Assembly (NCBI RefSeq): GCF_036346105.1
Contig: NZ_CP107811.1
Coordinates: forward strand, 186,001 to 250,000
Source: Streptomyces sp. NBC_00539
GTDB lineage: Bacteria; Actinomycetota; Actinomycetes; Streptomycetales; Streptomycetaceae
Length of the DNA stretch: 64,000 nucleotides
Direction: 5' to 3'
A program made the translations under genes and the position numbers. The notes below the pieces were generated by a model that made no database searches, was not told where the DNA came from, and worked only from the letters and a program-made list of their open reading frames with translations. Positions within the stretch are counted from its first letter, which is position 1; the number at the start of each line of letters is the position of its first letter. This document shows positions 1 through 64,000 of the stretch, in pieces.

Positions 1-91
1 TGTCCGGGGGCAGTGGCCGGTGGGCGCCGGGCCGTCCGGCGTGCTCGGAGCGGCGCGACTCATATCGCAGGTCCCGACGTCCGACACCTCT

Positions 92-151
92 AAGCGGATA
101 GTTCATCCGCTTGTGTGTTACCGTCCGGGTAAGCGGATGAACTATCCGAAT
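92..151. promoter_or_regulatory. Twin TetR-type operators upstream of the SDR gene
   Basis: Positions 92-112 form a perfect palindrome with arms AAGCGGAT and ATCCGCTT around a 5-base spacer. Positions 131-151 carry a second near-perfect copy (AAGCGGAT, then ATCCGAAT) whose core is the first one inverted. The second site ends 19 bases before the ATG at 171. Spacing and symmetry suit a dimeric TetR-family repressor. The TetR gene at 1120 is the obvious candidate; that link is inference. Confidence 0.75.
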
Positions 152-170
152 ATCTGGGTGGAGGGGCACA

Positions 171-1061
171 TGACGAAGACAGCTGTGGTCACAGGGGGGG
201 ACGGCCGGCATCGGACTGGAGACGGCCATGGGACTGGCCGACGCCGGGTTCTCGGTCACCGTGGTCGGACGCAATGCCGACCGCGGTGCCCGGGCGGTCG
301 ACCGGATCAACGCAACGAACCCGGCGCATCCCGGACGTTTCCTGGCCGCCGACCTCGGCTCGCTCGGCCAGGTGCGCGCGCTCGCCGACCGGATCGCCGC
401 TGAGCACACCGCCTCCGGCGACCCGCTGACCGTGCTGGTCAACAACGTCGGGGCGATGTTCCGGCAGCGACAGACCCTGGACGGCATCGAAGCGTCGTTC
501 GTCGTCAACCACCTCTCGTCGTACCTGCTGACGGAACTGCTGCTGCCCACGCTGACAAGCGGGGCGCCGAGCAGGATCGTGAACGTGACCTCGGGCGCGG
601 TGGGGCTCGCGAAGAGAACCTTCGACGCCGTCGAGCCGCCCGGCGGCTACTACGGCTTCCACTGGTACGGCCGCGCCAAGCTCGCCAACCTCGCCTACAC
701 GCTCGACCTGGCGAACCGGCTGAAGGGCACGGCCGCCTCCGTCTTCGCCGCCGACCCGGGAGGCGCCGCGACCGACATGACCAACGGCACCATGTCCGAC
801 CCGAGGATCGTCGCACCGGCCCTGCGACTGCTGTGGCCGCTGGTGCACCGCAAGTTCGAACGCTCCACCTCGGGTCCGGCGTCCGTGGCTGCCCGGCCCT
901 CGATCGTCGCCGCCACTGACGAAGCCCTCGCGGGCCGGACCGGCATCGTCATAGGGGCCCAGGCGCACCCGGTGACGCCGCTGCGCGCAGCGACCGACCC
1001 CCGCATCGCCCAGGACGTGCGCCGGCTCAGTGAACGGTACGCACCACTCACCCTCACCTGA
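171..1061 (+). pseudogene. Short-chain dehydrogenase/reductase, frameshifted in a G7 tract
   Basis: NAD(P)-dependent short-chain dehydrogenase of the retinol-dehydrogenase-like type. Translation begins at the ATG at 171 (MTKTAVVTGG) after a GGAGGGG ribosome site, then leaves frame at a run of seven G at 194-200. With six G the reading continues as TGGTAGIG, the classic dinucleotide-binding motif, and runs to the stop at 1061. The rest of the domain is present: VNNVG, and a YGRAKLAN active-site segment with Tyr and Lys. So only one base separates this from an intact gene of about 296 codons. It may be a real lesion, a phase-variable tract or a homopolymer error. The substrate cannot be inferred. 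Twin operators precede it and a TetR gene follows. Confidence 0.8.
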
Positions 1062-1119
1062 CCCGCCAGGCGGTGCGGATGCTGTCGGCGGCGTCATCCG
1101 GATGGAGAATCCGGTTAGC

Positions 1120-1707
1120 ATGTCCCCCATGACGATGCCCCTGCGCAAGGATGCGGCCCGCAACTGGGACCGGATCGTCGCGGTCGCCCGCGCGCTGGTC
1201 GACCAGGGCACACCACTGCAGCTGAACGACGTCGCCAGCCGCGCCGGACTCGGAGTCGGCACCGTCTACCGGCACTTCGCCACCCCCGAAGCGCTACTGG
1301 AGACCGTCGCCACTCCCTGCCTGGAAGCCCTGGCCGGCCACGGCCAGCAGGCTCTGACCGGTACCGACCCCTGGCGCGCACTCGAAGGCTTCCTGTTCCG
1401 CACCGTCGAAGCGCAGGTCACCGACGCGTCCCTCGCCCCGGTCACCGCGGCAGCCACCGACACCCTGCCGCGCACCACGGAACTCAAAGAGACGCTTCGA
1501 GCGGTCGGCACCGCACTCCTCGGCCGGGCTCGCGATGCCGGAGCGGTCCAACCGGACCTAGCCGCCGCCGACCTCCTCCCGCTCATGTGCGGCATCGCCC
1601 ACGCCGTCAACGTCCACGGCGGCACACCCGCCGAACGGATCGACACCGCACATCGCTACCTGGCCACACTCCTCGAAGGACTGCACACTACGCCGCAGCA
1701 CCCGTGA
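1120..1707 (+). CDS. TetR-family transcriptional regulator
   Basis: A 195-residue regulator. The N-terminal helix-turn-helix is clear (residues about 15-60, with VASRAGLGVGTVYRHF), followed by an alpha-helical ligand-binding half of ordinary length for the family. The start is taken at the ATG at 1120; in-frame ATGs at 1102 and 1129 are alternatives and no strong ribosome site separates them. It follows the broken SDR gene by 58 bases in the same direction and probably represses it through the two palindromes at 92-151. That regulation is inferred from the layout. If the SDR gene is dead, this regulator may have no local target except itself. Confidence 0.88.
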   Translation: MSPMTMPLRKDAARNWDRIVAVARALVDQGTPLQLNDVASRAGLGVGTVYRHFATPEALLETVATPCLEALAGHGQQALTGTDPWRALEGFLFRTVEAQVTDASLAPVTAAATDTLPRTTELKETLRAVGTALLGRARDAGAVQPDLAAADLLPLMCGIAHAVNVHGGTPAERIDTAHRYLATLLEGLHTTPQHP

Positions 1708-2179
1708 GAACACCGCCCGCGGACCAACCGGGGCGATCCATACCTGCCGCCACGACCTGTATGGCACACCGGTCTGCGATCACTGCCAGGGAATCGTGAC
1801 CACGAGCATGGGCAATTCCCTGACGCGGAAACGGTCGAAGATGGGGAATTCCGTGACCGCCGACACGCCCCGTCAAACCTGCGCAGCGCAGGAGGGCATC
1901 GCCGCGCGCCACCTGCCGCGTGCGGGCCCCCAGCGCTAGTTCAGAGAACGACCAGGCCAAAACTGATCGCACCTGGCCGAATGAGACGCATATGCGCTTC
2001 TCCTTGCAAAGGCTCTCAATCAGGCACCGCACCATCCGCGGCCCCTTCACCGCCGCAGGAGCGCCGGCCGGGCGCACACCGGTGCCTGGCCAGCGGCCCC
2101 GGCCGTGCCGAAGCGCGATAGTTGACGCAGCGGCAGGATTGTTGTCATCCGGACTGCTGACAGGATCTACGGTGACGGG
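1708..2179. other. Intergenic stretch without a recognisable gene
   Basis: Open frames here are short or antisense-type and match no family I recognise. A 10-bp palindrome CGCATATGCG sits at 1987-1996. Nothing else could be supported. Confidence 0.5.
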
Positions 2180-2725
2180 ATGAACGACGATCCCGTGAGA
2201 TTACGTCCAGTGGTCGAGGACGACCTGTCGGTGCTCGAGCGGTTCCTGACAGAGCCGGAGGCGACTGGGCCGTTCCAATGGCTGGGCTGGTCAGATCCGG
2301 GGCGCTGGCGACGCCGCTGGGCGCAGGATGGGTTGCTGGGCGATGACGGCGGCCAGCTGATGGTGGTGACCGGCAACGACCGGCTCGGTTTCGTGGCATG
2401 GCGGAAGGTCGTGACCTCGCGCAGCTCGTACTGCTGGAATATCGGGGCCCAGTTGCTGCCGGACGGCCGCGGACGTGGTGTCGGCACGCAGGCGCAGCGG
2501 TTGCTGGTGCTTTATCTGTTCGCGCACACTCCTGTGGTCAGACTCGAGGCGGACACCGAGACGGAGAACATCGCCGAGCAGCGCGCACTGGAGAAATCCG
2601 GCTTCGCCCGTGAGGGCGTGCTGCGCAGCGTCGTGTTCCGGGACGGGCAGTGGCGGGACGTCCTGCGTTATAGCGTGCTCCGCGACGAGATCGCCTCGGA
2701 TAAACCCCGCGGGCAACTGGCCTGA
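2180..2725 (+). CDS. GNAT-family N-acetyltransferase (RimJ/RimL-like)
   Basis: A 181-residue acetyltransferase of the GNAT fold. Residues 1-25 resemble the usual first strand and helix (RLRPVVEDDLSVLERFL). The acetyl-CoA pyrophosphate loop is visible as GRGRGVG near residues 94-100. The C-terminal part, TETENIAEQRALEKSGF followed by a strand with REGVLR, is typical of RimJ-type enzymes. It would transfer acetyl from acetyl-CoA to an amine or protein N-terminus; the substrate is unknown. The gene stands alone. Its 3' end is opposed by a signal-peptide-like reading on the other strand. Confidence 0.87.
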   Translation: MNDDPVRLRPVVEDDLSVLERFLTEPEATGPFQWLGWSDPGRWRRRWAQDGLLGDDGGQLMVVTGNDRLGFVAWRKVVTSRSSYCWNIGAQLLPDGRGRGVGTQAQRLLVLYLFAHTPVVRLEADTETENIAEQRALEKSGFAREGVLRSVVFRDGQWRDVLRYSVLRDEIASDKPRGQLA

Positions 2726-2812
2726 GGCGGCCGCGGGAGTCGATGCCCCCACGGTGACGGCCAGGCCCACAAGTGCGGTGATGGCCAAGTCTCCGACACG
2801 AGTTAGCAGCAT
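2726..2812 (-). pseudogene. Possible 5' stub of a secreted-protein gene
   Basis: From an ATG at 2812 the minus strand reads MLLTRV followed by a hydrophobic stretch and an ASTPAAAS-type cleavage region, which looks like a genuine signal peptide. Downstream the frame simply runs into the antisense of the GNAT gene at 2180-2725. This looks like the first codons of an exported protein whose body was lost by rearrangement. The evidence is composition only, so the call is tentative. Confidence 0.3.
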
Positions 2813-3399
2813 CGATGTCCCACCGCGGTGTCTTCGCAGGTTGGAATACAACAGTTGTTGTCACGTCCATCGGGTCGTGATGCCGTCGAGAAGCGCCGCC
2901 CCGGCGGGTTCGCGGGCCCTGGTTCGACCTCTCAGCATCCCGGCAATGTCTGCCCTGTCCATCTTCGACTGTTTCACTGTCCGCTCAGTCCGACACAGGA
3001 GCCCTTGGACGCTCCCGGTCCCGCCCGGCAGTCACGGCCAGGCCTGCGGCCGGGACAGCGCATCGGCTCCTACTGCGGATACAACAAGTCCCCCACCTAC
3101 AGCGACATCGGCGACCAAGGTCTCCGTGTCCAGGAGATCCGGCTTCGACATCGGTTCCTCCGGAATCGACGGGGATTTCGGCCTCCAGCCGCCGACCCCC
3201 ATGCCAGCCCTGGAAGGGACGGAACACGTAGGCGTCAGGATCCCGGGCCCCCACCCTGGAAGCTCGGGGCGTCCAGGGCAATGTGTCCCAGCCGCTGCAA
3301 CGAGCCGCAGCAGAACCGGAACCGCACCACCTGTCCACCGGCAGTCGCGTTGATCCAGCCAGGAACGTGCCCAGGAGACAGAAAAACCGTTAAAGCGGC
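2813..3399. other. Unassigned stretch before an IS fragment
   Basis: Frames on both strands are open by GC bias but none shows a recognisable domain or a good ribosome site. It may be eroded DNA next to the transposase remnant at 3400. Confidence 0.4.
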
Positions 3400-3750
3400 A
3401 TGAACGACGAATCTGACGACCTCAACGACCAGGAATGGGACGCCATCCACAGCCTCCTGCCCCGCCGCATGCCTGGCAGCGCCGACTACCGGGCCATCGT
3501 CAACGGCATCCTGTGGCAGCAGACCGGAGGCCGCCGCTGGCACGACCTGCCCACCCGCTACGGACCCTGGCACCGCTGCGCCGAACGCCTGCGCCTGTGG
3601 ACCACCGACGGCACCTGGCAGCAAGTCCTCACCCTCCTGGCCACCCACCGTCAGCTCGGTGACAGCCGCCCTCTCCCCCGTGACACCGGACACCCCCAGA
3701 ACGCGGAAAACCGTAGCGCCGACGACTGGAACACCCCCTGGCTTCCCTGA
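3400..3750 (+). pseudogene. IS5-family (IS402-like) transposase, N-terminal fragment
   Basis: The 116-codon frame starts like the DUF4096 domain of IS402-type transposases: LNDQEWDAIHSLLP, GILWQQTGGRRWHDLP, then RYGPWHRCAERLRLW and DGTWQQVL. Identity is lost after about residue 85 and the DDE catalytic part is absent, so this is the front end of a transposase only. It adjoins other mobile-element relics on the opposite strand. Full-length family members run to about 260-280 residues. Confidence 0.75.
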
Positions 3751-3812
3751 ACCCGTACGGCACCGGACCAGGCCGGCAACTCGGGCCCACGAACAGCGAA
3801 CGGGGCTCCGCT

Positions 3813-3905
3813 CACCTCGAAGAGGTGGCGCACGTCGTGCAGGACCCCATCCGCGTCCCAGCCGTTCCGGTTCATCAGCTGGTGAATCCGGTCCGGACAC
3901 ATCGG
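3813..3905 (-). pseudogene. IS701-family transposase remnant
   Basis: A minus-strand frame contains DRIHQLMNRNGWDADGVLHD, which closely resembles the N-terminal signature of IS701-type transposases (a D/R..Q.L..R..WDAD.V..D.R pattern). Only about 30 codons are recognisable and there is no catalytic region. It is one of several decayed mobile-element pieces between 3.4 and 4.2 kb. Confidence 0.5.
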
Positions 3906-4014
3906 CACACAGGCCCTTCCGTCGGATGGGCAGGCCGACTGGCCGGCGAATAATGGCGGACCGGCTTGGCTTCCAGGAACCCCTCGGGGGCATTGCAGCA
4001 CCCGGTCGTCTTGA

Positions 4015-4175
4015 TCAAGTTGGAAACGGGGGCGCTGGCGCGCGAGTGTCGGCGCGAAGCCGGCCCGCCGCGTCGTAGCGGCCCAGCACGAGCAGTCCGG
4101 GACGGGTCAGGGTGCCGGTGACGGCGCCGGTGATCGCCTCGGTGGTGTCCCGTCTCCGGATCTGGGTCCTTCTCT
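4015..4175 (-). pseudogene. ATP-dependent DNA ligase remnant (internal segment)
   Basis: Reading the minus strand to a stop at 4015-4017 gives IRRRDTTEAI, then GAVTGTLTRPGLLVLGRYDA and AGRLR. This matches the segment of actinobacterial ATP-dependent DNA ligases where the adenylation domain passes into the OB fold (an 'RDTTEAI.GAVTG...LLLGRYD..GRLRY' pattern). Only about 50 codons survive, with no catalytic lysine motif and an early stop. It cannot be functional. Confidence 0.55.
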
Positions 4176-4354
4176 GTATCAAGTCACACTGCCCAGGCCC
4201 CTGAGCAAGCGAGGTGACCAGCCGTTGCCCCTGACGAGGGGAATATGCGCCTATGCACCTGCGGAGGCTCCGCGGTCCCTAGAGTCTGTGATCTTGCCTC
4301 TTTTGACCAGAGGCAGGTTCGACCACCCGATGACGAGCGATTGGAAAGCCTTCC

Positions 4355-4576
4355 GTGGAGCACGAACTTCGAGCGGAATACGTCGACGGCACCGCGCCCC
4401 GAGATGCGGATGCCGAGGTCAAGACTTGGCACTTCGTGCGCGAGGACGACATGACAGGCATGTGCGGTCGGGAGCTGTTGCCGGAAGCGGCGACACGATC
4501 CGCTGACGACTTCGGAGCCGGCGGGGTGCCGGTCTGTCACAGCTGCGGAGCCCTGTTCCTGCGGGAAGCGTCTTGA
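4355..4576 (+). CDS. Small Cys-motif protein of unknown function
   Basis: A 73-residue acidic protein. The second half has the pattern MCGRELLPEAA then VCHSCGALFLRE, so one Cys followed later by a CHSC pair: a probable small zinc-binding knuckle. Similar short proteins are common in Streptomyces, but I know no function. A GTG at 4355 is taken as the start. A perfect hairpin 49 bases after the stop looks like its terminator, which supports a real transcribed gene among the surrounding relics. Confidence 0.6.
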   Translation: MEHELRAEYVDGTAPRDADAEVKTWHFVREDDMTGMCGRELLPEAATRSADDFGAGGVPVCHSCGALFLREAS

Positions 4577-4624
4577 CCGACGGACAAACACGCAGCGGAT
4601 GAAATCTGCCTGCCGCATCGCGGA

Positions 4625-4646
4625 AGCCCCGGCAGTTGCCGGGGCT
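4625..4646 (+). terminator. Intrinsic terminator hairpin
   Basis: Arms AGCCCCGGCA (4625-4634) and TGCCGGGGCT (4637-4646) pair perfectly around a two-base loop. It lies just downstream of the small gene ending at 4576. As often in Streptomyces there is no U tract. Confidence 0.7.
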
Positions 4647-4649
4647 CCC

Positions 4650-5132
4650 CAACGCCGAAGCGCGAAGACACCTACCGCTGCGACTCAGTGACGATCACCC
4701 GCGGTGTCGCAACGCCAACTGCCCATCTGCTGAACGCCCAGCGCAGCACCTCCCGATCAGGGCGGTCTCGGCCTGTCCGTTCAGTGGCCAGCTGCGCGAA
4801 CTGCACGAGCAGCGCGAGGAGGCGTTGCGCGCGCCCTGGCCGGGACGGCCGGACCCGAGCACGCACCGGGGCGGACCGGGCACCCCGCATCGCCCCGCGC
4901 GCCGCAGCGGCACTGAGTTCGGCGGCGAACCGGCTGATGTTCCGGCGGATCCAGGACCCGACCCTGGCCGGGCGGCCGGACGACGAGATCGAGGCCCTGC
5001 CGAAGCCGTAGGCCGATCACGTGTACGGCCTGCTCACAGCGGCAGTCGGCGGCTTCCCGGGCGGCGTCCGCGCCCGGTAGCCCGGTACGACCGAAGCCGG
5101 ACGCGCGCCCCCGACCGCCGGCCGCACGAACC
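4650..5132. other. Eroded stretch, possible gene relic
   Basis: The plus strand near 4910-5010 reads SAANRLMFRRIQDPTLAGRP and then DDEIEALP before a stop. In-frame sequence after the stop still looks protein-like (ADHVYGLLTAAVGGF). This suggests a decayed coding region, but I do not recognise the family and no start can be set. Confidence 0.3.
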
Positions 5133-6071
5133 CTACGGAACCAGCACGATCTTGCCCCGGACCCGCCCGGTCTCACTGAGCTCGTGCGCCTTCGCCGCCT
5201 CGGTGAGCGGGAGGGTCTCGGAGATGGTGGGCCGGATGCCGTGGCCGTCGATCAGCGCGGCGAAGTCGGTCAGTACGGCAGGGGTCGGCTCGAGGAAGAA
5301 CTCCACGAAGCGCACGTCCAGTTCGGCGGCGCGGGCGGTGACCTCGGTGCGGTCGACGCCGACCCCGACCACGTCCACCAGGATGCCGCCCGGCTTGAGC
5401 GTGCCGAGGGAGCGCGGCCCGTAGTCGTGGCTGATGGTGTCCAGTACGGCGTCGATGTCGCGGAGCGCGCCGAAGTCCGCCACCGTGTAGTCGATCAGCT
5501 CGTCGACGCCGAGGTCCCGCAGGTACGCGTGCTTGGCGGCGCTCGCCGTGCCGATGACGTACGCACCCCGGGCCTTGGCGATCTGGACGGCGAGGTGGCC
5601 GACGCCGCCGGCCGCACCGTGGATCAGCACCCGGTGGCCGGGCCCCACGTCCGCGAGGGTGATCAGGGCCTGGTAGGCGGTGAAGCCCGAGATGGGCAGG
5701 GCCGCGGCGCCGACGTGGTCGAGGGTGCGGGGCTTGGGGGCGATCCGGTCCTGGGGTACGACGACGTGGTCGGCGTGGCTGCCGTGCGGCGGCACGGTCC
5801 AGCCGTACACCTCCTCGCCCTCCGCGAAGCGGTCCACGCCCTCGCCGAGCCGTTCCACGGTGCCGCTGAACTCGTGGCCGAGGACGTAGGGCGGCGGCCC
5901 GAAGAAGTCCACCTTGCCGACCCGGACCTTCCAGTCGGCCGGGTTCATGCCGGTGGCCCGCACCCGGACCAACACCTCGCCCGGGCCGGGCACAGGGAGG
6001 GGTGTCTCGGCGAGTTCCAGCACGTCGGAGCCGCCGATGCCCCGCTGGGTGATCACACGCGTCGTCGTCAT
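5133..6071 (-). CDS. Zinc-type NADP-dependent quinone oxidoreductase (MDR family)
   Basis: A 312-residue medium-chain reductase of the quinone oxidoreductase group, likely reducing quinones or enones with NADPH. The N-terminal GroES-like half shows PGEVLVRVRATGMNPADWK and GHEFSGTVERLG. The Rossmann half shows HGAAGGVGHLAVQIAKARGA as the nucleotide loop. The catalytic-zinc Cys/His set of alcohol dehydrogenases is missing, as in QOR enzymes. The start is taken at the ATG at 6071; another ATG lies 9 bases upstream at 6080. It is monocistronic, and no regulator gene is recognisable upstream. Confidence 0.88.
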   Translation of the reverse strand: MTTTRVITQRGIGGSDVLELAETPLPVPGPGEVLVRVRATGMNPADWKVRVGKVDFFGPPPYVLGHEFSGTVERLGEGVDRFAEGEEVYGWTVPPHGSHADHVVVPQDRIAPKPRTLDHVGAAALPISGFTAYQALITLADVGPGHRVLIHGAAGGVGHLAVQIAKARGAYVIGTASAAKHAYLRDLGVDELIDYTVADFGALRDIDAVLDTISHDYGPRSLGTLKPGGILVDVVGVGVDRTEVTARAAELDVRFVEFFLEPTPAVLTDFAALIDGHGIRPTISETLPLTEAAKAHELSETGRVRGKIVLVP

Positions 6072-6080
6072 GAAGATCAT

Positions 6081-6650
6081 CTTTGCATCGGGATGTTTAG
6101 TTGAACAGTAAATTTGACGACGGGATGCGGAAGCCCGAGTTCCGCCCCGGCCCCACCACCGCGGTGGACGGCACACCCGCCGGCAGGGTGCCGCCCTGTC
6201 CGAGCACCGCCCTGTCCGAGCACCAGCGCGACCTCGTCGGCTACGGCGCTCAGCCGCCGCCACTCCGCCCGGCACAGCGGCGCCTGGGTCACCGTGAGCC
6301 TCGTCGTCAACATGAGGAGGGCGGCGAACTGAACGTCCCGGAGGGCCACTCGGCCTCCGAGGGCTACCTCCACGAGATCGTCGGCGCCCCGCCGGTACCG
6401 CCCACGGCGAGGGCGCGTCACGAGGTGGTCGGTCAGGGCGGGAAGTCGACGTGCATCCGCAACCGCCATGTGGGTCTGCTGCACCTGGAGCACACCGACC
6501 TGTGGCTGGGACCCGCCGCGGGCCCGCGCCTGGTGACCTGCGTCCCGCTGGGCGCGGAGACTCGCGAACGCCTCGAACGCCCCGAGTCCCTTTCGCTCGC
6601 CCGGTCTGACCGGTCCTCACCGCCCGCGGACGCCGAATGAGGGAGCGGAC
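6081..6650. other. Unassigned interval between two minus-strand genes
   Basis: A plus-strand frame (about 6330-6640) contains HVGLLHLEHTDLWLGP and LVTCVPLG and could be a decayed gene. I do not recognise it with any confidence. No promoter or operator was identified. Confidence 0.35.
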
Positions 6651-7211
6651 TCAGCGCCCCGCGAGCCCGGCCTTCGCCTGGACGTGGGCGACGTAGCGGG
6701 CGGTGAAGATCATCGGGATGGCGAACCCGGCGACCTGGATGACGGTGGCGGCGGTCGAGTGGGCGTTCCCGGCGTGGGCCACGAAGGCCAGGACCGCGGC
6801 GGTCAGCGCGAAGGCGGCGGTCCATACGGCGGTGATGACGACGTTCGTGCGGACGAAGGGCCGCAGGCCCCACACCTCGCGCGGAGTGGTGCGCTTGGCG
6901 ATGCCCAGGGTGAAGGGCTTGCGAATGGCCAGCGAGACGCCGGCGATGACCGCGAGGGTGGCGGAGGAAAGTGCGGCCGAGTAGTCGTGGACACCGGAGC
7001 GGGGATCGGCGAAGGCGATCGCGGCCAGCACGGCGAAGAAGACGGCCGAGCCCAGTTCCATGATCAGCGCGTCGAATCCGGCGCCGGCCCGCACCTGCTG
7101 GGCGATGACCGCCACCGCGACCGCCAGGGCGGCCAGTGCCGCCCACTGCCAGCTCCCCGACGGCAGGACGGCGAAGACGATCCACGGCAGGAAGGTGCGC
7201 AGGTAGGTCAT
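6651..7211 (-). CDS. Integral membrane protein, four to five TM segments
   Basis: A 186-residue hydrophobic protein. Segments near residues 5-20, 22-42, 50-70, 80-100, 125-150 and 160-180 are candidates for membrane spans. The loop RKPFTLGIAKRTTPREVW between the middle spans is reminiscent of small Streptomyces membrane proteins found beside PadR regulators. Start chosen at the ATG at 7211, which has GGGGA five bases upstream; the longer frame from 7259 would run into the operator. It is divergent from the PadR gene at 7315, so it is the likely PadR target. No transport substrate can be named. Confidence 0.8.
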   Translation of the reverse strand: MTYLRTFLPWIVFAVLPSGSWQWAALAALAVAVAVIAQQVRAGAGFDALIMELGSAVFFAVLAAIAFADPRSGVHDYSAALSSATLAVIAGVSLAIRKPFTLGIAKRTTPREVWGLRPFVRTNVVITAVWTAAFALTAAVLAFVAHAGNAHSTAATVIQVAGFAIPMIFTARYVAHVQAKAGLAGR

Positions 7212-7253
7212 GATTCCCCGTTTTCGTGATGACGCTTGGTCTGGGTTCTGCTC

Positions 7254-7291
7254 TGACATGTCAAAAGTAGAAGGTCGAATATGACCTGTCA
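7254..7291. promoter_or_regulatory. Candidate PadR operator region
   Basis: The 103-base gap between divergent genes holds TGACATGTCA, a perfect 10-bp palindrome at 7254-7263. A second element TGACCTGTCA is at 7282-7291, and arms AGGTC (7272-7276) and GACCT (7283-7287) face each other. PadR repressors usually bind ATGT/ACAT dyads, so this is a good candidate for shared autoregulation and control of the membrane-protein gene. Confidence 0.6.
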
Positions 7292-7314
7292 ACTGTGGAA
7301 GGTAGACTGGGTCC

Positions 7315-7842
7315 ATGAGCCTCAAGCACGCCCTTCTGGGCCTTTTGTCGGAGCGTCCCGCCAGCGGCTACGACCTGCTGAAGCGGTTCGAGACCTCCTT
7401 GGCCGACGTCTGGCCGGCCACGCAGAGCCAGATCTACACGGAGCTGACCAAGCTGGCGGGCGTCGGCTGGATCGCGGTGGCGGCCGAGGGGCCCCGCGGT
7501 CGCAAGGAGTACACCCTCACCGACGAGGGGCTCGCCGAACTGCGGCACTGGCTGACCGGGACCAAGCCCCAGCGCAACACCCGCAGCGATGTCCTGCTGA
7601 GGGTGTTCTTCCTCGGGGTGCTGGAGCCGGCCGAGGCGCAGGCGTACCTGGCGGACCTGATCGAGATGTCGGAACGGGGCGGCGAGGAACTGCGCCGGCT
7701 GGCCGACAGCATCGAATGGGGCGATGACGACCTTTCGCTCTACGGCCGGATCGCCCTGGAGTACGGCCTGCGCTTCAACGCCATGCGCCGCGACTGGGCG
7801 CGGTGGGCGGCCGACCGGATCGAGGCGACCGCGAAACGCTGA
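7315..7842 (+). CDS. PadR-family transcriptional regulator
   Basis: A 175-residue regulator beginning MSLKHALLGLLSERPASGYD, the hallmark PadR winged-helix start. It continues with SQIYTELTKL in the recognition region and GRKEYTLTDEGL in the wing. The C-terminal helical half (residues about 90-170) is the PadR/Vir dimerisation domain. The ATG at 7315 is the only sensible start. It is divergent from a membrane-protein gene and probably represses it and itself through the dyads at 7254-7291, relieved by an unknown ligand. A strong GC-rich hairpin follows the stop. Confidence 0.9.
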   Translation: MSLKHALLGLLSERPASGYDLLKRFETSLADVWPATQSQIYTELTKLAGVGWIAVAAEGPRGRKEYTLTDEGLAELRHWLTGTKPQRNTRSDVLLRVFFLGVLEPAEAQAYLADLIEMSERGGEELRRLADSIEWGDDDLSLYGRIALEYGLRFNAMRRDWARWAADRIEATAKR

Positions 7843-7845
7843 GAG

Positions 7846-7898
7846 CGGCGGCGCCGCCCGGGCGGGGCGGCGAGACGCCGAAGGGGGCGGCGCCGCCG
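7846..7898. terminator. Bidirectional terminator hairpin
   Basis: Arms CGGCGGCGCCGCCC (7846-7859) and GGGCGGCGCCGCCG (7885-7898) pair over 14 bases with a 25-base loop. It lies between the converging ends of the PadR gene (7842) and the minus-strand hydrolase gene (7930). Confidence 0.65.
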
Positions 7899-7929
7899 GC
7901 GCCGTACGGGCGCGCCCCGGTCGCCGTCG

Positions 7930-8904
7930 TCAGCCCGCGGCCCAGCTGTTCGTGAGGGTCGCGATCGCTGCCGCCGTCCGGTCGAGTCCCTCGTCGTCCC
8001 CGCGGACCGTCCTGTTCAGCTCCAGGTGCAGGAACCGTACGTTCTCCCCGGCAGCGACCTGGCCCTGTTCGTTCTCCGTCCCCGAGAGCCGGCACCGGCC
8101 GGAGTACGCCGTACAGACCTGGCGGCCGTCGCCCCGCAGGGCCGCGGTCAACCGGGCGGCGTCCGCCACGGCCTTGTCGCCGGCGCCCGTGGAGACCACC
8201 GCGTCGCGGCCGGGGAAGGACTCGTTGGCGAAGCCGTGCAACTGGATGCCCGGGAGTTCGCGGCGCATCAGCTCGTCGATCACACCGTGGAAGACGGAGT
8301 CCGTGCGGTGGGCCATGTCGGCCGATCCGTCCTTGGCCGCGTTGCGGTGGGCCCCGGCGATCACCATCACCCCGCCGGGCGCCCCGCGCAGCACGCGGGC
8401 GCCGAGGAGCTCGGTGCGGGCGTCGGCGATGGGGTGGGGGACCTGTACCGACCAGCGCGGTGGGTGGTCGAGGTCCACGTACACCCGGCCCCAGCCGCGG
8501 CTGCCGCGGCCCGATTCCCCCGCCCCGTCCGCGACCTCCGCGTACCGTCGGCCGCTGACGCCGTCCGTCACGGTGTGCAGGGTGAAGCCGACGGTCTCGA
8601 GCCGTGCCCGCGCGGCCTGCGGGTCACCGTCGAGCAGGAGGGCGACGCCCCGGGTGAGCGTCGATCGTTCCTCGCTCGTGGGGACGCGGTAACCCCCGCG
8701 CTCGCCGAAGCCCGCGGTGAAGAGGGCGATCCGCCGCACGAGGTCGTTGTCGGGGGAGAGCTGTGGCGCCGACGCGGCCTGCCGAGGGGGCGGCGTCGCG
8801 TCCGGCCGCACCAGGAAAAGCGTCAAACCGGTACATAGCAGAGCAAACGCTGCGCACAGTGCCGCAATTGTTACTCGCCTGGTCGACTGTGCGCTCATAG
8901 TCAT
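7930..8904 (-). CDS. Exported amidohydrolase-like protein, possible poly-gamma-glutamate hydrolase
   Basis: A 324-residue protein with one N-terminal membrane or signal segment (about residues 10-30, VTIAALCAAFALLCTGL) and an exported body. The body shows spaced His/Glu motifs: VPHPIADARTE, AGAHRNA, DMAHRTDSVFHG, QLHGFAN and FLHLELNRTVR. This pattern recalls zinc amidohydrolases of the N-formylglutamate amidohydrolase or phage PGA-hydrolase (DUF867) kind. Its place, divergent from a pgsB-pgsC operon 133 bases away, suggests it trims or releases poly-gamma-glutamate outside the cell. The fold call is by eye and the PGA link is contextual. ATGs at 8904 and 8898 are both possible starts. Confidence 0.6.
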   Translation of the reverse strand: MTMSAQSTRRVTIAALCAAFALLCTGLTLFLVRPDATPPPRQAASAPQLSPDNDLVRRIALFTAGFGERGGYRVPTSEERSTLTRGVALLLDGDPQAARARLETVGFTLHTVTDGVSGRRYAEVADGAGESGRGSRGWGRVYVDLDHPPRWSVQVPHPIADARTELLGARVLRGAPGGVMVIAGAHRNAAKDGSADMAHRTDSVFHGVIDELMRRELPGIQLHGFANESFPGRDAVVSTGAGDKAVADAARLTAALRGDGRQVCTAYSGRCRLSGTENEQGQVAAGENVRFLHLELNRTVRGDDEGLDRTAAAIATLTNSWAAG

Positions 8905-9037
8905 ATAAAAATAGCGGAGTGGCGTACTCCGTTTACCCGGCGGCACGACAACCCGAGCTTCTCCGGACCGCCCCGTAACCAGACCATGCAATCCCTCGGC
9001 CACACCGGCTCCAGGACAGAACGAAGAGGAGCCTCTG
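8905..9037. promoter_or_regulatory. Divergent promoter region of the PGA-type locus
   Basis: These 133 bases separate the minus-strand hydrolase from the plus-strand operon. AT-rich sequence (TATAAAAATA) lies next to the hydrolase start. AAGAGGAG at about 9023-9030 serves the TTG start at 9038. No clear operator was found. Confidence 0.5.
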
Positions 9038-11302
9038 TTGGCCGCGTCGCGATCGAGGCGGCGGCGCCGGACCCGCCGTAGGGCGGACATGTCCCTGCTG
9101 GGTGGCATCCGCCCGCCCATCGCAGCCCTGTCCGCCTTGTTGCTGACCCTCGCCGCCCTCACCGCGTTCCAACTCGGCCACGTGGGCAAGGGCACAGTAC
9201 CGCCTGCCGTCCTCACTTCCCAGCAGCATTTCGCCGAGGACGGCGCCATCGCCCTGCGCGCCTCGCTCGACGAGAGCGTCACCGACATCGGCCGGACCGC
9301 TTCGCTGTTCAGCGCGGGCGAGCCCGTCTCACCGGACTCGGTGCTCGACAAGCTCGGCAACGTCTACCAGAAGTGGCGCGGCACGGCCGTGATCGAGATC
9401 AAGTCGGGACGGCTCGAAGCGCAGCGCGGCGAGAACCTGCCCCTGACCGCCCTCGACCTGACGACCCTCAACGCCCCGAACGGCCTCGCCCCCCGCATGG
9501 TGCGGCTCGAAAACGGCGAGACCCGCCTCCTGACCCTGGCCCTGCTCTCCTGGCAGGGTCGCCCGCAACAGCTCCTGGTCGCCTCCAACAGCCTGCGGGT
9601 GCCGGGCGTCAGCCTGGGCAAGGGCCGCGCCATCGCCGTCCTCGACGCCTCCGGACAAGTCCTGGACAGCAGCGGCGTCGCCGACGCGGGACGCGAGCGC
9701 AAGCAGCTCGACGCGTTCGCGAAGACGACGGCGCAGAAGGCGAAGCAGCACCCGCTCCAGTCCAAGGAGCCGGGCTCCGGCGGCTTCCCCGGCGTCAGCG
9801 GCAGTCTGCTGGGAGACGCCGCGTCAGGTCACCGCTCCGTGGCCGGCTACGCCAAGCTCGCCGGACCGGCGCCCGGCGAGGGCACCGATGCCACCGCCCT
9901 CGGGCTCACCGTCGTCTCGTTCGTCGGCGTCACCGAACAGGGCTCCGCCGTCGGCGACTCCTTCTTCTGGCTCGCCGCCGCCGGCGCCCTGCTGGTCCTC
10001 GGCGCGATCGCCGTGGCCCTGCTCGTCGTCACCGTGCAGCGCCCGCTGCTCCAACTGTTCCTCGAAAGCCGCCGGATCGGCCGCGGTGACCTGAACCGGC
10101 CGGTCACCCTCCCCAAGTACGGCGAGGCGGCCCGTATCGGCGCCGCCCTCGACCGACTGCGCCGCCAGGCGCTCGGCGAGCCGGGCGCCTCCGCCGACGG
10201 CCCTCGCCCGGGCCGCCGCGGCCGGATCGGAACGCGCGCCCTGATCGCGGTGTGCGCCCTCCTCCTGCTGGCATGGTCCGCGCCGCTCCTGCTGACGCTC
10301 AACCGCGCGGGAACCTCCGTCAAGGTGCCCCAGACGATCGTCGACGACCAGCGCGAGCGCACCGACACCCTCGCCGACCGGGTGCGCCGCGCCCTCAACG
10401 AAGGCCACGCCGACCTCACCTCCGTGGCCTCCGTCCTCGGCGCCAAGACCACCCCCGCCGAGGTGACGGACCTACTGGAACGCACCCGCACCCAACACGC
10501 GCGCTACGCGTCGCTCTACGTGCTGAGGTCCGACGGCACCGTCATGGCCCGGGCCGGCGCCGCGCCCCACCACCTCGGCGGCAAGGGACCCTCCCGCGAA
10601 CCGGTGACCGTGATCGACAGCGGCCACGAGCCGGTGATCACCGAGTACGCCGAGGCGCCCGCCCTGGGCGGCGCGGCGGTGGTCGGCGAGCTGCGCATCG
10701 ACTTCATCAACGCACTGCTCAAGCGTCCGGGCCTGGGCGAGGTCCGCGTGGTCGACGGCAAGCACCGCGTGGTCGGCGGGAACAGCGGTTACCTCGCCTT
10801 CGCGCGACTGCCGAACGACCGGCTCGACGCGCTGGTGACGAGCGCGAACCAGAAGACGGGCAAGGGTCCCGGCGCCCGCGCCGGCGTCATCCGCGACGGA
10901 GGGACCTCCATCGCCGCCGCCGCACCGCTGACGGGCGGGGGCGTGGCCCAGCCGCTCGGATGGACGGTCGTCAGCCTGCAACAGGCCAAGGGCCTGGAGA
11001 TCGCCCCCTACACCGCGCAGAACCGCACCGTGCTGGCCGGACTGCTCGGCCTCACCGGCGCGGCGGCCTGCCTCGGCTGGCTGCACATCATCGTGGTGCG
11101 ACCGCTGCGCTCCCTCGCCGAGCGGGCGGAGGCCCTCGCCGACGGCGACCGCCGCACCGTCCTCTACCCCACACACCACGACGAGGTCGGAGCCGTCACC
11201 CGCAGCCTCGAAGTCATCCGTCAGCAGCTGCAGGAGCAGCGCAAGCGGGACGCCGGCGGCGGCGCCGGCCGGACCGGCGCCGCCCCGGCCGGAAGGAACT
11301 GA
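9038..11302 (+). CDS. Double cache/HAMP membrane protein without output domain
   Basis: A 754-residue protein with an internally duplicated layout. TM segment (about 26-46), a 275-residue outside domain, TM (about 326-350) and a HAMP-like stretch with RIGRGDLNRPV; then TM (about 412-432), a second outside domain, TM (about 690-712) and a second HAMP (VVRPLRSLAERAEALADGD). Nothing follows the second HAMP but a charged tail, so there is no kinase, cyclase or methyl-accepting domain. Start is TTG at 9038, with AAGAGGAG at good distance; an ATG at 9089 is the alternative. The stop is 6 bases before pgsB, so the two are one operon. It may sense the envelope or anchor the PGA synthase. Its exact job is unknown. 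Confidence 0.75.
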   Translation: MAASRSRRRRRTRRRADMSLLGGIRPPIAALSALLLTLAALTAFQLGHVGKGTVPPAVLTSQQHFAEDGAIALRASLDESVTDIGRTASLFSAGEPVSPDSVLDKLGNVYQKWRGTAVIEIKSGRLEAQRGENLPLTALDLTTLNAPNGLAPRMVRLENGETRLLTLALLSWQGRPQQLLVASNSLRVPGVSLGKGRAIAVLDASGQVLDSSGVADAGRERKQLDAFAKTTAQKAKQHPLQSKEPGSGGFPGVSGSLLGDAASGHRSVAGYAKLAGPAPGEGTDATALGLTVVSFVGVTEQGSAVGDSFFWLAAAGALLVLGAIAVALLVVTVQRPLLQLFLESRRIGRGDLNRPVTLPKYGEAARIGAALDRLRRQALGEPGASADGPRPGRRGRIGTRALIAVCALLLLAWSAPLLLTLNRAGTSVKVPQTIVDDQRERTDTLADRVRRALNEGHADLTSVASVLGAKTTPAEVTDLLERTRTQHARYASLYVLRSDGTVMARAGAAPHHLGGKGPSREPVTVIDSGHEPVITEYAEAPALGGAAVVGELRIDFINALLKRPGLGEVRVVDGKHRVVGGNSGYLAFARLPNDRLDALVTSANQKTGKGPGARAGVIRDGGTSIAAAAPLTGGGVAQPLGWTVVSLQQAKGLEIAPYTAQNRTVLAGLLGLTGAAACLGWLHIIVVRPLRSLAERAEALADGDRRTVLYPTHHDEVGAVTRSLEVIRQQLQEQRKRDAGGGAGRTGAAPAGRN

Positions 11303-11308
11303 TCCGCC

Positions 11309-12880
11309 GTGCTCTTCCTCTACTGCGTGCTGCTCGTCAGCTGCCTGGTCATGCTGGTCGCGGGCATCATCGAGCAGCGGCGGCACTACGCCAACCTCGA
11401 CCGGATACCCCACCGGGTCCTCGTCAACGGCATCCGCGGCAAGAGTTCCATCACCCGGCTCTGCGCCGGGGCGCTGCGCGGCGGCGGGCTGCGCACGGTC
11501 GCCAAGACCACCGGCACCGCGGCCCGCTTCATCCACCCGGACGCCACCGAGGAGCCCGTCTACCGCAAGTTCGGCATCGCCAACGTCGTCGAACAGATCG
11601 GCATCGTCCGGCGCGCCGCCGCCTACCGGCCGGACGCGCTGGTCATGGAATGCATGGCGGTCATGCCGGCACTCCAGGAGATCAACCAGTCCAAGCTGAT
11701 CCAGTCGACCATCGGCGTGCTGTGCAACGTCCGCGAGGACCACGTCGCCGAGATGGGCCCCACGCTCGACGACATCGGGCGCTCCCTGTCGCGGTCGATG
11801 CCGCACGGCGGGATCTGCGTCACCGCGGAGAAGGAGCGCTTCCACGTCCTCCAGGAGGAGGCGGACGCGCGTGACTGCAAGCTCGTCTACGCCGACCCCG
11901 ACACCGTCAGCGACGAGGAGTTGCGCGGGTTCAGCTGGTTCACCTTCAAGGAGAACGTCGCCATCGCGCTGACCGTCGCCGAACTGCTCGGCGTCGACCG
12001 GGAGACCGCCCTCCAGGGGATGTACGACGCCCCGCCGGACCCGGGCGTGCTGTCCGTGGAACGGTACGTCGCGCCCGGCGGCAAGCGGGTGCGCTTCGCC
12101 AACGTCTTCGCCGCGAACGACCCCGAGTCCACGCTGATGAACATCAACCAGCTCCTCGACCTCGGGGCGGTCGACCGCCCGTTGAACGTGGTGATCAACT
12201 GCCGGCCGGACCGGGTCGAGCGCAACGGTCAGATGGGGCAGATCGTGCCCGACCTGATGCCCGAGAAGGTCTTCGTGATCGGGCACCCCGCCAAGAGCGC
12301 CATCGACGCGATCCCCGCCGAGTGGCGTTCGCGCGCCGTCGACCTCGGGGGCGACCAGCGCGACGGCGAGGAGTTCATGCACGAGCTGCTCGGCCACCTG
12401 GGCGAGCAGTCCTCGCTGGTCGCCATCGGCAACATCCACGGTCAGGGGGAGATCCTCCTGGAGCACCTCGCGGAACTCCCCGGCTTCGAGGACGAGCCCG
12501 CCCCCGAGCCGGTCCGGCAGGCCGGAGCGCAACAGCCCCAGTACGCCCCGCACCTGGACCCGTACGCGGACCTCACCGCCGCTCAGGAGGCGCGGTACGC
12601 GCAGCCGCCCGTGCCGAGGCAGTACGTCCGGCAGCAGCCCGACGGGGGCGCGGCGCAGTACCCGCAGCCGGCCCACCACCAGCCGCAGTACCCGCAGGCC
12701 GAGTACCACCAGGCGCCGTACCCCGGGCCGGCCCGGCAGCACCCGCCGCTCGAACAGCCGTGGCCCGGTCACCCGCAGCCGCACGACCCGCAGCCGTACC
12801 CACCACATTCACACGACCCGCAGTCGCAAGACCCGCAGTGGTACGACCCGCAGCAGCACTATCCAGGAGAGCCCCGTTGA
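11309..12880 (+). CDS. pgsB: Poly-gamma-glutamate synthase subunit PgsB/CapB
   Basis: The ATP-dependent amide ligase that polymerises glutamate, a Mur-ligase relative working at the membrane with PgsC. One N-terminal TM segment (residues 1-20) is followed by VNGIRGKSSITRLCAGAL, the nucleotide loop. Conserved family stretches follow: AKTTGTAARFI, MECMAVMPALQEINQSKLI, VREDHVAEMG, FAANDPESTLMN and NCRPDRVERNGQM. The core ends near residue 400. The last 120 residues are a low-complexity tail rich in Pro, Gln, Tyr and His, which PgsB proteins normally lack. GTG start at 11309, GGAAGGA 11 bases upstream. It overlaps pgsC by four bases. The match to the family is strong; the polymer itself is assumed. 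Confidence 0.92.
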   Translation: MLFLYCVLLVSCLVMLVAGIIEQRRHYANLDRIPHRVLVNGIRGKSSITRLCAGALRGGGLRTVAKTTGTAARFIHPDATEEPVYRKFGIANVVEQIGIVRRAAAYRPDALVMECMAVMPALQEINQSKLIQSTIGVLCNVREDHVAEMGPTLDDIGRSLSRSMPHGGICVTAEKERFHVLQEEADARDCKLVYADPDTVSDEELRGFSWFTFKENVAIALTVAELLGVDRETALQGMYDAPPDPGVLSVERYVAPGGKRVRFANVFAANDPESTLMNINQLLDLGAVDRPLNVVINCRPDRVERNGQMGQIVPDLMPEKVFVIGHPAKSAIDAIPAEWRSRAVDLGGDQRDGEEFMHELLGHLGEQSSLVAIGNIHGQGEILLEHLAELPGFEDEPAPEPVRQAGAQQPQYAPHLDPYADLTAAQEARYAQPPVPRQYVRQQPDGGAAQYPQPAHHQPQYPQAEYHQAPYPGPARQHPPLEQPWPGHPQPHDPQPYPPHSHDPQSQDPQWYDPQQHYPGEPR

Positions 12881-13359
12881 TCCCCGCAGTCCTCACCCCC
12901 GAGATCGCCGCGATCGGCATCGCACTGGGCCTGCTCTTCTCCCTGCTGTGCTACCTGACCACGAACCTCTCCCCCGGCGGCATGATCACCCCGGGATGGC
13001 TCGCCCTCACCCTCATCGAGGACCTGCAGCGGGCGGCCCTCGTCGTGGGCATCACCGTACTGACGTACGTGCTGACTCTCGTCACGCAGAAGTTCGTGAT
13101 CCTCTACGGCAAGCGGCTGTTCGCCGCCGTCGTCCTCATCGGCGTGCTCCTGCAGGCCACGGTGGTCATCGTGCTGCAGATGAAGTTCCCCCTGCTGTAC
13201 GCCAACCAGACCCTCGGTTTCATCGTCCCGGGACTCATCGCCTACCAGCTGGTCCGCCAGCCCAAGGGCGCCACGCTCCTCGCGACCGGGTCCGCGACCC
13301 TCATGACGTACGTCGTCCTGACGTCGGGCATCCTGCTGGGCTTCCTGCCGCACGCCTGA
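12877..13359 (+). CDS. pgsC: Poly-gamma-glutamate synthase membrane subunit PgsC/CapC
   Basis: A 160-residue membrane protein of usual PgsC length (about 150). It begins LTPEIAAIGIALGLLFSLL, contains the family's NLSPGGMITPGWLAL motif near residue 30, and continues with about five TM segments. LVTQKFVILYGKRLF and LYANQTLGFIVPGLIA are also family-like. The TTG at 12877 overlaps the pgsB stop (TTGA), so the two are translationally coupled. In Bacillus, PgsB and PgsC form the polymerising core and PgsA/CapA aids export. No pgsA homologue is visible here, so the neighbouring membrane and NlpC/P60 proteins may replace it; that is inference. Confidence 0.9.
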   Translation: MIPAVLTPEIAAIGIALGLLFSLLCYLTTNLSPGGMITPGWLALTLIEDLQRAALVVGITVLTYVLTLVTQKFVILYGKRLFAAVVLIGVLLQATVVIVLQMKFPLLYANQTLGFIVPGLIAYQLVRQPKGATLLATGSATLMTYVVLTSGILLGFLPHA

Positions 13360-13414
13360 CCGACGCCGCGCCCGACCACCCGCAACGCCGTCCGCCGTAC
13401 CGCCCGGAGCAACG

Positions 13415-14494
13415 ATGACCGTCAAACCCGCCCGTCGCGCCCGTCCCGTCCTGCACGCCTTCGTGGTGACGAGCCTGCTGGCCTCCAGCGCCTACCTCAC
13501 CTACGAGTTGCGCAAGGAGGAGCAGGCCCAGGCGCCCGCCGCCGTGCGCGTGACCGACCAGGCGGCGAAGGGCGGCGCCAAGGGCGGACAGGACGGCACC
13601 CAGAAGTGGGAGCGGCTGCAGAACCCGCAGCGCTCGGTGCTGCGCAGCGGCGACGGTGCGGTCCTCGCGACGTTCACGGACGGAGCCCGGACCGCGACGC
13701 TGACCGGCAAGAGCCGCACCTTCACCGAGCCGGCCACCACACAGACCCGGGTCGTCACCGACACCTGGGTCCGCCTCCTGCCCGAACCCTGGCGGGCCGG
13801 CGCGGAACGCGAACAGTGGTTCCAGGACTGGTTCAAGAAGTACTACGGCAGCGAGGAGGACGACATCTTCGCGATCGCCTTCCAGTACGGCGACAAAGCC
13901 CCGGTGAAGAAGGACGCGGCGGGCGTCCAGTACGCGGGCGACGCGGCGTTCGGGCCGATCAACCCGAGCGGCTCCGAGGGAAACGACCTGCGCCTGGAGC
14001 AGTCCGACTTCTACGACTACCTCGGCATCCCGTACACCTTCCGCGACGGCACGACGGAGCAGCCCGAGAAGGCCAAGTTCCGGGACATGGACTGTTCCGG
14101 CTTCATGCGCACCGTCTTCGGCTACCGCAGCCGCTTCCCGCTGATGGCCACCGACTCGGGCGGCACCGGGCTGCCCCGTAGCGCCAACGGCATGGCCCGC
14201 TCGAAGATCGGCGTGGACGTGCTTCCGCTCAAGGGCGTCGCCGCGAAGGACCGGCCCGCCTCCATCGACGTCCTCCAGCCGGGCGACCTGGTGTTCTTCA
14301 AACTCGACGCGCGCACCGGCGAGCGGCTGGACCACACCGGCATGTACCTGGGCAACGACACCGACGGCCACAAGATCTTCATATCGAGCCGCGAGGAGGC
14401 CAACGGCCCCACCATCGGCGACAAGGGCGGCGCGTCGCGCCTCGACGGCAACGGCTACTACGCCGCCACCCTGCGCAGCGCCAAGCGCCTCTGA
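13415..14494 (+). CDS. Exported NlpC/P60-family hydrolase of the PGA-type operon
   Basis: A 359-residue protein with an N-terminal signal anchor (about residues 11-28) and an outside body. The C-terminal half is an NlpC/P60 papain-like domain: DMDCSGFMRTVFG carries the catalytic Cys227, LDHTGMYLG the catalytic His307, and KIFISS the third position. NlpC/P60 enzymes usually cut gamma-D-glutamyl links in peptidoglycan stems, which is chemically close to poly-gamma-glutamate. It could therefore release, trim or attach the polymer. A middle segment (about 105-200) has no match I know. It is 55 bases after pgsC and probably the last operon gene, with a GC hairpin at 14506. Confidence 0.8.
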   Translation: MTVKPARRARPVLHAFVVTSLLASSAYLTYELRKEEQAQAPAAVRVTDQAAKGGAKGGQDGTQKWERLQNPQRSVLRSGDGAVLATFTDGARTATLTGKSRTFTEPATTQTRVVTDTWVRLLPEPWRAGAEREQWFQDWFKKYYGSEEDDIFAIAFQYGDKAPVKKDAAGVQYAGDAAFGPINPSGSEGNDLRLEQSDFYDYLGIPYTFRDGTTEQPEKAKFRDMDCSGFMRTVFGYRSRFPLMATDSGGTGLPRSANGMARSKIGVDVLPLKGVAAKDRPASIDVLQPGDLVFFKLDARTGERLDHTGMYLGNDTDGHKIFISSREEANGPTIGDKGGASRLDGNGYYAATLRSAKRL

Positions 14495-14505
14495 CCCGGG
14501 CAACC

Positions 14506-14533
14506 GGGGAGGGGTCGGCCGACGGTCCTCCCC
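14506..14533 (+). terminator. Probable terminator of the PGA-type operon
   Basis: Arms GGGGAGG (14506-14512) and CCTCCCC (14527-14533) flank a 14-base GC-rich loop, 12 bases after the stop of the NlpC/P60 gene. The stem is modest, so this is probable rather than sure. Confidence 0.45.
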
Positions 14534-15092
14534 CGCGGGGGTGATGGTCGTGCGGAGGAACGCCGGGTGCGGCGGAGCTGGTGCTTCGCGGGCTCCTCGG
14601 CGCCGACGGGCGTGCCGGCGCTGGTTAACGTGACGACGCTGGTGGGCGGGGTGGTCCTGCTCCTCGGCGGCTGCGCCGCCTACTTCGTGCTGGTCGCAGG
14701 CACCGGGGTGCTGCTGCTGTCCCTGAGAATGCTGCTGGCCGTGGCCGCCGCCTGTCAGGCTGGCGGTGCCGGCCTGCGAACGGAACCGTTCAATCACCTG
14801 CGCCTCCCCCAGCACCGCCAATGGCAGCTTTCCCGGCGGCGCCGGCCGGCCCACCGACGCCCCGGACTCCCTGCGCGTCTGATCCCAGCCTTCCGGCACC
14901 GGCTGCCCCTGAAACAGGGTCCATCCCGAAGCTCTTCACGGCTGTCAGCGGCATCCTTCCGGCCAGATCTACCGGAGTGAACTTGACCCCTAGCGCTACG
15001 CCTCACCCGAACAGGGCAGCGAGATCAGGCGCCCCTCCGTCCTCCGTGCCAGGCTCGACGAGTCCCTCCCCCCACACGAGCGGAGCACCCTC
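14534..15092. other. Intergenic stretch with an eroded minus-strand gene segment
   Basis: On the minus strand 14770-14869 reads ESGASVGRPAPPGKLPLAVL then GEAQVIERFRS. It clearly resembles the relic at 21076-21200, so both come from the same unknown family. A plus-strand hydrophobic frame at about 14620-14760 could encode two TM segments, but no start or ribosome site supports it. Confidence 0.45.
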
Positions 15093-15281
15093 ATGGGCAT
15101 CAAAGACGAGATGCAGGCGAAGGCTCAGCAGGCCAAGAAGAAGCTGCAAGGCGAGCAGGACGAAGCGAAGCAGAAGGGCCAGTCGGAGCAGGAGCGCCTG
15201 AGGCAGCGCACCGACCAGGCCCGGCAGCAGGGCCAGCGGAGTTTTGACGACGTTCAGGACGAAATGGACGACCGCACCTGA
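15093..15281 (+). CDS. Small hydrophilic coiled-coil protein, CsbD-like in character
   Basis: A 62-residue, highly charged protein made almost entirely of Lys, Gln, Glu and Ala, beginning MGIKDEMQAKAQQAKKKLQG. It should form one long helix or coiled coil. It resembles the small CsbD/stress-type and antitoxin-like proteins common in Streptomyces, but no catalytic feature is present. GGAG lies 7 bases before the ATG. A 17-bp perfect terminator hairpin 12 bases after the stop argues for high, discrete expression. Confidence 0.75.
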   Translation: MGIKDEMQAKAQQAKKKLQGEQDEAKQKGQSEQERLRQRTDQARQQGQRSFDDVQDEMDDRT

Positions 15282-15292
15282 CACCTCAACCG

Positions 15293-15337
15293 ACAGGTCC
15301 GGGCCCACGCCCCCAGAGGCCGTGGGCCCGGACCTGT
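15293..15337 (+). terminator. Strong intrinsic terminator
   Basis: Arms ACAGGTCCGGGCCCACG (15293-15309) and CGTGGGCCCGGACCTGT (15321-15337) pair perfectly over 17 bases with an 11-base loop. It directly follows the small gene at 15093-15281. Confidence 0.85.
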
Positions 15338-15488
15338 ACAGGCGAGACGGGCGCCCAGTGCGGCCTGCGGCGGGGAATGCGGACGTGGCGGAGCTGTGCC
15401 GCGCGGCGCGGGGCGTGACAGTCGCGCCGTCACCGCGCTCTACCCCTGTCCTGCGTCACCGAACGTTGACCGATGTCAGGAGCTCTGA

Positions 15489-16073
15489 GTGGTCACGGTC
15501 GCGGCAGAACCGGCCCGGCTGCCAACCCGGAGCGGATCAGCAGCTGATCGGCACTTCCTGACCGAAGGCGTTGTCGGAGCCACTCGGCGGCTGGTATCAC
15601 CCTTCGGCCGCGCCTTCACCGCCTCGCACTCACCTGCCTCGCTCCCACCCATCGGGCAGACCATCAGCCTCAGCCCGAACGCCTTCGGCGCCACGCCGGC
15701 CGTGAACCTCCCACCACCGCTGCCCACACTGGACTTCATCGGCTCCATGCGCGTGAAGGTTCTGACCGGCGGTGCGGACTTCGTACGACCGCAGACACCC
15801 CATCTCACGAGGGAGGCGGCCCACCCGTGGTTCGGGAAGGTCACCCTGCGCCAGCCGCATATTGATGTCGGACCTTTCAGCATCCTCAGGATCGGCCCCG
15901 GTGGGATCATCGCGAGCTGGAACCAATCGATGGAGGCCACCTTCGAAGGGTCAGGGGACACCAAGAGCCCGTTCGCCTACGAGACCCTGGACCCGGCGAA
16001 GTGGGTCGCGCACCTCTCCCTATTGAAAGTGCCTGGTGAGGATGACGGAGAGCCCATTTGTGATCAAGAATGA
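15489..16073 (+). CDS. Hypothetical protein
   Basis: A 194-residue frame from a GTG with AGGAG six bases upstream. The translation looks like a real globular protein in its second half (FGKVTLRQPHIDVGPFSIL, SILRIGPGGIIASWNQSM), with mixed strands and few low-complexity runs. I do not recognise the family and no signal peptide or TM segment is seen. Its end overlaps the start region of the next gene by some 14 bases or more, which is common in operons, so the two may be co-transcribed. Confidence 0.5.
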   Translation: MVTVAAEPARLPTRSGSAADRHFLTEGVVGATRRLVSPFGRAFTASHSPASLPPIGQTISLSPNAFGATPAVNLPPPLPTLDFIGSMRVKVLTGGADFVRPQTPHLTREAAHPWFGKVTLRQPHIDVGPFSILRIGPGGIIASWNQSMEATFEGSGDTKSPFAYETLDPAKWVAHLSLLKVPGEDDGEPICDQE

Positions 16074-16620
16074 TTGGATGGTCATGCTTGAGACTCCCCG
16101 TTTGATCCTGCGTCGCTGGCGCGAGGAAGACGTTGCGCCCATGGCTGCCGTCAATGCCGACCCCGAGGTCATGCGGTGGATACGTGACGGCGGCGTCCTT
16201 GACGAACAGCAGACTCGCGGCCGGGTCCAGGCGTGGGAGAGCGAGTGGGAGTCGCAGGGCTTCGGCCTGTTCGCCGTGGAGATCCGGTCCACTGGCGAGC
16301 TGGCCGGGTTCACCGGCCTTTCGGTGCCCCATTACTTGCCGGAGGTACTGCCGGCGGTTGAGGTCGGCTGGCGGCTGGGACGTTCCCACTGGGGGCAGGG
16401 CTTGGCCACCGAGGCCGCTGCGGCCGCTGTACGGTTCGGGTTCGAAGAGCGAGAGCTGGAGCGGATCGTCAGCATCGCTCAAGTGGGCAACGACGCCTCC
16501 GAACGGATCATGACCAAACTGGGGATGCATCCCGTCCGTGAGACCGTCAATCCCGCCGGTGGTCGGCGAGTACGGGTGTTCGAGTTGTCGTCGGACCAGT
16601 ACGTCACAACCACTCGTTGA
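16060..16620 (+). CDS. GNAT-family N-acetyltransferase (RimJ/RimL-like)
   Basis: A 186-residue acetyltransferase beginning its fold at [16 protein letters not shown]. The family order is clear: ADPEVMRWI, then [20 protein letters not shown] with the acetyl-CoA loop (GQGLAT), then [20 protein letters not shown] and a final strand. Start is uncertain: GTG at 16060 has GGAGAG well placed, while 16036, 16042 and 16078 are also in frame. The last codons overlap the 3' end of the minus-strand IS5 relic (stop at 16604), so the C-terminus may have been altered when the element landed. Confidence 0.85.
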
Positions 16621-17503
16621 TGGCCGCTACGAGGACGGTCGCCTCGTAGCGGACCGCGAGTTTGTCGAAGCGGGTGGCCACAGCTCGGTGCCTTTTGAGT
16701 CGGTCGATTCCACACTCGACCGCATGCCGAGCCTCGTAGTCCTCGTAGTCCTCGTAATCCTCGTAGTCGAATCTGGGCGGCCGGCCACCTAAAGCGCCTA
16801 GCTTCTTGCGGTTACATGCCTGGTCGGCCTTGTTCGGGATGGTGCAACGGATGCCGCGTCGGCGCAGGTAGGCGCGGTTCCTGCGGGAGGCGTACGCCTT
16901 GTCAGCCCTCACGCGATTGGGGAGGACAGGTGGCCGGCCGGGTCCGATGCGGGGCACGCGGACCTTCTCCAGCACGCGTTCGACTGCGGCGAGTCACCGC
17001 GCTGCCCAGCCGTGATCACGATCGACATGGGCCTCCGGCCTGTTCGACGGCCACGTGCAACTAAGTTGTGCACCCGCCGCGGGAGCGTCCCAGCCCATGA
17101 TCTCCGGGCTCGGTGAAGACACCTCCCGGTGGTTCCTCTACAGGTCACCCCACTTGCGGGCAGCGGCCGCATGCTGGTGAGCGCGGCACACCGTGGAGTC
17201 GACGCTCAGGTCCCAAGTGATCGCACCCTTCGCGTTGGCCAGGGACCGGAGCCGGGTAAGGACCCGGTGCCAGCTGCCATCCCGCTGCCATCGGCGGAAG
17301 AGGTCGTAGATCCGGCCCCACGGCCCGTACTCGACTGGCACGTCCCGCCACGGCACGCCGGTACGGACCCGAAACCTTATGCCGCCGATCAGCTGCCGCC
17401 GGGGCCAGACGGGCGGCCGCCCCGCCTTCATCCCCTTCGGCGACAACGGCGCCAACGGCGCCAACAGCGCCCACTGTTCATCCGTGAGATCTCCCCGACG
17501 CAT
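16604..17503 (-). pseudogene. IS5-family transposase, frameshifted
   Basis: The front part (17503-17138) is a clean N-terminal domain: DLTDEQWALLAPL, GGIRFRVRTGVPWRDVP, YGPWGRIYDLFRRWQ and DLSVDSTVCRAHQHA, the last carrying the first catalytic Asp. The back part (16975-16604), in another frame, holds [18 protein letters not shown] with the second Asp and [20 protein letters not shown] with the final Glu. Between them the frame is lost at least twice, so the element cannot make a full enzyme. Near the end, a 9-bp unit has expanded to give four D-Y-E tripeptides. It is about 900 bases, usual for this family. Confidence 0.85.
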
Positions 17504-17722
17504 GAACCGTGATCATCCACAACCCAAGATCCACTTTCGATACACGGCCGAGGGGCCTGTCTCTTTGGTCGGCACTGAGGCGATCCGAACTACGGGCGAG
17601 ACGGGGTCAATTGGTAGCGATGGCGAACCCTCCGGTGCGCTCGGCCAGGCCGCGAAGTGCTGAGGCGGAGATCCAGCGTTCGACAGTGTCCACCTGCACG
17701 ACGGGGGTGTAGCGTCGCGATC
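17504..17722. other. Short interval between IS relic and MarR gene
   Basis: No gene is supported. It must hold the outer end of the IS element and the promoter of the MarR gene, but terminal inverted repeats could not be identified by eye. Confidence 0.4.
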
Positions 17723-18214
17723 ATGAAACCGTTAAGCGGCAGCACCACTGACCAGGCGCCGGCTGATCCCGCCGCCACAGACGACATGTTGGCCAGCCAG
17801 CCCATCGGCTATTGGGCCGGCCTCGTCAACGAGGCTGTGACGCGGCGTTTGCGTGATGCCATGGCCAGGATCGATGTAACCCAGCCGCAGTACTGGGTAC
17901 TCAACCGAGTAGTCGGCGGCCCCACGGCACCCAGCCGTGAAGAGGTGGTCGCCCAGCTGACCCCCCTTGCGGGCGGGCAGCACGAGATCCCTCGGGTCAT
18001 CGACCAGCTGCTGCACCGTGGCTGGCTGAGCATCGACGCCGGACAGGACCTGCACCTCACCGATTCCGGTGAGGCTGCCAGGGTTCGGCTGCGTGAGCTG
18101 GCCACGGAGCTGCGTGCCGAGGTCCATAAGGGCATCAGTGACGAGGAGTACGTGTCCGCGCTCAAGGTGCTGCGCACGATGATTGCCAACGTCGAGGGAG
18201 ATGGGAGCTCCTAG
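17723..18214 (+). CDS. MarR-family transcriptional regulator
   Basis: A 163-residue winged-helix regulator. A leading helix (QPIGYWAGLVNEAVTRRLRD) is followed by DVTQPQYWVLNRV, the recognition region around PSREEVVAQLTPLAGGQHEI, a wing (DLHLTDSGEAARVRL) and a C-terminal dimer helix. Start ATG at 17723. Its gene stop (TAG, within CTAG at 18211-18214) coincides with the stop of the converging IS5 transposase relic, so the element sits tight against its 3' end. No obvious target lies next to it; autoregulation or a target elsewhere is likely. Confidence 0.85.
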   Translation: MKPLSGSTTDQAPADPAATDDMLASQPIGYWAGLVNEAVTRRLRDAMARIDVTQPQYWVLNRVVGGPTAPSREEVVAQLTPLAGGQHEIPRVIDQLLHRGWLSIDAGQDLHLTDSGEAARVRLRELATELRAEVHKGISDEEYVSALKVLRTMIANVEGDGSS

Positions 18215-19092
18215 CTACTTCGTTGCCGTTGGTCAGCTGCGATCCGGATGAGGATGGCGGCGAGGTGGAGGGCGGCCTGGAAGGCAATGGCAAGCTTGTC
18301 AGTTCGCATGGCCAGGCCGCGTCGCTGCTTGAAGCGGTTGATGCACCGCTCGACGGTGTTCCGCTGCTTGTAGGTCTCCGCGTCGAAGGCCGGCGGTCGG
18401 CCACCGCGCTGCCCGCGCCGCACGCGGTGACCGATCTGGTCAGCATGCTGCGGGATGACTGCCCGGATGCCGCGAAGGCGGAGATACCCGCGGATCGCGC
18501 GGGAGGAGTAGGCCCGGTCCGCGAGGACTGCCGTGGGTCGCGTTCTGGGCCTTCCGGGACAGACCGAGGGACCCGGATTCGGGCCAATGGCGGCTTCGAA
18601 GGCGGGTGCATCCCCGGCCTGGCCTGCTGTCACGAAGAGGGCGAGGGGCCGGGCTCGGTCGCCGCTGGCCAGGTGGACTTTCGTGCTCAGGCCGCCACGG
18701 GAGCGTCCGAGCTCGTGGTCTGCGGACTCGGCCCGGCCGGCCGCCCCTTTTTCCCCGCACCTCCTGCGTGCTGGTGAGCCAGGCACACAGTGGAGTCCAC
18801 CGATACGGTCCAGCCGATGTCGTCGCCGGCATCCGCCGCAGAGAGGACCGCTCCGAAGATCCGTTGCCACGTGCCGTCGACTGCCCACCGGAGCAGGCCT
18901 TTGTGGGCTGTCTGGAACGAACCCAGTTCTTCAGGGGAGGTCGCCAAGAGGCAAACAGGTGCGGTACTTCCATGCGATGACCTCAAGAGTGCGGCGGTGG
19001 TCGGCCCACCGGCGTCCACGGGCCGGATCTGCCGGCATTAACGGCTCGATCCGAGCCCACATCACACCGGTGATTGCTAACCGGACAGACAC
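18211..19092 (-). pseudogene. IS5-family transposase, split by frameshifts
   Basis: A GTG at 19092 begins SVRLAITGVMWARIEPLMP and continues WKYRTCLPLGDLP before losing frame. A second frame resumes with FQTAHKGLLRWAVDGTWQRI and VSVDSTVCLAHQHAGG. The third, 18888-18211, carries GRSRGGLSTKVHLA, LADRAYSSRAIRGYLRLRGI and ERCINRFKQRRGLAMRTDKL to the end. The middle-to-last junction lies at GGGGAAAAAGGGG, a -1 shift, where IS427-type members of this family use programmed slippage. The earlier break has no such signal, so the copy is probably dead. Confidence 0.85.
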
Positions 19093-19129
19093 ATCCGACT
19101 AACTGACGAATGGATCAAAGAGAGACGGC

Positions 19130-19397
19130 CTAAGCGTGGAGTCCTCGGGCTGGGCAGAACCAGCCTGAGATGTTTCCGAAGAATGCGCAGCCCCACCACA
19201 CCAGGACAGCCGGACCGATGTAGTAAGACGGCCACAGCAACCAGGCCACACCGTAGCCGGAGCCCACGGTGACGAGCAGCGGTACGCCCACGTACCAGCC
19301 GAGGCGCGCGGCGCAGAAGCCGTACCGTGCCCCAGCCGGCGAAGAACGCGGAGAGCGCGAACAAGGTCAACACGACGAGGCCCATCAGCGATTCCAT
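19130..19397 (-). pseudogene. Small integral membrane protein with one frameshift
   Basis: From an ATG at 19397 the minus strand reads MESLMGLVVLTLFALSAFFA, a clear TM segment. Around 19317-19326 the good frame shifts by one base. After the shift it reads RLGWYVGVPLLVTVGSGYGV, then WPSYYIGPAVLVWWGCAFFG and ends FCPARGLHA at a stop at 19130. Both halves are typical membrane sequence and together make about 89 residues with three TM segments, so one base separates it from an intact gene. It is divergent from another small membrane-protein gene at 19493. Function unknown. Confidence 0.55.
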
Positions 19398-19492
19398 GCC
19401 CGCGACGCTACTCGCCGGTAGAGACGACGTAGGCGGGAGGGTTCCCACACCGGAAGGCCCCTATAGTGGCCAGTCCGACAACGGGGGGGGCC

Positions 19493-19792
19493 ATGGGTGG
19501 AGTGTGGGAGCGGCGGCCGGCTGCGCGGAAGCTGGTACTCGCGGGGTTCTGGCTGACGCTGCTCGCCCTGACAGGCTGGTTCATGAGCGACATGGTCTCT
19601 GCTCACTGGCCGCAACGGCCCGTGTGGGACCTCGGCAGCGCGGCCCCCTGGGTCGCCTTCTGCGCACGAGGGATCGGCATAGGGTCCTCGATGGCAGCCA
19701 GCAGCTGTATGTTCATCGCCGCCGTCATGTTGGCCTGGGATCTCCTGTGCCAGACCATGCGCACGGTACGCAGAGCCGCTCAGCAGCGATGA
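19493..19792 (+). CDS. Small membrane protein, two TM segments
   Basis: A 99-residue protein. Residues about 13-35 (LVLAGFWLTLLALTGWFMSD) and 56-85 (around GIGSSMAASSCMFIAAVML) are hydrophobic enough to span the membrane, and the C-terminus is basic (RTVRRAAQQR). The ATG at 19493 has a G-rich ribosome site directly upstream; a GTG at 19466 is the alternative. It faces away from the frameshifted membrane gene at 19130-19397 and may share its promoter region. No family was recognised. Confidence 0.6.
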   Translation: MGGVWERRPAARKLVLAGFWLTLLALTGWFMSDMVSAHWPQRPVWDLGSAAPWVAFCARGIGIGSSMAASSCMFIAAVMLAWDLLCQTMRTVRRAAQQR

Positions 19793-20075
19793 CCGCTTCA
19801 AACCCGGCTCGTCCACACGGGTCCGGTCAGATGCGGTCCTGGCGGACCGCGCGTATTCATCCAGCGCGGTCCGGATGCATCTCCGCCGACGCGGGATCCG
19901 GGCTGTCGTACCCCGGCAATCCGGCCAGGTCGTTCACCGGCCGGGCGAGGCCGCGCCGGAGGCTGCCGACCGGCCTTTAACGCCGAGGCGTACAAACAGT
20001 GCAACACGGTCGAACGATGCATTAATAAGTCCAAACAGTGGCGCGGTTCTGGCCATGCGAACGAACAAGCTCAGT
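19793..20075 (+). pseudogene. IS5-family transposase, C-terminal relic
   Basis: Pieces in several frames match the C-terminal half of the same transposase group as at 18211: MHLRRRGIRAVVPRQSGQV, then FNAEAYKQCNTVERCINK and KQWRG. Only about 90 codons remain and the frame is broken. It lies on the plus strand, opposite in direction to the neighbouring copy at 18211-19092. Confidence 0.7.
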
Positions 20076-20289
20076 CCACCGCGGCTCGCTCGTCACGGAA
20101 ACCCTTTGCTGGCGCAAGAACTTCCACCCGGCGCAGAAAGTGAAACCCGTCGTCCCGCACGGCCTCGAAGGAATTGAATTCCCGAACGAAATCACTGCAG
20201 CCATGGTCTACGACCGCCTACAGGTGATGGACCACTTCAAGAGGGTGACGACGAAACACTCATGGGAATCATGGGCGAGGCAATGACAT
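20076..20289 (+). other. Lower-GC fragment with a short open frame
   Basis: The frame ending at 20286 contains KNFHPAQKVKPVVPHGLEGI and NEITAAMVYDRLQVMDHFKR. It reads like part of a real protein and is noticeably richer in A and T than its surroundings. There is no start of its own, so it may be an imported tail fragment beside the IS relic. Family not recognised. Confidence 0.35.
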
Positions 20290-20431
20290 CGTTCTCGACC
20301 GGCGACGCCACCTCTACTTCTCCGTGAAGCGGCGGTAGCGCGGCGATGATCACTGCTGATCCCTAGATGCTCGATTCCAAGGGGCCGCCTGATGTGGCGA
20401 GGCGGGTCCATGTGCCTCGGGCATCGGCCGG

Positions 20432-20863
20432 TTACCCCGTGATGGGCCAGCCGATGACCTGGTCAAGCTGAAGGTCGCGGAGCACGGCGTTGTCCAGTTT
20501 GATGCCGGTCGCATTGGTCAGCCCCTGAGGCGGGTTGCCGGTGAGGACCTGACCCAATCGCGCGCCGGTCAGGTCGGCCGCCCGGAGATCAGCGCCGGTC
20601 AGATCACACCCCGCCAAGGAGACTCCTCGCAGGGAGGCGCCGCTCAGGTTAATCCGGCGAAGATCGCACAGCTTGAAGCGGCAGCCGTCCAGGGTGGCTT
20701 GCCGCAGACCAGCCCCGCGAAACGAGCACCGCGTGAACCACAACTGCTGCAAGTTCACCGATACGAGATCATCGCCGTCGAAGGACTCCCGATGGAGAGC
20801 CGCATACCGACGGCGGGATGCGAGGTCTTGCTTTGCCGTCACCGCTCTGGCCATGGCGGACAT
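20432..20863 (-). CDS. Pentapeptide-repeat protein
   Basis: A 143-residue protein. Residues 35-110 are pentapeptide repeats of the A(D/N)LXX kind: FTRCSFRGAGLRQATLDGCR, LRRINLSGASLRGVSLAG, then CDLTGADLRAADLTGARLG. These fold into a right-handed quadrilateral beta helix. Some such proteins mimic DNA and protect gyrase, but most have no known role, and nothing here allows a choice. Start ATG at 20863; a second ATG is at 20854. Upstream on the same strand is an eroded gene segment. Confidence 0.8.
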   Translation of the reverse strand: MSAMARAVTAKQDLASRRRYAALHRESFDGDDLVSVNLQQLWFTRCSFRGAGLRQATLDGCRFKLCDLRRINLSGASLRGVSLAGCDLTGADLRAADLTGARLGQVLTGNPPQGLTNATGIKLDNAVLRDLQLDQVIGWPITG

Positions 20864-21075
20864 CGTGCCAGCCCTGGGAGACCGCCGTCGTCTGGTGCGC
20901 GCCGGCGGCACCGGCCGGCCCAGAAGGCTGTACGGGAGCAGAACGCACGGCGCTCCAGTCCTCAGCTGTCCCCACTCCCCCGGTCGGGCGTAGGCCATGG
21001 CGTGGCGGACCACCCCGCCCGCCGGCCCTGACGCGGGGGCGCGCCCCGCAGACCGGCAGGCCGGGCCGGCGTCGC

Positions 21076-21267
21076 CCCCAGCCCGCCCGACACCGACCGG
21101 AACCGCTCGATCACCCGCACCTGGCCGAGCACCACCAACGGCGCCGTCCCCGGCGCGCTCAGCCGGCCCACCGACTCCCCGGACTCCCCCTCCGTCAGGG
21201 CGACCAGCTCGTCGGCGTCCGCCTCGTTGGACCAACCGGACAACCGGTCCTCCAGCGAGTCGCTGTC
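21076..21267 (-). pseudogene. Eroded gene segment, paralogous to the relic at 14.8 kb
   Basis: The minus strand reads SDSLEDRLSGWSNEADADEL then GESGESVGRLSAPGTAPLVV and GQVRVIERFRSV. The second part aligns well with ESGASVGRPAPPGKLPLAVL and GEAQVIERFRS at 14770-14869. Two copies about 6 kb apart show that this was once a genuine coding sequence. No start is evident and I do not know the family. Confidence 0.45.
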
Positions 21268-21290
21268 GCCTTGCCTCGGGTGGTGACGGG

Positions 21291-21575
21291 TCAGCGGCGA
21301 TTCTCTTTCGCGGCCGTGCATGCCTTCTGCGCAACGGCCTCGGAGAAGCCGTTGCCCTGCATCTCTTGCACGCACTCCTCCTGAGTGAAGCTCCCCTCTC
21401 CTGTGGCACCACAGATGATCAAGCCCTCACTCGCATCGCCGCTCTCACCGCTTGCCTCCAGCACCCGCAGGCAAGCAAGCTCATTGGCGTGGGCGGCAGG
21501 GGCGGTCAGAGCAACGCCACCCATGGCCAGAGCGACTGACGCGACAGCAGACAGAACACGAACACGGATGATCAC
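21291..21575 (-). CDS. Small secreted protein with four cysteines
   Basis: A 94-residue precursor. The first 31 residues are a signal peptide: basic start, hydrophobic core (LSAVASVALAMGGVALTAP) and cleavage after AHA. The mature part is short and acidic, with four Cys (ACLRV, IICGAT, EECVQ, KACTA) that could make two disulfides. Start is a GTG at 21575 with GAAGGAG six bases upstream, a very good ribosome site. Function unknown. Small Cys-rich exported proteins of this kind are frequent in Streptomyces. Confidence 0.8.
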   Translation of the reverse strand: MIIRVRVLSAVASVALAMGGVALTAPAAHANELACLRVLEASGESGDASEGLIICGATGEGSFTQEECVQEMQGNGFSEAVAQKACTAAKENRR

Positions 21576-21872
21576 GACTTGCTCCTTCGACCATCAGACA
21601 ACGTTTGTCGACGTCGATCCTTCCCGGGCGCAGCGCACCAGCCAGTCGGCAGACCCCCTGATTCACCAAGACGGCCGGTAGGCGCTTCGCGCCCCGCCCG
21701 CTCCCGCCTCCGGCAATGCCAGCGCTTGTCGTTGATGCCGATCCCGAATCTTCCTCAGAGCTACTCTTCGCCCGTTCACGGAGTGAACCAACTGGGTAAC
21801 GCGGGGAGCGAGAGAGGCCGGCGGCGTGGTTGCTCTTCGACGGGTGTCAGAGCCGTGGGGGATGATCGGGCC

Positions 21873-22214
21873 ATGCTGCGAGCGAGAGACGAGCACGGTC
21901 ATCAGGTGAGGAATCCGGGGCCCACGGCCTTGAGCCGGATGGTGGCGAACCTCAGGCGGGGCAACGCCTTCATGATGGTCGAGCGACTCGATGCTGAGGT
22001 GTCCGGCGATTGGTATGTGCAGGTGTGCCTGAGGGATGACAACACCTATCAGCTGGAGTTCCGTGAGGGGACGGCGGCAGAGCACTACCAGACGCGGACG
22101 ATCTCCCAGGAAAAGGTGATCGTTGCCCTGAACGGCTGGGCCAAGGGGCGCCCGGACTGGAAGGACACCTTCATGTGGAACAACATCGGGGCCTCGCTCG
22201 AGAACGCTGACTGA
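21873..22214 (+). CDS. Hypothetical protein
   Basis: A 113-residue protein from the ATG at 21873. It looks globular, with alternating strands (AFMMVERLDAEVSGDWYVQV, then NTYQLEFREGT) and a C-terminal helical part (KVIVALNGWAKGRPDWKDTF). The pattern of strands, a central YQLEFR and a tryptophan-rich end resembles small immunity-type or hypothetical proteins in Streptomyces. No catalytic motif, signal peptide or TM segment is seen. Monocistronic. Confidence 0.65.
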   Translation: MLRARDEHGHQVRNPGPTALSRMVANLRRGNAFMMVERLDAEVSGDWYVQVCLRDDNTYQLEFREGTAAEHYQTRTISQEKVIVALNGWAKGRPDWKDTFMWNNIGASLENAD

Positions 22215-22836
22215 CCCTGTCCTCGCCTGCGGGCGCCAAGGCCAGTGACGTGTGGTCGCTCAGCTGCGACACATGGGGATGACGTCGGGACTTGCTGCGG
22301 GGATGGCGGGCCGCGCGGCCTCGGGGGTGGCGAGAAGCGCCACGATGGTGACGGTTTTGTCGCAGTGCAGGCAGTCGCGGGGAGCTGCGCACGGCGACGA
22401 CCGGCGGTACCGGCCAACGGCCCAGCACCCGGAGCCAGCGCAGGCTGCCCTGGCTTGCCCGAGCTCACCGGCATTCGTCTGCGGATCGACGGTTCCACGG
22501 TGATGCGGAAGGGGCTGTGTGACGTGCGGCAGGCGTGCGGGGAGGCCGGCGCGCGCGCTCCGGCCTACGGGGAGCCGTCCCGTGGACGGGCTGCGGGCGG
22601 GAACGCCTGCCCCTCAACGACAGCCGGCAGGCGGTTGGTCAAGGACCAGCGCCACCTTTTCGACCTCGGCGGCGACCTCCGCCAGGGACCCGTACGGCAC
22701 CTTCCGCCCGGACATGGACAAGCGCCTCGACCTGGGGCCGGCCGCCGCCGTGCCCCGCCCCCGCACCCCGGCGGACACTGTTGCGAAGGCAGCCGCAGCC
22801 GCGCGAGGGCGCTGAGCCCCTGCCCGAAGTGCTCCG
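22215..22836. other. Unassigned intergenic stretch
   Basis: About 620 bases without a supported gene. Short frames carry no recognised domain. A plus-strand frame ending at 22815 includes RDPYGTFRPDMDKRLDLG but lacks a start and a known family. Confidence 0.4.
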
Positions 22837-23412
22837 CTATGGGGCGTCCCAGCCGTGCTCGAGGAGAGTGAACGCGGTGTCCACGGCGTACTCGGCGTTG
22901 TCGGTGCGATGGGCGAACGCCGAGGTTTCCAGGGCGAAGTGGGCGAGGGCGGCGCACCGGAAGTCGTCGGGGCTGCTGCCGGCGGCCTCGGCGATGGCGC
23001 GGGCGAGTGCGTCTTGGTGGCGCATCCACATGCGGTGCGCGTACTGACTCAGGGCGGGCGTGTCGGCCACGAGGCGGACGAAGGCGGCGAACCGTGTGTC
23101 GGGGTCGCCGGTACCGATGCGGACCTGCTTGATGTGCGCGCACAGCGCCTGGGGGATGCTGCGCCCTTCCGGCCGGTCGCGGACGGCGGCGACGAGGGCG
23201 GCCTCCTGCTCGGTGTCCTCGTCGAAGACCAGGGCTTCTTTGGTGGGGAAGTACTTGAGCAGCGTGGTGGTCGACACGTCCACGGCGTCCGCGATGTCGC
23301 GGATGGTGACGTTGTCGTAGCCGTGCTCGAGAAACAGGGTCAGGGCGGTGTCGGCCAGCGCCTGGCGGGTTGCGGCCTTCTTCCGTTCACGGCGTCCAAC
23401 GGGTGCACTCAT
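22837..23412 (-). CDS. TetR-family transcriptional regulator
   Basis: A 191-residue regulator with a textbook TetR helix-turn-helix: TRQALADTALTLFLEHGYDN then TIRDIADAVDVSTTTLLKYF at residues about 10-55. The remaining helical domain (residues 60-190) matches the TetR_C type with a conserved DTRFAAFVRLV region. Start ATG at 23412. It is divergent from the FAD monooxygenase gene at 23538 across 125 bases, the classic arrangement for a drug-responsive repressor. The monooxygenase is therefore its likely target. Confidence 0.9.
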   Translation of the reverse strand: MSAPVGRRERKKAATRQALADTALTLFLEHGYDNVTIRDIADAVDVSTTTLLKYFPTKEALVFDEDTEQEAALVAAVRDRPEGRSIPQALCAHIKQVRIGTGDPDTRFAAFVRLVADTPALSQYAHRMWMRHQDALARAIAEAAGSSPDDFRCAALAHFALETSAFAHRTDNAEYAVDTAFTLLEHGWDAP

Positions 23413-23537
23413 ACCCGCATCATACAGAACCAGATACAACCAAGAAAGTTATGTCGTTGCACTTTTTGCATGAGTGTGTTTTTTTAGTTCTGCAGACCGA
23501 CGAGGCAACTCCCGGCCCTGACCCAAGGAGAACGACC

Positions 23538-24680
23538 ATGAACGCTCCCGCCCCCCGCATCGCCATCATCGGAGCCGGCCCCGGCGGACTGACCTGCGCC
23601 CGCATCCTCCAGCAGCACGGCATCCCGGCCACCGTCCACGAACTCGACGCCTCCCGCACCGCACGCAACCAGGGCGGCACCCTCGACATGCACTCCGACA
23701 CCGGCCAGCACGCCCTGCACAGGGCAGGACTGTGGGACGCCTTCACCGCGCTCTCGCGCCCAGAAGGCGAGCAGATGCGTCTGGTCAGCCGCAACGGTCA
23801 GACCGTCTTCGACGCCGCACCGCCCCAGGACGGCCAAGGCAATCCCGAGATCGACCGCGGACAGCTCCGCGACCTCCTCCTGGACTCCCTCACCCCCGGC
23901 ACCGTGCGCTGGGGCCGCAAGCTCACCCATGCCGAGCCGCTCAGCGACGGCACCCACCGCCTGCACTTCGCCGACGGCTCCACCGTCGACACCGATCTCG
24001 TCGTGGGCGCAGACGGCGCCTGGTCCAGAACCCGCCGCCTGCTGTCCGACGCGACGCCCCACTACACCGGCGTCACCTTCGTCGAGACCGGCTTCGACGA
24101 CGCCGACCGCCGCCACCCGGAGCTCGCCGCCCTCACCGGCAACGGCACCATGATGGCCCTCGACAACAACCAGGGCTTCGTCGCCCAGCGCAACAGCAGC
24201 GGCCACATCCGTACCTACGTCGGCCTGCGTACCGACGAGGACTGGCACCAGCGGCGCGGCCTCGACCTGGACGACGGCCATGCCGTCCGCGAAGCGTTGC
24301 TGAAGGAATTCGCCGGCTGGAGCGACGATCTGCTCGGCTTCATCACCGACACCGACACCGGCTACATCAACCGGCCCCTGTACGCCCTGCCCGTCCCGCA
24401 CACCTGGACCCCCACCCCGGGCATAACCCTCGTCGGCGACGCCGCCCATCTGATGTCCCCGTTCTCCGGCATGGGCGCCAACCTCGCCATGCGCGACGGC
24501 GCCGACCTCGCCTCTGCCCTCATCGAGCACCCCACCATCGACGACGCGGTCACCGCCTACGAGGACATCCTCCTGCCCCGGTCCATCGAAGCCGCCCAAG
24601 GAGCGGCCGAAGGCATCGACAGCGCCTTCGCCCCCGACAGCGCCAACCAGACCCTCGCCCACATGACCCAGAGCCGCTGA
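23538..24680 (+). CDS. FAD-dependent monooxygenase, TetX-like
   Basis: A 380-residue class A flavin monooxygenase. The FAD-binding start is RIAIIGAGPGGLTCARILQQ (GxGxxG). The family's second motif is DLVVGADGAWSRTRRLL, and the third is GITLVGDAAHLMSPFSGMGA. Length and the GGTLDMHSDTGQHALHRAGL segment are typical of the TetX-like group, which includes tetracycline-hydroxylating enzymes as well as others acting on aromatic natural products. The start is the ATG at 23538 with AAGGAG upstream. Divergent TetR control fits an inducible detoxification or tailoring role. Activity on tetracyclines is only a possibility. Confidence 0.88.
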   Translation: MNAPAPRIAIIGAGPGGLTCARILQQHGIPATVHELDASRTARNQGGTLDMHSDTGQHALHRAGLWDAFTALSRPEGEQMRLVSRNGQTVFDAAPPQDGQGNPEIDRGQLRDLLLDSLTPGTVRWGRKLTHAEPLSDGTHRLHFADGSTVDTDLVVGADGAWSRTRRLLSDATPHYTGVTFVETGFDDADRRHPELAALTGNGTMMALDNNQGFVAQRNSSGHIRTYVGLRTDEDWHQRRGLDLDDGHAVREALLKEFAGWSDDLLGFITDTDTGYINRPLYALPVPHTWTPTPGITLVGDAAHLMSPFSGMGANLAMRDGADLASALIEHPTIDDAVTAYEDILLPRSIEAAQGAAEGIDSAFAPDSANQTLAHMTQSR

Positions 24681-24744
24681 CCAACACCGCCCAGAGCCGG
24701 AGCACCACCACGCGACGCCCCTCTACCCGACCGAGGGTGTTTCA

Positions 24745-24935
24745 TTGGTGGTCGCTCGTTCGACCATCTGGCAGTCCCTCGACGCACCACTCGACTCACT
24801 CGGCGAGGCCCGGGTCACCCGAGTCTTCTCGGAGAAGATCTCCACCCGCGCCACGAAGCGCCCCGGACTGGAGGCCGCCGTGAAGCGCGCCGACGAGATC
24901 CGCTCTTCCGGCGTCGCCGTCACCCTACGGACGCC
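24745..24935 (+). pseudogene. Serine recombinase (resolvase/invertase) fragment
   Basis: The frame contains LDSLGEARVTRVFSEKISTR, ATKRPGLEAAVKRADEIR and SGVAVTL. This is a central segment of the catalytic domain of serine recombinases, whose standard form reads 'L...G..R.F.EK.S....RP.L..A...R.GD.L.V..L'. The N-terminal serine motif and the DNA-binding domain are missing, so it is a dead remnant. It marks a former mobile element between the monooxygenase and the TipA-like gene. Confidence 0.65.
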
Positions 24936-24956
24936 GTCCTGGACCAAGATCCACCT

Positions 24957-25274
24957 ATGGGTGCGACCTCTCCTCCTCCCCTGGTGCAGCACCTCGGACT
25001 GGAGCCGCACGCCGAGGGCGGCTGGTTCCGGCGGACCTGGCAGACCTGGCAGACCTCGCAGACCTGACCGTAAGCCAACCCCGGCAAGCGCGGCGGGCCA
25101 CGCCCCTACGCGCCCGGCATCTCCTACCTCCTCCACCCCGGCATGTCCGTCGCCGACAGCGGGAGGTTGCGGCGGTCCCCTGCGCTGCCGCAGCCTCCCG
25201 CCTGTCAAGCGAACGTGGGTGTGGTCGTCAACGACGACTGCCATGCCCTCTGGAACATGAAGAATCCGCGCTGA
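24957..25274 (+). pseudogene. Cupin (DUF985-like) gene, broken at a 9-bp repeat
   Basis: From the ATG at 24957: MGATSPPPLVQHLGLEPHAE, then GGWFRRTWQT, matching the start of DUF985/cupin_5 proteins ('L.L.PHPEGGWFRET'). The frame then meets a run of 9-bp units (GACCTGGCA-like, about 25033-25070) and a stop. In another frame the next family segment appears (YAPGISYLLHPGMSVADSG). The end (VGVVVNDDCHALWNMKNPR) does not obviously belong. Microsatellite expansion probably caused the break. Confidence 0.5.
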
Positions 25275-25340
25275 ACACCGCGCCCAGGAACCAACGAGTG
25301 CCGCGTCAGGAGTCTGCAGCCTCCTGACGAAGCTCGCACA

Positions 25341-25757
25341 TCAGCTCAGGCGGGTGTCGGCGTAGGCGACCATCGCGTCGCGCTGGTAGGCGGCCAGGCC
25401 CTCGGCGATCTTGTCGAAGTTCTGGCGGAACTGCGGGTCGTCGACGTACGTCTGAGCCAGTCCCTTGTAAGCCGTCGCGTTCGGAGTCCAGAACCGGCAC
25501 ACGCCCTGGTAGTGGGCGTCGATCTCCGCCTGCACCGCGGGATCGGCCACCGGTGTTCCGGCCGCCATGAACTCCGCGATGCGGACCATCTGCGCCGTCA
25601 CCTCACGCTGCCACTGCTCCATGTCCTCGGCGGTCAGCGTCTCGATGACCTGCCGGGACTGCTCCCACGCCTGCGGCCACCGCTCGCGCGCCTCGTCCGA
25701 CTGGCGTGTGCCGTCGAAGCCTTCGAACAGGTTCTCCGGCCTGTTGATCTTCGTCAT
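25341..25757 (-). CDS. Internal start producing a TipAS-type short protein
   Basis: Inside the regulator gene an ATG at 25757 begins MTKINRPENLFEGFDGTRQS. Upstream of it on the minus strand is AAGGAG about ten bases away, a strong ribosome site with no reason to exist inside a coding region otherwise. Translation would give the 138-residue ligand-binding domain alone, just as tipAS in S. lividans. In that species TipAS is made in excess and traps the drug. That the internal start is used here is inferred from the site and from family knowledge. Confidence 0.65.
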   Translation of the reverse strand: MTKINRPENLFEGFDGTRQSDEARERWPQAWEQSRQVIETLTAEDMEQWQREVTAQMVRIAEFMAAGTPVADPAVQAEIDAHYQGVCRFWTPNATAYKGLAQTYVDDPQFRQNFDKIAEGLAAYQRDAMVAYADTRLS

Positions 25758-26102
25758 GCCGCTTTTGCTCCTTGTTTCCTCAAGCTCGGCGATGGTGCGG
25801 CCGACGGTGCGGACCAGTGTGTCCAAGCGGTCCCGTTCGGCGATGAGCCGCAGGTGGTGCGCCCGCAGCGCCTCCACCCGATCGACCTGCTCGGCCAGCA
25901 CCGCCCCGATCTCCACCAGCCCCAGGCCCAGCTCCCGCATCACGAGGATCTGCTGCAACCGCAGCAACTCGCCTTCCTCGTAGTAGCGGTAGCCGTTGCT
26001 CCCCACCCATGCCGGAGGCAACAGGCCCACCTCGTCGTAATGGCGCAGCGTCCGCGACGTCACACCCGACATCCGGGCCACTTCCGCGATCGACCAGGCC
26101 AT
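25341..26102 (-). CDS. tipA: TipA-like MerR regulator with TipAS ligand domain
   Basis: A 253-residue regulator. Residues 1-70 are a MerR winged helix (WSIAEVARMSGVTSRTLRHY, then GYRYYEEGELLRLQQIL). A long coiled-coil helix follows, and residues 116-253 are a TipAS domain (WEQSRQVIETLTAEDMEQWQ, DAHYQGVCRFWTPNATAYKG, TYVDDPQFRQNFDKIAEGLA). In S. lividans, TipAL binds thiopeptides covalently and activates its own promoter, while TipAS, the ligand domain alone, is made from an internal start. The same internal start is visible here at 25757. The conserved Cys at which thiopeptides attach is plausibly the one in GVCRFW. Start ATG 26102. Confidence 0.9.
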   Translation of the reverse strand: MAWSIAEVARMSGVTSRTLRHYDEVGLLPPAWVGSNGYRYYEEGELLRLQQILVMRELGLGLVEIGAVLAEQVDRVEALRAHHLRLIAERDRLDTLVRTVGRTIAELEETRSKSGMTKINRPENLFEGFDGTRQSDEARERWPQAWEQSRQVIETLTAEDMEQWQREVTAQMVRIAEFMAAGTPVADPAVQAEIDAHYQGVCRFWTPNATAYKGLAQTYVDDPQFRQNFDKIAEGLAAYQRDAMVAYADTRLS

Positions 26103-26120
26103 CACCGACTCCCATCCCGA

Positions 26121-26174
26121 CCGGACCCTCCGGCCACACATGACCGTAGAAGTTGACGCAACGGCAAAGTCAAC
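26121..26174 (-). promoter_or_regulatory. TipA/MerR-type promoter with long spacer
   Basis: On the minus strand TTGACT (plus positions 26168-26173) is followed by 19 bases and then TACGGT. This over-long spacer is typical of MerR-controlled promoters. The spacer carries the dyad GTTGAC (26152-26157) and GTCAAC (26169-26174). The TipA-like regulator would bind here and twist the DNA to activate its own gene. Confidence 0.7.
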
Positions 26175-26405
26175 CTGCCCAACCGAGCAGGGGGCATTGC
26201 CTCGACTTCTCCCACCGCAGGACGAAAGCTGCCTCGTCCAGGCACTTCACACTGTTCGCGGTGGAACGGCTCGAGAGGTGGCAGCGGGCCACGAGTCGTG
26301 GGCGTATGCGTTGGGGAGCCGTTCGTTCTCCTCGTTCAGCTTCCGGTTGGCGTCCCGCAGCCGGGTCACCACCAGGTCACACGAGGCGGCGGTGCGAGCC
26401 CGTTG

Positions 26406-26770
26406 TCACTGGGCGACGGTGAACGCCCCTTCGGTGAGGACGGGAACTGCGGTGCAGGCGTCCAGTTCGGTGGCGACAACGACGTCCTCGGCAAATCCCC
26501 CGCCGATGAGCTCCCGCCCGGATGAACTGGCGGCCACTGCGGCACTGATGTCCAGTGTCGCCCGGAAGCCGGCCGCTGCCAGCGCGGCTTCCGGTGAGAG
26601 CATGCCGCTGAGCTGTTCATCCATTGTCGCGATGATGGCGCCCGCGCCGAGCAGGTCCTCCATGGCGGGCCGCAGAGTCCCGTCGGGCCACCGCTCGCCA
26701 GAGGCGATCACCGCGACGGGTCGGTCGGCGGTCCCGTAGCCCTGGCGGACGAGCCAACAGACCGTCGTGT
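26406..26770 (-). pseudogene. 2-phosphosulfolactate phosphatase (ComB) family, C-terminal half only
   Basis: The minus strand reads PVAVIASGERWPDGTLRPAM, then EDLLGAGAIIATMDEQLSGM, SSGRELIGGGFAEDVVVATE and LDACTAVPVLTEGAFTVA before the stop at 26406. This is the conserved second half of ComB-type proteins, whose members are about 240 residues. The N-terminal half is absent; upstream is the promoter and start of another gene. About 120 codons remain, so the protein is probably non-functional. Confidence 0.65.
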
Positions 26771-26826
26771 GCCGGTCTGCCGGGCGTGGACTCCGCGCCT
26801 GGCAGTGTGCCGCGTACGGTCAGCGA

Positions 26827-27396
26827 ATGCGTGATCAGCGAAACCAAGATCAAGATGTCGGCACGCCAGAGCACCGGCAGGCCACGCTGCCCGCTGAGAT
26901 CACCGACGCGGCCGCAGGGGCTGAAGCGGTGGTGTTCGTGTGCGCCACATGCAGCGTCCCCCTGACGGGGCCCCTCACACGGCTGCCCGAAGTGCCCGAG
27001 GCTCCCTACTACGCGTGGTGGGACGCCGATGAGCCGGGTCCGTCGCCGGCGACCGTGCCGTCAGGCTGCTACGCGGTCGAGACGGAGCCGTACGGTGGGC
27101 CCTTGGTGGTCGCTCAGGCGCCCGGGCCGGTGATGCCACGCCACGGAGGCCACTGGAACGTGGAGGGGAAACCCTTGGTGTCGCAGGGCCCACGAGGCAA
27201 CATCGTCATCAACCCGGACGACGCCCGCGGCCTGGAGCTGCAGCATGCATCTCCCGCCTGCTGCGGAGCGACCCCAGACGGCGGAATGAACCAGCTGTGC
27301 GCCTGCGGAACCCTCGTCGCGACCCTCTGCTCCGACTGCTGCCTGCCGTACGAACTCCATCTCTCAGCCGAGCACGTCCGCGCGGTTCGCCCCTGA
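26827..27396 (+). CDS. Cysteine-rich hypothetical protein
   Basis: A 189-residue protein. Cys pairs are spread through it (VCATC, PACCGAT, LCACGTL and LCSDCCL), enough for one or two zinc-binding knuckles. The middle part is rich in Gly, Pro and Trp (APYYAWWDADEPGP, GGHWNVEGKPLV, GNIVINPDDARGLEL). Start ATG at 26827, with other starts possible. It has no TM or signal segment. I do not recognise a named family; proteins of this make are found in Streptomyces near hypothetical gene clusters. It is encoded just upstream of, and divergent from, the ComB relic. Confidence 0.6.
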   Translation: MRDQRNQDQDVGTPEHRQATLPAEITDAAAGAEAVVFVCATCSVPLTGPLTRLPEVPEAPYYAWWDADEPGPSPATVPSGCYAVETEPYGGPLVVAQAPGPVMPRHGGHWNVEGKPLVSQGPRGNIVINPDDARGLELQHASPACCGATPDGGMNQLCACGTLVATLCSDCCLPYELHLSAEHVRAVRP

Positions 27397-27782
27397 GTTT
27401 GGGCCCGGGCCGGTGCCGCGAGAGAGGCGAGGATGTCGTAGGCGAGTGCGAGGGCGAAGTCAGCCGCCCGAGGTGGGATGCACCGTGATGCGCCCGTCGT
27501 GCGGGGCGTGGGAGCCGGGTCTACGCGGACACGAACCACGTCGTGATGGGGGTCCGGACCACGGCGACCGGTGGCAGGATCGGACAGTGCCACTGGAAGG
27601 AAGCGGTGGGTGGTCGTGACCCGGCCCGCATGTGGGAGCCGCCCTGCTGACCTTGGGCGACCGGATGCCCGAGCTGCCGGCACTGCTGGCCTGGGTGGTC
27701 AAGCGGGCCGAACCGGCAGGCTGGGTACGGTCACCCCGCCCGAGCCGGCAGACCCAAGCGGTAGGCCCTCGACCTGTCCCCG
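27397..27782. other. Unassigned intergenic stretch
   Basis: No gene is supported. A plus-strand piece near 27655-27720 (LGDRMPELPALLAWVVKRAE in one reading) might be a gene relic, but start and family are unknown. Confidence 0.35.
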
Positions 27783-28055
27783 TCAGAGGGCCAGGCTGAC
27801 AACCCAGTAGTCGTACTCCTCGGCGGTGACGCCGCAGATGTGGCCGCCGGGCAAGGAGCGGGCGATGAATTCGATTCGCCCCTGGTCATCGAGGAGACGG
27901 GAAGTGGCGGTTCGGCTGACAGGTAGCGGGCGGTCTCGGGGGCGCAGTTCCGGCAGCCGTTGTAGGGCAGACCACCGCGACGAGCGCATGGCCGAACACG
28001 TCCTCGCCTTCGTCGGTAGAGCCGCAACGCTCGTCGACTACCGCCGATTGGCGAC
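27783..28055 (-). pseudogene. Broken small gene of unknown function
   Basis: Two frames on the minus strand look like one protein. The first part reads GEDVFGHALVAVVCP, then NGCRNCAPETARYLSAE after a shift. The last part, in another frame, reads RLLDDQGRIEFIARSLPGGH, ICGVTAEEYDYWVVSLAL, ending at 27783. Each piece is convincing in itself but at least two frameshifts separate them. Family not recognised. Confidence 0.4.
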
Positions 28056-28060
28056 CCAAC

Positions 28061-28417
28061 TCAGGGCCTGAGCCGATCCTGCTGCACGTCGAAGCACACC
28101 AGCCCCATGCACTCAGCCACAGCCGCCGCGTAGGCCGACGCCTTCTCGGCCATGCTCCACCGCATCGGGAAGTAGATAAACGGACCACTGGCTTCGCCGA
28201 TCAGCGGGCCGGTCGACCAGGGCGACGTGTCCTCATCGTCCTCCGTGATGTCACACCACTGCTCAAGCAGCGCGGCGACGTAGGCAGCAATGCGTTCGGA
28301 CGGGGGCTCGTCCAACTCAGCGTCGATGTAGAGGTCGTACAGTTCGTTGAAGATCCGGCCGGCGGTCATGTCATCCGCCGGTCTCTCACCTTCCCAGACA
28401 GCCAGGTCGTAACTCAT
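28061..28417 (-). CDS. Acidic hypothetical protein (MSYDLAVWEGERP family)
   Basis: A 118-residue acidic protein beginning MSYDLAVWEGERPADD, a start shared by many small Streptomyces proteins. It continues FNELYDLYIDAELDEPPSER, then SPWSTGPLIGEASGPFIYFP and ends with a helical segment MAEKASAYAAAVAECMGLV. Size, acidity and context resemble immunity-type or SMI1-like proteins, but that is impression only. ATG at 28417. The next broken gene on the same strand starts close downstream, so they may have been one transcript. Confidence 0.7.
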   Translation of the reverse strand: MSYDLAVWEGERPADDMTAGRIFNELYDLYIDAELDEPPSERIAAYVAALLEQWCDITEDDEDTSPWSTGPLIGEASGPFIYFPMRWSMAEKASAYAAAVAECMGLVCFDVQQDRLRP

Positions 28418-28531
28418 GCCCGGAGACTTTCACACCCCGCTGACAACCCGTCACCACCCACACCCGCTGACACCGAACCAGCGCATCGCGCCCGATACTG
28501 ACAGCTGGCACGCTCCGCTGCGGGTGGCACG

Positions 28532-28583
28532 GCCCCGGCTTGCTCGTGCGCAGCAGCACGGGGACGCGGCAAGCCGGGGGCCG
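28532..28583 (-). terminator. Probable terminator, long-loop hairpin
   Basis: Arms CCCCGGCTTGC and GCAAGCCGGGG face each other across about 26 bases, within 28532-28583. They lie directly after the stop (28587) of the minus-strand gene. Confidence 0.5.
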
Positions 28584-28586
28584 CGA

Positions 28587-29759
28587 TCAGCGATCGTGGA
28601 GAAGGGCGGCGGCTTCGGCGAAATCGGCATGCGCGAGTTCGAAGGATCGTGCCGCGACGAGGAACATCGACCGGTCGATCAGGGCGCGGGCGAGGCGTGC
28701 GGGGTTGTCGGGCAGGCGGCGGGCGAGCGTCACACCGCCGTCGAAGTAAGGCGTGAACTTCTCTTCGAACAGGTAGGGGTGGTCGCCTTCTCGGACTGCC
28801 GCGCGTATGGCGATCCGGCGTTGGACGTCGGCCAGCTCGGGCAGTAGGTCGGCCTCGCGCAGCCTCGCCGCCTCCGCTTCGAGGCCCGGCAGCATGCCGA
28901 GGAAACCGTCCCGCACGCCGCGCGACCATCCGAGCTGCGTGCCGAACGGCGGCATCGGGGACTCGGGGCTCGCGGCGGGTTCGGCTGCCCGCCCGGACAG
29001 GACGAAGAGCGTCCTCCACCACTCGAGGATGCCACTCCAATTCATCGGCTCACCCGTGGTCGCGAGCTCCTCCAGCACGCTCTGCGCCTCTCGCCGGGCG
29101 GCCGCAGCACCCGCCCGATCCCCGACGCTCTCCCGCATCCGGGAGAAGTGCACCAACTCCCAGGTGAGTATCGCCAGAGCAGTGCTCTGTTCGGCTACCT
29201 CCCGCCGGGTCTCCTCAAGGAGCTCACGGAAGACGGTCGATGCGGCGTCGTGCAGCCCGGCGCCCTCCAGGTTCGCCGCCCACCGCACTGCGGTCCAGAA
29301 GGAGCGCCCTGGGATCCCGTCCCGGGCGGCCTCCTCGTCGAGCTTCGCGGCCTCCCAGAAGCTTCCCTCCTCCGCCAGAACTCTCACCAGAAACTCACGT
29401 TGACCGGCCTCGGCGAGCTCCTCACAGATCGCGCGTCCTTCCGCCCGGCGCCCGAGGACGAACAAGGAAGCCTGGTAGGCGTCCAAGGCCCGGCGCAACC
29501 GCTCCTCCCGCTTCGGGGTCCCGACCTCTACCCTGCGAGCGGCGCGGGAGGCCTCCGCGGTCAGCGCGACGTTCACTTTCGGATCCCGGCTCTCATAGCG
29601 CAGCGCGAGCAGGGCATCGGCCAACTTCGGCAGGTAAGCCTTCGGACTCACCTCGGCCAGAACCCGGTACGCGCCGACCAGTTCGGCCCGACTCGGCCGG
29701 CCGGACCCCAGCAGCAGCACCCGGGCCCGAAGCACCGCGTCGTGATCGATCGTCACCAT
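28587..29759 (-). CDS. Helical-repeat (TPR-like) hypothetical protein
   Basis: A 390-residue, almost entirely alpha-helical protein. It contains repeated helix pairs such as LVGAYRVLAEVSPKAYLPKL, LRRALDAYQASLFVLGRRAE, EGSFWEAAKLDEEAARDGI, and a late LARALIDRSMFLVAARSFEL. These are degenerate TPR units of the kind in Streptomyces regulatory or scaffold proteins. No catalytic domain, DNA-binding domain or signal peptide is present. ATG at 29759 preceded by GGGGGA. It likely binds a partner protein, but no partner is evident nearby. Confidence 0.7.
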   Translation of the reverse strand: MVTIDHDAVLRARVLLLGSGRPSRAELVGAYRVLAEVSPKAYLPKLADALLALRYESRDPKVNVALTAEASRAARRVEVGTPKREERLRRALDAYQASLFVLGRRAEGRAICEELAEAGQREFLVRVLAEEGSFWEAAKLDEEAARDGIPGRSFWTAVRWAANLEGAGLHDAASTVFRELLEETRREVAEQSTALAILTWELVHFSRMRESVGDRAGAAAARREAQSVLEELATTGEPMNWSGILEWWRTLFVLSGRAAEPAASPESPMPPFGTQLGWSRGVRDGFLGMLPGLEAEAARLREADLLPELADVQRRIAIRAAVREGDHPYLFEEKFTPYFDGGVTLARRLPDNPARLARALIDRSMFLVAARSFELAHADFAEAAALLHDR

Positions 29760-30461
29760 TCCCCCTGTCTCCGGACAACGCACGAAGGAGATTCTGAGAG
29801 ACAGGGAACGGACCGGACAAGCCTCGCCAACTGTGCGTTCCGTCCTACGAAAAACGGCCCTGACCTGTCATGATGGACATGCATTCACCCTGGACCCCAC
29901 GAGCGGCGAGCCGCACCGAACGCCTCCCACGGCCACGACCACGGCCACCGCAAGATCCACCTGCGCCGTAACGGGACGAGGCTGGTGGGGACGGGGCAGC
30001 GGTACGGCGGAGCCGTCAGGCCGCTCGAACTGCCAGCACTCGGGCGCGGCGGTCGCGCTTGACCACCGGACAGCGCAGGATGCGTACACAAAGGGGTCCG
30101 CCGACGTGGGTCCGAAATCGGGCCAGATGTCGACGACGTCCTACTCCTCCACGGCCCGAACTTCACACCACGGTCGGGGCACCGCCGAGGTGATCGCGAC
30201 CCCCTGCCGGCCGTCGGACGCCATCACCGTCGACGCGTACGCCGTTCGGCACATGGGCCGGGGGCCATGCGCTGCACCGCACACGCCGTGAATCACTATC
30301 CGCTCCTCCCCATGCGCACCGAGAGGACGTGTGGGTCTGGTTCAGCTCGGCCGAACCATCACCCTTGCCGATCCAGCCCCAGCCGACGCCTCTTGCGACT
30401 GATCGATTCGCCGCATGCCCGGGGAGGTGCCGGCTCACCTGCCCGGGCCCGCGGCGGCTCG
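29760..30461. other. 700-base stretch without a recognisable gene
   Basis: Frames are open in places but none has a domain, good ribosome site or credible start. It separates the TPR-like gene from the metallo-hydrolase gene. Confidence 0.45.
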
Positions 30462-31286
30462 TCAGGCGTGGACATGGAAGTCGATGCTGAGGGGAAGCAG
30501 GAAATCTGCCTGCTCGTGGTCGGGGTAGCGGCGGATCATTTCGGCCGTGGCCTCTTCCCGGCCCGTGGCGGCTTCGGTGACGTTGAGGAAATCGCGCAGG
30601 TAGCGGCGGATCTCCTCGTAGCGGGCCGTGCCGCCTTGCGGGCCGTGGCCCGGGTGGACGGTCACGTGGGTGCCGTAGCGCTCCAGTAGGGTGTCCAGCG
30701 CCGCCAGCCAGGACTGGATCTTGTCCCTGGTGACCTGGGGTCCCTCCCAGGCGTGAACGCCCGAGTAGACCAGGTCGCTCGTGAATACCGCGTTGGCACT
30801 GGGGACGTGCACCACGGTGGTGTGGTCGGCTTCCGCAGCGGGCCAGTCGGTATCCAGACGTACGACCGCTCCCTGGGCGAGTGTCAGTTCCATGCGGTCC
30901 GCGACCTGGATGATGCCGTAGTCGAAGCCGTCGGGATTGGCGGTGCTGCGCGCCTTCATGGTGGGTTCGGCGTCCAGCCAGCCGACGGACTCCATCCAGG
31001 CGGTGAAGCCGGTGATGTCGTCGGCGATCTCCCGGGACGCAACGAGTAGAGGCATGTCCGGGAAGCGTTCGGCGAAGGTGCGGAGTCCGATGTAGTGGTC
31101 GGGGTGGCCGTGGGTGACGACCACCGCGAGGAGCTGCTTACCGGAGGCGGCCACCTCGTCGGCCAGCTCGGCAGCTTCCGCGCTGCTGCGCAGGACGTCG
31201 ATGACGATGAGGCTGGTGTCATCGGCCACCAGCCAGCTGTTCACACTCGCTGTCGGCGCGGCGAACCTGGTCACGGACACGGACAC
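30462..31286 (-). CDS. Metallo-beta-lactamase-fold hydrolase
   Basis: A 274-residue MBL-fold enzyme. The first metal motif THGHPDH is at about residues 59-65 (HxHxDH). Later strands show HTTVVHVPSANAVFTSDLVY (third-motif region with Asp) and VTVHPGHGPQG with the final His. It should be a soluble dinuclear-zinc hydrolase; relatives include quinone and lactone hydrolases and dioxygenases, so the substrate is open. GTG start at 31286 has GGAG seven to ten bases upstream. Just upstream of it, CTCCTATAGGAG (31293-31304) is a perfect 12-bp palindrome covering the ribosome site, and CACAA...TTGTG lies at 31324-31337; either may be an operator. Confidence 0.85.
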   Translation of the reverse strand: MSVSVTRFAAPTASVNSWLVADDTSLIVIDVLRSSAEAAELADEVAASGKQLLAVVVTHGHPDHYIGLRTFAERFPDMPLLVASREIADDITGFTAWMESVGWLDAEPTMKARSTANPDGFDYGIIQVADRMELTLAQGAVVRLDTDWPAAEADHTTVVHVPSANAVFTSDLVYSGVHAWEGPQVTRDKIQSWLAALDTLLERYGTHVTVHPGHGPQGGTARYEEIRRYLRDFLNVTEAATGREEATAEMIRRYPDHEQADFLLPLSIDFHVHA

Positions 31287-31292
31287 GGGTTT

Positions 31293-31337
31293 CTCCTATA
31301 GGAGTAAAACGGGGCGAAAACGGCACAACGCATTGTG
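31293..31337. promoter_or_regulatory. Two dyads upstream of the MBL-fold gene
   Basis: CTCCTATAGGAG at 31293-31304 is self-complementary and overlaps the ribosome-binding region. CACAA (31324-31328) faces TTGTG (31333-31337). Both are candidates for a repressor or for an RNA structure that masks translation start. Confidence 0.45.
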
Positions 31338-31683
31338 TCGTATCCGGGTGCGCGGCTTGGGGAGCCCTGGCGGCGCGGCAGGTCCGCCAGGTGAGCCGTA
31401 GTGGCTGTGCTCAAGACCCCCGTTGCCCCGGCGGCCAGCAGGTGACGGACACGCGGGCGCCTACCGTTGACTTCCCCGTAACCCGAAACGAGTGGCCCTG
31501 CCCCGCGCAGGACGGCGACCCTATCCCCTATCCGAAGACGCCCGAGCTGATGGGCCAGAATTACCCACCGTCGCCGGGAACCCGGACGCCTGGACCGCCT
31601 GCCTCCAGAGCGCCCGACTGACCGCCCTCACCCTTGAGCGGGCAACGCGATCCTGCCGCGCTCCACCTCGATCGCCCGCGTGG
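31338..31683. other. Intergenic stretch
   Basis: No supported gene. It lies between the promoter side of the MBL gene and the 3' end of the conflict-module membrane gene. Confidence 0.4.
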
Positions 31684-32625
31684 TCACCGGACCGGAGAGC
31701 TGGACGACGAGGGACGCGGGGGCGGGCTGGGTTTCACATGGTGCGCGAGGGCGGCGCCGGACTCCCGCAGGAGGGGCCCGGTGGGTTCCAAACCCAGCTG
31801 GCCAGCGAGATCGCGGGCGCAGAGGCGAACGGTGGCCTCCAGCAGTGTGGCGTACGTGTCGGCTGCTACACGGGTACGGTGCCAGCCCCCAATGGCCAGA
31901 ACGGCCGAGATGGCAGTGGCGGGCCACCACCACACGGCAAGGAGCAGGTACAGCAGGGACCATGCGGACAAGGTGCTCGCGCGGCTCAGTGCCTGACGGG
32001 CGTCTGAGATCTCCGTTCGGACCGTCTCGGGTGCGGTCAGCCACAAATGCGGCCACAGCGTTGCCAGATCAAGGTGGTAGTCACGCTGCACACGGACAGC
32101 AACGGCATGGACGCGGTCTCCGCTCCAGGTCGGACGGCGAGGGGGTTCCGGGGAGATGCGGGTCATCGCCACCCGCGCGGCATGCCGGGCGGCGGGATCG
32201 ACGCGGCCGGCGACGGCCTCATCCATGTGTCGGTGCCAGGCCTCGGCGAGTGGGATCCAGCGCTGATGTCGATGTTCGGTGATCCGCTGCACGAGGCGAC
32301 GGATCGGGCGGGGCCAGGTGTGCCAGTCGGAGGCAAGGTGAAGGGTTTCGACCACTGAGCCGATCGCTTGCGCGACCAGTCCGACGGTTGCGGCGCCCGT
32401 CAGCACAGCGGCCAGGAGTACTACTTGGCCACCGGCGGTCCGGGCAGTCGGTGCGTCAGCCCATTCGGTGATTTGGCTGGTCAACCGGCTCAGGCCGAAA
32501 GGGTGCCTGTGACCGAGAGTGGTGGCGACCGTGGCAAGGGCCATGTACAGGGCCCCGGGGAGCACGAGCAGCGAGACCCAGCGTTCGGCCAGTTTCTTGC
32601 CGAGCTCCTCCAGCAAGCCACCCAT
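31684..32625 (-). CDS. Membrane protein of the CHAT module
   Basis: A 313-residue protein with three probable TM segments: about 17-38 (SLLVLPGALYMALATVATTL), 66-92 (VVLLAAVLTGAATVGLVAQA) and 222-250 (WSLLYLLLAVWWWPATAISA). A 130-residue soluble loop lies between the second and third, and the tail is Pro/Ser-rich. The start ATG (32625) is three bases after the stop of the upstream gene at 32629, so the two are translationally coupled. It faces the divergent CHAT-protease gene. A membrane partner in a protease-activated system could be the effector or its target; this is inference. Family not recognised. Confidence 0.6.
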   Translation of the reverse strand: MGGLLEELGKKLAERWVSLLVLPGALYMALATVATTLGHRHPFGLSRLTSQITEWADAPTARTAGGQVVLLAAVLTGAATVGLVAQAIGSVVETLHLASDWHTWPRPIRRLVQRITEHRHQRWIPLAEAWHRHMDEAVAGRVDPAARHAARVAMTRISPEPPRRPTWSGDRVHAVAVRVQRDYHLDLATLWPHLWLTAPETVRTEISDARQALSRASTLSAWSLLYLLLAVWWWPATAISAVLAIGGWHRTRVAADTYATLLEATVRLCARDLAGQLGLEPTGPLLRESGAALAHHVKPSPPPRPSSSSSPVR

Positions 32626-32628
32626 CGG

Positions 32629-33027
32629 TTACCTCAGCTCCCGGCGCAAGGTTGCATCGCTGACGGCACAGTGGGGCACGGGAGCAGGCCCCTGGGGCCA
32701 CCAATACCGTGTACACCGTGCGGTCGGACACAGATAGATCGGCTCGGGCGAGCACTCACGGTCGATGCCCACCGCACGGACGCCTCGATCTGCTGTACGC
32801 CCGTTGTCACCGTAGGCATAAAGGCCCTGGACGTCCCCGAGAGCCTGCAAGACTGCATGGAGCACATCGACTGCGTCCGAGACGTCGTCGCCGCGGCGTG
32901 CCGCGGTCAGCAGATCCTGGACGATCGTGTCACTTCCGGCGCGGCTGTTGCGCAGCCGGGCACTGATGCCTTCGGCATTCGCACACACGATCGCCAGCCT
33001 GTGTGCAGCTTCGTCATGCTGAGTCAT
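32629..33027 (-). CDS. Small adaptor-like protein with C-terminal Cys/His finger
   Basis: A 132-residue protein. The N-terminal 80 residues are helical (AAHRLAIVCANAEGISARLR, VSDAVDVLHAVLQALGDVQG). The C-terminal part reads PIYLCPTARCTRYWWP then PVPHCAVSDATLRREL. This is a C-x4-C and H-C arrangement like the short zinc fingers seen in proteins encoded beside CHAT, vWA and MoxR genes in bacterial conflict systems. ATG at 33027. It is the first gene of a two-gene operon with the membrane protein and is divergent from the CHAT gene across 122 bases. Its role as an adaptor is inferred from context. Confidence 0.6.
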   Translation of the reverse strand: MTQHDEAAHRLAIVCANAEGISARLRNSRAGSDTIVQDLLTAARRGDDVSDAVDVLHAVLQALGDVQGLYAYGDNGRTADRGVRAVGIDRECSPEPIYLCPTARCTRYWWPQGPAPVPHCAVSDATLRRELR

Positions 33028-33058
33028 GAGCCCCCCGGTCCGACAAGTCCCCGCACTC

Positions 33059-33087
33059 TTGCCCGTCCGAATACGAGGTTATACAAC
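33059..33087 (+). promoter_or_regulatory. Candidate promoter for the CHAT gene
   Basis: TTGCCC (33059-33064), a 17-base spacer and TACAAC (33082-33087) form a reasonable SigA-like promoter in the divergent region. The start codon chosen is at 33150. Confidence 0.4.
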
Positions 33088-33149
33088 ACGACCCCCTCAC
33101 GTACGGGAATGTGTTAATAACTCAGTGTCACTCAGCATCGGGGGGTAAG

Positions 33150-36100
33150 GTGCGCGATGAACAGCTGGCTGCGCTGCGGGCGCGGCTGCGCCGGATCAAC
33201 GGCCGACGTGATCTGGCCGTGGTGTTGGACCCCGAAGCGGTCCGCCAGGCGCGCAGGCTGGAGCCCTACGGCGAGCGGGGCGATCTGGAAGTCCTGCGCC
33301 TTCTCGGCTGGTTCCACCTGTACCGCGCACAGGCGCTACCGGACAGCGTCCACGGCATCTTCGCGATGAAGTCTGCACTCGACGCGTTCGGTGCGTGCTT
33401 TAGGGCTGCCGTCTCCGGTCTGCCCGAAGTATTGCTTCCCCTTCTCGCCGATGAGGCCGACCGCACCGCGACCGCCATGTTGGAGCACGCACTGGCCCAC
33501 CCGGACTCCGGCAGGCTTGCGACCACGGTGGATCTGTGGCAGCGCATCCTGGGAGCTACTCCGGCCGAGCACCCCGAGCGGGCCAGTCGGTTGGCCCGAC
33601 TGGGGACGGCGAAGGCTGTCCTGTTCGACCTGACCGGCAGTTTGGAAGACCTGAATGACGCCGTCACCGTGCTGCAGGAAGCGGTGGCCACCGCCCAACC
33701 GCACGACCCTCAGTACGCGGGGATACTGTCGCATCTCGGCCTGGGGCTGTTCCTGCGGTCCGAGCGAACCGGTGACCCGGACGACCTGAATTCTGCCATC
33801 GGCCACTTTCGGAAGGCGTTACGTGCCTTCCCCGCCGACTTCTCGGACCGCTCGGGAACCTTGTCCAATCTGGCGGGCGCGCTGGTGAGGAGATACGAAC
33901 GGACCAGTGCGCCAAAAGATCTGAACGAAGCTATCGCCTTGGGCCATGAGGCGGTTGCCGCCAGCCAGCCCCGCCATGCCGACCGGGCAGGGCGGCTGTC
34001 GAACCTCGGGACAGCGTTGATGATCCGGTTCGCACGGACGGGCGCGCTGGAGGACCTGAACACTGCCATCGATCACTTCCACGAGGCGTACAGCATTCCG
34101 GTCGACGCTCCTTTCGATCACGCCGGCATGGTGCTTAACCTCGGTTGCGCACTCCTGCAGCGGTTTCACCGCAAGGGTGGGCCGGAGGACCTCAATACCG
34201 CCATCGATCACATCAAGGAAGCGGTGGAGACCGTACCTCCGGGCTATCGCCACCGGGCAGGATGGTTGTCCATCCTCGGCGGCGCTCTGGGTGACCGGTT
34301 CGAACTGACCGGTGCGCTCGAGGACCTGGACGACGCCATCGCATTTGGACGTCAGGCAGTGGCCGCGACCCCGGCCGACCACCCAGACCGTGCCTCGTGG
34401 TCGTCCAACCTGGCCGCGGCGCTGCGGCACCGGTTCGACCGGACGGGAGCCGAGGCCGACCTGGAGGCTGCCATCGACGCAGGTCAGCAGGCGGTGGACG
34501 GGCTACCCCTCCATAACGCGGCTCGGGGGAGGGCGCTGGCCAACCTCGGGGGTGCGCTGTTGAGGAGGTACGAGCGAAACGGATCTCTGAGGGACTTGGA
34601 CCTCGTGATCGACCACTTCAGCAGAGCCGTGGACGAGACCCTGCACGACCATGACGACTACGCGAGGTGGCTGTCCAACCTGGGGACCGCACTACGAAGC
34701 CGATCCGAGCGGACTGGTGCCGAGGCGGACTTGGAAGCGGCCGTCGCGGTCGGCCGGAAGGCGGTGGCGACAGCACCACTCGATCACCCAGAACGCGGAA
34801 GGACGCTGTCCAACCTCGCACTCGCCCTGTTCAGTCGGTTCCGGCGAACCAAAGACCGGGCGGACCTGGATGCCGCCATTCTGGGCTTCCGCCAGGCGGT
34901 ATCAGCCGTTCCCGACAGTCGGCCCGAGCGCGCGAGCTTTCTATGCAATCTCGCAGTCGCGCTCGGCGAGAGATTCATACGCGGGAGCGCTGCCGCGGAT
35001 CTGGACGAGGCAGTGCGGTGCCAACTGGAGGCGGCGGCCGCAGAATCGGCAGCTCCTTCGGTCCGCGTCCGAGCAGCGTGGACGGCGGCTGCGCTGCTGT
35101 TTGAGTCCGGTGATGTGACGCGGGCTGCGGAGGCAGCGGAAGAAGCCGTGCTGTTGCTCCCGCAAGTGACCCCTCGTCGCCTCGAGCGCAGTGACCAGCA
35201 GTACGCGATCGGCGCCTTCGCCGGACTGGCGACCACGGCCGCCGCGTTGGCGCTTACCGCCCCGGGTGGAACCGCTTCCGGGCGGGCTGGGCGGGCTCTA
35301 CGGTTGCTTGAGGCGGGCAGGGCGGTACTGATCGGCCAAGCGCTGGACACCAGGAGTGATCTCACCGATCTGCGCCAGCACCACCCGGAGCTGGCACGCC
35401 GGTTCACGCTGTTGCGCGAGCGGCTTGATGCTCCCACGGATTCCATGACTTTCGTCGAGGGGGGCGGTGGCCCTGCGGTCCAGCACGACCCTGAGGCACG
35501 GCACCGTCGTCGGCTCGTGGACGAGTTCGCCTCTCTCCTGGCTGAAATACGCAGTCTGAAGGGCTTCTCTTCCTTCGCGTCACCACCCACCATCGAAGAG
35601 CTCCTTTCCGAGGCCTCCCATGGTCCGGTGGTGATTTTCAACGTCAGTGCCTTCCGCAGTGACGCCCTGCTGCTCACCAGTGCGGGCATCACCAGTGTGG
35701 AACTACCGCTCCTCACTGAGGACAAGCTCTTCGATCAGATCACCGGCTTGCAGCGAACCCGGCAGGCAGCGTCGGCCGGGTCGGACCAGACGGAACGAGA
35801 GCAGGCTCAGGCACACCTCGTCGACATGCTCCAGTGGCTGTGGGATGTGGCCGCCGGGCCGGTGTTGGAAGCCTTGGGATATGCCGACTCCCCTTCAACA
35901 AGTCGTCGGCGGGAGGGCCAGGACGAGGAGTGGCCGCGGGTGTGGTGGATCCCCGGCGGCCTGTTGGGACAGCTGCCCCTCCACGCCGCCGGCTATCACA
36001 CCGACCCTGCCGAGGGCGCACCAATGCGTACCGTCATGGACCGGGTCGTCTCCTCTTACACGCCGAGCGTGCGCACTCTGCGATACGCCCGTGAACGTGC

Positions 36101-36803
36101 GCACGCCCGTGCCGCCCAATCGGCACAGGCCACACGCAGCTTGATCGTGGCGATGCCGACCACGCCAGGTCTTCCGGACGAAGGGCGCCTTGATTTCGTC
36201 GCGAAGGAAGTGACCAAAGTCTGGCCTCACTTACCGCATCCTCTACTCCTGAAGGAGCCTGGGACCACCGAGGGAACCGCCGAGCCAACGCCGCTCATCC
36301 CCACCAGCGTCAACGTGCTTACGTGCCTTCCGGACTGTACGTTCGCTCATTTCGCATGCCATGGTGACAGCGACTCGGTCGACCCGTCGAAGAGCCTGCT
36401 CCTGCTCCACGACCACCGGGAAGCCCCGCTCACCGTGGCCACTCTGGCCGCAACCGTGCTCGATCGGGCCGGACTGGCCTACTTGTCCGCCTGCCGCACC
36501 GCGGCCGTCGACCACCTCCAGCTCCTCGATGAGGCCATCCATCTCACCTCCGCGTTCCAGCTCGCCGGCTTTCCCCATGTCATCGGAACGCTTTGGGAAA
36601 TCGACGACCAGGTGGCTGTCACCATCGCTGATGACTTCTATACCGGCCTGCGGGTCGGTTCCGGACGCATGGACCCCGAACGCGCAGCGCGCGCCCTTCA
36701 CGAGGCCGTACGCCGGGTACGCGACGGTCACGACCTGCCGCCGCCCTTCGACCGGAGAGGAGCGCCCCTGCTCTGGGCCGCCTATCTTCATGCGGGCGCG
36801 TGA
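33150..36803 (+). CDS. TPR-CHAT protein (caspase-like peptidase)
   Basis: A 1217-residue protein. From about residue 100 to 650 it is a string of TPR-like repeats, each about 45 residues, with the pattern LSNLGTALRSRSERTGAEAD then LEAAVAVGRKAV. The last 370 residues are a CHAT domain, a caspase-related cysteine peptidase. FAHFACHGD carries the catalytic His1071 and AYLSACRTAAVD the catalytic Cys1115; FPHVIGTLWEIDD is the standard following strand. In related systems such as Craspase/TPR-CHAT, the repeat part senses a partner and the CHAT part cuts a target protein. GTG at 33150 is preferred (GGGGG upstream) over 33111. It is divergent from the finger and membrane genes. Confidence 0.88.
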   Translation: MRDEQLAALRARLRRINGRRDLAVVLDPEAVRQARRLEPYGERGDLEVLRLLGWFHLYRAQALPDSVHGIFAMKSALDAFGACFRAAVSGLPEVLLPLLADEADRTATAMLEHALAHPDSGRLATTVDLWQRILGATPAEHPERASRLARLGTAKAVLFDLTGSLEDLNDAVTVLQEAVATAQPHDPQYAGILSHLGLGLFLRSERTGDPDDLNSAIGHFRKALRAFPADFSDRSGTLSNLAGALVRRYERTSAPKDLNEAIALGHEAVAASQPRHADRAGRLSNLGTALMIRFARTGALEDLNTAIDHFHEAYSIPVDAPFDHAGMVLNLGCALLQRFHRKGGPEDLNTAIDHIKEAVETVPPGYRHRAGWLSILGGALGDRFELTGALEDLDDAIAFGRQAVAATPADHPDRASWSSNLAAALRHRFDRTGAEADLEAAIDAGQQAVDGLPLHNAARGRALANLGGALLRRYERNGSLRDLDLVIDHFSRAVDETLHDHDDYARWLSNLGTALRSRSERTGAEADLEAAVAVGRKAVATAPLDHPERGRTLSNLALALFSRFRRTKDRADLDAAILGFRQAVSAVPDSRPERASFLCNLAVALGERFIRGSAAADLDEAVRCQLEAAAAESAAPSVRVRAAWTAAALLFESGDVTRAAEAAEEAVLLLPQVTPRRLERSDQQYAIGAFAGLATTAAALALTAPGGTASGRAGRALRLLEAGRAVLIGQALDTRSDLTDLRQHHPELARRFTLLRERLDAPTDSMTFVEGGGGPAVQHDPEARHRRRLVDEFASLLAEIRSLKGFSSFASPPTIEELLSEASHGPVVIFNVSAFRSDALLLTSAGITSVELPLLTEDKLFDQITGLQRTRQAASAGSDQTEREQAQAHLVDMLQWLWDVAAGPVLEALGYADSPSTSRRREGQDEEWPRVWWIPGGLLGQLPLHAAGYHTDPAEGAPMRTVMDRVVSSYTPSVRTLRYARERAHARAAQSAQATRSLIVAMPTTPGLPDEGRLDFVAKEVTKVWPHLPHPLLLKEPGTTEGTAEPTPLIPTSVNVLTCLPDCTFAHFACHGDSDSVDPSKSLLLLHDHREAPLTVATLAATVLDRAGLAYLSACRTAAVDHLQLLDEAIHLTSAFQLAGFPHVIGTLWEIDDQVAVTIADDFYTGLRVGSGRMDPERAARALHEAVRRVRDGHDLPPPFDRRGAPLLWAAYLHAGA

Positions 36804-37087
36804 ACCCCGAGCCGCTCGCCGCTGTATCGGGCGACGCACCGCTTCCGGACAGGACGGCCAGGCCTCGGTCGGCCAGGGGGGAACCAGTGTCGCCCGCTCC
36901 GGGTTATCGGTGTGGCAGACGTCTGTGACACGGCGATGGGCACCGTTCGTTCCAGCGCTTACACCTGGACGTGCGATCAGCGCAAAGCCCCTCGCCAACT
37001 ACCTCGACTACGTCGACTCCGCGAACGCCTCGCCCACATCCCGGTTGCAGCCATGCGCTCTTTCGCGACTCGGTTCTGTCTTCTTGG
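36804..37087. other. Interval between CHAT gene and IS relic
   Basis: No gene is supported. A plus-strand frame at 36912-37103 has no recognised domain. Confidence 0.4.
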
Positions 37088-37735
37088 TCAGCGCCGCGTC
37101 TGAGGATGCCCGCGAGGTGGAGTGCGGCCTAGTAAGCGGTCGCGAGCTTGTCGGTTCGTGTGGCCAGGCCGCGCCACTGTTTGAGGCGGTTGATGCGCGA
37201 TCGACGGCGTTCCGCTGCTTGTAGGCCTCCGCGTCGAAGGCGGGGGCGGACGGCCGCCGAGCCGGCCTCGCCGCAGGCGGTGGCCGCCTTGGCCGGAGGG
37301 CTGCGGGATGACCGCACGGATGCCCCGACGGCGCAGGTGGTTGCGGATGGCGCGGGAAGAATACGCGCGGTCGGCCAGGACAGAGAGGGTCCGTGGCCTG
37401 CCCGGCCCGCTTCGAGGCACGCGAATGCGGGACATCACCGTCTCGAAGGCGGGTACATGACCTGCTTGGCCTGTGGTGACAGTGAAGGCCAGAGGACGTG
37501 CGCGGCCGTCTGCGCCAAGTGGGCCTTGGTGCTCAGCCCGCCGCCGGAGCATCCGAGCCCGCGATCGGCGGGCTCGCGGAAATGGACCGCCAGCTGCCCG
37601 GATGACCGCGGAGTCCACCGAGACCGTCCAGTCGATGTCGTCGTCGACGTCCGCCGCCAGGGCGAGCTGGTGCGGTACTTCCACGCGACGGCCTCAAGAG
37701 TGCGGCGGTGCTCGGCCCATCGCGCAGTCGGGCCC
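37088..37735 (-). pseudogene. IS5-family transposase relic, multiply frameshifted
   Basis: Pieces in different frames match the same transposase group as at 18211: ARWAEHRRTLEAVAWKYRTS, then DDDIDWTVSVDSAVIRA, and RPLAFTVTTGQAGHVPAFET, LSVLADRAYSSRAIRNHLRR and RGIRAVIPQ. The first and second catalytic Asp are recognisable, but the frame is broken several times and the C-terminal end is scrambled. It abuts the 3' end of the glyoxalase-like gene at 37739. Confidence 0.8.
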
Positions 37736-37738
37736 TGG

Positions 37739-38374
37739 TCAGATCGTGACCGGACCGTGGGCGGTGGCGAACTCGACCGAGACCAGGCCCGGCTCCTCAT
37801 CCTCGACCCAGGTGACGTCGATCTGGTCGAGGGGGTGGTCGGCCGGTTCGCCGAGGAATTCGGCGATGGAGGCGGCGTCGCCGGCGATGGAGACCCCGTG
37901 GATGGTGGTGGAGGTGCGCGGGTCAGCGCTCGGGCGTTCCTCGACGGGGACCAACCACTGAAGGAAATAGGGCAGTTGCGGGTCCTCCAGCAGTTCCAGC
38001 AGGCCGATCTGCTTCCACCGCAGGTCGAAGCCGTCGGGGCGGACACGGTGTCCCTCGGCCGAGGTGCGGCCAAGGCGGGCCTCGACTGGGGCGATGTCGT
38101 CGACGGAGACCACCCAACCGAGCCAGCCGCCGCCCTCGGCGGCGCGGCGCGCGACCGCCCGGCCGAAGGGTGCGCGGTCGGCGGCGGGGTGGTCGAGGGT
38201 GGTGACGACCTCGACGTAGGTGCCGCCGCTCAGCGGGAGAATGAAATTGCGGGTGCCGAATCGCGGATGCACGCCCCCGTCGACGAACCCGGCGCCGAGG
38301 GCCGATCCGATCCACTGGACGGTCGAGACGAAGCTGTCGCGGGCCACCGCATAGGACACGTGATCAAGTCGCAC
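37739..38374 (-). CDS. VOC/glyoxalase-like protein
   Basis: A 211-residue protein of the Glyoxalase_3-like kind. The start MRLDHVSYAVARDSF is the typical first strand of VOC proteins, with the metal-ligand His at residue 4. It continues GVHPRFGTRNFILPLSGGTY, then VEVVTTLDHPAAD with a second ligand region, WLGWVVSVDDI and the second module FFLQW-like strand with HGVSIAG. Two paired beta-alpha-beta modules are thus visible. Start GTG at 38374 is favoured over TTG at 38395. A metal-dependent lyase, dioxygenase or binding role is possible; no substrate can be inferred. Confidence 0.75.
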   Translation of the reverse strand: MRLDHVSYAVARDSFVSTVQWIGSALGAGFVDGGVHPRFGTRNFILPLSGGTYVEVVTTLDHPAADRAPFGRAVARRAAEGGGWLGWVVSVDDIAPVEARLGRTSAEGHRVRPDGFDLRWKQIGLLELLEDPQLPYFLQWLVPVEERPSADPRTSTTIHGVSIAGDAASIAEFLGEPADHPLDQIDVTWVEDEEPGLVSVEFATAHGPVTI

Positions 38375-38671
38375 TGCGGCATCATCACCCCGCAACCCGC
38401 ACAGATCCCGACGCCACGCCCGCCGCCCGGGCCACGTCCCCCGTGGATTCAGCCGTGGAGCGGAACATCATCGTCACCCCGGCAGGGGGAGGCCCGGTTG
38501 AAGCCAGGCAGCAGCGCTGCTGCCGTACGATTCGATCCGCATGCAGCACCGTGCGCAGAGCACTTCCAAGAGCCAGGCTCTCGTTGCAAAAGCGGCTCGC
38601 GTGCCCCACCCTGCGGCCTTCTCCAGCGTCCCCGGACACCGAAGTCCCGCTCACGCGTAGGGCTCTCACAC

Positions 38672-38704
38672 GTCACAGACCGGTCACAGTCACCTCACAG
38701 CCGC
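38672..38704 (+). promoter_or_regulatory. Three 11-bp direct repeats, PHO-box-like
   Basis: Units GTCACAGACCG (38672-38682), GTCACAGTCAC (38683-38693) and CTCACAGCCGC (38694-38704) follow each other without gap. The 11-bp period and the TCAC core match the layout of PhoP boxes in Streptomyces. They lie 24 bases before the ATG of the PASTA-like lipoprotein gene, so they cover its promoter. Confidence 0.5.
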
Positions 38705-38727
38705 ACACGCCCCGCGAGCATGACCGG

Positions 38728-39366
38728 ATGCGCACACACCACGCCATCGCCCTGCTCACCGCGGCCGCAGCCCTCACCCTCACCGCATGCCAAGGCGACC
38801 TTCCCAGCATTGCCCCCACCTCGGCGGCGCCCACAGCGACCACGCCGGCTGCGTCAGCCCCGGCGGCCGCGCCCCCGGCGAAGGGCAAGACCGCCACCCT
38901 CCCCAACCTCGTCGGTAAGGGCCTCCAGACCGCACAAGACGAGGCGCAGGCCAGCGGGTTCTACGCCCTCAAATCCCACGACAGCCTCGGCCGGGACCGA
39001 ATGCAGGTCCTCGACCGCGACTGGAAGGTGTGCAGCCAATCCCCGGCCGGTGGCGTGGCCATGGAGACCAGCACCACCATCGATCTGGGCGCCGTGAAGC
39101 TCGAAGAGACCTGTCCTGCCGGCGACGTCGCTGCGCCCAAGCCGGCCGGCAGCACGATGCCGAACTTCGTCGGGCAGGGCATGAAGGCCGTACGCGGGGC
39201 GCTCCCGTCGAACGCCTCCATCACCGTCAAGGACGCCTTGCAGGGCCGCATGGTGCTCCAGGAGTCGAACTGGAAGGTATGCACACAGGCTCCGTCCGCC
39301 GGGACCGCGCTGTCCGGGCAGCCCGTCAGCTTCACCGTGGCCAAGACCGAAGAGACTTGTCCCTGA
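38728..39366 (+). CDS. Lipoprotein with two PASTA-like repeats
   Basis: A 212-residue precursor. The signal ends in LTLTACQG, a lipobox with Cys18. A Thr/Ala/Pro-rich linker follows, then two repeats. The first begins ATLPNLVGKGLQTAQDEAQA, with DWKVCSQSPAGG, and the second begins STMPNFVGQGMKAVRGAL, with NWKVCTQAPSAGTAL. This is a PASTA-like pattern (P.. G....A......) with an added Cys in each unit and a final EETCP; the extra Cys probably form disulfides. It would sit on the outer face of the membrane and may bind cell-wall material. ATG at 38728. PhoP-like repeats upstream suggest phosphate control. Confidence 0.8.
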   Translation: MRTHHAIALLTAAAALTLTACQGDLPSIAPTSAAPTATTPAASAPAAAPPAKGKTATLPNLVGKGLQTAQDEAQASGFYALKSHDSLGRDRMQVLDRDWKVCSQSPAGGVAMETSTTIDLGAVKLEETCPAGDVAAPKPAGSTMPNFVGQGMKAVRGALPSNASITVKDALQGRMVLQESNWKVCTQAPSAGTALSGQPVSFTVAKTEETCP

Positions 39367-39701
39367 CCCATGTACGAGGCGGTGAGCGGGAGGGGAGGAA
39401 ACCAGCGCTCCCGCCCGTTCACAGCCGAGGACCGCGACACCCTTCGCGCACTGCACGCCGACGTGCCTCGGTAGCGGCGATCTCTTCCTCTGTCGCACCC
39501 ATGGCACCGGGCAACCGCTCGCGCAGGGTCCGCTCCAACAGCTCCAGGTCCGCCGAGAGGTCCGGCGCCGTCCCGGGTGCCGGTCCGGGCAGGGGGCGCC
39601 GGGGCTCGGGTTCCACGCATCCGATCGTCCATGCGCAGACCGCATGCGGAGCAGGACCCGTCGGGCGGCTCAGCATCGGATCGCTCCGGAGTCCCGACGG
39701 C
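39367..39701. other. Intergenic stretch with possible SUKH/SMI1 relic
   Basis: Minus-strand sequence around 39470-39590 reads LELLERTLRERLPGAM then GATEEEIAATEARRR, reminiscent of the first helices of SMI1/KNR4 immunity proteins ('GATE.EI...E'). The frame is not continued. GCGGGAG (39386-39392) and CTCCCGC (39408-39414) could form a terminator between converging genes. Confidence 0.35.
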
Positions 39702-40508
39702 TCAGCGGTCCGGGTTGATGCCCGACGACACGGACTTCACGCGGGCGACCTGGACCACCGCTGCGTGCTCCACGTTGCTGCGCGCGATGTCGTCCGCGTG
39801 GATATGGACGAGGACGTCGGCGACGACGGTGCCGATGCGCATGACGACGTGGTTGACGTCGCCGTCCCGGAACGCTTCGGTCGCGTCGGCGCCGGAGTCC
39901 ACCGTCAGCGGCTTCGCCGGTACGCCGTCCTCCGCGCTCGACTTCCGCCGCTGCTCCGCGAGGCCCTTCATCGCCGTACCCGCCTGCGCCTCCGTCTCGA
40001 AGGTGAAGAGGGTGAACTCATATCGCGTTTTGTCCGCGTTGCCCCGGGCCTCCATCTCCTTCTTACCGGCGGCCTGGACCCCGGCACACTGCGTCTTCGT
40101 CTCCTCGGAGCAGGCGCTGCGCGCTGCCCCGTCCTGGACCAGGACGGGATCACCGCCGACGAAGACGTCGCCGATGTTCCTCTCGGTCGGGAGCGCGTAG
40201 TACAGCCCCGTCGCATCCACCCAGACCGGGGGCATCCTCGGTGTGATGGGCTGCTGGGTCGCGGCGGGGGCGGAGGACCGCTCACCGCCCTCGGCGGGCG
40301 AGTCCGACGCCTTCTTCCCCGTGGTCGGGGCACCCGCGGTCGCGCTGCCCGTCGCCGCACCGCCAGACGCGGAACCGCCCGCAACGGCGCCGTTCGTTGC
40401 CGCGCCGCTCGTTGCCGCCTTCCCCGTCTGGGCGCTCCCGCCCTCGCACGCCGTCAGCGACAGCGTCAGCGCCACCGCGACTGCGGTCCCCCGTGCAACA
40501 GCCTTCAC
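39702..40508 (-). CDS. Lipoprotein of unknown function
   Basis: A 268-residue precursor. The signal peptide ends LTLSLTACEGG, a good lipobox. A long low-complexity linker of Gly/Ala/Thr/Ser (about residues 25-75) precedes a folded domain (residues about 88-265) with WVDATGLYYALPTERNIGDV, RYEFTLFTFETEAQAGTAM and VMRIGTVVADVLVHIHAD. Four Cys of the middle (RSACSEETKTQCAG) may pair. The start is a GTG at 40508 with GGAGGAG five bases upstream. It is probably a surface lipoprotein; the domain resembles DUF3558-like Streptomyces/Mycobacterium lipoproteins only in general layout. Confidence 0.78.
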   Translation of the reverse strand: MKAVARGTAVAVALTLSLTACEGGSAQTGKAATSGAATNGAVAGGSASGGAATGSATAGAPTTGKKASDSPAEGGERSSAPAATQQPITPRMPPVWVDATGLYYALPTERNIGDVFVGGDPVLVQDGAARSACSEETKTQCAGVQAAGKKEMEARGNADKTRYEFTLFTFETEAQAGTAMKGLAEQRRKSSAEDGVPAKPLTVDSGADATEAFRDGDVNHVVMRIGTVVADVLVHIHADDIARSNVEHAAVVQVARVKSVSSGINPDR

Positions 40509-41356
40509 AAGAACTCCTCCGCCGGTCGTCGCGACCGGGTCACAACCCAGAAATTTTCATGATCACCCAACATCATCAGCCGTTGATCACCAAACCCGTA
40601 GCCAGGGCCGTCCCCCGGAACGCCGGGCAACCGAGCACACGTTGCCCCCGTACGGGCAGCGGGGCGACAGCGGGGACGTCGGCGTGGGGTCAGGGCAGGA
40701 GGTGCCGGCAGGCGTGGTTCGACGGGCTCGACCAGCTGGAGCGGGGCCATCTCGCTGAGACCGGCCGGGCCGGCCACGTAGGCCAGTGCCTCGCATCGAC
40801 GGCCCTCAAGACCAACCCGGTCATCGACTCGGTCTCCGCGAACGGCGATGCCTTACGCCCAGACGCCGTGCGGACGCCGCTCGACGGGCCGAGGACGACC
40901 AGCTCCCACTGGTCACGACAACGCGCGACCTGCGCATCTCTCACCAGATGACAGTGGGCAGATGACGAGGCGGTGACGGGCGCAGACAGGCCGGATTGTT
41001 CACGAGTTTCCGGTTCCGGCACGGATCTTGGGGTGCGATTGCGGAGAGTCACGCGCCACCGCCACGTCCATGCCGCGCAAGGCGGGCAACGAGTCCATGT
41101 GCAGTCCAGGAGGAAGGCGAAGTGCTGGGATGGAAGCTGCCGCCAGGGTGGTTGAGGCGAGTTCAGCCCCGGCCGCCGAGGCTGGTCGGCATCCCGAAGG
41201 TGCGCCGGTACGGCCGCCGTTCGCTCGCCATGCCGGCACGGTACTGCGGGCTCACAGCCCGTACGGCGTGTCCGGCGTCACCGGGACGTACGCGCCCCCG
41301 GCCGTCCGGATAAAACGGATGGGCGCGGGCGATCCTGACGCGGCAGGATGCTCCAC
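40509..41356. other. 850-base stretch without a recognisable gene
   Basis: One minus-strand frame (40690-41052) contains VARCRDQWELVVLGPSSGVR and a tail that looks unlike a folded protein. No domain, start or ribosome site supports it. The upstream region of the lipoprotein gene is the only sure content. Confidence 0.4.
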
Positions 41357-41947
41357 ATGACCTTGCCCACCCCCGAGCTGCACACCGCCCGCCTGCGACT
41401 GCGGCCGTTCACCGACGCCGACGCGGCGCCGCTCTACGCGCTGCACAGCAGCGCCAACGTGCTGCGCTACTGGGACTCCCCACCGTGGACCGAACCGGCC
41501 CGCGCCCAGCGCTTCATCACGACCTGCCGGACGATCGAGGAGGAAGGCACGGGAGCGCGGGTGGCCGTCGACCGCGTCCGCGACGGCGCCTTTATCGGTT
41601 GGTGCGGCCTGACCAGCTGGAACCCGGACTTCCGCAGCGCGTCCCTGGGCTACGTCTTCGATGCCGCCGCCTGGGGCCACGGCTATGCCACGGAGACCGC
41701 GCACGCCGTCCTGCGGTGGGCGTTCGATACCCTCGACCTGAATCGCGTCCAAGCCGAGACCGACACCCGCAACCTGGCGTCCGCCCGGGTCCTGGAGAAG
41801 CTCGGCTTCGTCCACGAAGGCATCCTCCGCGAGGACTGCGTCGTCAACGGCGACGTCTCCGACTCCTGGGTCTTCGGCCTCCTCCGCCGCGAGTGGCACC
41901 CGACGGCCACGCCGATGGCCGGCCGCTGGGACCGCGTTGAGCGGTAA
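41357..41947 (+). CDS. GNAT-family N-acetyltransferase (RimJ-like)
   Basis: A 196-residue GNAT protein: TPELHTARLRLRPFTDADAA at the start, SASLGYVFDAAAWGHGYATE with the acetyl-CoA loop (GHGYAT), DLNRVQAETDTRNLASARVL and EKLGFVHEGILRED. This order is diagnostic of the RimJ/RimL group, which acetylates protein N-termini or small amines and some antibiotics. ATGs at 41348 and 41357 are both possible; the second is better placed relative to AGGA. No operon partners. Confidence 0.88.
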   Translation: MTLPTPELHTARLRLRPFTDADAAPLYALHSSANVLRYWDSPPWTEPARAQRFITTCRTIEEEGTGARVAVDRVRDGAFIGWCGLTSWNPDFRSASLGYVFDAAAWGHGYATETAHAVLRWAFDTLDLNRVQAETDTRNLASARVLEKLGFVHEGILREDCVVNGDVSDSWVFGLLRREWHPTATPMAGRWDRVER

Positions 41948-42408
41948 GGCGTGAACACCCCGTCCCGTCTTCCCGGGCGGCCCGCGCGTGACGGCCCTGA
42001 ACTCGCCCGGACGCAGGGCCGTCTCCGCTTCCCCACCACCCGCACGCCGTGGCAGACGGCTTCAGAGCCTCGGTTCTCAGCCGGCCACAACGCCGGCTGC
42101 TTCGCCGACGCCGACGCGGGGACGGCTTCGTCCGCGCCATGTCGCGCCCTGCATGGACGGCCATGGGGAGCCGCGTGAAAGCGGGCAGCCGGCGAACGGA
42201 TGCGAGCGGATCGGTGACGAGTCGCAGCAAGCCGACCCGGTGGCGTGCGAAGCGGATGTGCGCCGCGAGTCCGGAGAGAGAGACGCCGGCATCCATCCGC
42301 GGTAGCGGTGGGCCAGTGAGAAAGCTGGGAGCGCTCGCGCCCGGAGGCCGCCGCCCGGGGGTCTGTGCCCGGACGGTGGGGCTCCCGCCGATACGGCCCG
42401 GTCCGAGC
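41948..42408. other. Intergenic stretch
   Basis: Open frames on the minus strand (HRVGLLRLVTDPLASVRRLP around 42180-42260) have some protein character but no start, domain or family could be set. Confidence 0.35.
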
Positions 42409-43071
42409 TCAGGCTCGGTGTGAGACTGCCGCCAGGGCCTCCTTGACCTCCCGCACCACGCGGGCCGCGTCCTCGGGGTTGTTCACCACGTCCGTGTGGT
42501 TCATGTCCACGACGAGGACGTCGCTGGCCGAGTAGTGCTTGTGCACCCAGTCGTCGTAGCCCGACCACAGCGTCCGGTAGTACTCGACGAGGCTCTCGTC
42601 CTGTTCGAAACCGCGGCCGCGCAGCCCGATGCGGTGCAGCACCGTCTCGAAATCCGCCTTGAGGTAGACCATGAGGTCGGGCGCCTTGCGGTACGGCAGA
42701 CCGTCGATCTCGCGCATCATCTCGCCCAGCAGCCCCTCGTACACCTGCATCTCAAGGGAGCTGATCCGGCCCAGGTCGTGATTGACCTTGGCGAAGTACC
42801 AGTCCTCGTAGATGGACCGGTCCAGGACGTTGTCGCCCTGCTTGTACGCCTCCTTGATCGCGGCGAACCGCGTCTGCAGGAAGTAGAGCTGCAGCAGGAA
42901 GGGGTAGCGCTTGGCCTGGATCTCCTCCGGGCTCGCCGTGTAGAACAGCGGAAGGATCGGATTGTCGTCCACGCTCTCGTAGAAGACTTCGCTGCCCAGC
43001 TCCTTGGCGAGCAGCTCGGCCACACTCGTCTTGCCGATCCCGATCATGCCTCCGACGCAGATCACTGGCAT
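42409..43071 (-). CDS. Deoxynucleoside kinase family protein
   Basis: A 220-residue kinase of the deoxynucleoside kinase family (deoxyadenosine/deoxyguanosine or thymidine kinase 2-like). The P-loop is GGMIGIGKTSVAELL at residues 7-21. Further motifs are VFYESVDDNPILPLFY, the DRSIYEDW motif carrying the catalytic Asp-Arg-Ser, and the lid-like LRGRGFEQDESLVEYYR. It would phosphorylate a deoxynucleoside with ATP in nucleotide salvage. ATG at 43071 with GAGG near it. It is monocistronic. Substrate choice cannot be read from the sequence. Confidence 0.88.
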   Translation of the reverse strand: MPVICVGGMIGIGKTSVAELLAKELGSEVFYESVDDNPILPLFYTASPEEIQAKRYPFLLQLYFLQTRFAAIKEAYKQGDNVLDRSIYEDWYFAKVNHDLGRISSLEMQVYEGLLGEMMREIDGLPYRKAPDLMVYLKADFETVLHRIGLRGRGFEQDESLVEYYRTLWSGYDDWVHKHYSASDVLVVDMNHTDVVNNPEDAARVVREVKEALAAVSHRA

Positions 43072-43374
43072 ACCTCACTTCTCCCTGGGGATCATCTGTT
43101 CCTGCATGGGTGGGCTGGGCACCCCACACCACTGAGTGGCCCGCCGGCGGTCACGCGATTCCCCGGGTTTCTTCATGATCAGCGTTATGTGGTCCTCACC
43201 CGGACCAAGGCCCCGACCCCGTCCGATCTCATCGATCGGCCGGCCTGAGCCGTGGCCCCGCGGCCGCCTTGAATCTTAAATGACCATTTGCGTCGTGCTG
43301 GCCAGAGCGCTGGTTGTCCCTCTCGCCTGCCCCCCGGCACCGTCATGGTGAGTCCTGTTCATCACATCCGGAGC
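43072..43374. other. Intergenic stretch
   Basis: No gene supported. It contains the promoter side of the deoxynucleoside kinase gene; AT-richer sequence lies around 43272-43290. Confidence 0.4.
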
Positions 43375-43408
43375 GTGGGCCCCTGCCGGGAGTTCGGCAG
43401 GGGCCCAC
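43375..43408 (-). terminator. Strong intrinsic terminator
   Basis: Arms GTGGGCCCCTGCCG (43375-43388) and CGGCAGGGGCCCAC (43395-43408) pair perfectly around a 6-base loop. It lies about 90 bases beyond the stop of the minus-strand hydrolase gene at 43501. Confidence 0.8.
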
Positions 43409-43500
43409 GGTTCAGACCGTTACGGAGGGCCGGGACCCTCCTCGGTGAGCGGCGAGCCGCCGAGATCAGTACCGCCTACTGCGGGCCTGACGGCCCGGCC

Positions 43501-44241
43501 TCACCTCAGGTGCCGGGTGAAGAACCGGGCCGCGGCGTCCCCCGCGAACTGCGGGACGCCGGTGTGCCCGCCCATGTTGGCGTGCAGCGTCTTCTCCTTG
43601 GAACCGAAGGCGTCGAACAGGTCCAGGGCCGCCTGACGGTCGTTCCCTTCGTCGTCCCACTGCAGCAGGACGTGCAGCGGAATGGTGACCTGCCGGGCCT
43701 CCTCGAACATGACGCGCGGTACGAGACTCCCCGCGAACAGAACGGCGGCCTCGATGCGCGGCTCGACCACCGCGAGCCGGATGCCGATGGAGATCACGCC
43801 CCCCGAATACCCGACCGGACCGCCGATCTCCGGCAGCGAGAGGAAGGCGTCCAGCGCGTCCTGCCACTCCGGGACCGCCTTGTCGACCAGGGGCAGGACG
43901 AGGGCGTCGACCACCCCGTCGCTGACCGGCTCGCCGGCCCGCATCGCCCGGCGCAGATCGGCGCGGGCCTGATCGAGGGCGGGCCAAGCGGGCCGGTCGC
44001 CGCTTCCGGGGAGCTCGATGGTGGCCGCCGCGAAGCCATCCGCAGCTGCGTCTTGGGCCCGGGCGACCAGCCGGGGGTACATCTTGCGCAGCCCGAGCGG
44101 AGGGTGGCCGAGCAGGATCAGTGGCACTGGTGCGGAAGCGGATGCGGCTTCGGGCGTCCACAGGATGCCGGGGATCTCACCGAGGGTGAATTCGCGTTCG
44201 AGGACGCCGTCGTCGAGGCGTTGCTCGGAAGTGAAATGCAT
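43501..44241 (-). CDS. Alpha/beta hydrolase (dienelactone-hydrolase-like)
   Basis: A 246-residue soluble alpha/beta hydrolase. The oxyanion strand is PVPLILLGHPPLGLRKMYPR. The nucleophile elbow is GYSGGVISIGIRL, with Ser about residue 146, and the late His sits in HANMGGHTGVPQFAG. A central VTIPLHVLLQWDDEGND strand provides the acid. It acts on an ester, lactone or amide of unknown kind. ATG at 44241, with GAAAGG upstream. The strong hairpin at 43375 ends its transcript. Confidence 0.85.
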   Translation of the reverse strand: MHFTSEQRLDDGVLEREFTLGEIPGILWTPEAASASAPVPLILLGHPPLGLRKMYPRLVARAQDAAADGFAAATIELPGSGDRPAWPALDQARADLRRAMRAGEPVSDGVVDALVLPLVDKAVPEWQDALDAFLSLPEIGGPVGYSGGVISIGIRLAVVEPRIEAAVLFAGSLVPRVMFEEARQVTIPLHVLLQWDDEGNDRQAALDLFDAFGSKEKTLHANMGGHTGVPQFAGDAAARFFTRHLR

Positions 44242-44671
44242 GGTCGTGCCTTTCGGGAGTGCACTGGAACGGCGCTCCCGGACGACCTGTCTATCGCCCG
44301 ACCGTGACCCCGGAGGGGAGCACCCATGTCGATACTGCGTTCACGGGTACCACCTCCTCGTTCTCTCGCACGGCCTCCGGAAATGTAGCAGTGGCCGACC
44401 TTCGTCCGCCAAACGGTTTTTCCCTGACTCGGCCGGGCCGGCGACCGGGGTGTCCAGGCGAAGCCGCGTCTCCTGGAACCGCTGGTGGTAGCGGTGCGTC
44501 TCCGGCCGGTCTGCAACCAAGCAGTTCCCCATGGGAGCCCGTCACCCCCTCCCGTACCGAGGGCAGGGCCGACCGCGGGGCTTCCGCCCCCACCGCCTCA
44601 CCGTTACCTGGACGCCTTTCCTCCGGTTGTCGCTGCCGGCAGGCCATTCCACCCCCTACGAAGGCGACTGC
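44242..44671. other. Divergent promoter region, no gene
   Basis: About 430 bases between the minus-strand hydrolase and the plus-strand secreted protein. No coding region is supported and no operator was identified. Confidence 0.4.
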
Positions 44672-45442
44672 ATGACGACGAACAAGGTCACCGCACCCAC
44701 GCTCACCCACGCACTGCTGACGGCAGCGCTGGCTGCGGTGTTCACCACCGGGGTCCAGCCGGCGATCGCGGCCGGGCCCGGTGACGGGGGCTGGAAGGGG
44801 GAGGGCGGGCTCACCCTGGACGCGGCCGACAACACCAAGGTCGACGCCTACCTCGACCGGGCGCGGGAAGCCGAGCGGACGATCAGTACGGATGTGCACA
44901 CCGCCGCCCTGGCCACGGGAGCGGAACTCATCGGGTTCGACCACCGCCTGAAATCCCCCGACTCCCTCAAGCGCAAGGTCGCCACCTCCCTCAAGGAACA
45001 GCCCCAGCAAGACGTCGACGACGTCCTCGCCCGCTTGAGCGACGCCGTCCGCTACACCCTGCAATGGCCCGACGACACCTACACCCAAGGGGTCACCACG
45101 GCCTCGACCCTCCTGTCCGCCTGGGGCAACGACTCCACCAAGTGGTCCAACACCTGGGGCCGCACCGCCGGCTACAAGGGCCTCAACACAGGTTGGCGCG
45201 CACCCGGCTCCGGCCAGCTCTTCGAGGTCCAGTTCCACACCCCCGCGAGCAAGCACGCCCAGGAAGTGACCCACCTGCTGTACGAGGAACAGCGCCTTCC
45301 CTCGACGAGCCCTGACCGCAAGAAGGAGCTCCAAGCGCAGCAGGACGCCGTCTTCGCCGCCGTCCCGGCCCCTTCCGGCGCGGACCGCCTGACCGCGCCC
45401 GTCAGCCCCGCCGCCCCGCCGCCCATCCCGGCAGTCCGCTGA
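44672..45442 (+). CDS. Secreted RelA/SpoT-fold protein, ATP 3'-pyrophosphokinase-like
   Basis: A 256-residue precursor. The signal peptide spans residues 1-34 (HALLTAALAAVFTTGVQPAI then AA). The mature protein has the RelA/SpoT synthetase fold: an ATP-contact segment HRLKSPDSLKRKV, the segment VLARLSDAVRYTLQWPDDTY, GRTAGYKGLNTGWRAP and the hallmark FEVQFHTPASKHAQEVTHLL. It strongly recalls the extracellular adenosine nucleotide 3'-pyrophosphokinase of S. morookaensis, which puts pyrophosphate from ATP on the 3' hydroxyl of purine nucleotides. Start ATG at 44672 (GAAGG upstream). Whether it is an enzyme, a toxin or an alarmone supplier outside the cell is open. Confidence 0.82.
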   Translation: MTTNKVTAPTLTHALLTAALAAVFTTGVQPAIAAGPGDGGWKGEGGLTLDAADNTKVDAYLDRAREAERTISTDVHTAALATGAELIGFDHRLKSPDSLKRKVATSLKEQPQQDVDDVLARLSDAVRYTLQWPDDTYTQGVTTASTLLSAWGNDSTKWSNTWGRTAGYKGLNTGWRAPGSGQLFEVQFHTPASKHAQEVTHLLYEEQRLPSTSPDRKKELQAQQDAVFAAVPAPSGADRLTAPVSPAAPPPIPAVR

Positions 45443-45551
45443 GGTCCACGATGTCAGCCCTGCCGTCGGTCCGAGGCACGATCGTGTCGAGCGCGCGCCC
45501 CGGACCGACACTCGTGCGTGGCTGGGGACTTGGGCAGGTTTGCCGCACGAC

Positions 45552-45576
45552 GGCTACGGCACGTTCTGCCGTAGCC
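45552..45576. terminator. Bidirectional terminator
   Basis: Arms GGCTACGGCA (45552-45561) and TGCCGTAGCC (45567-45576) form a perfect stem with a 5-base loop, midway between the converging genes that end at 45442 and 45682. Confidence 0.75.
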
Positions 45577-45681
45577 ACACGTACGGGTACCTGTGCGTGC
45601 AGACAGACCTTGACCCCCCATTCCCTCAAGGGCCCGTGCGGCCGGCGGGCGCACGATCTGGGCCCGGCGGTCACCGAGCCT

Positions 45682-46338
45682 TCACCTGTCGGGCCCGCTC
45701 CAGTCGAAGGTGATGTGCTTGCTGGACTGGCCTTCCCTGCTCCACTGGAATCCGTAGGCGTCCGCGCGGTCCGCTGTCGAACGGCCCCAGGTCGCGACCT
45801 GGCCCGGTCCGGTCTCCGCGCCGGGCAGGTTGGTGGACTGGACGCGGGCGCCCTCCGGCGTGTTCGGTCCGGTGAGTGCTGCCGCGCTTGCCTCGACCCG
45901 GCCGGGGACGACGGCCCGCCAGCTCCCGAGGTCGTCGGCGACCTCGAACTCGATGGGGGCGAATTCCATGCCGCGCACTTCTGCGCCCATCATGTTCATC
46001 ATCTCGGCGGGCCAACTGCCCGCCTGGCCACCGAAAATCATCTGGAGTGCTTCGCGCTGCGCGTCGTCGGCGCGCTCGTCCACGAAGACCGCCGCGAAGG
46101 CGTCGGAGTGCTCGGCCCAGAGGTTGCCGACGAACGAGCCCAGCATCAGCACATTGAGGCCGTCCAGCCGTGTGTCCCCGTATTGACCCTCGCGGATGTG
46201 CCACGCCAGGATGCCTTCGCAATCGCCGTCGGTGGGCAGCTGCGCGAAGGAGCAGGGGCAGGGCACGTTGCACTTGCAGGTGTCGAACCAGTCGCCTGCC
46301 GCGTGCCACTTCGGAACGGTCGCCGTGGTCTCGGACAT
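45682..46338 (-). CDS. DUF1326 family protein
   Basis: A 218-residue protein with the family's start: WHAAGDWFDTCKCNVPCPCS, so a cluster of four Cys (CKC, CPC) near residues 21-30, followed by CEGILAWHIREGQYGDTRL. The rest (AEMMNMMGAEVRGMEFAPIE, HITFDWSG at the end) is typical DUF1326. The Cys cluster probably binds metal. It is divergent from a DUF2182 gene 183 bases away; the two families are very often neighbours, so they form one two-part system of unknown function. ATG at 46338 with GGAGG close upstream. Confidence 0.88.
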   Translation of the reverse strand: MSETTATVPKWHAAGDWFDTCKCNVPCPCSFAQLPTDGDCEGILAWHIREGQYGDTRLDGLNVLMLGSFVGNLWAEHSDAFAAVFVDERADDAQREALQMIFGGQAGSWPAEMMNMMGAEVRGMEFAPIEFEVADDLGSWRAVVPGRVEASAAALTGPNTPEGARVQSTNLPGAETGPGQVATWGRSTADRADAYGFQWSREGQSSKHITFDWSGPDR

Positions 46339-46521
46339 CTCCCTGCCTCCTCGTGACCGCGTACCGGACGTCGGTCTCGGGCGGATGGCAGAACCCCCGG
46401 GATCCGTCGCCGGCCCACGCCCGGGTCGTACAGGGTCTCCCTCCAGAGTATCCTCCTCTGGCCGCCGAGAGGCCCCGGATCCGCACGGGCACGTACAGGT
46501 CCACTGTGATGTGCTGGAAGT

Positions 46522-47346
46522 GTGCGCTTCGACCGGAAGGCCATGGCACCACCCCTGCGTCCGGCAAACCTGCTGTCTGCCCGGCAGCTGGCACTCGCCT
46601 GGTCCCTGATGACCCTGATCGCCCTGCTCGCCTGGGTGCTGGTCGTCAGCCAGGCCCGTGACACGGGGGTCGAACCGGGGACCATGGGCATGGGCATCCC
46701 GCTGTTCCTGCTGTTCTGGCTGACGATGATGATCGCCATGATGTTCCCGTCCGTGGCCCCCGTCGCCATCACCTGGACCAGGGCCATCAGCCGGCAGTCC
46801 GCCGGAGCCGTCCGGGTGGCCCGTACCACCCAGTTCGTGGGCGGCTACCTCCTGGCCTGGACGGTCTTCGGCCTGATCGCATACGGGCTCCTCGCGGCGA
46901 CCGGGGCCTTGGTGGACGAGCACCCCGCCGTGGGGCGCTGGATCGGTGCGGGCGCCTTCCTACTCGCCGGGCTGTACCAGTTCACCCCGCTCAAGAGCCT
47001 TTGCCTGCGCCACTGCCGCAGTCCCATGGGACAGCTCGTGCGCTACGCCGGCTTCCGGCCCGGGGCCCGCGACCTGCGGGTCGGGGCCCACCACGGGGCG
47101 TACTGCGTCGGCTGCTGCTGGGGACTGATGATCGTTCTCGTCCCGCTGGGCGTGATGAACGTCCTGGGGATGGCGGCGGTGGCCGTGGTGATCTTCATCG
47201 AGAAGCTGTGGCGCCTGGGCCCGGCCTTCTCCGCCGCTGTCGGGTTGGCGTTCGTCGTCCTTGCCGTCGTGGCCCCCTTCCAGCCCTGGCTACTGCCGGG
47301 TCTGACGCCGCCGCAGTCACCGATGACGACGATGCTCCCGTCCTGA
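46522..47346 (+). CDS. DUF2182 integral membrane protein
   Basis: A 274-residue membrane protein of the DUF2182 family (predicted metal-binding membrane protein). About seven TM segments are visible. Signature parts are LFWLTMMIAMMFPSVAPVAI, FLLAGLYQFTPLKSLCLRHC, and GAHHGAYCVGCCWGLMIVL with its His/Cys cluster, which probably binds metal. The partner DUF1326 gene is divergent next door. GTG at 46522 or ATG at 46543 could be the start. Function unknown; metal or thiol handling is a reasonable guess from Met, Cys and His clusters. Confidence 0.88.
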   Translation: MRFDRKAMAPPLRPANLLSARQLALAWSLMTLIALLAWVLVVSQARDTGVEPGTMGMGIPLFLLFWLTMMIAMMFPSVAPVAITWTRAISRQSAGAVRVARTTQFVGGYLLAWTVFGLIAYGLLAATGALVDEHPAVGRWIGAGAFLLAGLYQFTPLKSLCLRHCRSPMGQLVRYAGFRPGARDLRVGAHHGAYCVGCCWGLMIVLVPLGVMNVLGMAAVAVVIFIEKLWRLGPAFSAAVGLAFVVLAVVAPFQPWLLPGLTPPQSPMTTMLPS

Positions 47347-47663
47347 AAGGTGCGGCAGAAGGGTGGGTGCGGCAGCGTCGCATGCTGGCTGACCTGCGGT
47401 TTCACCCGTCCGTGGCGAGGTCGTGCAGGGTGGCGACTGCGCGGACGGCGCGGTGGGCTGCCCACCCGGCGCGCCGTGATCGCCCTCGTCCGGGACGCGG
47501 CGCCGGCAAGGAGCCGACCGGGCAGTGGTGGCAGGCCGCCTCCGCCAGACAGGCGAAAGCGCCATTCGGTTGGGTGCCACCGGCCCCGAACCGGTTGCGG
47601 CCGTCCGCGTTTGGCTGGTTGCTGAGAGTGTCGTCAAGAACGGCGCGACTCCTGGGAGGCACC
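47347..47663. other. Intergenic stretch
   Basis: No gene is supported. It might hold the decayed front end of the TPR gene that follows, because the first repeat of that gene starts in the middle of a unit. Confidence 0.35.
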
Positions 47664-48938
47664 ATGAGCTACCAGCAGGATCTGATAATTTGCCGCGAAT
47701 TGGGCGAACGCCATGGCGAGAGCCGGGCGCTGAACAGCCTCGGCGTCGCCCTGCAGCAGGTGCAGCGGTTCGACGAGGCCATCGAGGCCCATCAGCAGGA
47801 CCTCGTCACATGCCGCGAGCTGGGCGAGCGCCATGCCGAAGGGCAGGCCCTGAACAATCTCGGCACGGCTCTGCAGCAGGTGCAGCGGTTCGACGAGGCC
47901 ATCGACGCACACCAGCAGGCCGCCGCCCGGTTCACCGAGCTGGGCGACCACCACCGTGAGGGACAGGCCCTGAACAACCTGGGTACGGCTTCGCAGCAGG
48001 TACGGCGGTTCGAGGAAGCCATCGACGCACACCAGCAGGCCGCCGCCCGGTTCACCGCACTCGGCGACCACCACCGCGAGGGGCAGGCCCTGAACAACCT
48101 GGGTACGGCCTCGCAGCAGGTACGGCGGTTCGACGAGGCCATCGACGCACACCAGCAGGCCGCCGCCCGGTTCGCCGAGCTGGGCGACCACGACGGTGAG
48201 GGCCGGGCCCTGAACAACCTGGGTACGGCTCTGCAGCAGGTGCGCCGGTTCGAGGAAGCCATCGACGCACACCAGCAGGCCGCCGCCCGGTTCGCCGAGC
48301 TGGGCGACCACGACGGTGAGGGCCGGGCCCTGAACAACCTGGGTACGGCTCTGCAGCAGGTGCGCCGGTTCGAGGAAGCCATCGACGCACACCAACAGGC
48401 CGCCGCCCGGTTCATGGAACTCGGCGACCACGAGGGCGAGGGCCGGGCCCTGAACAACCTGGGCATGGCTCTGCAGCAGGTGCGCCGGTTCGACGAGGCC
48501 ATCGACGCACACCAACAGGCCGCCGCCCGGTTCGCCGAGATGAGCGACGACGAGGGCAGGGTCCTGAACAACCTCGGCACCGCCCTCCAGTCCCGCGGGC
48601 TGTGGCGGGTACGCAAGGGCAAGAGCCAGAGCGAGGCCAAGGGCCAGAGCGACGGCAAGGGCCAGAGCGACGGCAAGGGCGATGCCAGTAGCGATGTCAA
48701 GATTCGCGGCGAACGTCTGGTACCGCTCATCGTGGACATCCCCTCGGGATCCTCGGCCGTATCGGCGTCAACGACCACCGCCGCCTCCTCTTCCCCGGAG
48801 CCGGCCGCGAAGATGGAGGTCATCCCGCTCACTCCCTTGGACGAGTCGTCATCGGCGCAGGCCGACCTCCAGATGGGCAACAAGCGCTGGGGACGCCGCC
48901 GCAAGGCGCAAGACCCGGTGCTCTCCGACGACCGGTAG
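47664..48938 (+). CDS. TPR protein of near-identical 40-residue repeats
   Basis: A 424-residue protein. Residues 1-315 are about eight TPR units of exactly 40 residues, with core EGRALNNLGTALQQVRRFDE then AIDAHQQAAARF. Neighbouring DNA units at 48181 and 48301 are identical over about 100 bases, so the array has been homogenised or recently multiplied. After it comes a low-complexity Lys/Ser/Gln/Gly stretch (about 320-345) and a Ser/Ala-rich tail. No catalytic or DNA-binding domain exists. The start (ATG 47664, GGGAGG upstream) falls inside a repeat, so this may be the tail of a longer AfsR/NB-ARC-type protein now freed. Protein-protein binding is expected. Confidence 0.75.
   Translation: MSYQQDLIICRELGERHGESRALNSLGVALQQVQRFDEAIEAHQQDLVTCRELGERHAEGQALNNLGTALQQVQRFDEAIDAHQQAAARFTELGDHHREGQALNNLGTASQQVRRFEEAIDAHQQAAARFTALGDHHREGQALNNLGTASQQVRRFDEAIDAHQQAAARFAELGDHDGEGRALNNLGTALQQVRRFEEAIDAHQQAAARFAELGDHDGEGRALNNLGTALQQVRRFEEAIDAHQQAAARFMELGDHEGEGRALNNLGMALQQVRRFDEAIDAHQQAAARFAEMSDDEGRVLNNLGTALQSRGLWRVRKGKSQSEAKGQSDGKGQSDGKGDASSDVKIRGERLVPLIVDIPSGSSAVSASTTTAASSSPEPAAKMEVIPLTPLDESSSAQADLQMGNKRWGRRRKAQDPVLSDDR
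47880..48540 (+). repeat. Tandem 120-bp coding repeats
   Basis: Units of 120 bases repeat in register through the TPR gene. Adjacent units differ at only a few positions, mostly at the AACTGGGCGACCACNNC region. Such arrays gain and lose units by slippage or recombination. Confidence 0.9.
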
Positions 48939-48950
48939 TAAGACGGGGGC

Positions 48951-49217
48951 GTGCGCGGTCAGCAGCCGCGGACGCCGAATCCACACACCGTCTCCGAGCG
49001 GTACACCGTGCCCGGCCGCAGTTCCTTACGGGGAACCGCGGCCGGTTGGGGTTCCGGCAAGTGCTCCTCGAAGAACGCCGGCGGGTACGCCTGCCCCGAT
49101 GACGGCCGTGGCGGGATCTCCGAGAGGTGTCAGGTCGAACCACTCCCCGCGCCCCCGGTGCACCCGGTGCGTCAGCCGCCGCCCGACGATCCGGCCGCAG
49201 CTCCGGGCAGGGGCTGA
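48951..49217 (+). CDS. Doubtful small open frame
   Basis: An 88-codon frame from a GTG at 48951 with a GGGGGC upstream. It reads HTVSERYTVPGRSSLRGTAA and then NAGGYACPDDGRGGISERC. Two Cys and a Pro-rich end are the only features. It has no homologue I recognise and its codon choice is less biased than that of its neighbours, so it is probably not a gene, though a short exported peptide is not excluded. Confidence 0.2.
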   Translation: MRGQQPRTPNPHTVSERYTVPGRSSLRGTAAGWGSGKCSSKNAGGYACPDDGRGGISERCQVEPLPAPPVHPVRQPPPDDPAAAPGRG

Positions 49218-49342
49218 GGGAGCCGGACGACGCCGTTGCAGACGTCTCGCGCCTGCGTTCGACCGCCGCACTGGCGTCCCGGTCCCGCGCTCGGCCGACG
49301 CGTGGGCTCGCCGGAGCGGGCCGGTGACGGAGCGCGGGCGGT

Positions 49343-51565
49343 GTGTGGGGCGACCATGGACAGGTGCGAAACGTTCCAGGGCGTGACCAGGGGGCCGAGC
49401 AGCCCGAGCCCGCCGACCCCGCCGAGGGCGTCGAGGGGGCCGATCAGCGGGCGCTCGGCGCGGCCCTGCTCGAAGTCTGCGCGGCCACAGGGGCGTCCAT
49501 CGGCATGCTCTACTTGCCCGATCCCACCCGGCGCGTCCTGCGTCTGGCGATGACCCTCGGCCTGGCCCGAGAACTCGCGCTGCCCTGGTCCCGGGTCCCC
49601 ATCGACGATGCCATCCCGGTGGCCGACGCAGTTCGCGACGGGCGGTTCGTCTGGCTGGGCGGCCGGGAGGAGACGGCCCGGCGCTACCCGCGCCTCGGCC
49701 TCGTCCTGCCGTACGACTTCGCCCTCGCCGCCGCCCCGCTCGTCCCCGACCCGGTGTCCGGGGCGGAGCCCACCGGGGCCGGTCTCGTACTCCTGTGGCC
49801 CGGCTCCCACGCGCCCTACCTGACCGACAAGGAACGCGTCGCCGTGGACTCGGCCTGCGGCCGTCTCGCGAACCACCTGCGCCGGGCCGCCGAAGCCGGA
49901 CACCCCGTCCGTCCCCCGGCGCAGCCGGTCATGCTGCGACCGCCTCCCCCTCCCACGCCCGGACCGGCCGAGGCGGCCGCCGCCATGGCCTTCATCCGCC
50001 GGCTGCCCGGAGGCAACTGCGCACTCGATCTGAACGGCACGATCACCTTCATCACCGCCGAGGCGGCCGAGCTGCTGGGCGCACCTGTCTCCCGGCTCCG
50101 CGGAGCCCTACCGTGGGAAGCCTTGCCCTGGATGGACACCCCCGTCATCGAGGACCACTACCGGGCCGCAGTGATCAGCCGAGTGCCGCGCAGCTTCACC
50201 GCCGCTCCCCCGATCGGCCGCTATCTGCGCTTCGACCTCTACCCGGACAACACCGGGATCAGCGTCCGCATCACCCCGGTCACCGCCGACGAGCCCGTCC
50301 CGCCGCCCGCCGCGCCGACGGCCACTCCCGCGGAGCCCTCGCCCAGCCGGGCCACCGCCCTCTACCAGCTCATGCACCTGGCGGCCGCCCTCACGGAGGC
50401 CGTCCACGCCCGCGACGTCGTCGACCAGGCCGCCGACCTGCTCGTCCCCGCCCTCGGCGCCCAGGCCCTGGCCCTCTTGGTGGCCGAGGAGCAGCGTCTG
50501 CGCATCGTCGGCTTCCGTGGTTACACAGCCGAGCTCATGGCTCGCTACGACGGCATCCCTCTCGGCATCCATACAGCCAGCACCCATGGCCTGCGCACGG
50601 GCAAACCGCTGTTCTTCGCGAGCGCCGACGAGCTCGCGGCCGCCTTCCCGGCCGTCGTGATCGGAGACGGCATGGCGGCGTGGACCTTCCTGCCCCTGAT
50701 CGCGTCCGGCCGGCCCATCGGCACCCTCATCCTGGCCTACGCGCGTCCCCATACGTTCGCGCCCGGTGAACGGGCGGTCCTGACCTCCCTCGCCGGACTC
50801 ATCGCGCAGGCCCTCGACCGCGCCCGCCTCTATGACGCCACCCACCAGCTGGCCCACAGTCTGCAGACCGGCCTGCTGCCGCGCGCCCTGCCCCACGTCC
50901 CGCACCTCGAAGTGGCCGCCAGCTACCTGCCGGCGGCGCACGGGCTCGACATCGGTGGCGACTTCTACGACCTCATCCGGATCGACGACACCACCGCCGC
51001 GGCCGCCATCGGCGACGTCCAGGGCCACAACGTGAACGCCGCCGCCCTCATGGGCCAGGTCCGCACAGCCGTCCACGCGGGCGCCGGCGCACCCCCCGAA
51101 GAGGTCCTCGCCCGCACCAACCGGCTCCTGACCGACCTCGAACCCGGGCTGTTCACCAGCTGCGTGTACGCCCATATCGACCTCGCCGGCCACACCGTCC
51201 GCCTGGCCTCCGCCGGCCATCCGCCCCCGCTGCTGCGCCATGCCGGCGGCCCGGCGAAGATGCTGAACCTGCCGCCCGGGCTGCTCCTCGGCATCGACCC
51301 GGACGCCTCGTACACCGCCGTCGAGATCCCGTTCGAGCCGGGCACTCTGCTCACCCTGTACACCGACGGGCTGGTCGAGGTTCCCGGCGAGGACCTGGAG
51401 GACGGCATCGCGGCCGTCGCCGCCCGCATCACCGCGACCCACGAAGGCCACCCGGTGCGCACGCTGGCGGACGACCTCATCGGCCAAGCCCGCGGCGGCA
51501 CTGCCCGTACCGACGACATCGCCCTGCTCCTGCTGCGCTTCGCCAGGGAGGGGCGGCACACGTGA
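49343..51565 (+). CDS. GAF-PAS-GAF PP2C-type (SpoIIE/RsbU) phosphatase
   Basis: A 740-residue multi-domain protein. Residues about 35-175 form a GAF domain (ALLEVCAATGASIGMLYLPD), 210-310 a PAS-like domain (CALDLNGTITFITAEAAELL), 335-490 a second GAF (LALLVAEEQRLRIVGF), and 510-735 a PP2C_SIG serine phosphatase. The metal ligands of that domain appear in GLDIGGDFYDLIRIDD, AAIGDVQGHNVNAAALM, ASAGHPPPLLRHAG and YTDGLVEVPGEDLEDGI. It would dephosphorylate an anti-sigma-factor antagonist and so control an alternative sigma factor, with the GAF/PAS parts sensing signals. The start is uncertain: GTG 49343 is used, another GTG lies at 49364. Confidence 0.87.
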   Translation: MWGDHGQVRNVPGRDQGAEQPEPADPAEGVEGADQRALGAALLEVCAATGASIGMLYLPDPTRRVLRLAMTLGLARELALPWSRVPIDDAIPVADAVRDGRFVWLGGREETARRYPRLGLVLPYDFALAAAPLVPDPVSGAEPTGAGLVLLWPGSHAPYLTDKERVAVDSACGRLANHLRRAAEAGHPVRPPAQPVMLRPPPPPTPGPAEAAAAMAFIRRLPGGNCALDLNGTITFITAEAAELLGAPVSRLRGALPWEALPWMDTPVIEDHYRAAVISRVPRSFTAAPPIGRYLRFDLYPDNTGISVRITPVTADEPVPPPAAPTATPAEPSPSRATALYQLMHLAAALTEAVHARDVVDQAADLLVPALGAQALALLVAEEQRLRIVGFRGYTAELMARYDGIPLGIHTASTHGLRTGKPLFFASADELAAAFPAVVIGDGMAAWTFLPLIASGRPIGTLILAYARPHTFAPGERAVLTSLAGLIAQALDRARLYDATHQLAHSLQTGLLPRALPHVPHLEVAASYLPAAHGLDIGGDFYDLIRIDDTTAAAAIGDVQGHNVNAAALMGQVRTAVHAGAGAPPEEVLARTNRLLTDLEPGLFTSCVYAHIDLAGHTVRLASAGHPPPLLRHAGGPAKMLNLPPGLLLGIDPDASYTAVEIPFEPGTLLTLYTDGLVEVPGEDLEDGIAAVAARITATHEGHPVRTLADDLIGQARGGTARTDDIALLLLRFAREGRHT

Positions 51566-51895
51566 CGGGCCCGGAAGTCGTTGCCGTCGGCGTCGCGCCC
51601 CACCACCGCGCACCCCTTCTCTCGCCTCCAGGCTCAATTGCGCCTGTCCGGTCCACGCGGTCCCTGCTCCGCCTTCGGACCGCTTCAGGAGGAGGACCCG
51701 CTTCGCGGGCGGGGGCCTCGTGCGCCTGGTCGGGGGCCTCGCGCGCCTGGTCGCCGCCGACGCTCCGCTCGGGCCCGAGCAGGCCGCCGCCCCGCTCCGG
51801 GTGCACCGGGCCGACTCCGGTAACACGCGCCTTGGTTGCCGCAGATACAGCCGGCACTCCGCCGCGGCAGCAGCCACCTCGTGGTCGGCGCGCGC
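51566..51895. other. Convergent intergenic stretch with a 21-bp tandem duplication
   Basis: A 21-base unit is repeated at 51711-51731 and 51732-51752, differing at one base. No gene is supported between the converging ends of the phosphatase and epimerase genes. Confidence 0.45.
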
Positions 51896-52897
51896 CTACT
51901 CCCGTACCGCCCTGCTCCATGCCTCCAGCAGTTCCCGCTCGCGCTCGCCGCTGAGACCGGCCCGGCGGGGCCGGTCCAGACCTTGCTCCCGCTCCCAGCG
52001 CAAGGTGTCCGCCAGCAGCTCCGCCCGGGGCCGGTGCCGAAGGCCCGCCGCGCCGGCCGCGGAACCGTTGCGGGCGCTGAAGCCGACCCAGTCCGGGTCG
52101 GCCATCCACATCGCGAGCGATTCCGGGCCCATGAACTGCCCCACCTCCTGCTCGAGCAGCCAGTCGGCACCGGCCTTCACCACCGGACCGGTGTGCCCGC
52201 CGACCTCCCGGGACAGTGCGACCCACTCGCTGAACGGCACGATCGGCCCGACCGCGTCGTACGTTCCGGTCGTCCCCTTCTCCGCACAGTCGAGCAACCA
52301 CGCCGCGAGGTCTCGCGCGTCCACCGCCTGCGTCGCGACGTCGGGCGATGCGGGTACCAGCAGTGGCGCCAGCGGCTCGCGCGCCGCGCGGCCCACCCAG
52401 TACCCGGTGCGGCCGCTGTGGTCACCGGGGCCGCCGATCAGTCCGGCCCGCGCGATGAGGAGCCGATCGCCCACCGCAGCCGTCGAAGCCTCCTCACACG
52501 CCGCCTTGGCCTCCCCGTACTCCTCACGGTCGGCCTCATCCCCCTTGACCGCCGGGAGCAGGCACGCCGACTCGTCCGCGTCCACCTGCGCGTGCGAGGC
52601 GTACGCGCTGATCGACGACACGTACGCCCAGTGGGCCGCCCTCGCCCCGAGCGCCGCCAGCGCTCCGCGGACGAAACCCGGCTGCCACGAGACCTCGACC
52701 ACGGCGTCCCAGTCCCGGTCCGCCAGGCCTTCGTACGCCGACGGGTCACGCCGGTCCGCGGCGACCAGCACCGCACCCTCGGCCACGGCGCCACTCTCCC
52801 CGCGGGCCAGGCAAGTCACCTGATGCCCACGGTCCAGTGCCTGCCGCGAGACCTCGCGGCCAACCCATGCCGTTCCACCCAACACCAAGATGTTCAT
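51896..52897 (-). CDS. NAD-dependent epimerase/dehydratase family protein
   Basis: A 333-residue extended SDR. The dinucleotide loop is [20 protein letters not shown] (GGTxxxG). Further family motifs are [38 protein letters not shown] with the catalytic Ser/Tyr region, [12 protein letters not shown] with the Tyr and Lys of YxxxK, and [14 protein letters not shown]. The Tyr-Lys pair is EYGEAK, so the enzyme may be active. It probably acts on a sugar nucleotide or reduces a carbonyl. ATG at 52897. It is monocistronic, with a terminator-like hairpin at 53069 upstream on the other transcript. Confidence 0.87.
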
Positions 52898-53068
52898 CGG
52901 CCCACTCAAACACGGCCCGTGAGCCTGCGCCCCCTGCTTCGCCCAGGGCATAGTGATCCGCCGGAGACACCGGACCGGCCCTGCCCGGCCGGCGGCTCCC
53001 GCGACGCTCAGGTCAGGCGGAGCGCCGCGACGGCCAAGCGCGCCGGCCGTTGCAGAACCAGCCTGGCC

Positions 53069-53096
53069 GGATCCGGCCGAGGGAGCGGCCGGATCC
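53069..53096. terminator. Hairpin, terminator-like
   Basis: Arms GGATCCGGCC (53069-53078) and GGCCGGATCC (53087-53096) pair perfectly with an 8-base loop. It lies 77 bases beyond the stop of the DUF1963-like gene (minus strand). Confidence 0.7.
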
Positions 53097-53172
53097 CTCC
53101 GTCATCCCGTACGGACGCCGTTGTTGCGGAGCAGGGACTCCCGTAACCCGGTTTCGGGCCCTCCGCAGCCCC

Positions 53173-54042
53173 TCACTGGACCAGGTCGGTGTGCGGGTGG
53201 CCTCCGCTCGCCGGGCAGGCGTACAGCTGGAGGTGATTGGCGTCCAGCACCGTGATCCCGGGCGGATTGCACCAACTGTCGTCGGATGCGCCGGGGACTC
53301 GGTCCTCGTGAGGGATCCAACTCGTGCTGTTGCGGTGCCATTCGGACGAGGCGATGGTCAGCAGCGGCGTCATCGCGGTACCGCAGGCCACACAGAACCG
53401 CGGCACGGGGTCGGTGAGTCCCCAGGAGGCCCAGCCGCCGATCTTCCAGCCGGGGGCGTGGGACAGCGCGTTGTCATAGAGCTCCCGCGGGTCGGCATCG
53501 TCGACCACGATGCCCGCCGCCCGCCAGGCCGCGGGGTCCGTGATCTGCTGCTTCAACTCCTCGGGGAGTTCCAGGGAATCGGGGTACTCGGTGACCTGCT
53601 CCGGCGCGAGCACGCACGGCTCGGGCACGTAGAGGTACTCGTCCGCGTCGAACGGCTCGGGCGGCGCGGCCAACACGTCGGTGACATCCGCGGCGGTCCG
53701 CCAGGACAACGCGATCGGAATGCTCGAGTCCGGTGCGTGCTCCGAAGGGCACCACAGGACCTGCAGCAGGTCGCTCCGCCCGGGCGGCCGCAGCAGGGGT
53801 ATGTCCCGCGCGTACAACTGGGCCACGGGCACCAGGGGATGGAGGCCTTCATGCTCGATGCGGCAGTACAGCCAGGGTTCCTGTGCGGGCCAGAGCAGGG
53901 GCCCCCCGATCGAGCTGTCGTGCACGGTGGGAGAGCCGGGACGCGGGTGCAACCGGACTGCTTGGCGCGCCAGCGGAGCCAGCGCGAGGAAGACCGCGGC
54001 GACGTCGACCGGCCGCGGCGGGGTGGTACGTGTGCCATTCAT
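53173..54042 (-). CDS. DUF1963/YwqG-like protein
   Basis: A 289-residue protein. Family features: SIGGPLLWPAQEPWLYCRIE near residue 40, PLVPVAQLYARDIPLLRPPG, LLQVLWCPSEHA, HAPGWKIGGWASWGLTDPVP, CVACGTAMTPLLTIASSEWH, and a C-terminal LDANHLQLYACPASGGHPH. This matches the pattern of YwqG-type proteins, whose role is unknown in Bacillus and Streptomyces. Two Cys pairs (CVAC, and YACPAS) might bind metal. ATG at 54042. Transcription ends at the hairpin at 53069-53096. Confidence 0.8.
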   Translation of the reverse strand: MNGTRTTPPRPVDVAAVFLALAPLARQAVRLHPRPGSPTVHDSSIGGPLLWPAQEPWLYCRIEHEGLHPLVPVAQLYARDIPLLRPPGRSDLLQVLWCPSEHAPDSSIPIALSWRTAADVTDVLAAPPEPFDADEYLYVPEPCVLAPEQVTEYPDSLELPEELKQQITDPAAWRAAGIVVDDADPRELYDNALSHAPGWKIGGWASWGLTDPVPRFCVACGTAMTPLLTIASSEWHRNSTSWIPHEDRVPGASDDSWCNPPGITVLDANHLQLYACPASGGHPHTDLVQ

Positions 54043-54285
54043 GGCGACGATCTTGCCAACCCGCTCTGACAGCGGGCCGACCAACAGGACGAGCCGCTTC
54101 CTTCCTGCGTGCGACCCACACCCTGCCGGCTCCGATCGAAGTGCTGCGGGCGGTCGGAAGGATCGTGCAGCTGACTCGCGGTCCGAAAACCGGCCTACCT
54201 CACGGGGGCCTCGAAAGAAGTGGCCTCCGGGAGCAGCCAGAAAGTAGCTTGTCCCCGCCCTGCACATCGCCCACAAGGAGTTCTC

Positions 54286-55137
54286 ATGTCCGCAGACGTC
54301 CAGGGCCTCGCGCCGGAACGTGCTGCCCGGCTCGCCTCCCTGGTCGAGCAGTGCAAGCCGTTGCTGGAGCAGAACCAGGACATGGAACAAGTCCAGCGGC
54401 TGCTTCGAGACCTCGGAACCGGAGCCATGGACTCGATCCTTGTCACGCGGGAACTGCTGGGAGCCGGACCCGGGGCCCTCGGGGAGGCCAAGAGTGCCGT
54501 GCTGTCGAGCGCCGCGCGGATCACTGGGCTGCAGACACCTCAGCAACGCGTGGACATGATCGAAAGAGCGAAGGACGTAGCCGACGGCTTCCTTCGCTTG
54601 GCCCACGCCCCGGGGAGCACCAGGACCGTCGCCATCGACGGCCCCGGAGGGTCGGGCAAGACAACGTTGGCCGCCGCGGTGTCCGGACAACTCGACGATT
54701 CAGTCACCGTCCACGTCGACGACTTCTACCGTCCCCTACCCGACCAGGAGCGAGAGCGGCTCGACGCAGAACAGGGCTACCACCGCTACTTCGACTGGGA
54801 ACGTCTCCGGGACCAGGTCCTGGTCCCGCTGCGGGCCAACCAAGCCGCCCGATACCAGATCTACGACTGGGCCACCGGACGACTCGGAGGCTGGCACGAG
54901 ATCGGCCCCGGCACCGTGGTGATCGTCGAAGGGGTCTACTCAACCCGCCCGGAGCTTGCGCCCTATTACCACTTCACTGCCTACGTGGATGCTCCGCGAG
55001 ACCTCTGCCTGCAGCGAGTGCGAGCACGCGGCGAACATGCGGACGAATGGATCACGCGTTGGCGCGCCGCCGAGGACTACTACCTGCACACCACCTGGCC
55101 CCAGACCAGAGTCAAACTCCTCGTCCGCGGCTACTGA
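54286..55137 (+). CDS. Uridine kinase-like P-loop kinase with bL12-like N-terminus
   Basis: A 283-residue protein. Residues about 118-283 are a P-loop kinase of the uridine kinase/AAA_18 kind: VAIDGPGGSGKTTLAAAVSG (Walker A), SVTVHVDDFYRPLPDQERER with DDFY, YQIYDWATGRLG, TVVIVEGVYSTRPELAPYYH and the late RVRARGEHADEWITRWRAAE. The first 75 residues hold IxxVRELLGxGxxxLxEAKxxV-like sequence (DSILVTRELLGAGPGALGEA then KSAVL), reminiscent of the bL12 C-terminal domain. ATG at 54286 with AAGGAG five bases upstream. Substrate unknown. The fusion is unusual. Confidence 0.75.
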   Translation: MSADVQGLAPERAARLASLVEQCKPLLEQNQDMEQVQRLLRDLGTGAMDSILVTRELLGAGPGALGEAKSAVLSSAARITGLQTPQQRVDMIERAKDVADGFLRLAHAPGSTRTVAIDGPGGSGKTTLAAAVSGQLDDSVTVHVDDFYRPLPDQERERLDAEQGYHRYFDWERLRDQVLVPLRANQAARYQIYDWATGRLGGWHEIGPGTVVIVEGVYSTRPELAPYYHFTAYVDAPRDLCLQRVRARGEHADEWITRWRAAEDYYLHTTWPQTRVKLLVRGY

Positions 55138-55824
55138 GGCAGGGAGAGCACCCGATCACCGAGGCAATCCGAACTGCATCGGCCTGACACCCCGTCACCC
55201 ACGCGTATGGTCTCCGTCATTCCATATGGCTCAGCGATACAACACAGCCCCTCGTGATCGCGGCGAACGCCGGCAGGTAGACGTATCTCTGCGTGGGTGA
55301 CCCAGCATCGAAGGACCCCAGTCGACGCTGGACTTCCGCGGCCACATTCCCATAAGCCCAGTGGCATGCAGTTCGGCTACCGGACTCGGGCACCGGCTGG
55401 AGAACCGGCACTCGGGAAAGGCGACGGACGACGACAACCTTTGCGCGACGCCAGCGACCTGACGGCCGAATCGGCGGCGGAGTGCACACCGGAGACGACG
55501 GTTTGCTCCCGCCTCGGCGCAAAGACCGGTAGCAGGGCCGACGGCCGGCACTGCCGACCGGAGTCGGTGAGCGGTGCGGGCCGCTGCGGCGCCCTCATCC
55601 AAGCGCGGACCGGCGCGTCAATCATGGCTATCGTGAAGCGTCCCGACGTTCTGCAGGTCGGACCCCGGTAAACGAAGCCCGGCTGCGGAGACTGGTACTT
55701 CGTGGAGGGCCAGGTAACCGTGCCGGGCCGCCTCGACTCCACTCGCCACGAGCACTTGCGATCACGTGGAGGCGGGCGTAGAGAGGAAATAGGGCACATT
55801 CCACTCGATCCTTGAGTATTGGGG
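55138..55824. other. Intergenic stretch of about 690 bases
   Basis: No gene is supported. A minus-strand frame near 55217-55330 (HWAYGNVAAEVQRRLGSFDA then YVYLPAFAAITRG) has some protein character but no start or family. Confidence 0.35.
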
Positions 55825-56527
55825 ATGGTCCCCGTGCCTGACACAGGATGGGCTCTGCTGGGGTTGTTGATATTCCTCGGTGTGCTCGGCGCGGTGGGGG
55901 CGTGCTTCGCGTGGCGGATGGCTTCCAAAGAGACAGAGCGCGAACCGAAGATCGAAGTGCTCGTCGGCATCGGGGGCGCACTCATTACCGGCATTGCCGT
56001 GGGCGTGTCGGTCCTTTACCTGCAGCAGGCACTTGAGGAGAGCCAGAAGTACGCGGCGTGGCGCGCCAATGTCGAAATCGCCGCCTCCATCCCGGGGTTC
56101 AGTCCTGCAGGCCGCGACATCAAGGCGATCAATTTCAGCGGCAAGGCCCTGCACAATGCCGACCTCAAGGGAGCCGACCTGCGAAACGCCCAGCTCCGGG
56201 ACACGGACCTGACAGGGGGCCGACCTGACAGGAGCCAAGCTGCAAGGCGCGAACCTGATCGGGGCCAACCTCTACGAGACCAACCTGACGGGTGCTCACC
56301 TCGACGACGCCCTCCTCCAAAGCGCCAACCTGACCCACGCGGTGATCGACAGCGAGGGCACCACCTTCCACGGGGCGACCGTTGACGCGCGTACGTGCTG
56401 GCCGGAGGACGTGGTCCAGGAGAAGGTCGATTCGGTCAACGTCAACAACGAGGGCCACGACGGCTTCCGAGGCGGGGAGAAGGCTCCTGATTGCTCCCTG
56501 TGGAAGGCAGGGCACCGCGCCGGTTGA
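55825..56527 (+). pseudogene. Membrane-anchored pentapeptide-repeat protein, frameshifted
   Basis: From an ATG at 55825: two TM segments (LLGLLIFLGVLGAVGACFAW and LVGIGGALITGIAVGVSVLY), a short linker, then pentapeptide repeats starting FSGKALHNADLKGADLRNAQ. At a run of five G (56215-56219) the frame breaks; removing one G gives [20 protein letters not shown] and then [20 protein letters not shown], down to a stop at 56527. The tail ([26 protein letters not shown]) completes a normal protein of about 233 residues. So a single extra G is the only damage. Confidence 0.75.
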
Positions 56528-57113
56528 GCGCCGGGCCGGCCCGCTCCAGCCGTTGAAGGACGGCCATCTCTTCGCCCGCCGGACCCTGGACGAGGCCCCT
56601 ACGAGACCCCGGTGGCCGAGCGCGGCCTTCCGGCTCTGTGCGCCGCGATCGCCGCGCACGCGCCGCAGCTGCTGGCCGACTTCGAGGCCAACTGGCGGGC
56701 GAGGATCGCCGACACCTGCGACATCGCTGGCCGCCGACTGCGCCCGATCAGACAAGGTCAAGGACCTCCTGGAAGAGGCCTCCCGGATCCACCAGCGAAC
56801 GTCTTCGCTCGGACCTGGAGAGTGAGCGCAGAGTTCACCGGCCGCCCTGGGCCACGGACGGGACCAAGCTGGCCGCCGAATACCACGACGTTTTGACTAC
56901 TCGCGTGCGAGAGCTGACCATCGGGCGCCGTCAAGAACCCGAAGCCCGAACTCAACTATCCCGGCCACCCCTTGACCGTTGACGGGATCTTCGGCCCCGG
57001 GCTCGGGGCGTCTGAGGGCACGGACGGCATACCGCAGGGCACGTGAATGGCCTGGCCCTACCGAGGTTCGGGAGGGCCAGGCCCTGATTGCCCCTAGCGG
57101 AATGCCCCGCCTG
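56528..57113. other. Eroded stretch, gene relics
   Basis: A plus-strand piece at about 56612-56730 (VAERGLPALCAAIAAHAPQL, LADFEANWRARIADTCDIA) resembles small Streptomyces proteins of the DUF6247 or antitoxin-like kind. No start or full length is present. Further frames downstream are not convincing. Confidence 0.35.
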
Positions 57114-57776
57114 TCACCAGGGGCTGCGGACCCTGATGCCCAGCGCCCGGACTCGGTCCTGGTCCTTCGGCGCAAGCCTCGCCAACTGGTTTTCGCCGAC
57201 GACCCCAACGTGCCGCCAGATGGTGCAGAGGCTCTCCATTGCCGCTTCGGCGACCTCCGGCTCCTCGTCCGCCGCGGCGAGCACCAGGGCTTCCACGACC
57301 GGACTGGTCCGGAGTCCTGCGACCGCCCGTGCCGTCCGGGCCCGCAGCTCCGCAGGGACGGCCGGGTCGACGAGCGAGCCCAGGACGTTCGCCGTGTCAC
57401 GTGCGTCCTCGCAGGGCAGTACCCAGACCACGTAGGCCAGCTGCGCGCCCAGCATGATCAGGTACTGGAGTGGGATGAGCATTCCCACCGGCAGCAACAG
57501 CAACAACGGCAGGATGACCATCCAACCGCCCCGGATCCGCTGGGCGCCACCGGTCGGCGGTTCGAACCGACGGCCGGCCAACAGGACGAGTACGAACATG
57601 GTCGCGACCGTCAGGAGGGGGACGCCCACGAGGCCGACCCGCACCTCGAGCGCGAACTCCTCGATGAAGGGCTCGTCACCGAGAGCGGGCAGCACCGAGG
57701 CCGCGGCCACCCAGGCAAGCACGATGGTCAGGACGTAGCGCCGCAGGGAGGTCCACAGCCACTTACCCGAACTCAT
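57114..57776 (-). CDS. Membrane protein with a HEAT-like tail
   Basis: A 220-residue protein. Three TM segments are likely: residues about 12-32 (YVLTIVLAWVAAASVLPALG), 45-65 (VRVGLVGVPLLTVATMFVLV) and 85-115 (GWMVILPLLLLLPVGMLIPL then QYLIMLGAQL). The C-terminal 100 residues are soluble and helical (PAVPAELRARTARAVAGLRT, SPVVEALVLAAADEEPEVAE), with a short HEAT-like pair. No family was identified. ATG at 57776. It is monocistronic. Confidence 0.65.
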   Translation of the reverse strand: MSSGKWLWTSLRRYVLTIVLAWVAAASVLPALGDEPFIEEFALEVRVGLVGVPLLTVATMFVLVLLAGRRFEPPTGGAQRIRGGWMVILPLLLLLPVGMLIPLQYLIMLGAQLAYVVWVLPCEDARDTANVLGSLVDPAVPAELRARTARAVAGLRTSPVVEALVLAAADEEPEVAEAAMESLCTIWRHVGVVGENQLARLAPKDQDRVRALGIRVRSPW

Positions 57777-58071
57777 GACAGCTTCCCCACTTGAGCAGCT
57801 CTTCGTCCAGCTTGGGCCATGGTGTCACGGGCGATCTACTGCGCTTCTGCCCCTTCTGGTACCGTTCCCGGCCGACGCCACGCTCGACCAGAGGTGAAGG
57901 GCCGGGCGAGCGCGGTCGGACGCAGCCGGCCAGGTGGTCCGGTTCGCGTCCGAACAGCGGGCCGCTCCGCTACTCGGACCTGCTGAGGCCACGCACCCTA
58001 GCGACCGATGCAATCCGCGCGGTCACCCCGCGTCCTCGGGTTCGGGTTCACGGACGAACCAGAGGTCGAGG
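57777..58071. other. Intergenic stretch
   Basis: No supported gene; it holds the promoter of the membrane-protein gene and the 3' flank of the next one. Confidence 0.4.
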
Positions 58072-58668
58072 TCATCCCGCGGGCATAGTGGTGGCAGGGC
58101 GGTGAACCTCCAGGATGACTGCGGTACCGGCCACGGATCGGTCCTCGTGCATGGTGATCAGCTGGCCGGGCTGGACGTGCTTCCACTGCGAGGGGGTGAA
58201 GGGCACCAGGCGAACCGTGGCTCGTCCGCCGGGCTCCAGAGAAGGCATGTCCTCTACCCAGAGCCGGGCAATGCTGACCGCTCGTTCACCGGCGGGTGAG
58301 AGATGTCCGATGTCCCACATGGGCCGCAGAACACCGTGAGCAGCGATTGGCGTTGTGCGTCGCGCCTCGGCGGCAGGGCGGAGCGTCAGGTCAGCTCGGA
58401 TCACGCCGTTGCGGATCTCGGAACACCGCCAATGGCACCAGGCCGAGCTCCGCTCAAGGCGGAGCTGTTCCGCCGCGTCGGCGAGCTCAACCCAGAATGC
58501 GAGAGGAGGGGGATGGCCGTTTCCCAGCTCCTCCAGCAGGCCCAGGGCGATCTCCCACTCGTCGTTGACGAGGTAGTCCCAGATGTCTCGCACCGTAATG
58601 TCGTTCTCGGTAGCGGTCTCTTCAGAAACCAGCAAGGAGACCGCTTCGAGCAGCTCAGGGACGTTCAT
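58072..58668 (-). CDS. Protein with EF-Tu C-terminal-domain-like barrel
   Basis: A 198-residue protein. The N-terminal 75 residues are helical (ELLEAVSLLVSEETATENDI, TVRDIWDYLVNDEWEIALGL). The C-terminal half resembles the third domain of EF-Tu: RADLTLRPAAEARRTTPIAA, a GVLRPMWDIG segment like EF-Tu's GYRPQFYF, LEPGGRATVRLVPF, HVQPGQLITMHEDRSVAGTA and VILEV. Such stand-alone EF-Tu tails are found in Streptomyces proteins of unknown role. ATG at 58668 (GAGG upstream) or 58677. The GTPase domain is absent, so it is not a translation factor. Confidence 0.6.
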   Translation of the reverse strand: MNVPELLEAVSLLVSEETATENDITVRDIWDYLVNDEWEIALGLLEELGNGHPPPLAFWVELADAAEQLRLERSSAWCHWRCSEIRNGVIRADLTLRPAAEARRTTPIAAHGVLRPMWDIGHLSPAGERAVSIARLWVEDMPSLEPGGRATVRLVPFTPSQWKHVQPGQLITMHEDRSVAGTAVILEVHRPATTMPAG

Positions 58669-58933
58669 GCGCCTCATTGTCGGCCACGGCGTTGTCTGGC
58701 TGCGTTGCCCTGATCCCGCTTGATGGCACCCAGCCGGTTATGGCGTCTCGTTGACCAGATCACGTTTCATCCGCCGGCCTCGCTGATGCGGCCTGGGCGG
58801 TTGCGCGGCCGGCGACTTCGTCGAAGCCGCGAGCCCGCTCCGTGGCAATCAGCAGCCACGCGCCTGTCGGGTGGTGGCGGGTGTGGGCGTGTACTGGAAA
58901 CTTCGGCGGTTTCGAGGGCCTTCGAGTCGCCGT
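58669..58933. other. Intergenic stretch
   Basis: No gene is supported in this short interval upstream of the EF-Tu-tail gene and beyond the end of fabV. Confidence 0.4.
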
Positions 58934-60148
58934 CTAGGGGGTGTGGTCGGGCCAGGGGACGTCAGTGGCGACTGGCACTGTGTAGTCGATGCCGGGCACG
59001 GAGAACCCGTAGAGGCGTCGGACCTCAGCGCGAAACCAGTCGAGATCGGCCAGGTCGGCGATGGTCGCCGTGGTGGCAGCCTCCCAGCGTTCCGCGACAG
59101 CCGCCTGGACATCGTCGGTCAGTTCGAAGGTATCCAGGCGGATACGCCCCTCGGCGTCCAGGGCGAGCGGGGCAGCGCCGGTGAGTTGGTCCCACAAGGC
59201 GGCGAGTTGGAGGATCGGTGGGACGAGGTCCTCGCCGAGGACGCCGCGCAACAGGCCGGTGTACAGGGCGATACCAGGAATCGCGGTGGAGGACTGGGTG
59301 ACGGCGGCGCCGTTGACGGAGGTGACGGCCCGCCCGCCGACTGTCTTGTCGAGCCGCTCGTTCAGCGTGCGTGCCGTGGCCTCCAAATGGGCCTTGGCCG
59401 CGCCGATGGTGCCCTGCCGGTAGATCGCCGCCGTCAGCGGCGAGCCGATGTAGGACAACGCGGCGGTGGCGAACCTGTCGGCAAGCAGTCCGCGTGCGGC
59501 AAGGTGGTCGATCCAGCGTTCCCAGTCCGTTCCGCCCATCACGGCCACGGTGTGCTCCACGTCGTCGCCCTCGGCCGGTCCGGTCTCCACCTCGCGGACC
59601 TCCGGAACACCCTCGTCATCGAAAGCGAGGGTCTTGGTGCGGTTCGCCTGGCCGATCGGCTTGAGGACCGAGGCGTAGGCGGTACCGGTGTCGGGGTCGG
59701 TCCGCCGGGGCGCGGCCACCGAGTAGATCAGGTAGTCCAGCCGACCGCCGAAACGCTGCTCGACGAGGTCGGCGACCTGATTCTTCATCGAGTCGGAGAA
59801 GGCATCGCCGTTGAGGAAGACCACGTCCCGACCGGCGCTGCGGGCGATGTCGGCGGTGGCCGCGGTGCGATACCAGCCGGCCGTCGCCGTACGCCGCGCG
59901 GTGGGGGCTTTCTCGAAGGACACCGCGATGCCGCGGATACCAGCGCGCTTGAGTCCGGCAAGTGTGGCCGCGAGACCGTAACCGGCGGAGGAGCCGATGA
60001 CAAGCGCGACCGGCCCGTTGCCTTCCGGCACGCCGACGGGGGCGGGGCACGCCTGCCACATGTCGGCCACCAGTTGCCGGCAGCCCGCCGGGTGGGAGTC
60101 GAGGAAGAGGAAGCCCCGGTTGCGGGGGGTGAGAACACGCTCGCTCAC
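58934..60148 (-). CDS. fabV: Enoyl-[acyl-carrier-protein]/trans-2-enoyl-CoA reductase FabV
   Basis: A 404-residue FabV, the usual length for the family (about 400). The start VSERVLTPRNRGFLFLDSHP matches the conserved opening. Next come the NADH-binding VALVIGSSAGYGLAATLAGL, NGDAFSDSMKNQVADLVEQ, and the catalytic Tyr-x8-Lys in IYRQGTIGAAKAHLE. The C-terminal part (YGFSVPGIDYTVPVATDV) is also conserved. FabV reduces the enoyl intermediate of fatty acid synthesis and is insensitive to triclosan, unlike FabI. GTG at 60148 with AAGGA upstream. It is not in a fatty acid operon here. Duplicate or resistance-type role is inference. Confidence 0.95.
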   Translation of the reverse strand: MSERVLTPRNRGFLFLDSHPAGCRQLVADMWQACPAPVGVPEGNGPVALVIGSSAGYGLAATLAGLKRAGIRGIAVSFEKAPTARRTATAGWYRTAATADIARSAGRDVVFLNGDAFSDSMKNQVADLVEQRFGGRLDYLIYSVAAPRRTDPDTGTAYASVLKPIGQANRTKTLAFDDEGVPEVREVETGPAEGDDVEHTVAVMGGTDWERWIDHLAARGLLADRFATAALSYIGSPLTAAIYRQGTIGAAKAHLEATARTLNERLDKTVGGRAVTSVNGAAVTQSSTAIPGIALYTGLLRGVLGEDLVPPILQLAALWDQLTGAAPLALDAEGRIRLDTFELTDDVQAAVAERWEAATTATIADLADLDWFRAEVRRLYGFSVPGIDYTVPVATDVPWPDHTP

Positions 60149-60357
60149 GATGACAGTCCTTGGGTCGGCCGGGACACGGACGCGGTGACCAGCCAGGCCG
60201 GCCACGCCCTGCAAGTCTGCGATAGCTTCCCCAGACGTGGTGGCCCCACCGGGAACAACGATCATGAGCCGGTCTTGGAGTGTTCCACCACTTCCAGCCG
60301 AGCAAGAGGCACCTACCTGCGCAGCTAGCTTGAGGGCGTAGAGGGGGCACTGTTCGC
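60149..60357. other. Intergenic stretch upstream of fabV
   Basis: No gene supported; it must carry the fabV promoter, which was not identified. Confidence 0.4.
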
Positions 60358-60592
60358 TGTCGAGGAAGCCGCCGCGCGCCGCCGTCCGCCGGCGGAGCCG
60401 TTCGCGTGGCCGGTCGAGGGTCAGATAGGCGCCGTCCGGCCTCCGGGCCGCGTCCACGTCGCGACGTGCCGCGACACCGGCAAACGCTGCGCCCCCGCCA
60501 CCGCCGACCAGATCCGCAAACTGCTCGCCCAGGCGTGGCCGCCTGCGCTCCAGTGCCGCCCCGACACCGCACTCGTGTCGGCGTACGCATGA
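60358..60592 (+). pseudogene. DUF6233-like protein, C-terminal fragment
   Basis: The plus strand reads EEAAARRRPPAEPFAWPVEG, then RVHVATCRDTGKRCAPATAD, QIRKLLAQAW and QCRPDTALVSAYA to a stop at 60592. The pattern VH.A.C...GKR....T..QAR..L......C..CRPDT is characteristic of the C-terminal half of DUF6233 proteins of Streptomyces. The N-terminal half and start are missing, so it is a fragment. Confidence 0.55.
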
Positions 60593-60718
60593 ACGTGGTC
60601 GGACGCGTACCGATGTGCCGCCCCGTCGCGCTGGTGGCCAGGCACTCCTTGACCTGAAGCGAGATTGAGGTTTTAGCGTGTCGCCTACTTGATCATCTGA
60701 TGACGGGAAGACACACCC

Positions 60719-61552
60719 ATGATCCTCGTGACCGGAGCCACCGGAAACTCAGGCAGTGCCCTGCTGAAGGAGCTGCACGCGCGTGGTGTCGGCCCGCTGA
60801 GGGGGCTGACCCGTGATGCCTCACGGGCAGTCTTCCCCGATGGAGTCGGGGCCGTGGAGGGCGACTTCGCTGAGCCTGCGACGTTGAAGCCCGCGCTTCG
60901 TGGGGTGCGTTCACTGTTTCTCGTACCGCGCCTGGGACCGGACGCCGACATAATCGAAGCCGCCCGGCAGGCGGGCGTGGAGCATGTCGTGCTGGTGTCG
61001 TCCATCACCGTCCAGACCCACCCGCACCTCGGCCCCGCCGACGAGAACCTGGCGGTGGAGCGTCTACTCAAGGCAAGCGGCATGGCCTGGACGATCCTGC
61101 GACCGACGCAGTTCGCCTCGAACGCCTTGATGTGGGCGGCTTCCATCCGTGGCCACGAGACCGTCCGCGCGCCGTACGCCGACACCGCGCTGCCGACCAT
61201 CCATCCCGCGGACGTCGCGGCGGTGGCACGGGTGGCACTGACCGAGCCCGGCCACCACGGGCACACGTACGCCTTGACCGGTCCAGCGCCGGTGACCGCC
61301 CGACAACAGGTCGAAGCCCTCGCGGCAGCACTGGGGCGGGAGGTTCCCTTCGCGGAGATCAGCCGCCGGCAGGCCCACGCACAGATGGCTGCGGTCTTCG
61401 GGGCGGAGGCCGCGGACGCGGTGCTCGACGTCACGGGCGGCGACGTGAACGACCAACTGCTGATGGTGCGCGACACGGTTGCAAGGATCACTGGAAGGCC
61501 CGCCCGCCCGTTCCAGCAGTGGGCTTCGGAGAACGTCAACGCCTTCCGTTGA
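60719..61552 (+). CDS. NmrA-family NAD(P)-binding protein
   Basis: A 277-residue atypical SDR of the NmrA/QOR2 type. The nucleotide loop is MILVTGATGNSGSALLKELH (GATGxxG). It continues LKPALRGVRSLFLVPRLG, AARQAGVEHVVLVSSITVQT, HLGPADENLAVERLLKASGM, AWTILRPTQFASNALMWA and LPTIHPADVAAVARVALTEP, a standard order for this group. The catalytic Tyr-x3-Lys of classical SDRs is missing. It could be a quinone reductase or a redox-sensing regulator. ATG at 60719. It is monocistronic and divergent from nothing obvious. Confidence 0.88.
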   Translation: MILVTGATGNSGSALLKELHARGVGPLRGLTRDASRAVFPDGVGAVEGDFAEPATLKPALRGVRSLFLVPRLGPDADIIEAARQAGVEHVVLVSSITVQTHPHLGPADENLAVERLLKASGMAWTILRPTQFASNALMWAASIRGHETVRAPYADTALPTIHPADVAAVARVALTEPGHHGHTYALTGPAPVTARQQVEALAAALGREVPFAEISRRQAHAQMAAVFGAEAADAVLDVTGGDVNDQLLMVRDTVARITGRPARPFQQWASENVNAFR

Positions 61553-61782
61553 ACCGCGAGCACACATCCCGCCGCCGGGGTGTCGCGGTCACGGCCGTGG
61601 GCGTGGTGAGTCGAAGGGCGGTACGGAGCTCTGGTGCGGGCCACTGGCCCTCGAGCCCCGTGACCAGACGGGGGCGGCGTACAGGACCGGACGTCTCCAC
61701 TCCCCCGTCCTGTCCTGGTACAGGAGGCCGGTTCTTTGCGCGGGCCAGGCACATGTGGATCGCCGGCAGGTGCCTTGGCCTG
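61553..61782. other. Convergent intergenic stretch
   Basis: No gene is supported between the converging ends of the NmrA-like and acetate kinase genes. Confidence 0.4.
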
Positions 61783-62925
61783 TCACATGCCGAGCACCCG
61801 TCTGGTCTCGACGGCGATCTGCTGCGTCTCGCCGGTTGCGACCACGAGGACCGGGACACCTCTCCCCGCCCGATCGATGCGCCGGAGGCCCTCCCGCATC
61901 AAGTCCCCCAGTTCGGGGACGAGCAGCCCGCCTCGTACACCGAGAACGGTCAGGGCCGAGCAGATCTCCTCGCGTACCTCCGGTTGGTCTTCGCCGATCT
62001 CCCCGGTGAAGACCAGCGCGTCCAGCCGGTCCAGCGAGGCGGCCATCGAGGCGATGCCCCTGCGGCAGCTGAGTGTGAACGTCGCCAGCGCCAGCGCGGC
62101 CGCGGCATCACCCTCCGCGCGGGCGCGCACCAGGTCCCGGGTGTCTCCCGAAGTACCGGAGAGGCCGAGCAGACCGGAATGCCGGTGGAGCGTGTCATCC
62201 AATTCGTCCGTGCTCAGACCGTGCCGCCGCTGCAGCCACAGCAGCGCGCCGGGGTCGAGGCTGCCGCTGCGCCGGCTCATCACCAGGCCTTCCAGCGGAG
62301 TGAGCCCCATGGTGGTGTCCACGCTGCGTCCGTTGCGGACGGCGCAGGCCGAGCAGCCGCCGCCCAGGTGCACGAGCACGACCTGGAGGTCGTCGACGGG
62401 TCGGCCCAGGGCCTGCGCCGTCCTCTGCAGTGCCCACGAGTAGGAGAGCCCGTGGAAGCCGTACCGGCGCAGCCCGTAGTCGGCGCGCCATCGCTCCGGC
62501 ACTGCGTACGTGCGCGCCTGTGCCGGCAGGTCCTTGTGAAAGACAGTGTCGAAGCAGGCGACGTGGGGAACGTCGGGCAGGAGTTCTCGTGCGGCATCAA
62601 CCACGGGCAGGGCAGGGGTCACGTGCATCGGCGCGAGATCGGCGACGTCCGCCAGCAGAGCCCGTACGCGTGCGTCGATCAGCGTATGACCAGTCAGGTG
62701 CGGACCGCTGTGGACGATGCGGTGACCGACCGCCGCGGGAGCGGGTACCTCGCTGAGGAAGTTCCGCAGTTCCACCGCCGCAGCGGGCCCCGGGGGCTCC
62801 GAGGCGTCCCGCTCTGCCACGCGTTCACCGTCCGCCGCGAACAGAGCGATGTGAAGGCTCGATGAGCCGGCATCGAGGACCAGTACGTGACCACCAAGGC
62901 TCTCGTCGGAGCGGTCGGCACTCAT
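61783..62925 (-). CDS. ackA: Acetate kinase
   Basis: A 380-residue acetate kinase, slightly shorter than the usual 400. The first phosphate motif is VLVLDAGSSSLHIALF. GHRIVHSG carries the catalytic Arg, CFDTVFHKDLP the catalytic Asp, YGLRRYGFHGLSYSW the His. The second phosphate motif is VVLVHLGGGCSACAVRNGRS, followed by TTMGLTPLEGL and the adenosine motif VFTGEIGEDQPEVREE. It interconverts acetate plus ATP and acetyl phosphate. A phosphotransacetylase or phosphoketolase gene, its usual neighbour, is not seen in this window. ATG at 62925 with GGAGG close upstream. Confidence 0.95.
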   Translation of the reverse strand: MSADRSDESLGGHVLVLDAGSSSLHIALFAADGERVAERDASEPPGPAAAVELRNFLSEVPAPAAVGHRIVHSGPHLTGHTLIDARVRALLADVADLAPMHVTPALPVVDAARELLPDVPHVACFDTVFHKDLPAQARTYAVPERWRADYGLRRYGFHGLSYSWALQRTAQALGRPVDDLQVVLVHLGGGCSACAVRNGRSVDTTMGLTPLEGLVMSRRSGSLDPGALLWLQRRHGLSTDELDDTLHRHSGLLGLSGTSGDTRDLVRARAEGDAAAALALATFTLSCRRGIASMAASLDRLDALVFTGEIGEDQPEVREEICSALTVLGVRGGLLVPELGDLMREGLRRIDRAGRGVPVLVVATGETQQIAVETRRVLGM

Positions 62926-63070
62926 CACACACCTCCAGTGCTCTTGCGTCCCCGGCACGGTGCGCCCACCAGGCAGCAACGGGCCCCGTACATGTGGGTG
63001 GCGGCGCTCGACGCGGCAGGGAGACCACTTCCCGCTCCGGGAGGCGTTACGTTCCCTGCGGCCGGCGCCG
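62926..63070. other. Short interval between two minus-strand genes
   Basis: It holds the ribosome site of ackA (GGAGG near 62932) and 145 bases of spacer to the end of the FUSC gene. An ackA promoter is expected here. Confidence 0.4.
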
Positions 63071-64000
63071 TCACCCATCCCGGTGCGCCGGCCCTGATCC
63101 GTCACCTTCCGCAGCCGCGGCCGCCCGCACCCGCTGCTCCTCGCGGGCGGAGCCGACGTCCCGTTCCAGGGGTGTGCGGCTCACGGCCGTCGCGAAATCC
63201 TCCAAGGCCCGCTTCTGTAGTTCCGCCTCGCGCCGCACCACCGGGTTCCGGTCCCCGGCGGCAGTGCCCTCCCATGCGTGGAGCGCCTCCTCCACGCGCC
63301 CCCACTCCGGATTCCTGTGCCCACGCACGTCGACTGCCGCCTGCGCGGTATCCGCCTCCAGGGCCTCGGCGAGCCGCTCCGCCTCGGGGGCGAAACGGCT
63401 GTCGGCCCGCGGGACATGGCTCTCCATGAGCATCGCCGCCCGGTCGAACCGCTTCAGCGCCTCCTGCGCCTCTTCCGCCTCGCGCGATGTCAGATCTCTG
63501 GGGCGGACCGGTTCCTGACGTGCCTGGTCGTAGGCATCCTGCCAGGCGGTACGTGCCTCCCTGCTGGCCAGCAGGGCCCTGCGCGTGTCGGCGCGGTGTT
63601 CCCGGGTCGGTTCGGCGTAGCTGCGGAGCACCGCGGCCGCGTAGCGGCCGTCGGCGGCGAGCCAGTCCGCAAGCCGGCCCGGCAGCCGGGGGGTCTCCCA
63701 TGCGGGGAACACCACGTACGCCAGCATGGCCAGGGCCCCGCCGAGCAGGGTGAGCACCACCCGCTCCGGGACCGTCTGCTCCCACGCCTGGCCGCCCATG
63801 CCGAGCAGGAAGACGACGTACGCGGCAGTGAAGCACTGGGAGTAGGCGTAGCCGGTGCGGATCAGCGTGTACGACAGGGCCGCCGAGACCACCGTCAGCG
63901 CGCCGAACACGTGGGCGTCCGGGCCCAGCGCCCGCACCATCCCGGTGGCGAGCGCGACCCCCGCCAGGGTCCCGGCGAGACGGCCCACCGCACGCGCGTA
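63071..64000 (-). CDS. FUSC-family aromatic-acid exporter-like membrane protein, 5' end beyond the window
   Basis: The visible 309 codons form the C-terminal part of a FUSC/YccC-type protein. TM segments occur at the start (LAGTLAGVALATGMVRALGP, FGALTVVSAALSYTLIRTGY, FTAAYVVFLLGMG and VVLTLLGGALAMLAYVVFPA), followed by a long soluble helical tail (ADWLAADGRYAAAVLRSYAE, onward) ending at 63071. The GRLAGT stretch is a known FUSC motif ('R..GTL.G'). The protein probably exports small aromatic or amphipathic acids. The reading frame is open at the end of the window, so the N-terminal membrane half is missing. Confidence 0.85.
   Translation of the reverse strand, partial: YARAVGRLAGTLAGVALATGMVRALGPDAHVFGALTVVSAALSYTLIRTGYAYSQCFTAAYVVFLLGMGGQAWEQTVPERVVLTLLGGALAMLAYVVFPAWETPRLPGRLADWLAADGRYAAAVLRSYAEPTREHRADTRRALLASREARTAWQDAYDQARQEPVRPRDLTSREAEEAQEALKRFDRAAMLMESHVPRADSRFAPEAERLAEALEADTAQAAVDVRGHRNPEWGRVEEALHAWEGTAAGDRNPVVRREAELQKRALEDFATAVSRTPLERDVGSAREEQRVRAAAAAEGDGSGPAHRDG

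Follow-up and report, generated by a model that had tools for sequence, protein, structure and literature searches.

A TPR-CHAT caspase-like protease (C), a small cysteine-finger protein (F), and a membrane protein (M) are encoded side by side in the DNA studied here, a stretch of 64,000 nucleotides from Streptomyces sp. NBC_00539 (the window), and comparison of the sequences of their relatives indicates that the three almost certainly constitute a conserved unit. The trio may act as a three-gene membrane switch under the control of the protease, a tentative reading that we put at a probability of roughly 40% and that draws on sequences, on structural models, and on analogy with known systems. 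To our knowledge, targets have been identified for few of the caspase-like proteases of bacteria. A protease clade with a nearly fixed pair of partners across many actinobacterial genera makes both target and mechanism testable with three genes, and if M is the effector, a non-gasdermin membrane executor would be added to caspase-controlled cell death. The features of the locus, by position in the window, are as follows.

31684..32625, minus strand: ORF of M, a 313-aa membrane protein
32629..33027, minus strand: ORF of F, a 132-aa cysteine-finger protein
32635..32742, minus strand: C-terminal finger of F, residues 96-131, with C100, C105, and C120 conserved (alignment and model)
32785..32787, minus strand: Arg81 of F in the flexible linker, a candidate cleavage site (alignment and model)
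33028..33149, no strand: divergent intergenic gap of 122 bp between F and C, the presumed promoter region
33150..36803, plus strand: ORF of C, a 1217-aa TPR-CHAT caspase-like protease
33567..35069, plus strand: TPR array of C, about residues 140-640, with repeats of ~45 residues (limits by eye)
35826..36797, plus strand: CHAT domain of C (Pfam)
36360-36362, plus strand: catalytic His1071 of C, in the CHAT domain
36492-36494, plus strand: catalytic Cys1115 of C, in the CHAT domain

Linkage and distribution of the three genes

The gene for C had been described from the letters alone as divergent from two coupled genes, and the ORF positions agree with this arrangement, with F ending 3 nt ahead of the start of M. 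C starts with a GTG at 33150, giving 1217 aa, and an alternative GTG upstream at 33111 would give 1230 aa. No match to a sigma-70-type consensus was found in 31400-37200. The relatives L205, L206, L207, and L210 share a short box, GCGTATC-N5-AACT, in the gap between their divergent F and CHAT genes; a partly similar stretch is seen in L075 and L231, and none is evident in the window. The box is possibly a shared promoter or operator. The GC3 values of M (0.771), F (0.699), and C (0.761) all lie below those of eight neighboring genes (0.815-0.925), which fits a joint acquisition of the three.

The association of the three families was assessed in 165 M loci, of which 160 were distinct after five duplicates had been dropped and 141 were strong, i.e., scored >150 bits. 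A CHAT gene lies within 7.5 kb in 124 of the 141 distinct strong loci, and in 20 genomes, hand-picked from 39 M-bearing ones mainly for good assemblies, CHAT genes occur within 10 kb of 24 of the 29 places of M versus 0.27 expected. Both counts bear out the co-occurrence that the preliminary description had proposed to look for in a neighborhood survey. In the same 20 genomes, 26 of the 73 CHAT hits are near M and 47 are not, so that F-M is tied to CHAT far more than CHAT is tied to F-M (124/141 versus 26/73). The preliminary description had held that wide occurrence of the CHAT gene without the other two would speak against the trio; such occurrence is indeed seen when CHAT genes are counted (47/73), but not when M loci are. 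It had also named a consistent link of F and M to other functions, and this applies only to a distant branch of M (L195, L197, and L198).

The 17 strong M loci without CHAT comprise seven whose available sequence is shorter than 5.5 kb to one side, the three distant M relatives just named, which occur in other settings, six F-M pairs without a nearby CHAT gene (L086, L167, L208, L213, L259, and L271), and one M gene without both F and CHAT (L262). A full trio is present elsewhere in the genome of L086 (L082); in the other five genomes with CHAT-less F-M pairs, the single best CHAT locus has best matches of 35-45% identity among the 144 domains of the tree described below, so that no close trio-type CHAT was found in trans among these five best loci.

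The order of the genes varies. Among the 165 loci, duplicates included, CHAT is divergent from F-M in 78, the order is F-M-CHAT in 19, CHAT is convergent in 6, CHAT-F-M is seen in 5, and the others differ. F is directly upstream of 109 of 164 M genes (duplicates again included), and in 99 of these 109 it overlaps M or lies within 4 nt of it. A different small ORF precedes M in 23 of the 164, and by eye 21 of these ORFs have a diverged finger at their C-terminal end; in 31 the gene caller, which missed some F genes found by profile, reported no small ORF upstream, and in one the upstream neighbor is a second piece of M. Any family other than M, CHAT, and F is found in at most 16 of the 160 loci. 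Since the genes form a conserved unit and are tightly coupled, F and M probably form a membrane complex.

Pairwise distances of the three proteins correlate across 94 loci (M-C 0.84, M-F 0.83, and F-C 0.77, with 0 of 1000 permutations as high), a set from which loci with M at <=200 bits, with other than exactly one CHAT gene, or with no F profile match are excluded, and the correlation partly reflects shared species history. Second copies within one genome (L097 and L101), however, have the same relatives for M and for CHAT, some of them from other families (L170 and L175).

Searched with single sequences, 150 Streptomyces genomes include 39 with a match to M, 11 with one to F, and 84 with CHAT relatives, and a profile search of the class Actinomycetes found M in 40 of 345 genomes and 17 of 126 genera. 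A scan of named genomes, which reaches close relatives only, gave 79 M loci, the hosts being Streptomyces, Nocardia, Kribbella, Actinomadura, Nocardiopsis, Amycolatopsis, Catenulispora, and Nonomuraea and, further, Microbispora, Glycomyces, Dactylosporangium, Phytohabitans, Streptosporangium, Allokutzneria, and Actinokineospora. Among 72,556 plasmid records, 8 contain a match to M.

A role of the trio in defense against phage or other invaders, suggested by analogy, is conceivable at somewhat less than even odds; it draws on the precedent of the family and on the patchy, mobile-looking distribution. The flanks of the relatives were surveyed with PADLOC and Pfam, and no clear defense-island signal was found in 140 genes of 50 M loci, a random draw with no matched control and with the window's own flanks outside it. 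PADLOC matched 55 families of these flanking genes, of which the 25 listed have at most 4 members each. They include matches to Csa3 models (up to 4 members), to PD-T4-6 models (best 3e-228), which we take to be broad kinase models, and to mad3, mad6, mad8, PD-T4-2_B, and a kinase model. Pfam matched 146 families, and the 25 listed are mainly of metabolism, transport, and regulation, with a few transposases. M, F, and C themselves gave no match (0 of 3 proteins) to the antiphage system models of PADLOC-DB at E up to 1.

Properties of the three proteins

C had been read as a 1217-residue TPR-CHAT protein with intact His1071 and Cys1115, and on this the ORF and the family matches are in agreement: in its 1230-aa reading, C matches Pfam CHAT PF12770 at 3.8e-39 (135.3 bits, curated cut-off 24) and Pfam TPR_10 at 3.7e-18. 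The nearest solved chain is 7zoq, a TPR-CHAT protein (E 0.001), and no tandem array was found in the DNA under the TPR region. Both catalytic residues, His and Cys, are retained in all 144 CHAT domains of a set filtered by length and score, which suggests that the activity of C is maintained. In a tree of these 144 domains, with those of <230 aa or <150 bits left out, C falls into a supported group of 63 rows, of which 59 are M-linked, one has a weak M, and three are without M; as most rows entered the tree through M, M-linked domains are over-represented in it and unlinked ones under-sampled. The unlinked CHAT loci (L120-L134) are hand-picked strong matches.

The model of F (pLDDT 80.4) consists of a four-helix N-terminal part (residues 3-62), a flexible linker, and a C-terminal finger hairpin. 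C15, C100, and C120 are invariant in the alignment, and C105 is present in 53 of 54 rows. Where a Cys/His finger had been proposed, the finger is upheld but the His is not, none being invariant in the 54-row alignment, and F is therefore described here as a cysteine finger. In genomes of another family (f18), a His follows the last Cys in some of the diverged F-like partners. Searches of Pfam, NCBIfam, and PADLOC with the window's F gave a single match, which was to Pfam and sub-threshold (E 0.021), and a fold search gave no significant match.

Residues 78-84 of the F linker have the lowest model confidence, with pLDDT <50, and within this stretch lies Arg81, whose position holds Arg in 50 of the 53 F rows that have a residue there. 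The linker Arg is unaligned in 4 of 54 rows, with another residue in L205, L264, and L276 and a gap in L235; L075, a near relative, is also without it. The motif R[GST]xx[PA]xG occurs in 37 of 106 F linkers, against 2.5 on average and at most 9 after shuffling, counts to be read with the motif having been chosen post hoc from the alignment and the rows being related. A looser pattern of R plus a small residue is found in 117 of 123, with little excess over shuffled sequences (mean 105, maximum 114).

M is all-helical in its model (pLDDT 93.5, pTM 0.85). It had been called a three-TM protein, a count that the model and hydropathy raise to about four hydrophobic segments, at residues ~17-37, 66-91, 217-232, and 235-250 as delimited by eye from hydropathy and helix limits. 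Hydropathy and the helix limits together suggest two hairpins of membrane segments, four segments in all, separated by a positively charged helical domain that is presumably cytosolic. RPTWxGDR and WPxLWL are conserved between the second and third hydrophobic segments. The tail after residue 297 is non-helical in the model and unconserved in the consensus; otherwise the model is compact, with no segment of pLDDT <50 and no internal flexible loop, and its last three residues average 66. The window's M has no match in Pfam, NCBIfam, or PADLOC. A Pfam scan of 29 M and 28 F relatives gave weak matches only, of 1-2 members each (best E 0.013), and a fold search of M against PDB and BFVD gave nothing at E<=0.001, M resembling no known pore.

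Several distant relatives of M occur in other surroundings. L194 (583-9214) encodes an M-like protein that is extended at the C-terminus to 530 aa, and ahead of it lie a small finger protein of another kind and two ORFs labelled CHAT. The relatives in L195 (7677-8624) and L198 (8063-8992), from two Streptomyces genomes, are without F or CHAT and, as judged by eye, adjoin genes for succinate dehydrogenase-like subunits; they are perhaps a separate branch with another role. In L203 (7397-8882), a distant M relative is without CHAT, yet a small cysteine-finger protein precedes it, so that the finger-membrane pair may predate the link to CHAT.

Proposed mechanism and rival explanations

Precedents for a protease acting on the product of a neighboring gene come from two sides. 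The TPR-CHAT protein Csx29 cuts Csx30, which is encoded in the same loci, and is activated allosterically via its TPR part, according to the available text of PMC10028731, and caspase-like proteases clustered with bacterial gasdermins activate these by cutting, as stated in the accessible part of PMC9079055. As known TPR-CHAT and caspase-like proteases act on proteins encoded alongside them, F and M are the prime candidates for targets of C, and by this analogy C probably acts by cutting one of the two. If it does cut, we consider the odds that F rather than M is cut to be even. Judging by sequence and model, F may be the substrate, its flexible, Arg-bearing linker being the better candidate cut site. 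M, as the sole membrane protein of the trio, is the likelier effector, and the chance that it is indeed the membrane effector appears to be one in two.

In the proposed switch, the TPR array would hold the protease of C idle and sense a signal of stress or of an invader. On activation, C would cut the linker that joins the helical part of F to its metal finger, with the conserved Arg as the site, and this cleavage would release or rearrange M. The four membrane segments and the charged helices of M would then alter the membrane, most likely by opening or permeabilizing it, and this change would stop the growth of the cell or compartment. A more specific version, rather unlikely to hold in full, is that of a bacterial cell-death or immunity system in which the TPR-CHAT protein would cut a metal-finger gatekeeper at Arg and free a non-gasdermin, four-segment membrane effector. 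Such an F-M system would run in parallel to the DUF6338 and CATRA ones, with related TPR-CHAT proteases driving unrelated partners.

The same three genes can be read in other ways. F and M may be a sensor of an envelope or metal signal that activates the CHAT protease, which would then cut unrelated cellular proteins. We regard this as somewhat unlikely, as the conserved Arg in the flexible linker of F looks target-like rather than sensor-like, and as Csx29 is activated through its TPR part (PMC10028731, available text). It is a little less probable still that C cuts M, for example at its C-terminal tail, and that the fragment makes a lesion by a gasdermin-like logic with an unrelated fold, F being a chaperone or anchor. 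The substrates of the Craspase and gasdermin proteases are likewise encoded beside them (PMC10028731 and PMC9079055, as far as the accessible parts go), and the tail of M after residue 297 is non-helical; however, this tail is unconserved, and the compact model of M offers no internal flexible loop and no segment of pLDDT <50.

Unlikely to the same degree is a housekeeping regulator of the envelope or of development, in which proteolysis would tune membrane physiology, e.g., in differentiation. Many of the actinobacterial hosts, such as Streptomyces, Nocardia, and Nonomuraea, are filamentous, and both the nature of these hosts and the lack of a clear defense-island signal in the 140 flanking genes of 50 loci would suit such a role, but the patchy presence of M (39 of 150 genomes of the genus), the low GC3, the 8 plasmid records, and the shifting gene order would better suit a mobile accessory set. 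A chance neighborhood of unrelated genes might be thought of, given how common CHAT genes are in the genus (73 hits in the 20 M-bearing genomes). However, the set is kept through rearranged orders, and with CHAT in 124 of 141 strong M loci and near 24 of 29 places of M against the 0.27 expected, chance is exceedingly improbable and was rejected.

Comparison with known systems

No named system with this trio had been known to the preliminary description, and none was found in the family libraries and the literature searched, most subscription papers lying outside the search. Like the trio, Craspase (type III-E CRISPR) combines a TPR array and a CHAT protease with partner genes in the locus, but Csx29 is associated with gRAMP/Cas7-11, Csx30, Csx31, and CASP-sigma, whereas the genes next to C encode a finger protein and a membrane protein, neither of which has an NCBIfam match. 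Membership of C in the Csx29 family was rejected at 39.1 bits to the Csx29 model NF041237, whose cut-off is 300. Gasdermin-protease pairs resemble the trio in having a caspase-like protease beside a putative membrane-acting partner; in contrast to gasdermins, M is predicted to be all-helical with membrane segments of its own, and no gasdermin was found among the matches listed for M, 50 in each of two fold searches. A caspase-superfamily peptidase with a membrane-associated partner is also found in the EACC1-caspase systems. EACC1 itself spans the membrane with one helix, and in its partner the caspase domain comes first, with variable domains after it (Kaur et al. 2020, PMC7159879, in the part available). 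Unlike these, M has about four predicted segments and the CHAT domain of C is C-terminal, after the TPRs. Membership in this group was rejected on those two points, M not being predicted as a single-helix protein and CHAT following the TPRs instead of coming first.

Other partners of TPR-CHAT proteins occur in Streptomyces. A DUF6338 (PF19865) membrane protein adjoins a different TPR-CHAT subtype in 5 of 15 M-less CHAT loci (L122, L124, L125, L130, and L132; two by Pfam and three by our own profile), and no relation was found between the DUF6338 protein and M. The CATRA systems, reportedly described by Burroughs and Aravind in 2020, are like the trio in that a TPR-CHAT gene is accompanied by dedicated partner genes, also in Streptomyces. 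Searches were made with PF20270 and PF20271, which we take to be CATRA-C and CATASP, the names that these accessions returned. In the genome G101, CATASP and CATRA-C lie ~3-5 kb from a TPR-CHAT gene, and a weaker CATRA-C is near a TPR-CHAT gene in G038; in the window's genome, the searches that find both in G101 found neither at E<=0.001. By profile comparison, F has no relation to the CATASP region of G101 and M none to the CATRA-C region. Membership of the trio in CATRA was rejected on the absence of both families from the window's genome and on these profiles.

The DUF6338 and CATRA partners suggest that TPR-CHAT proteins are a modular protease platform, and the trio extends this theme of a TPR-CHAT protein plus partners with M and F families that are absent from the libraries searched. 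G101 carries two F-M-CHAT loci (L075 and L097) as well as a CATRA-type locus (L123, G101:C1:2606053-2618898), in which three TPR-CHAT genes lie close to CATRA-C and CATASP genes.
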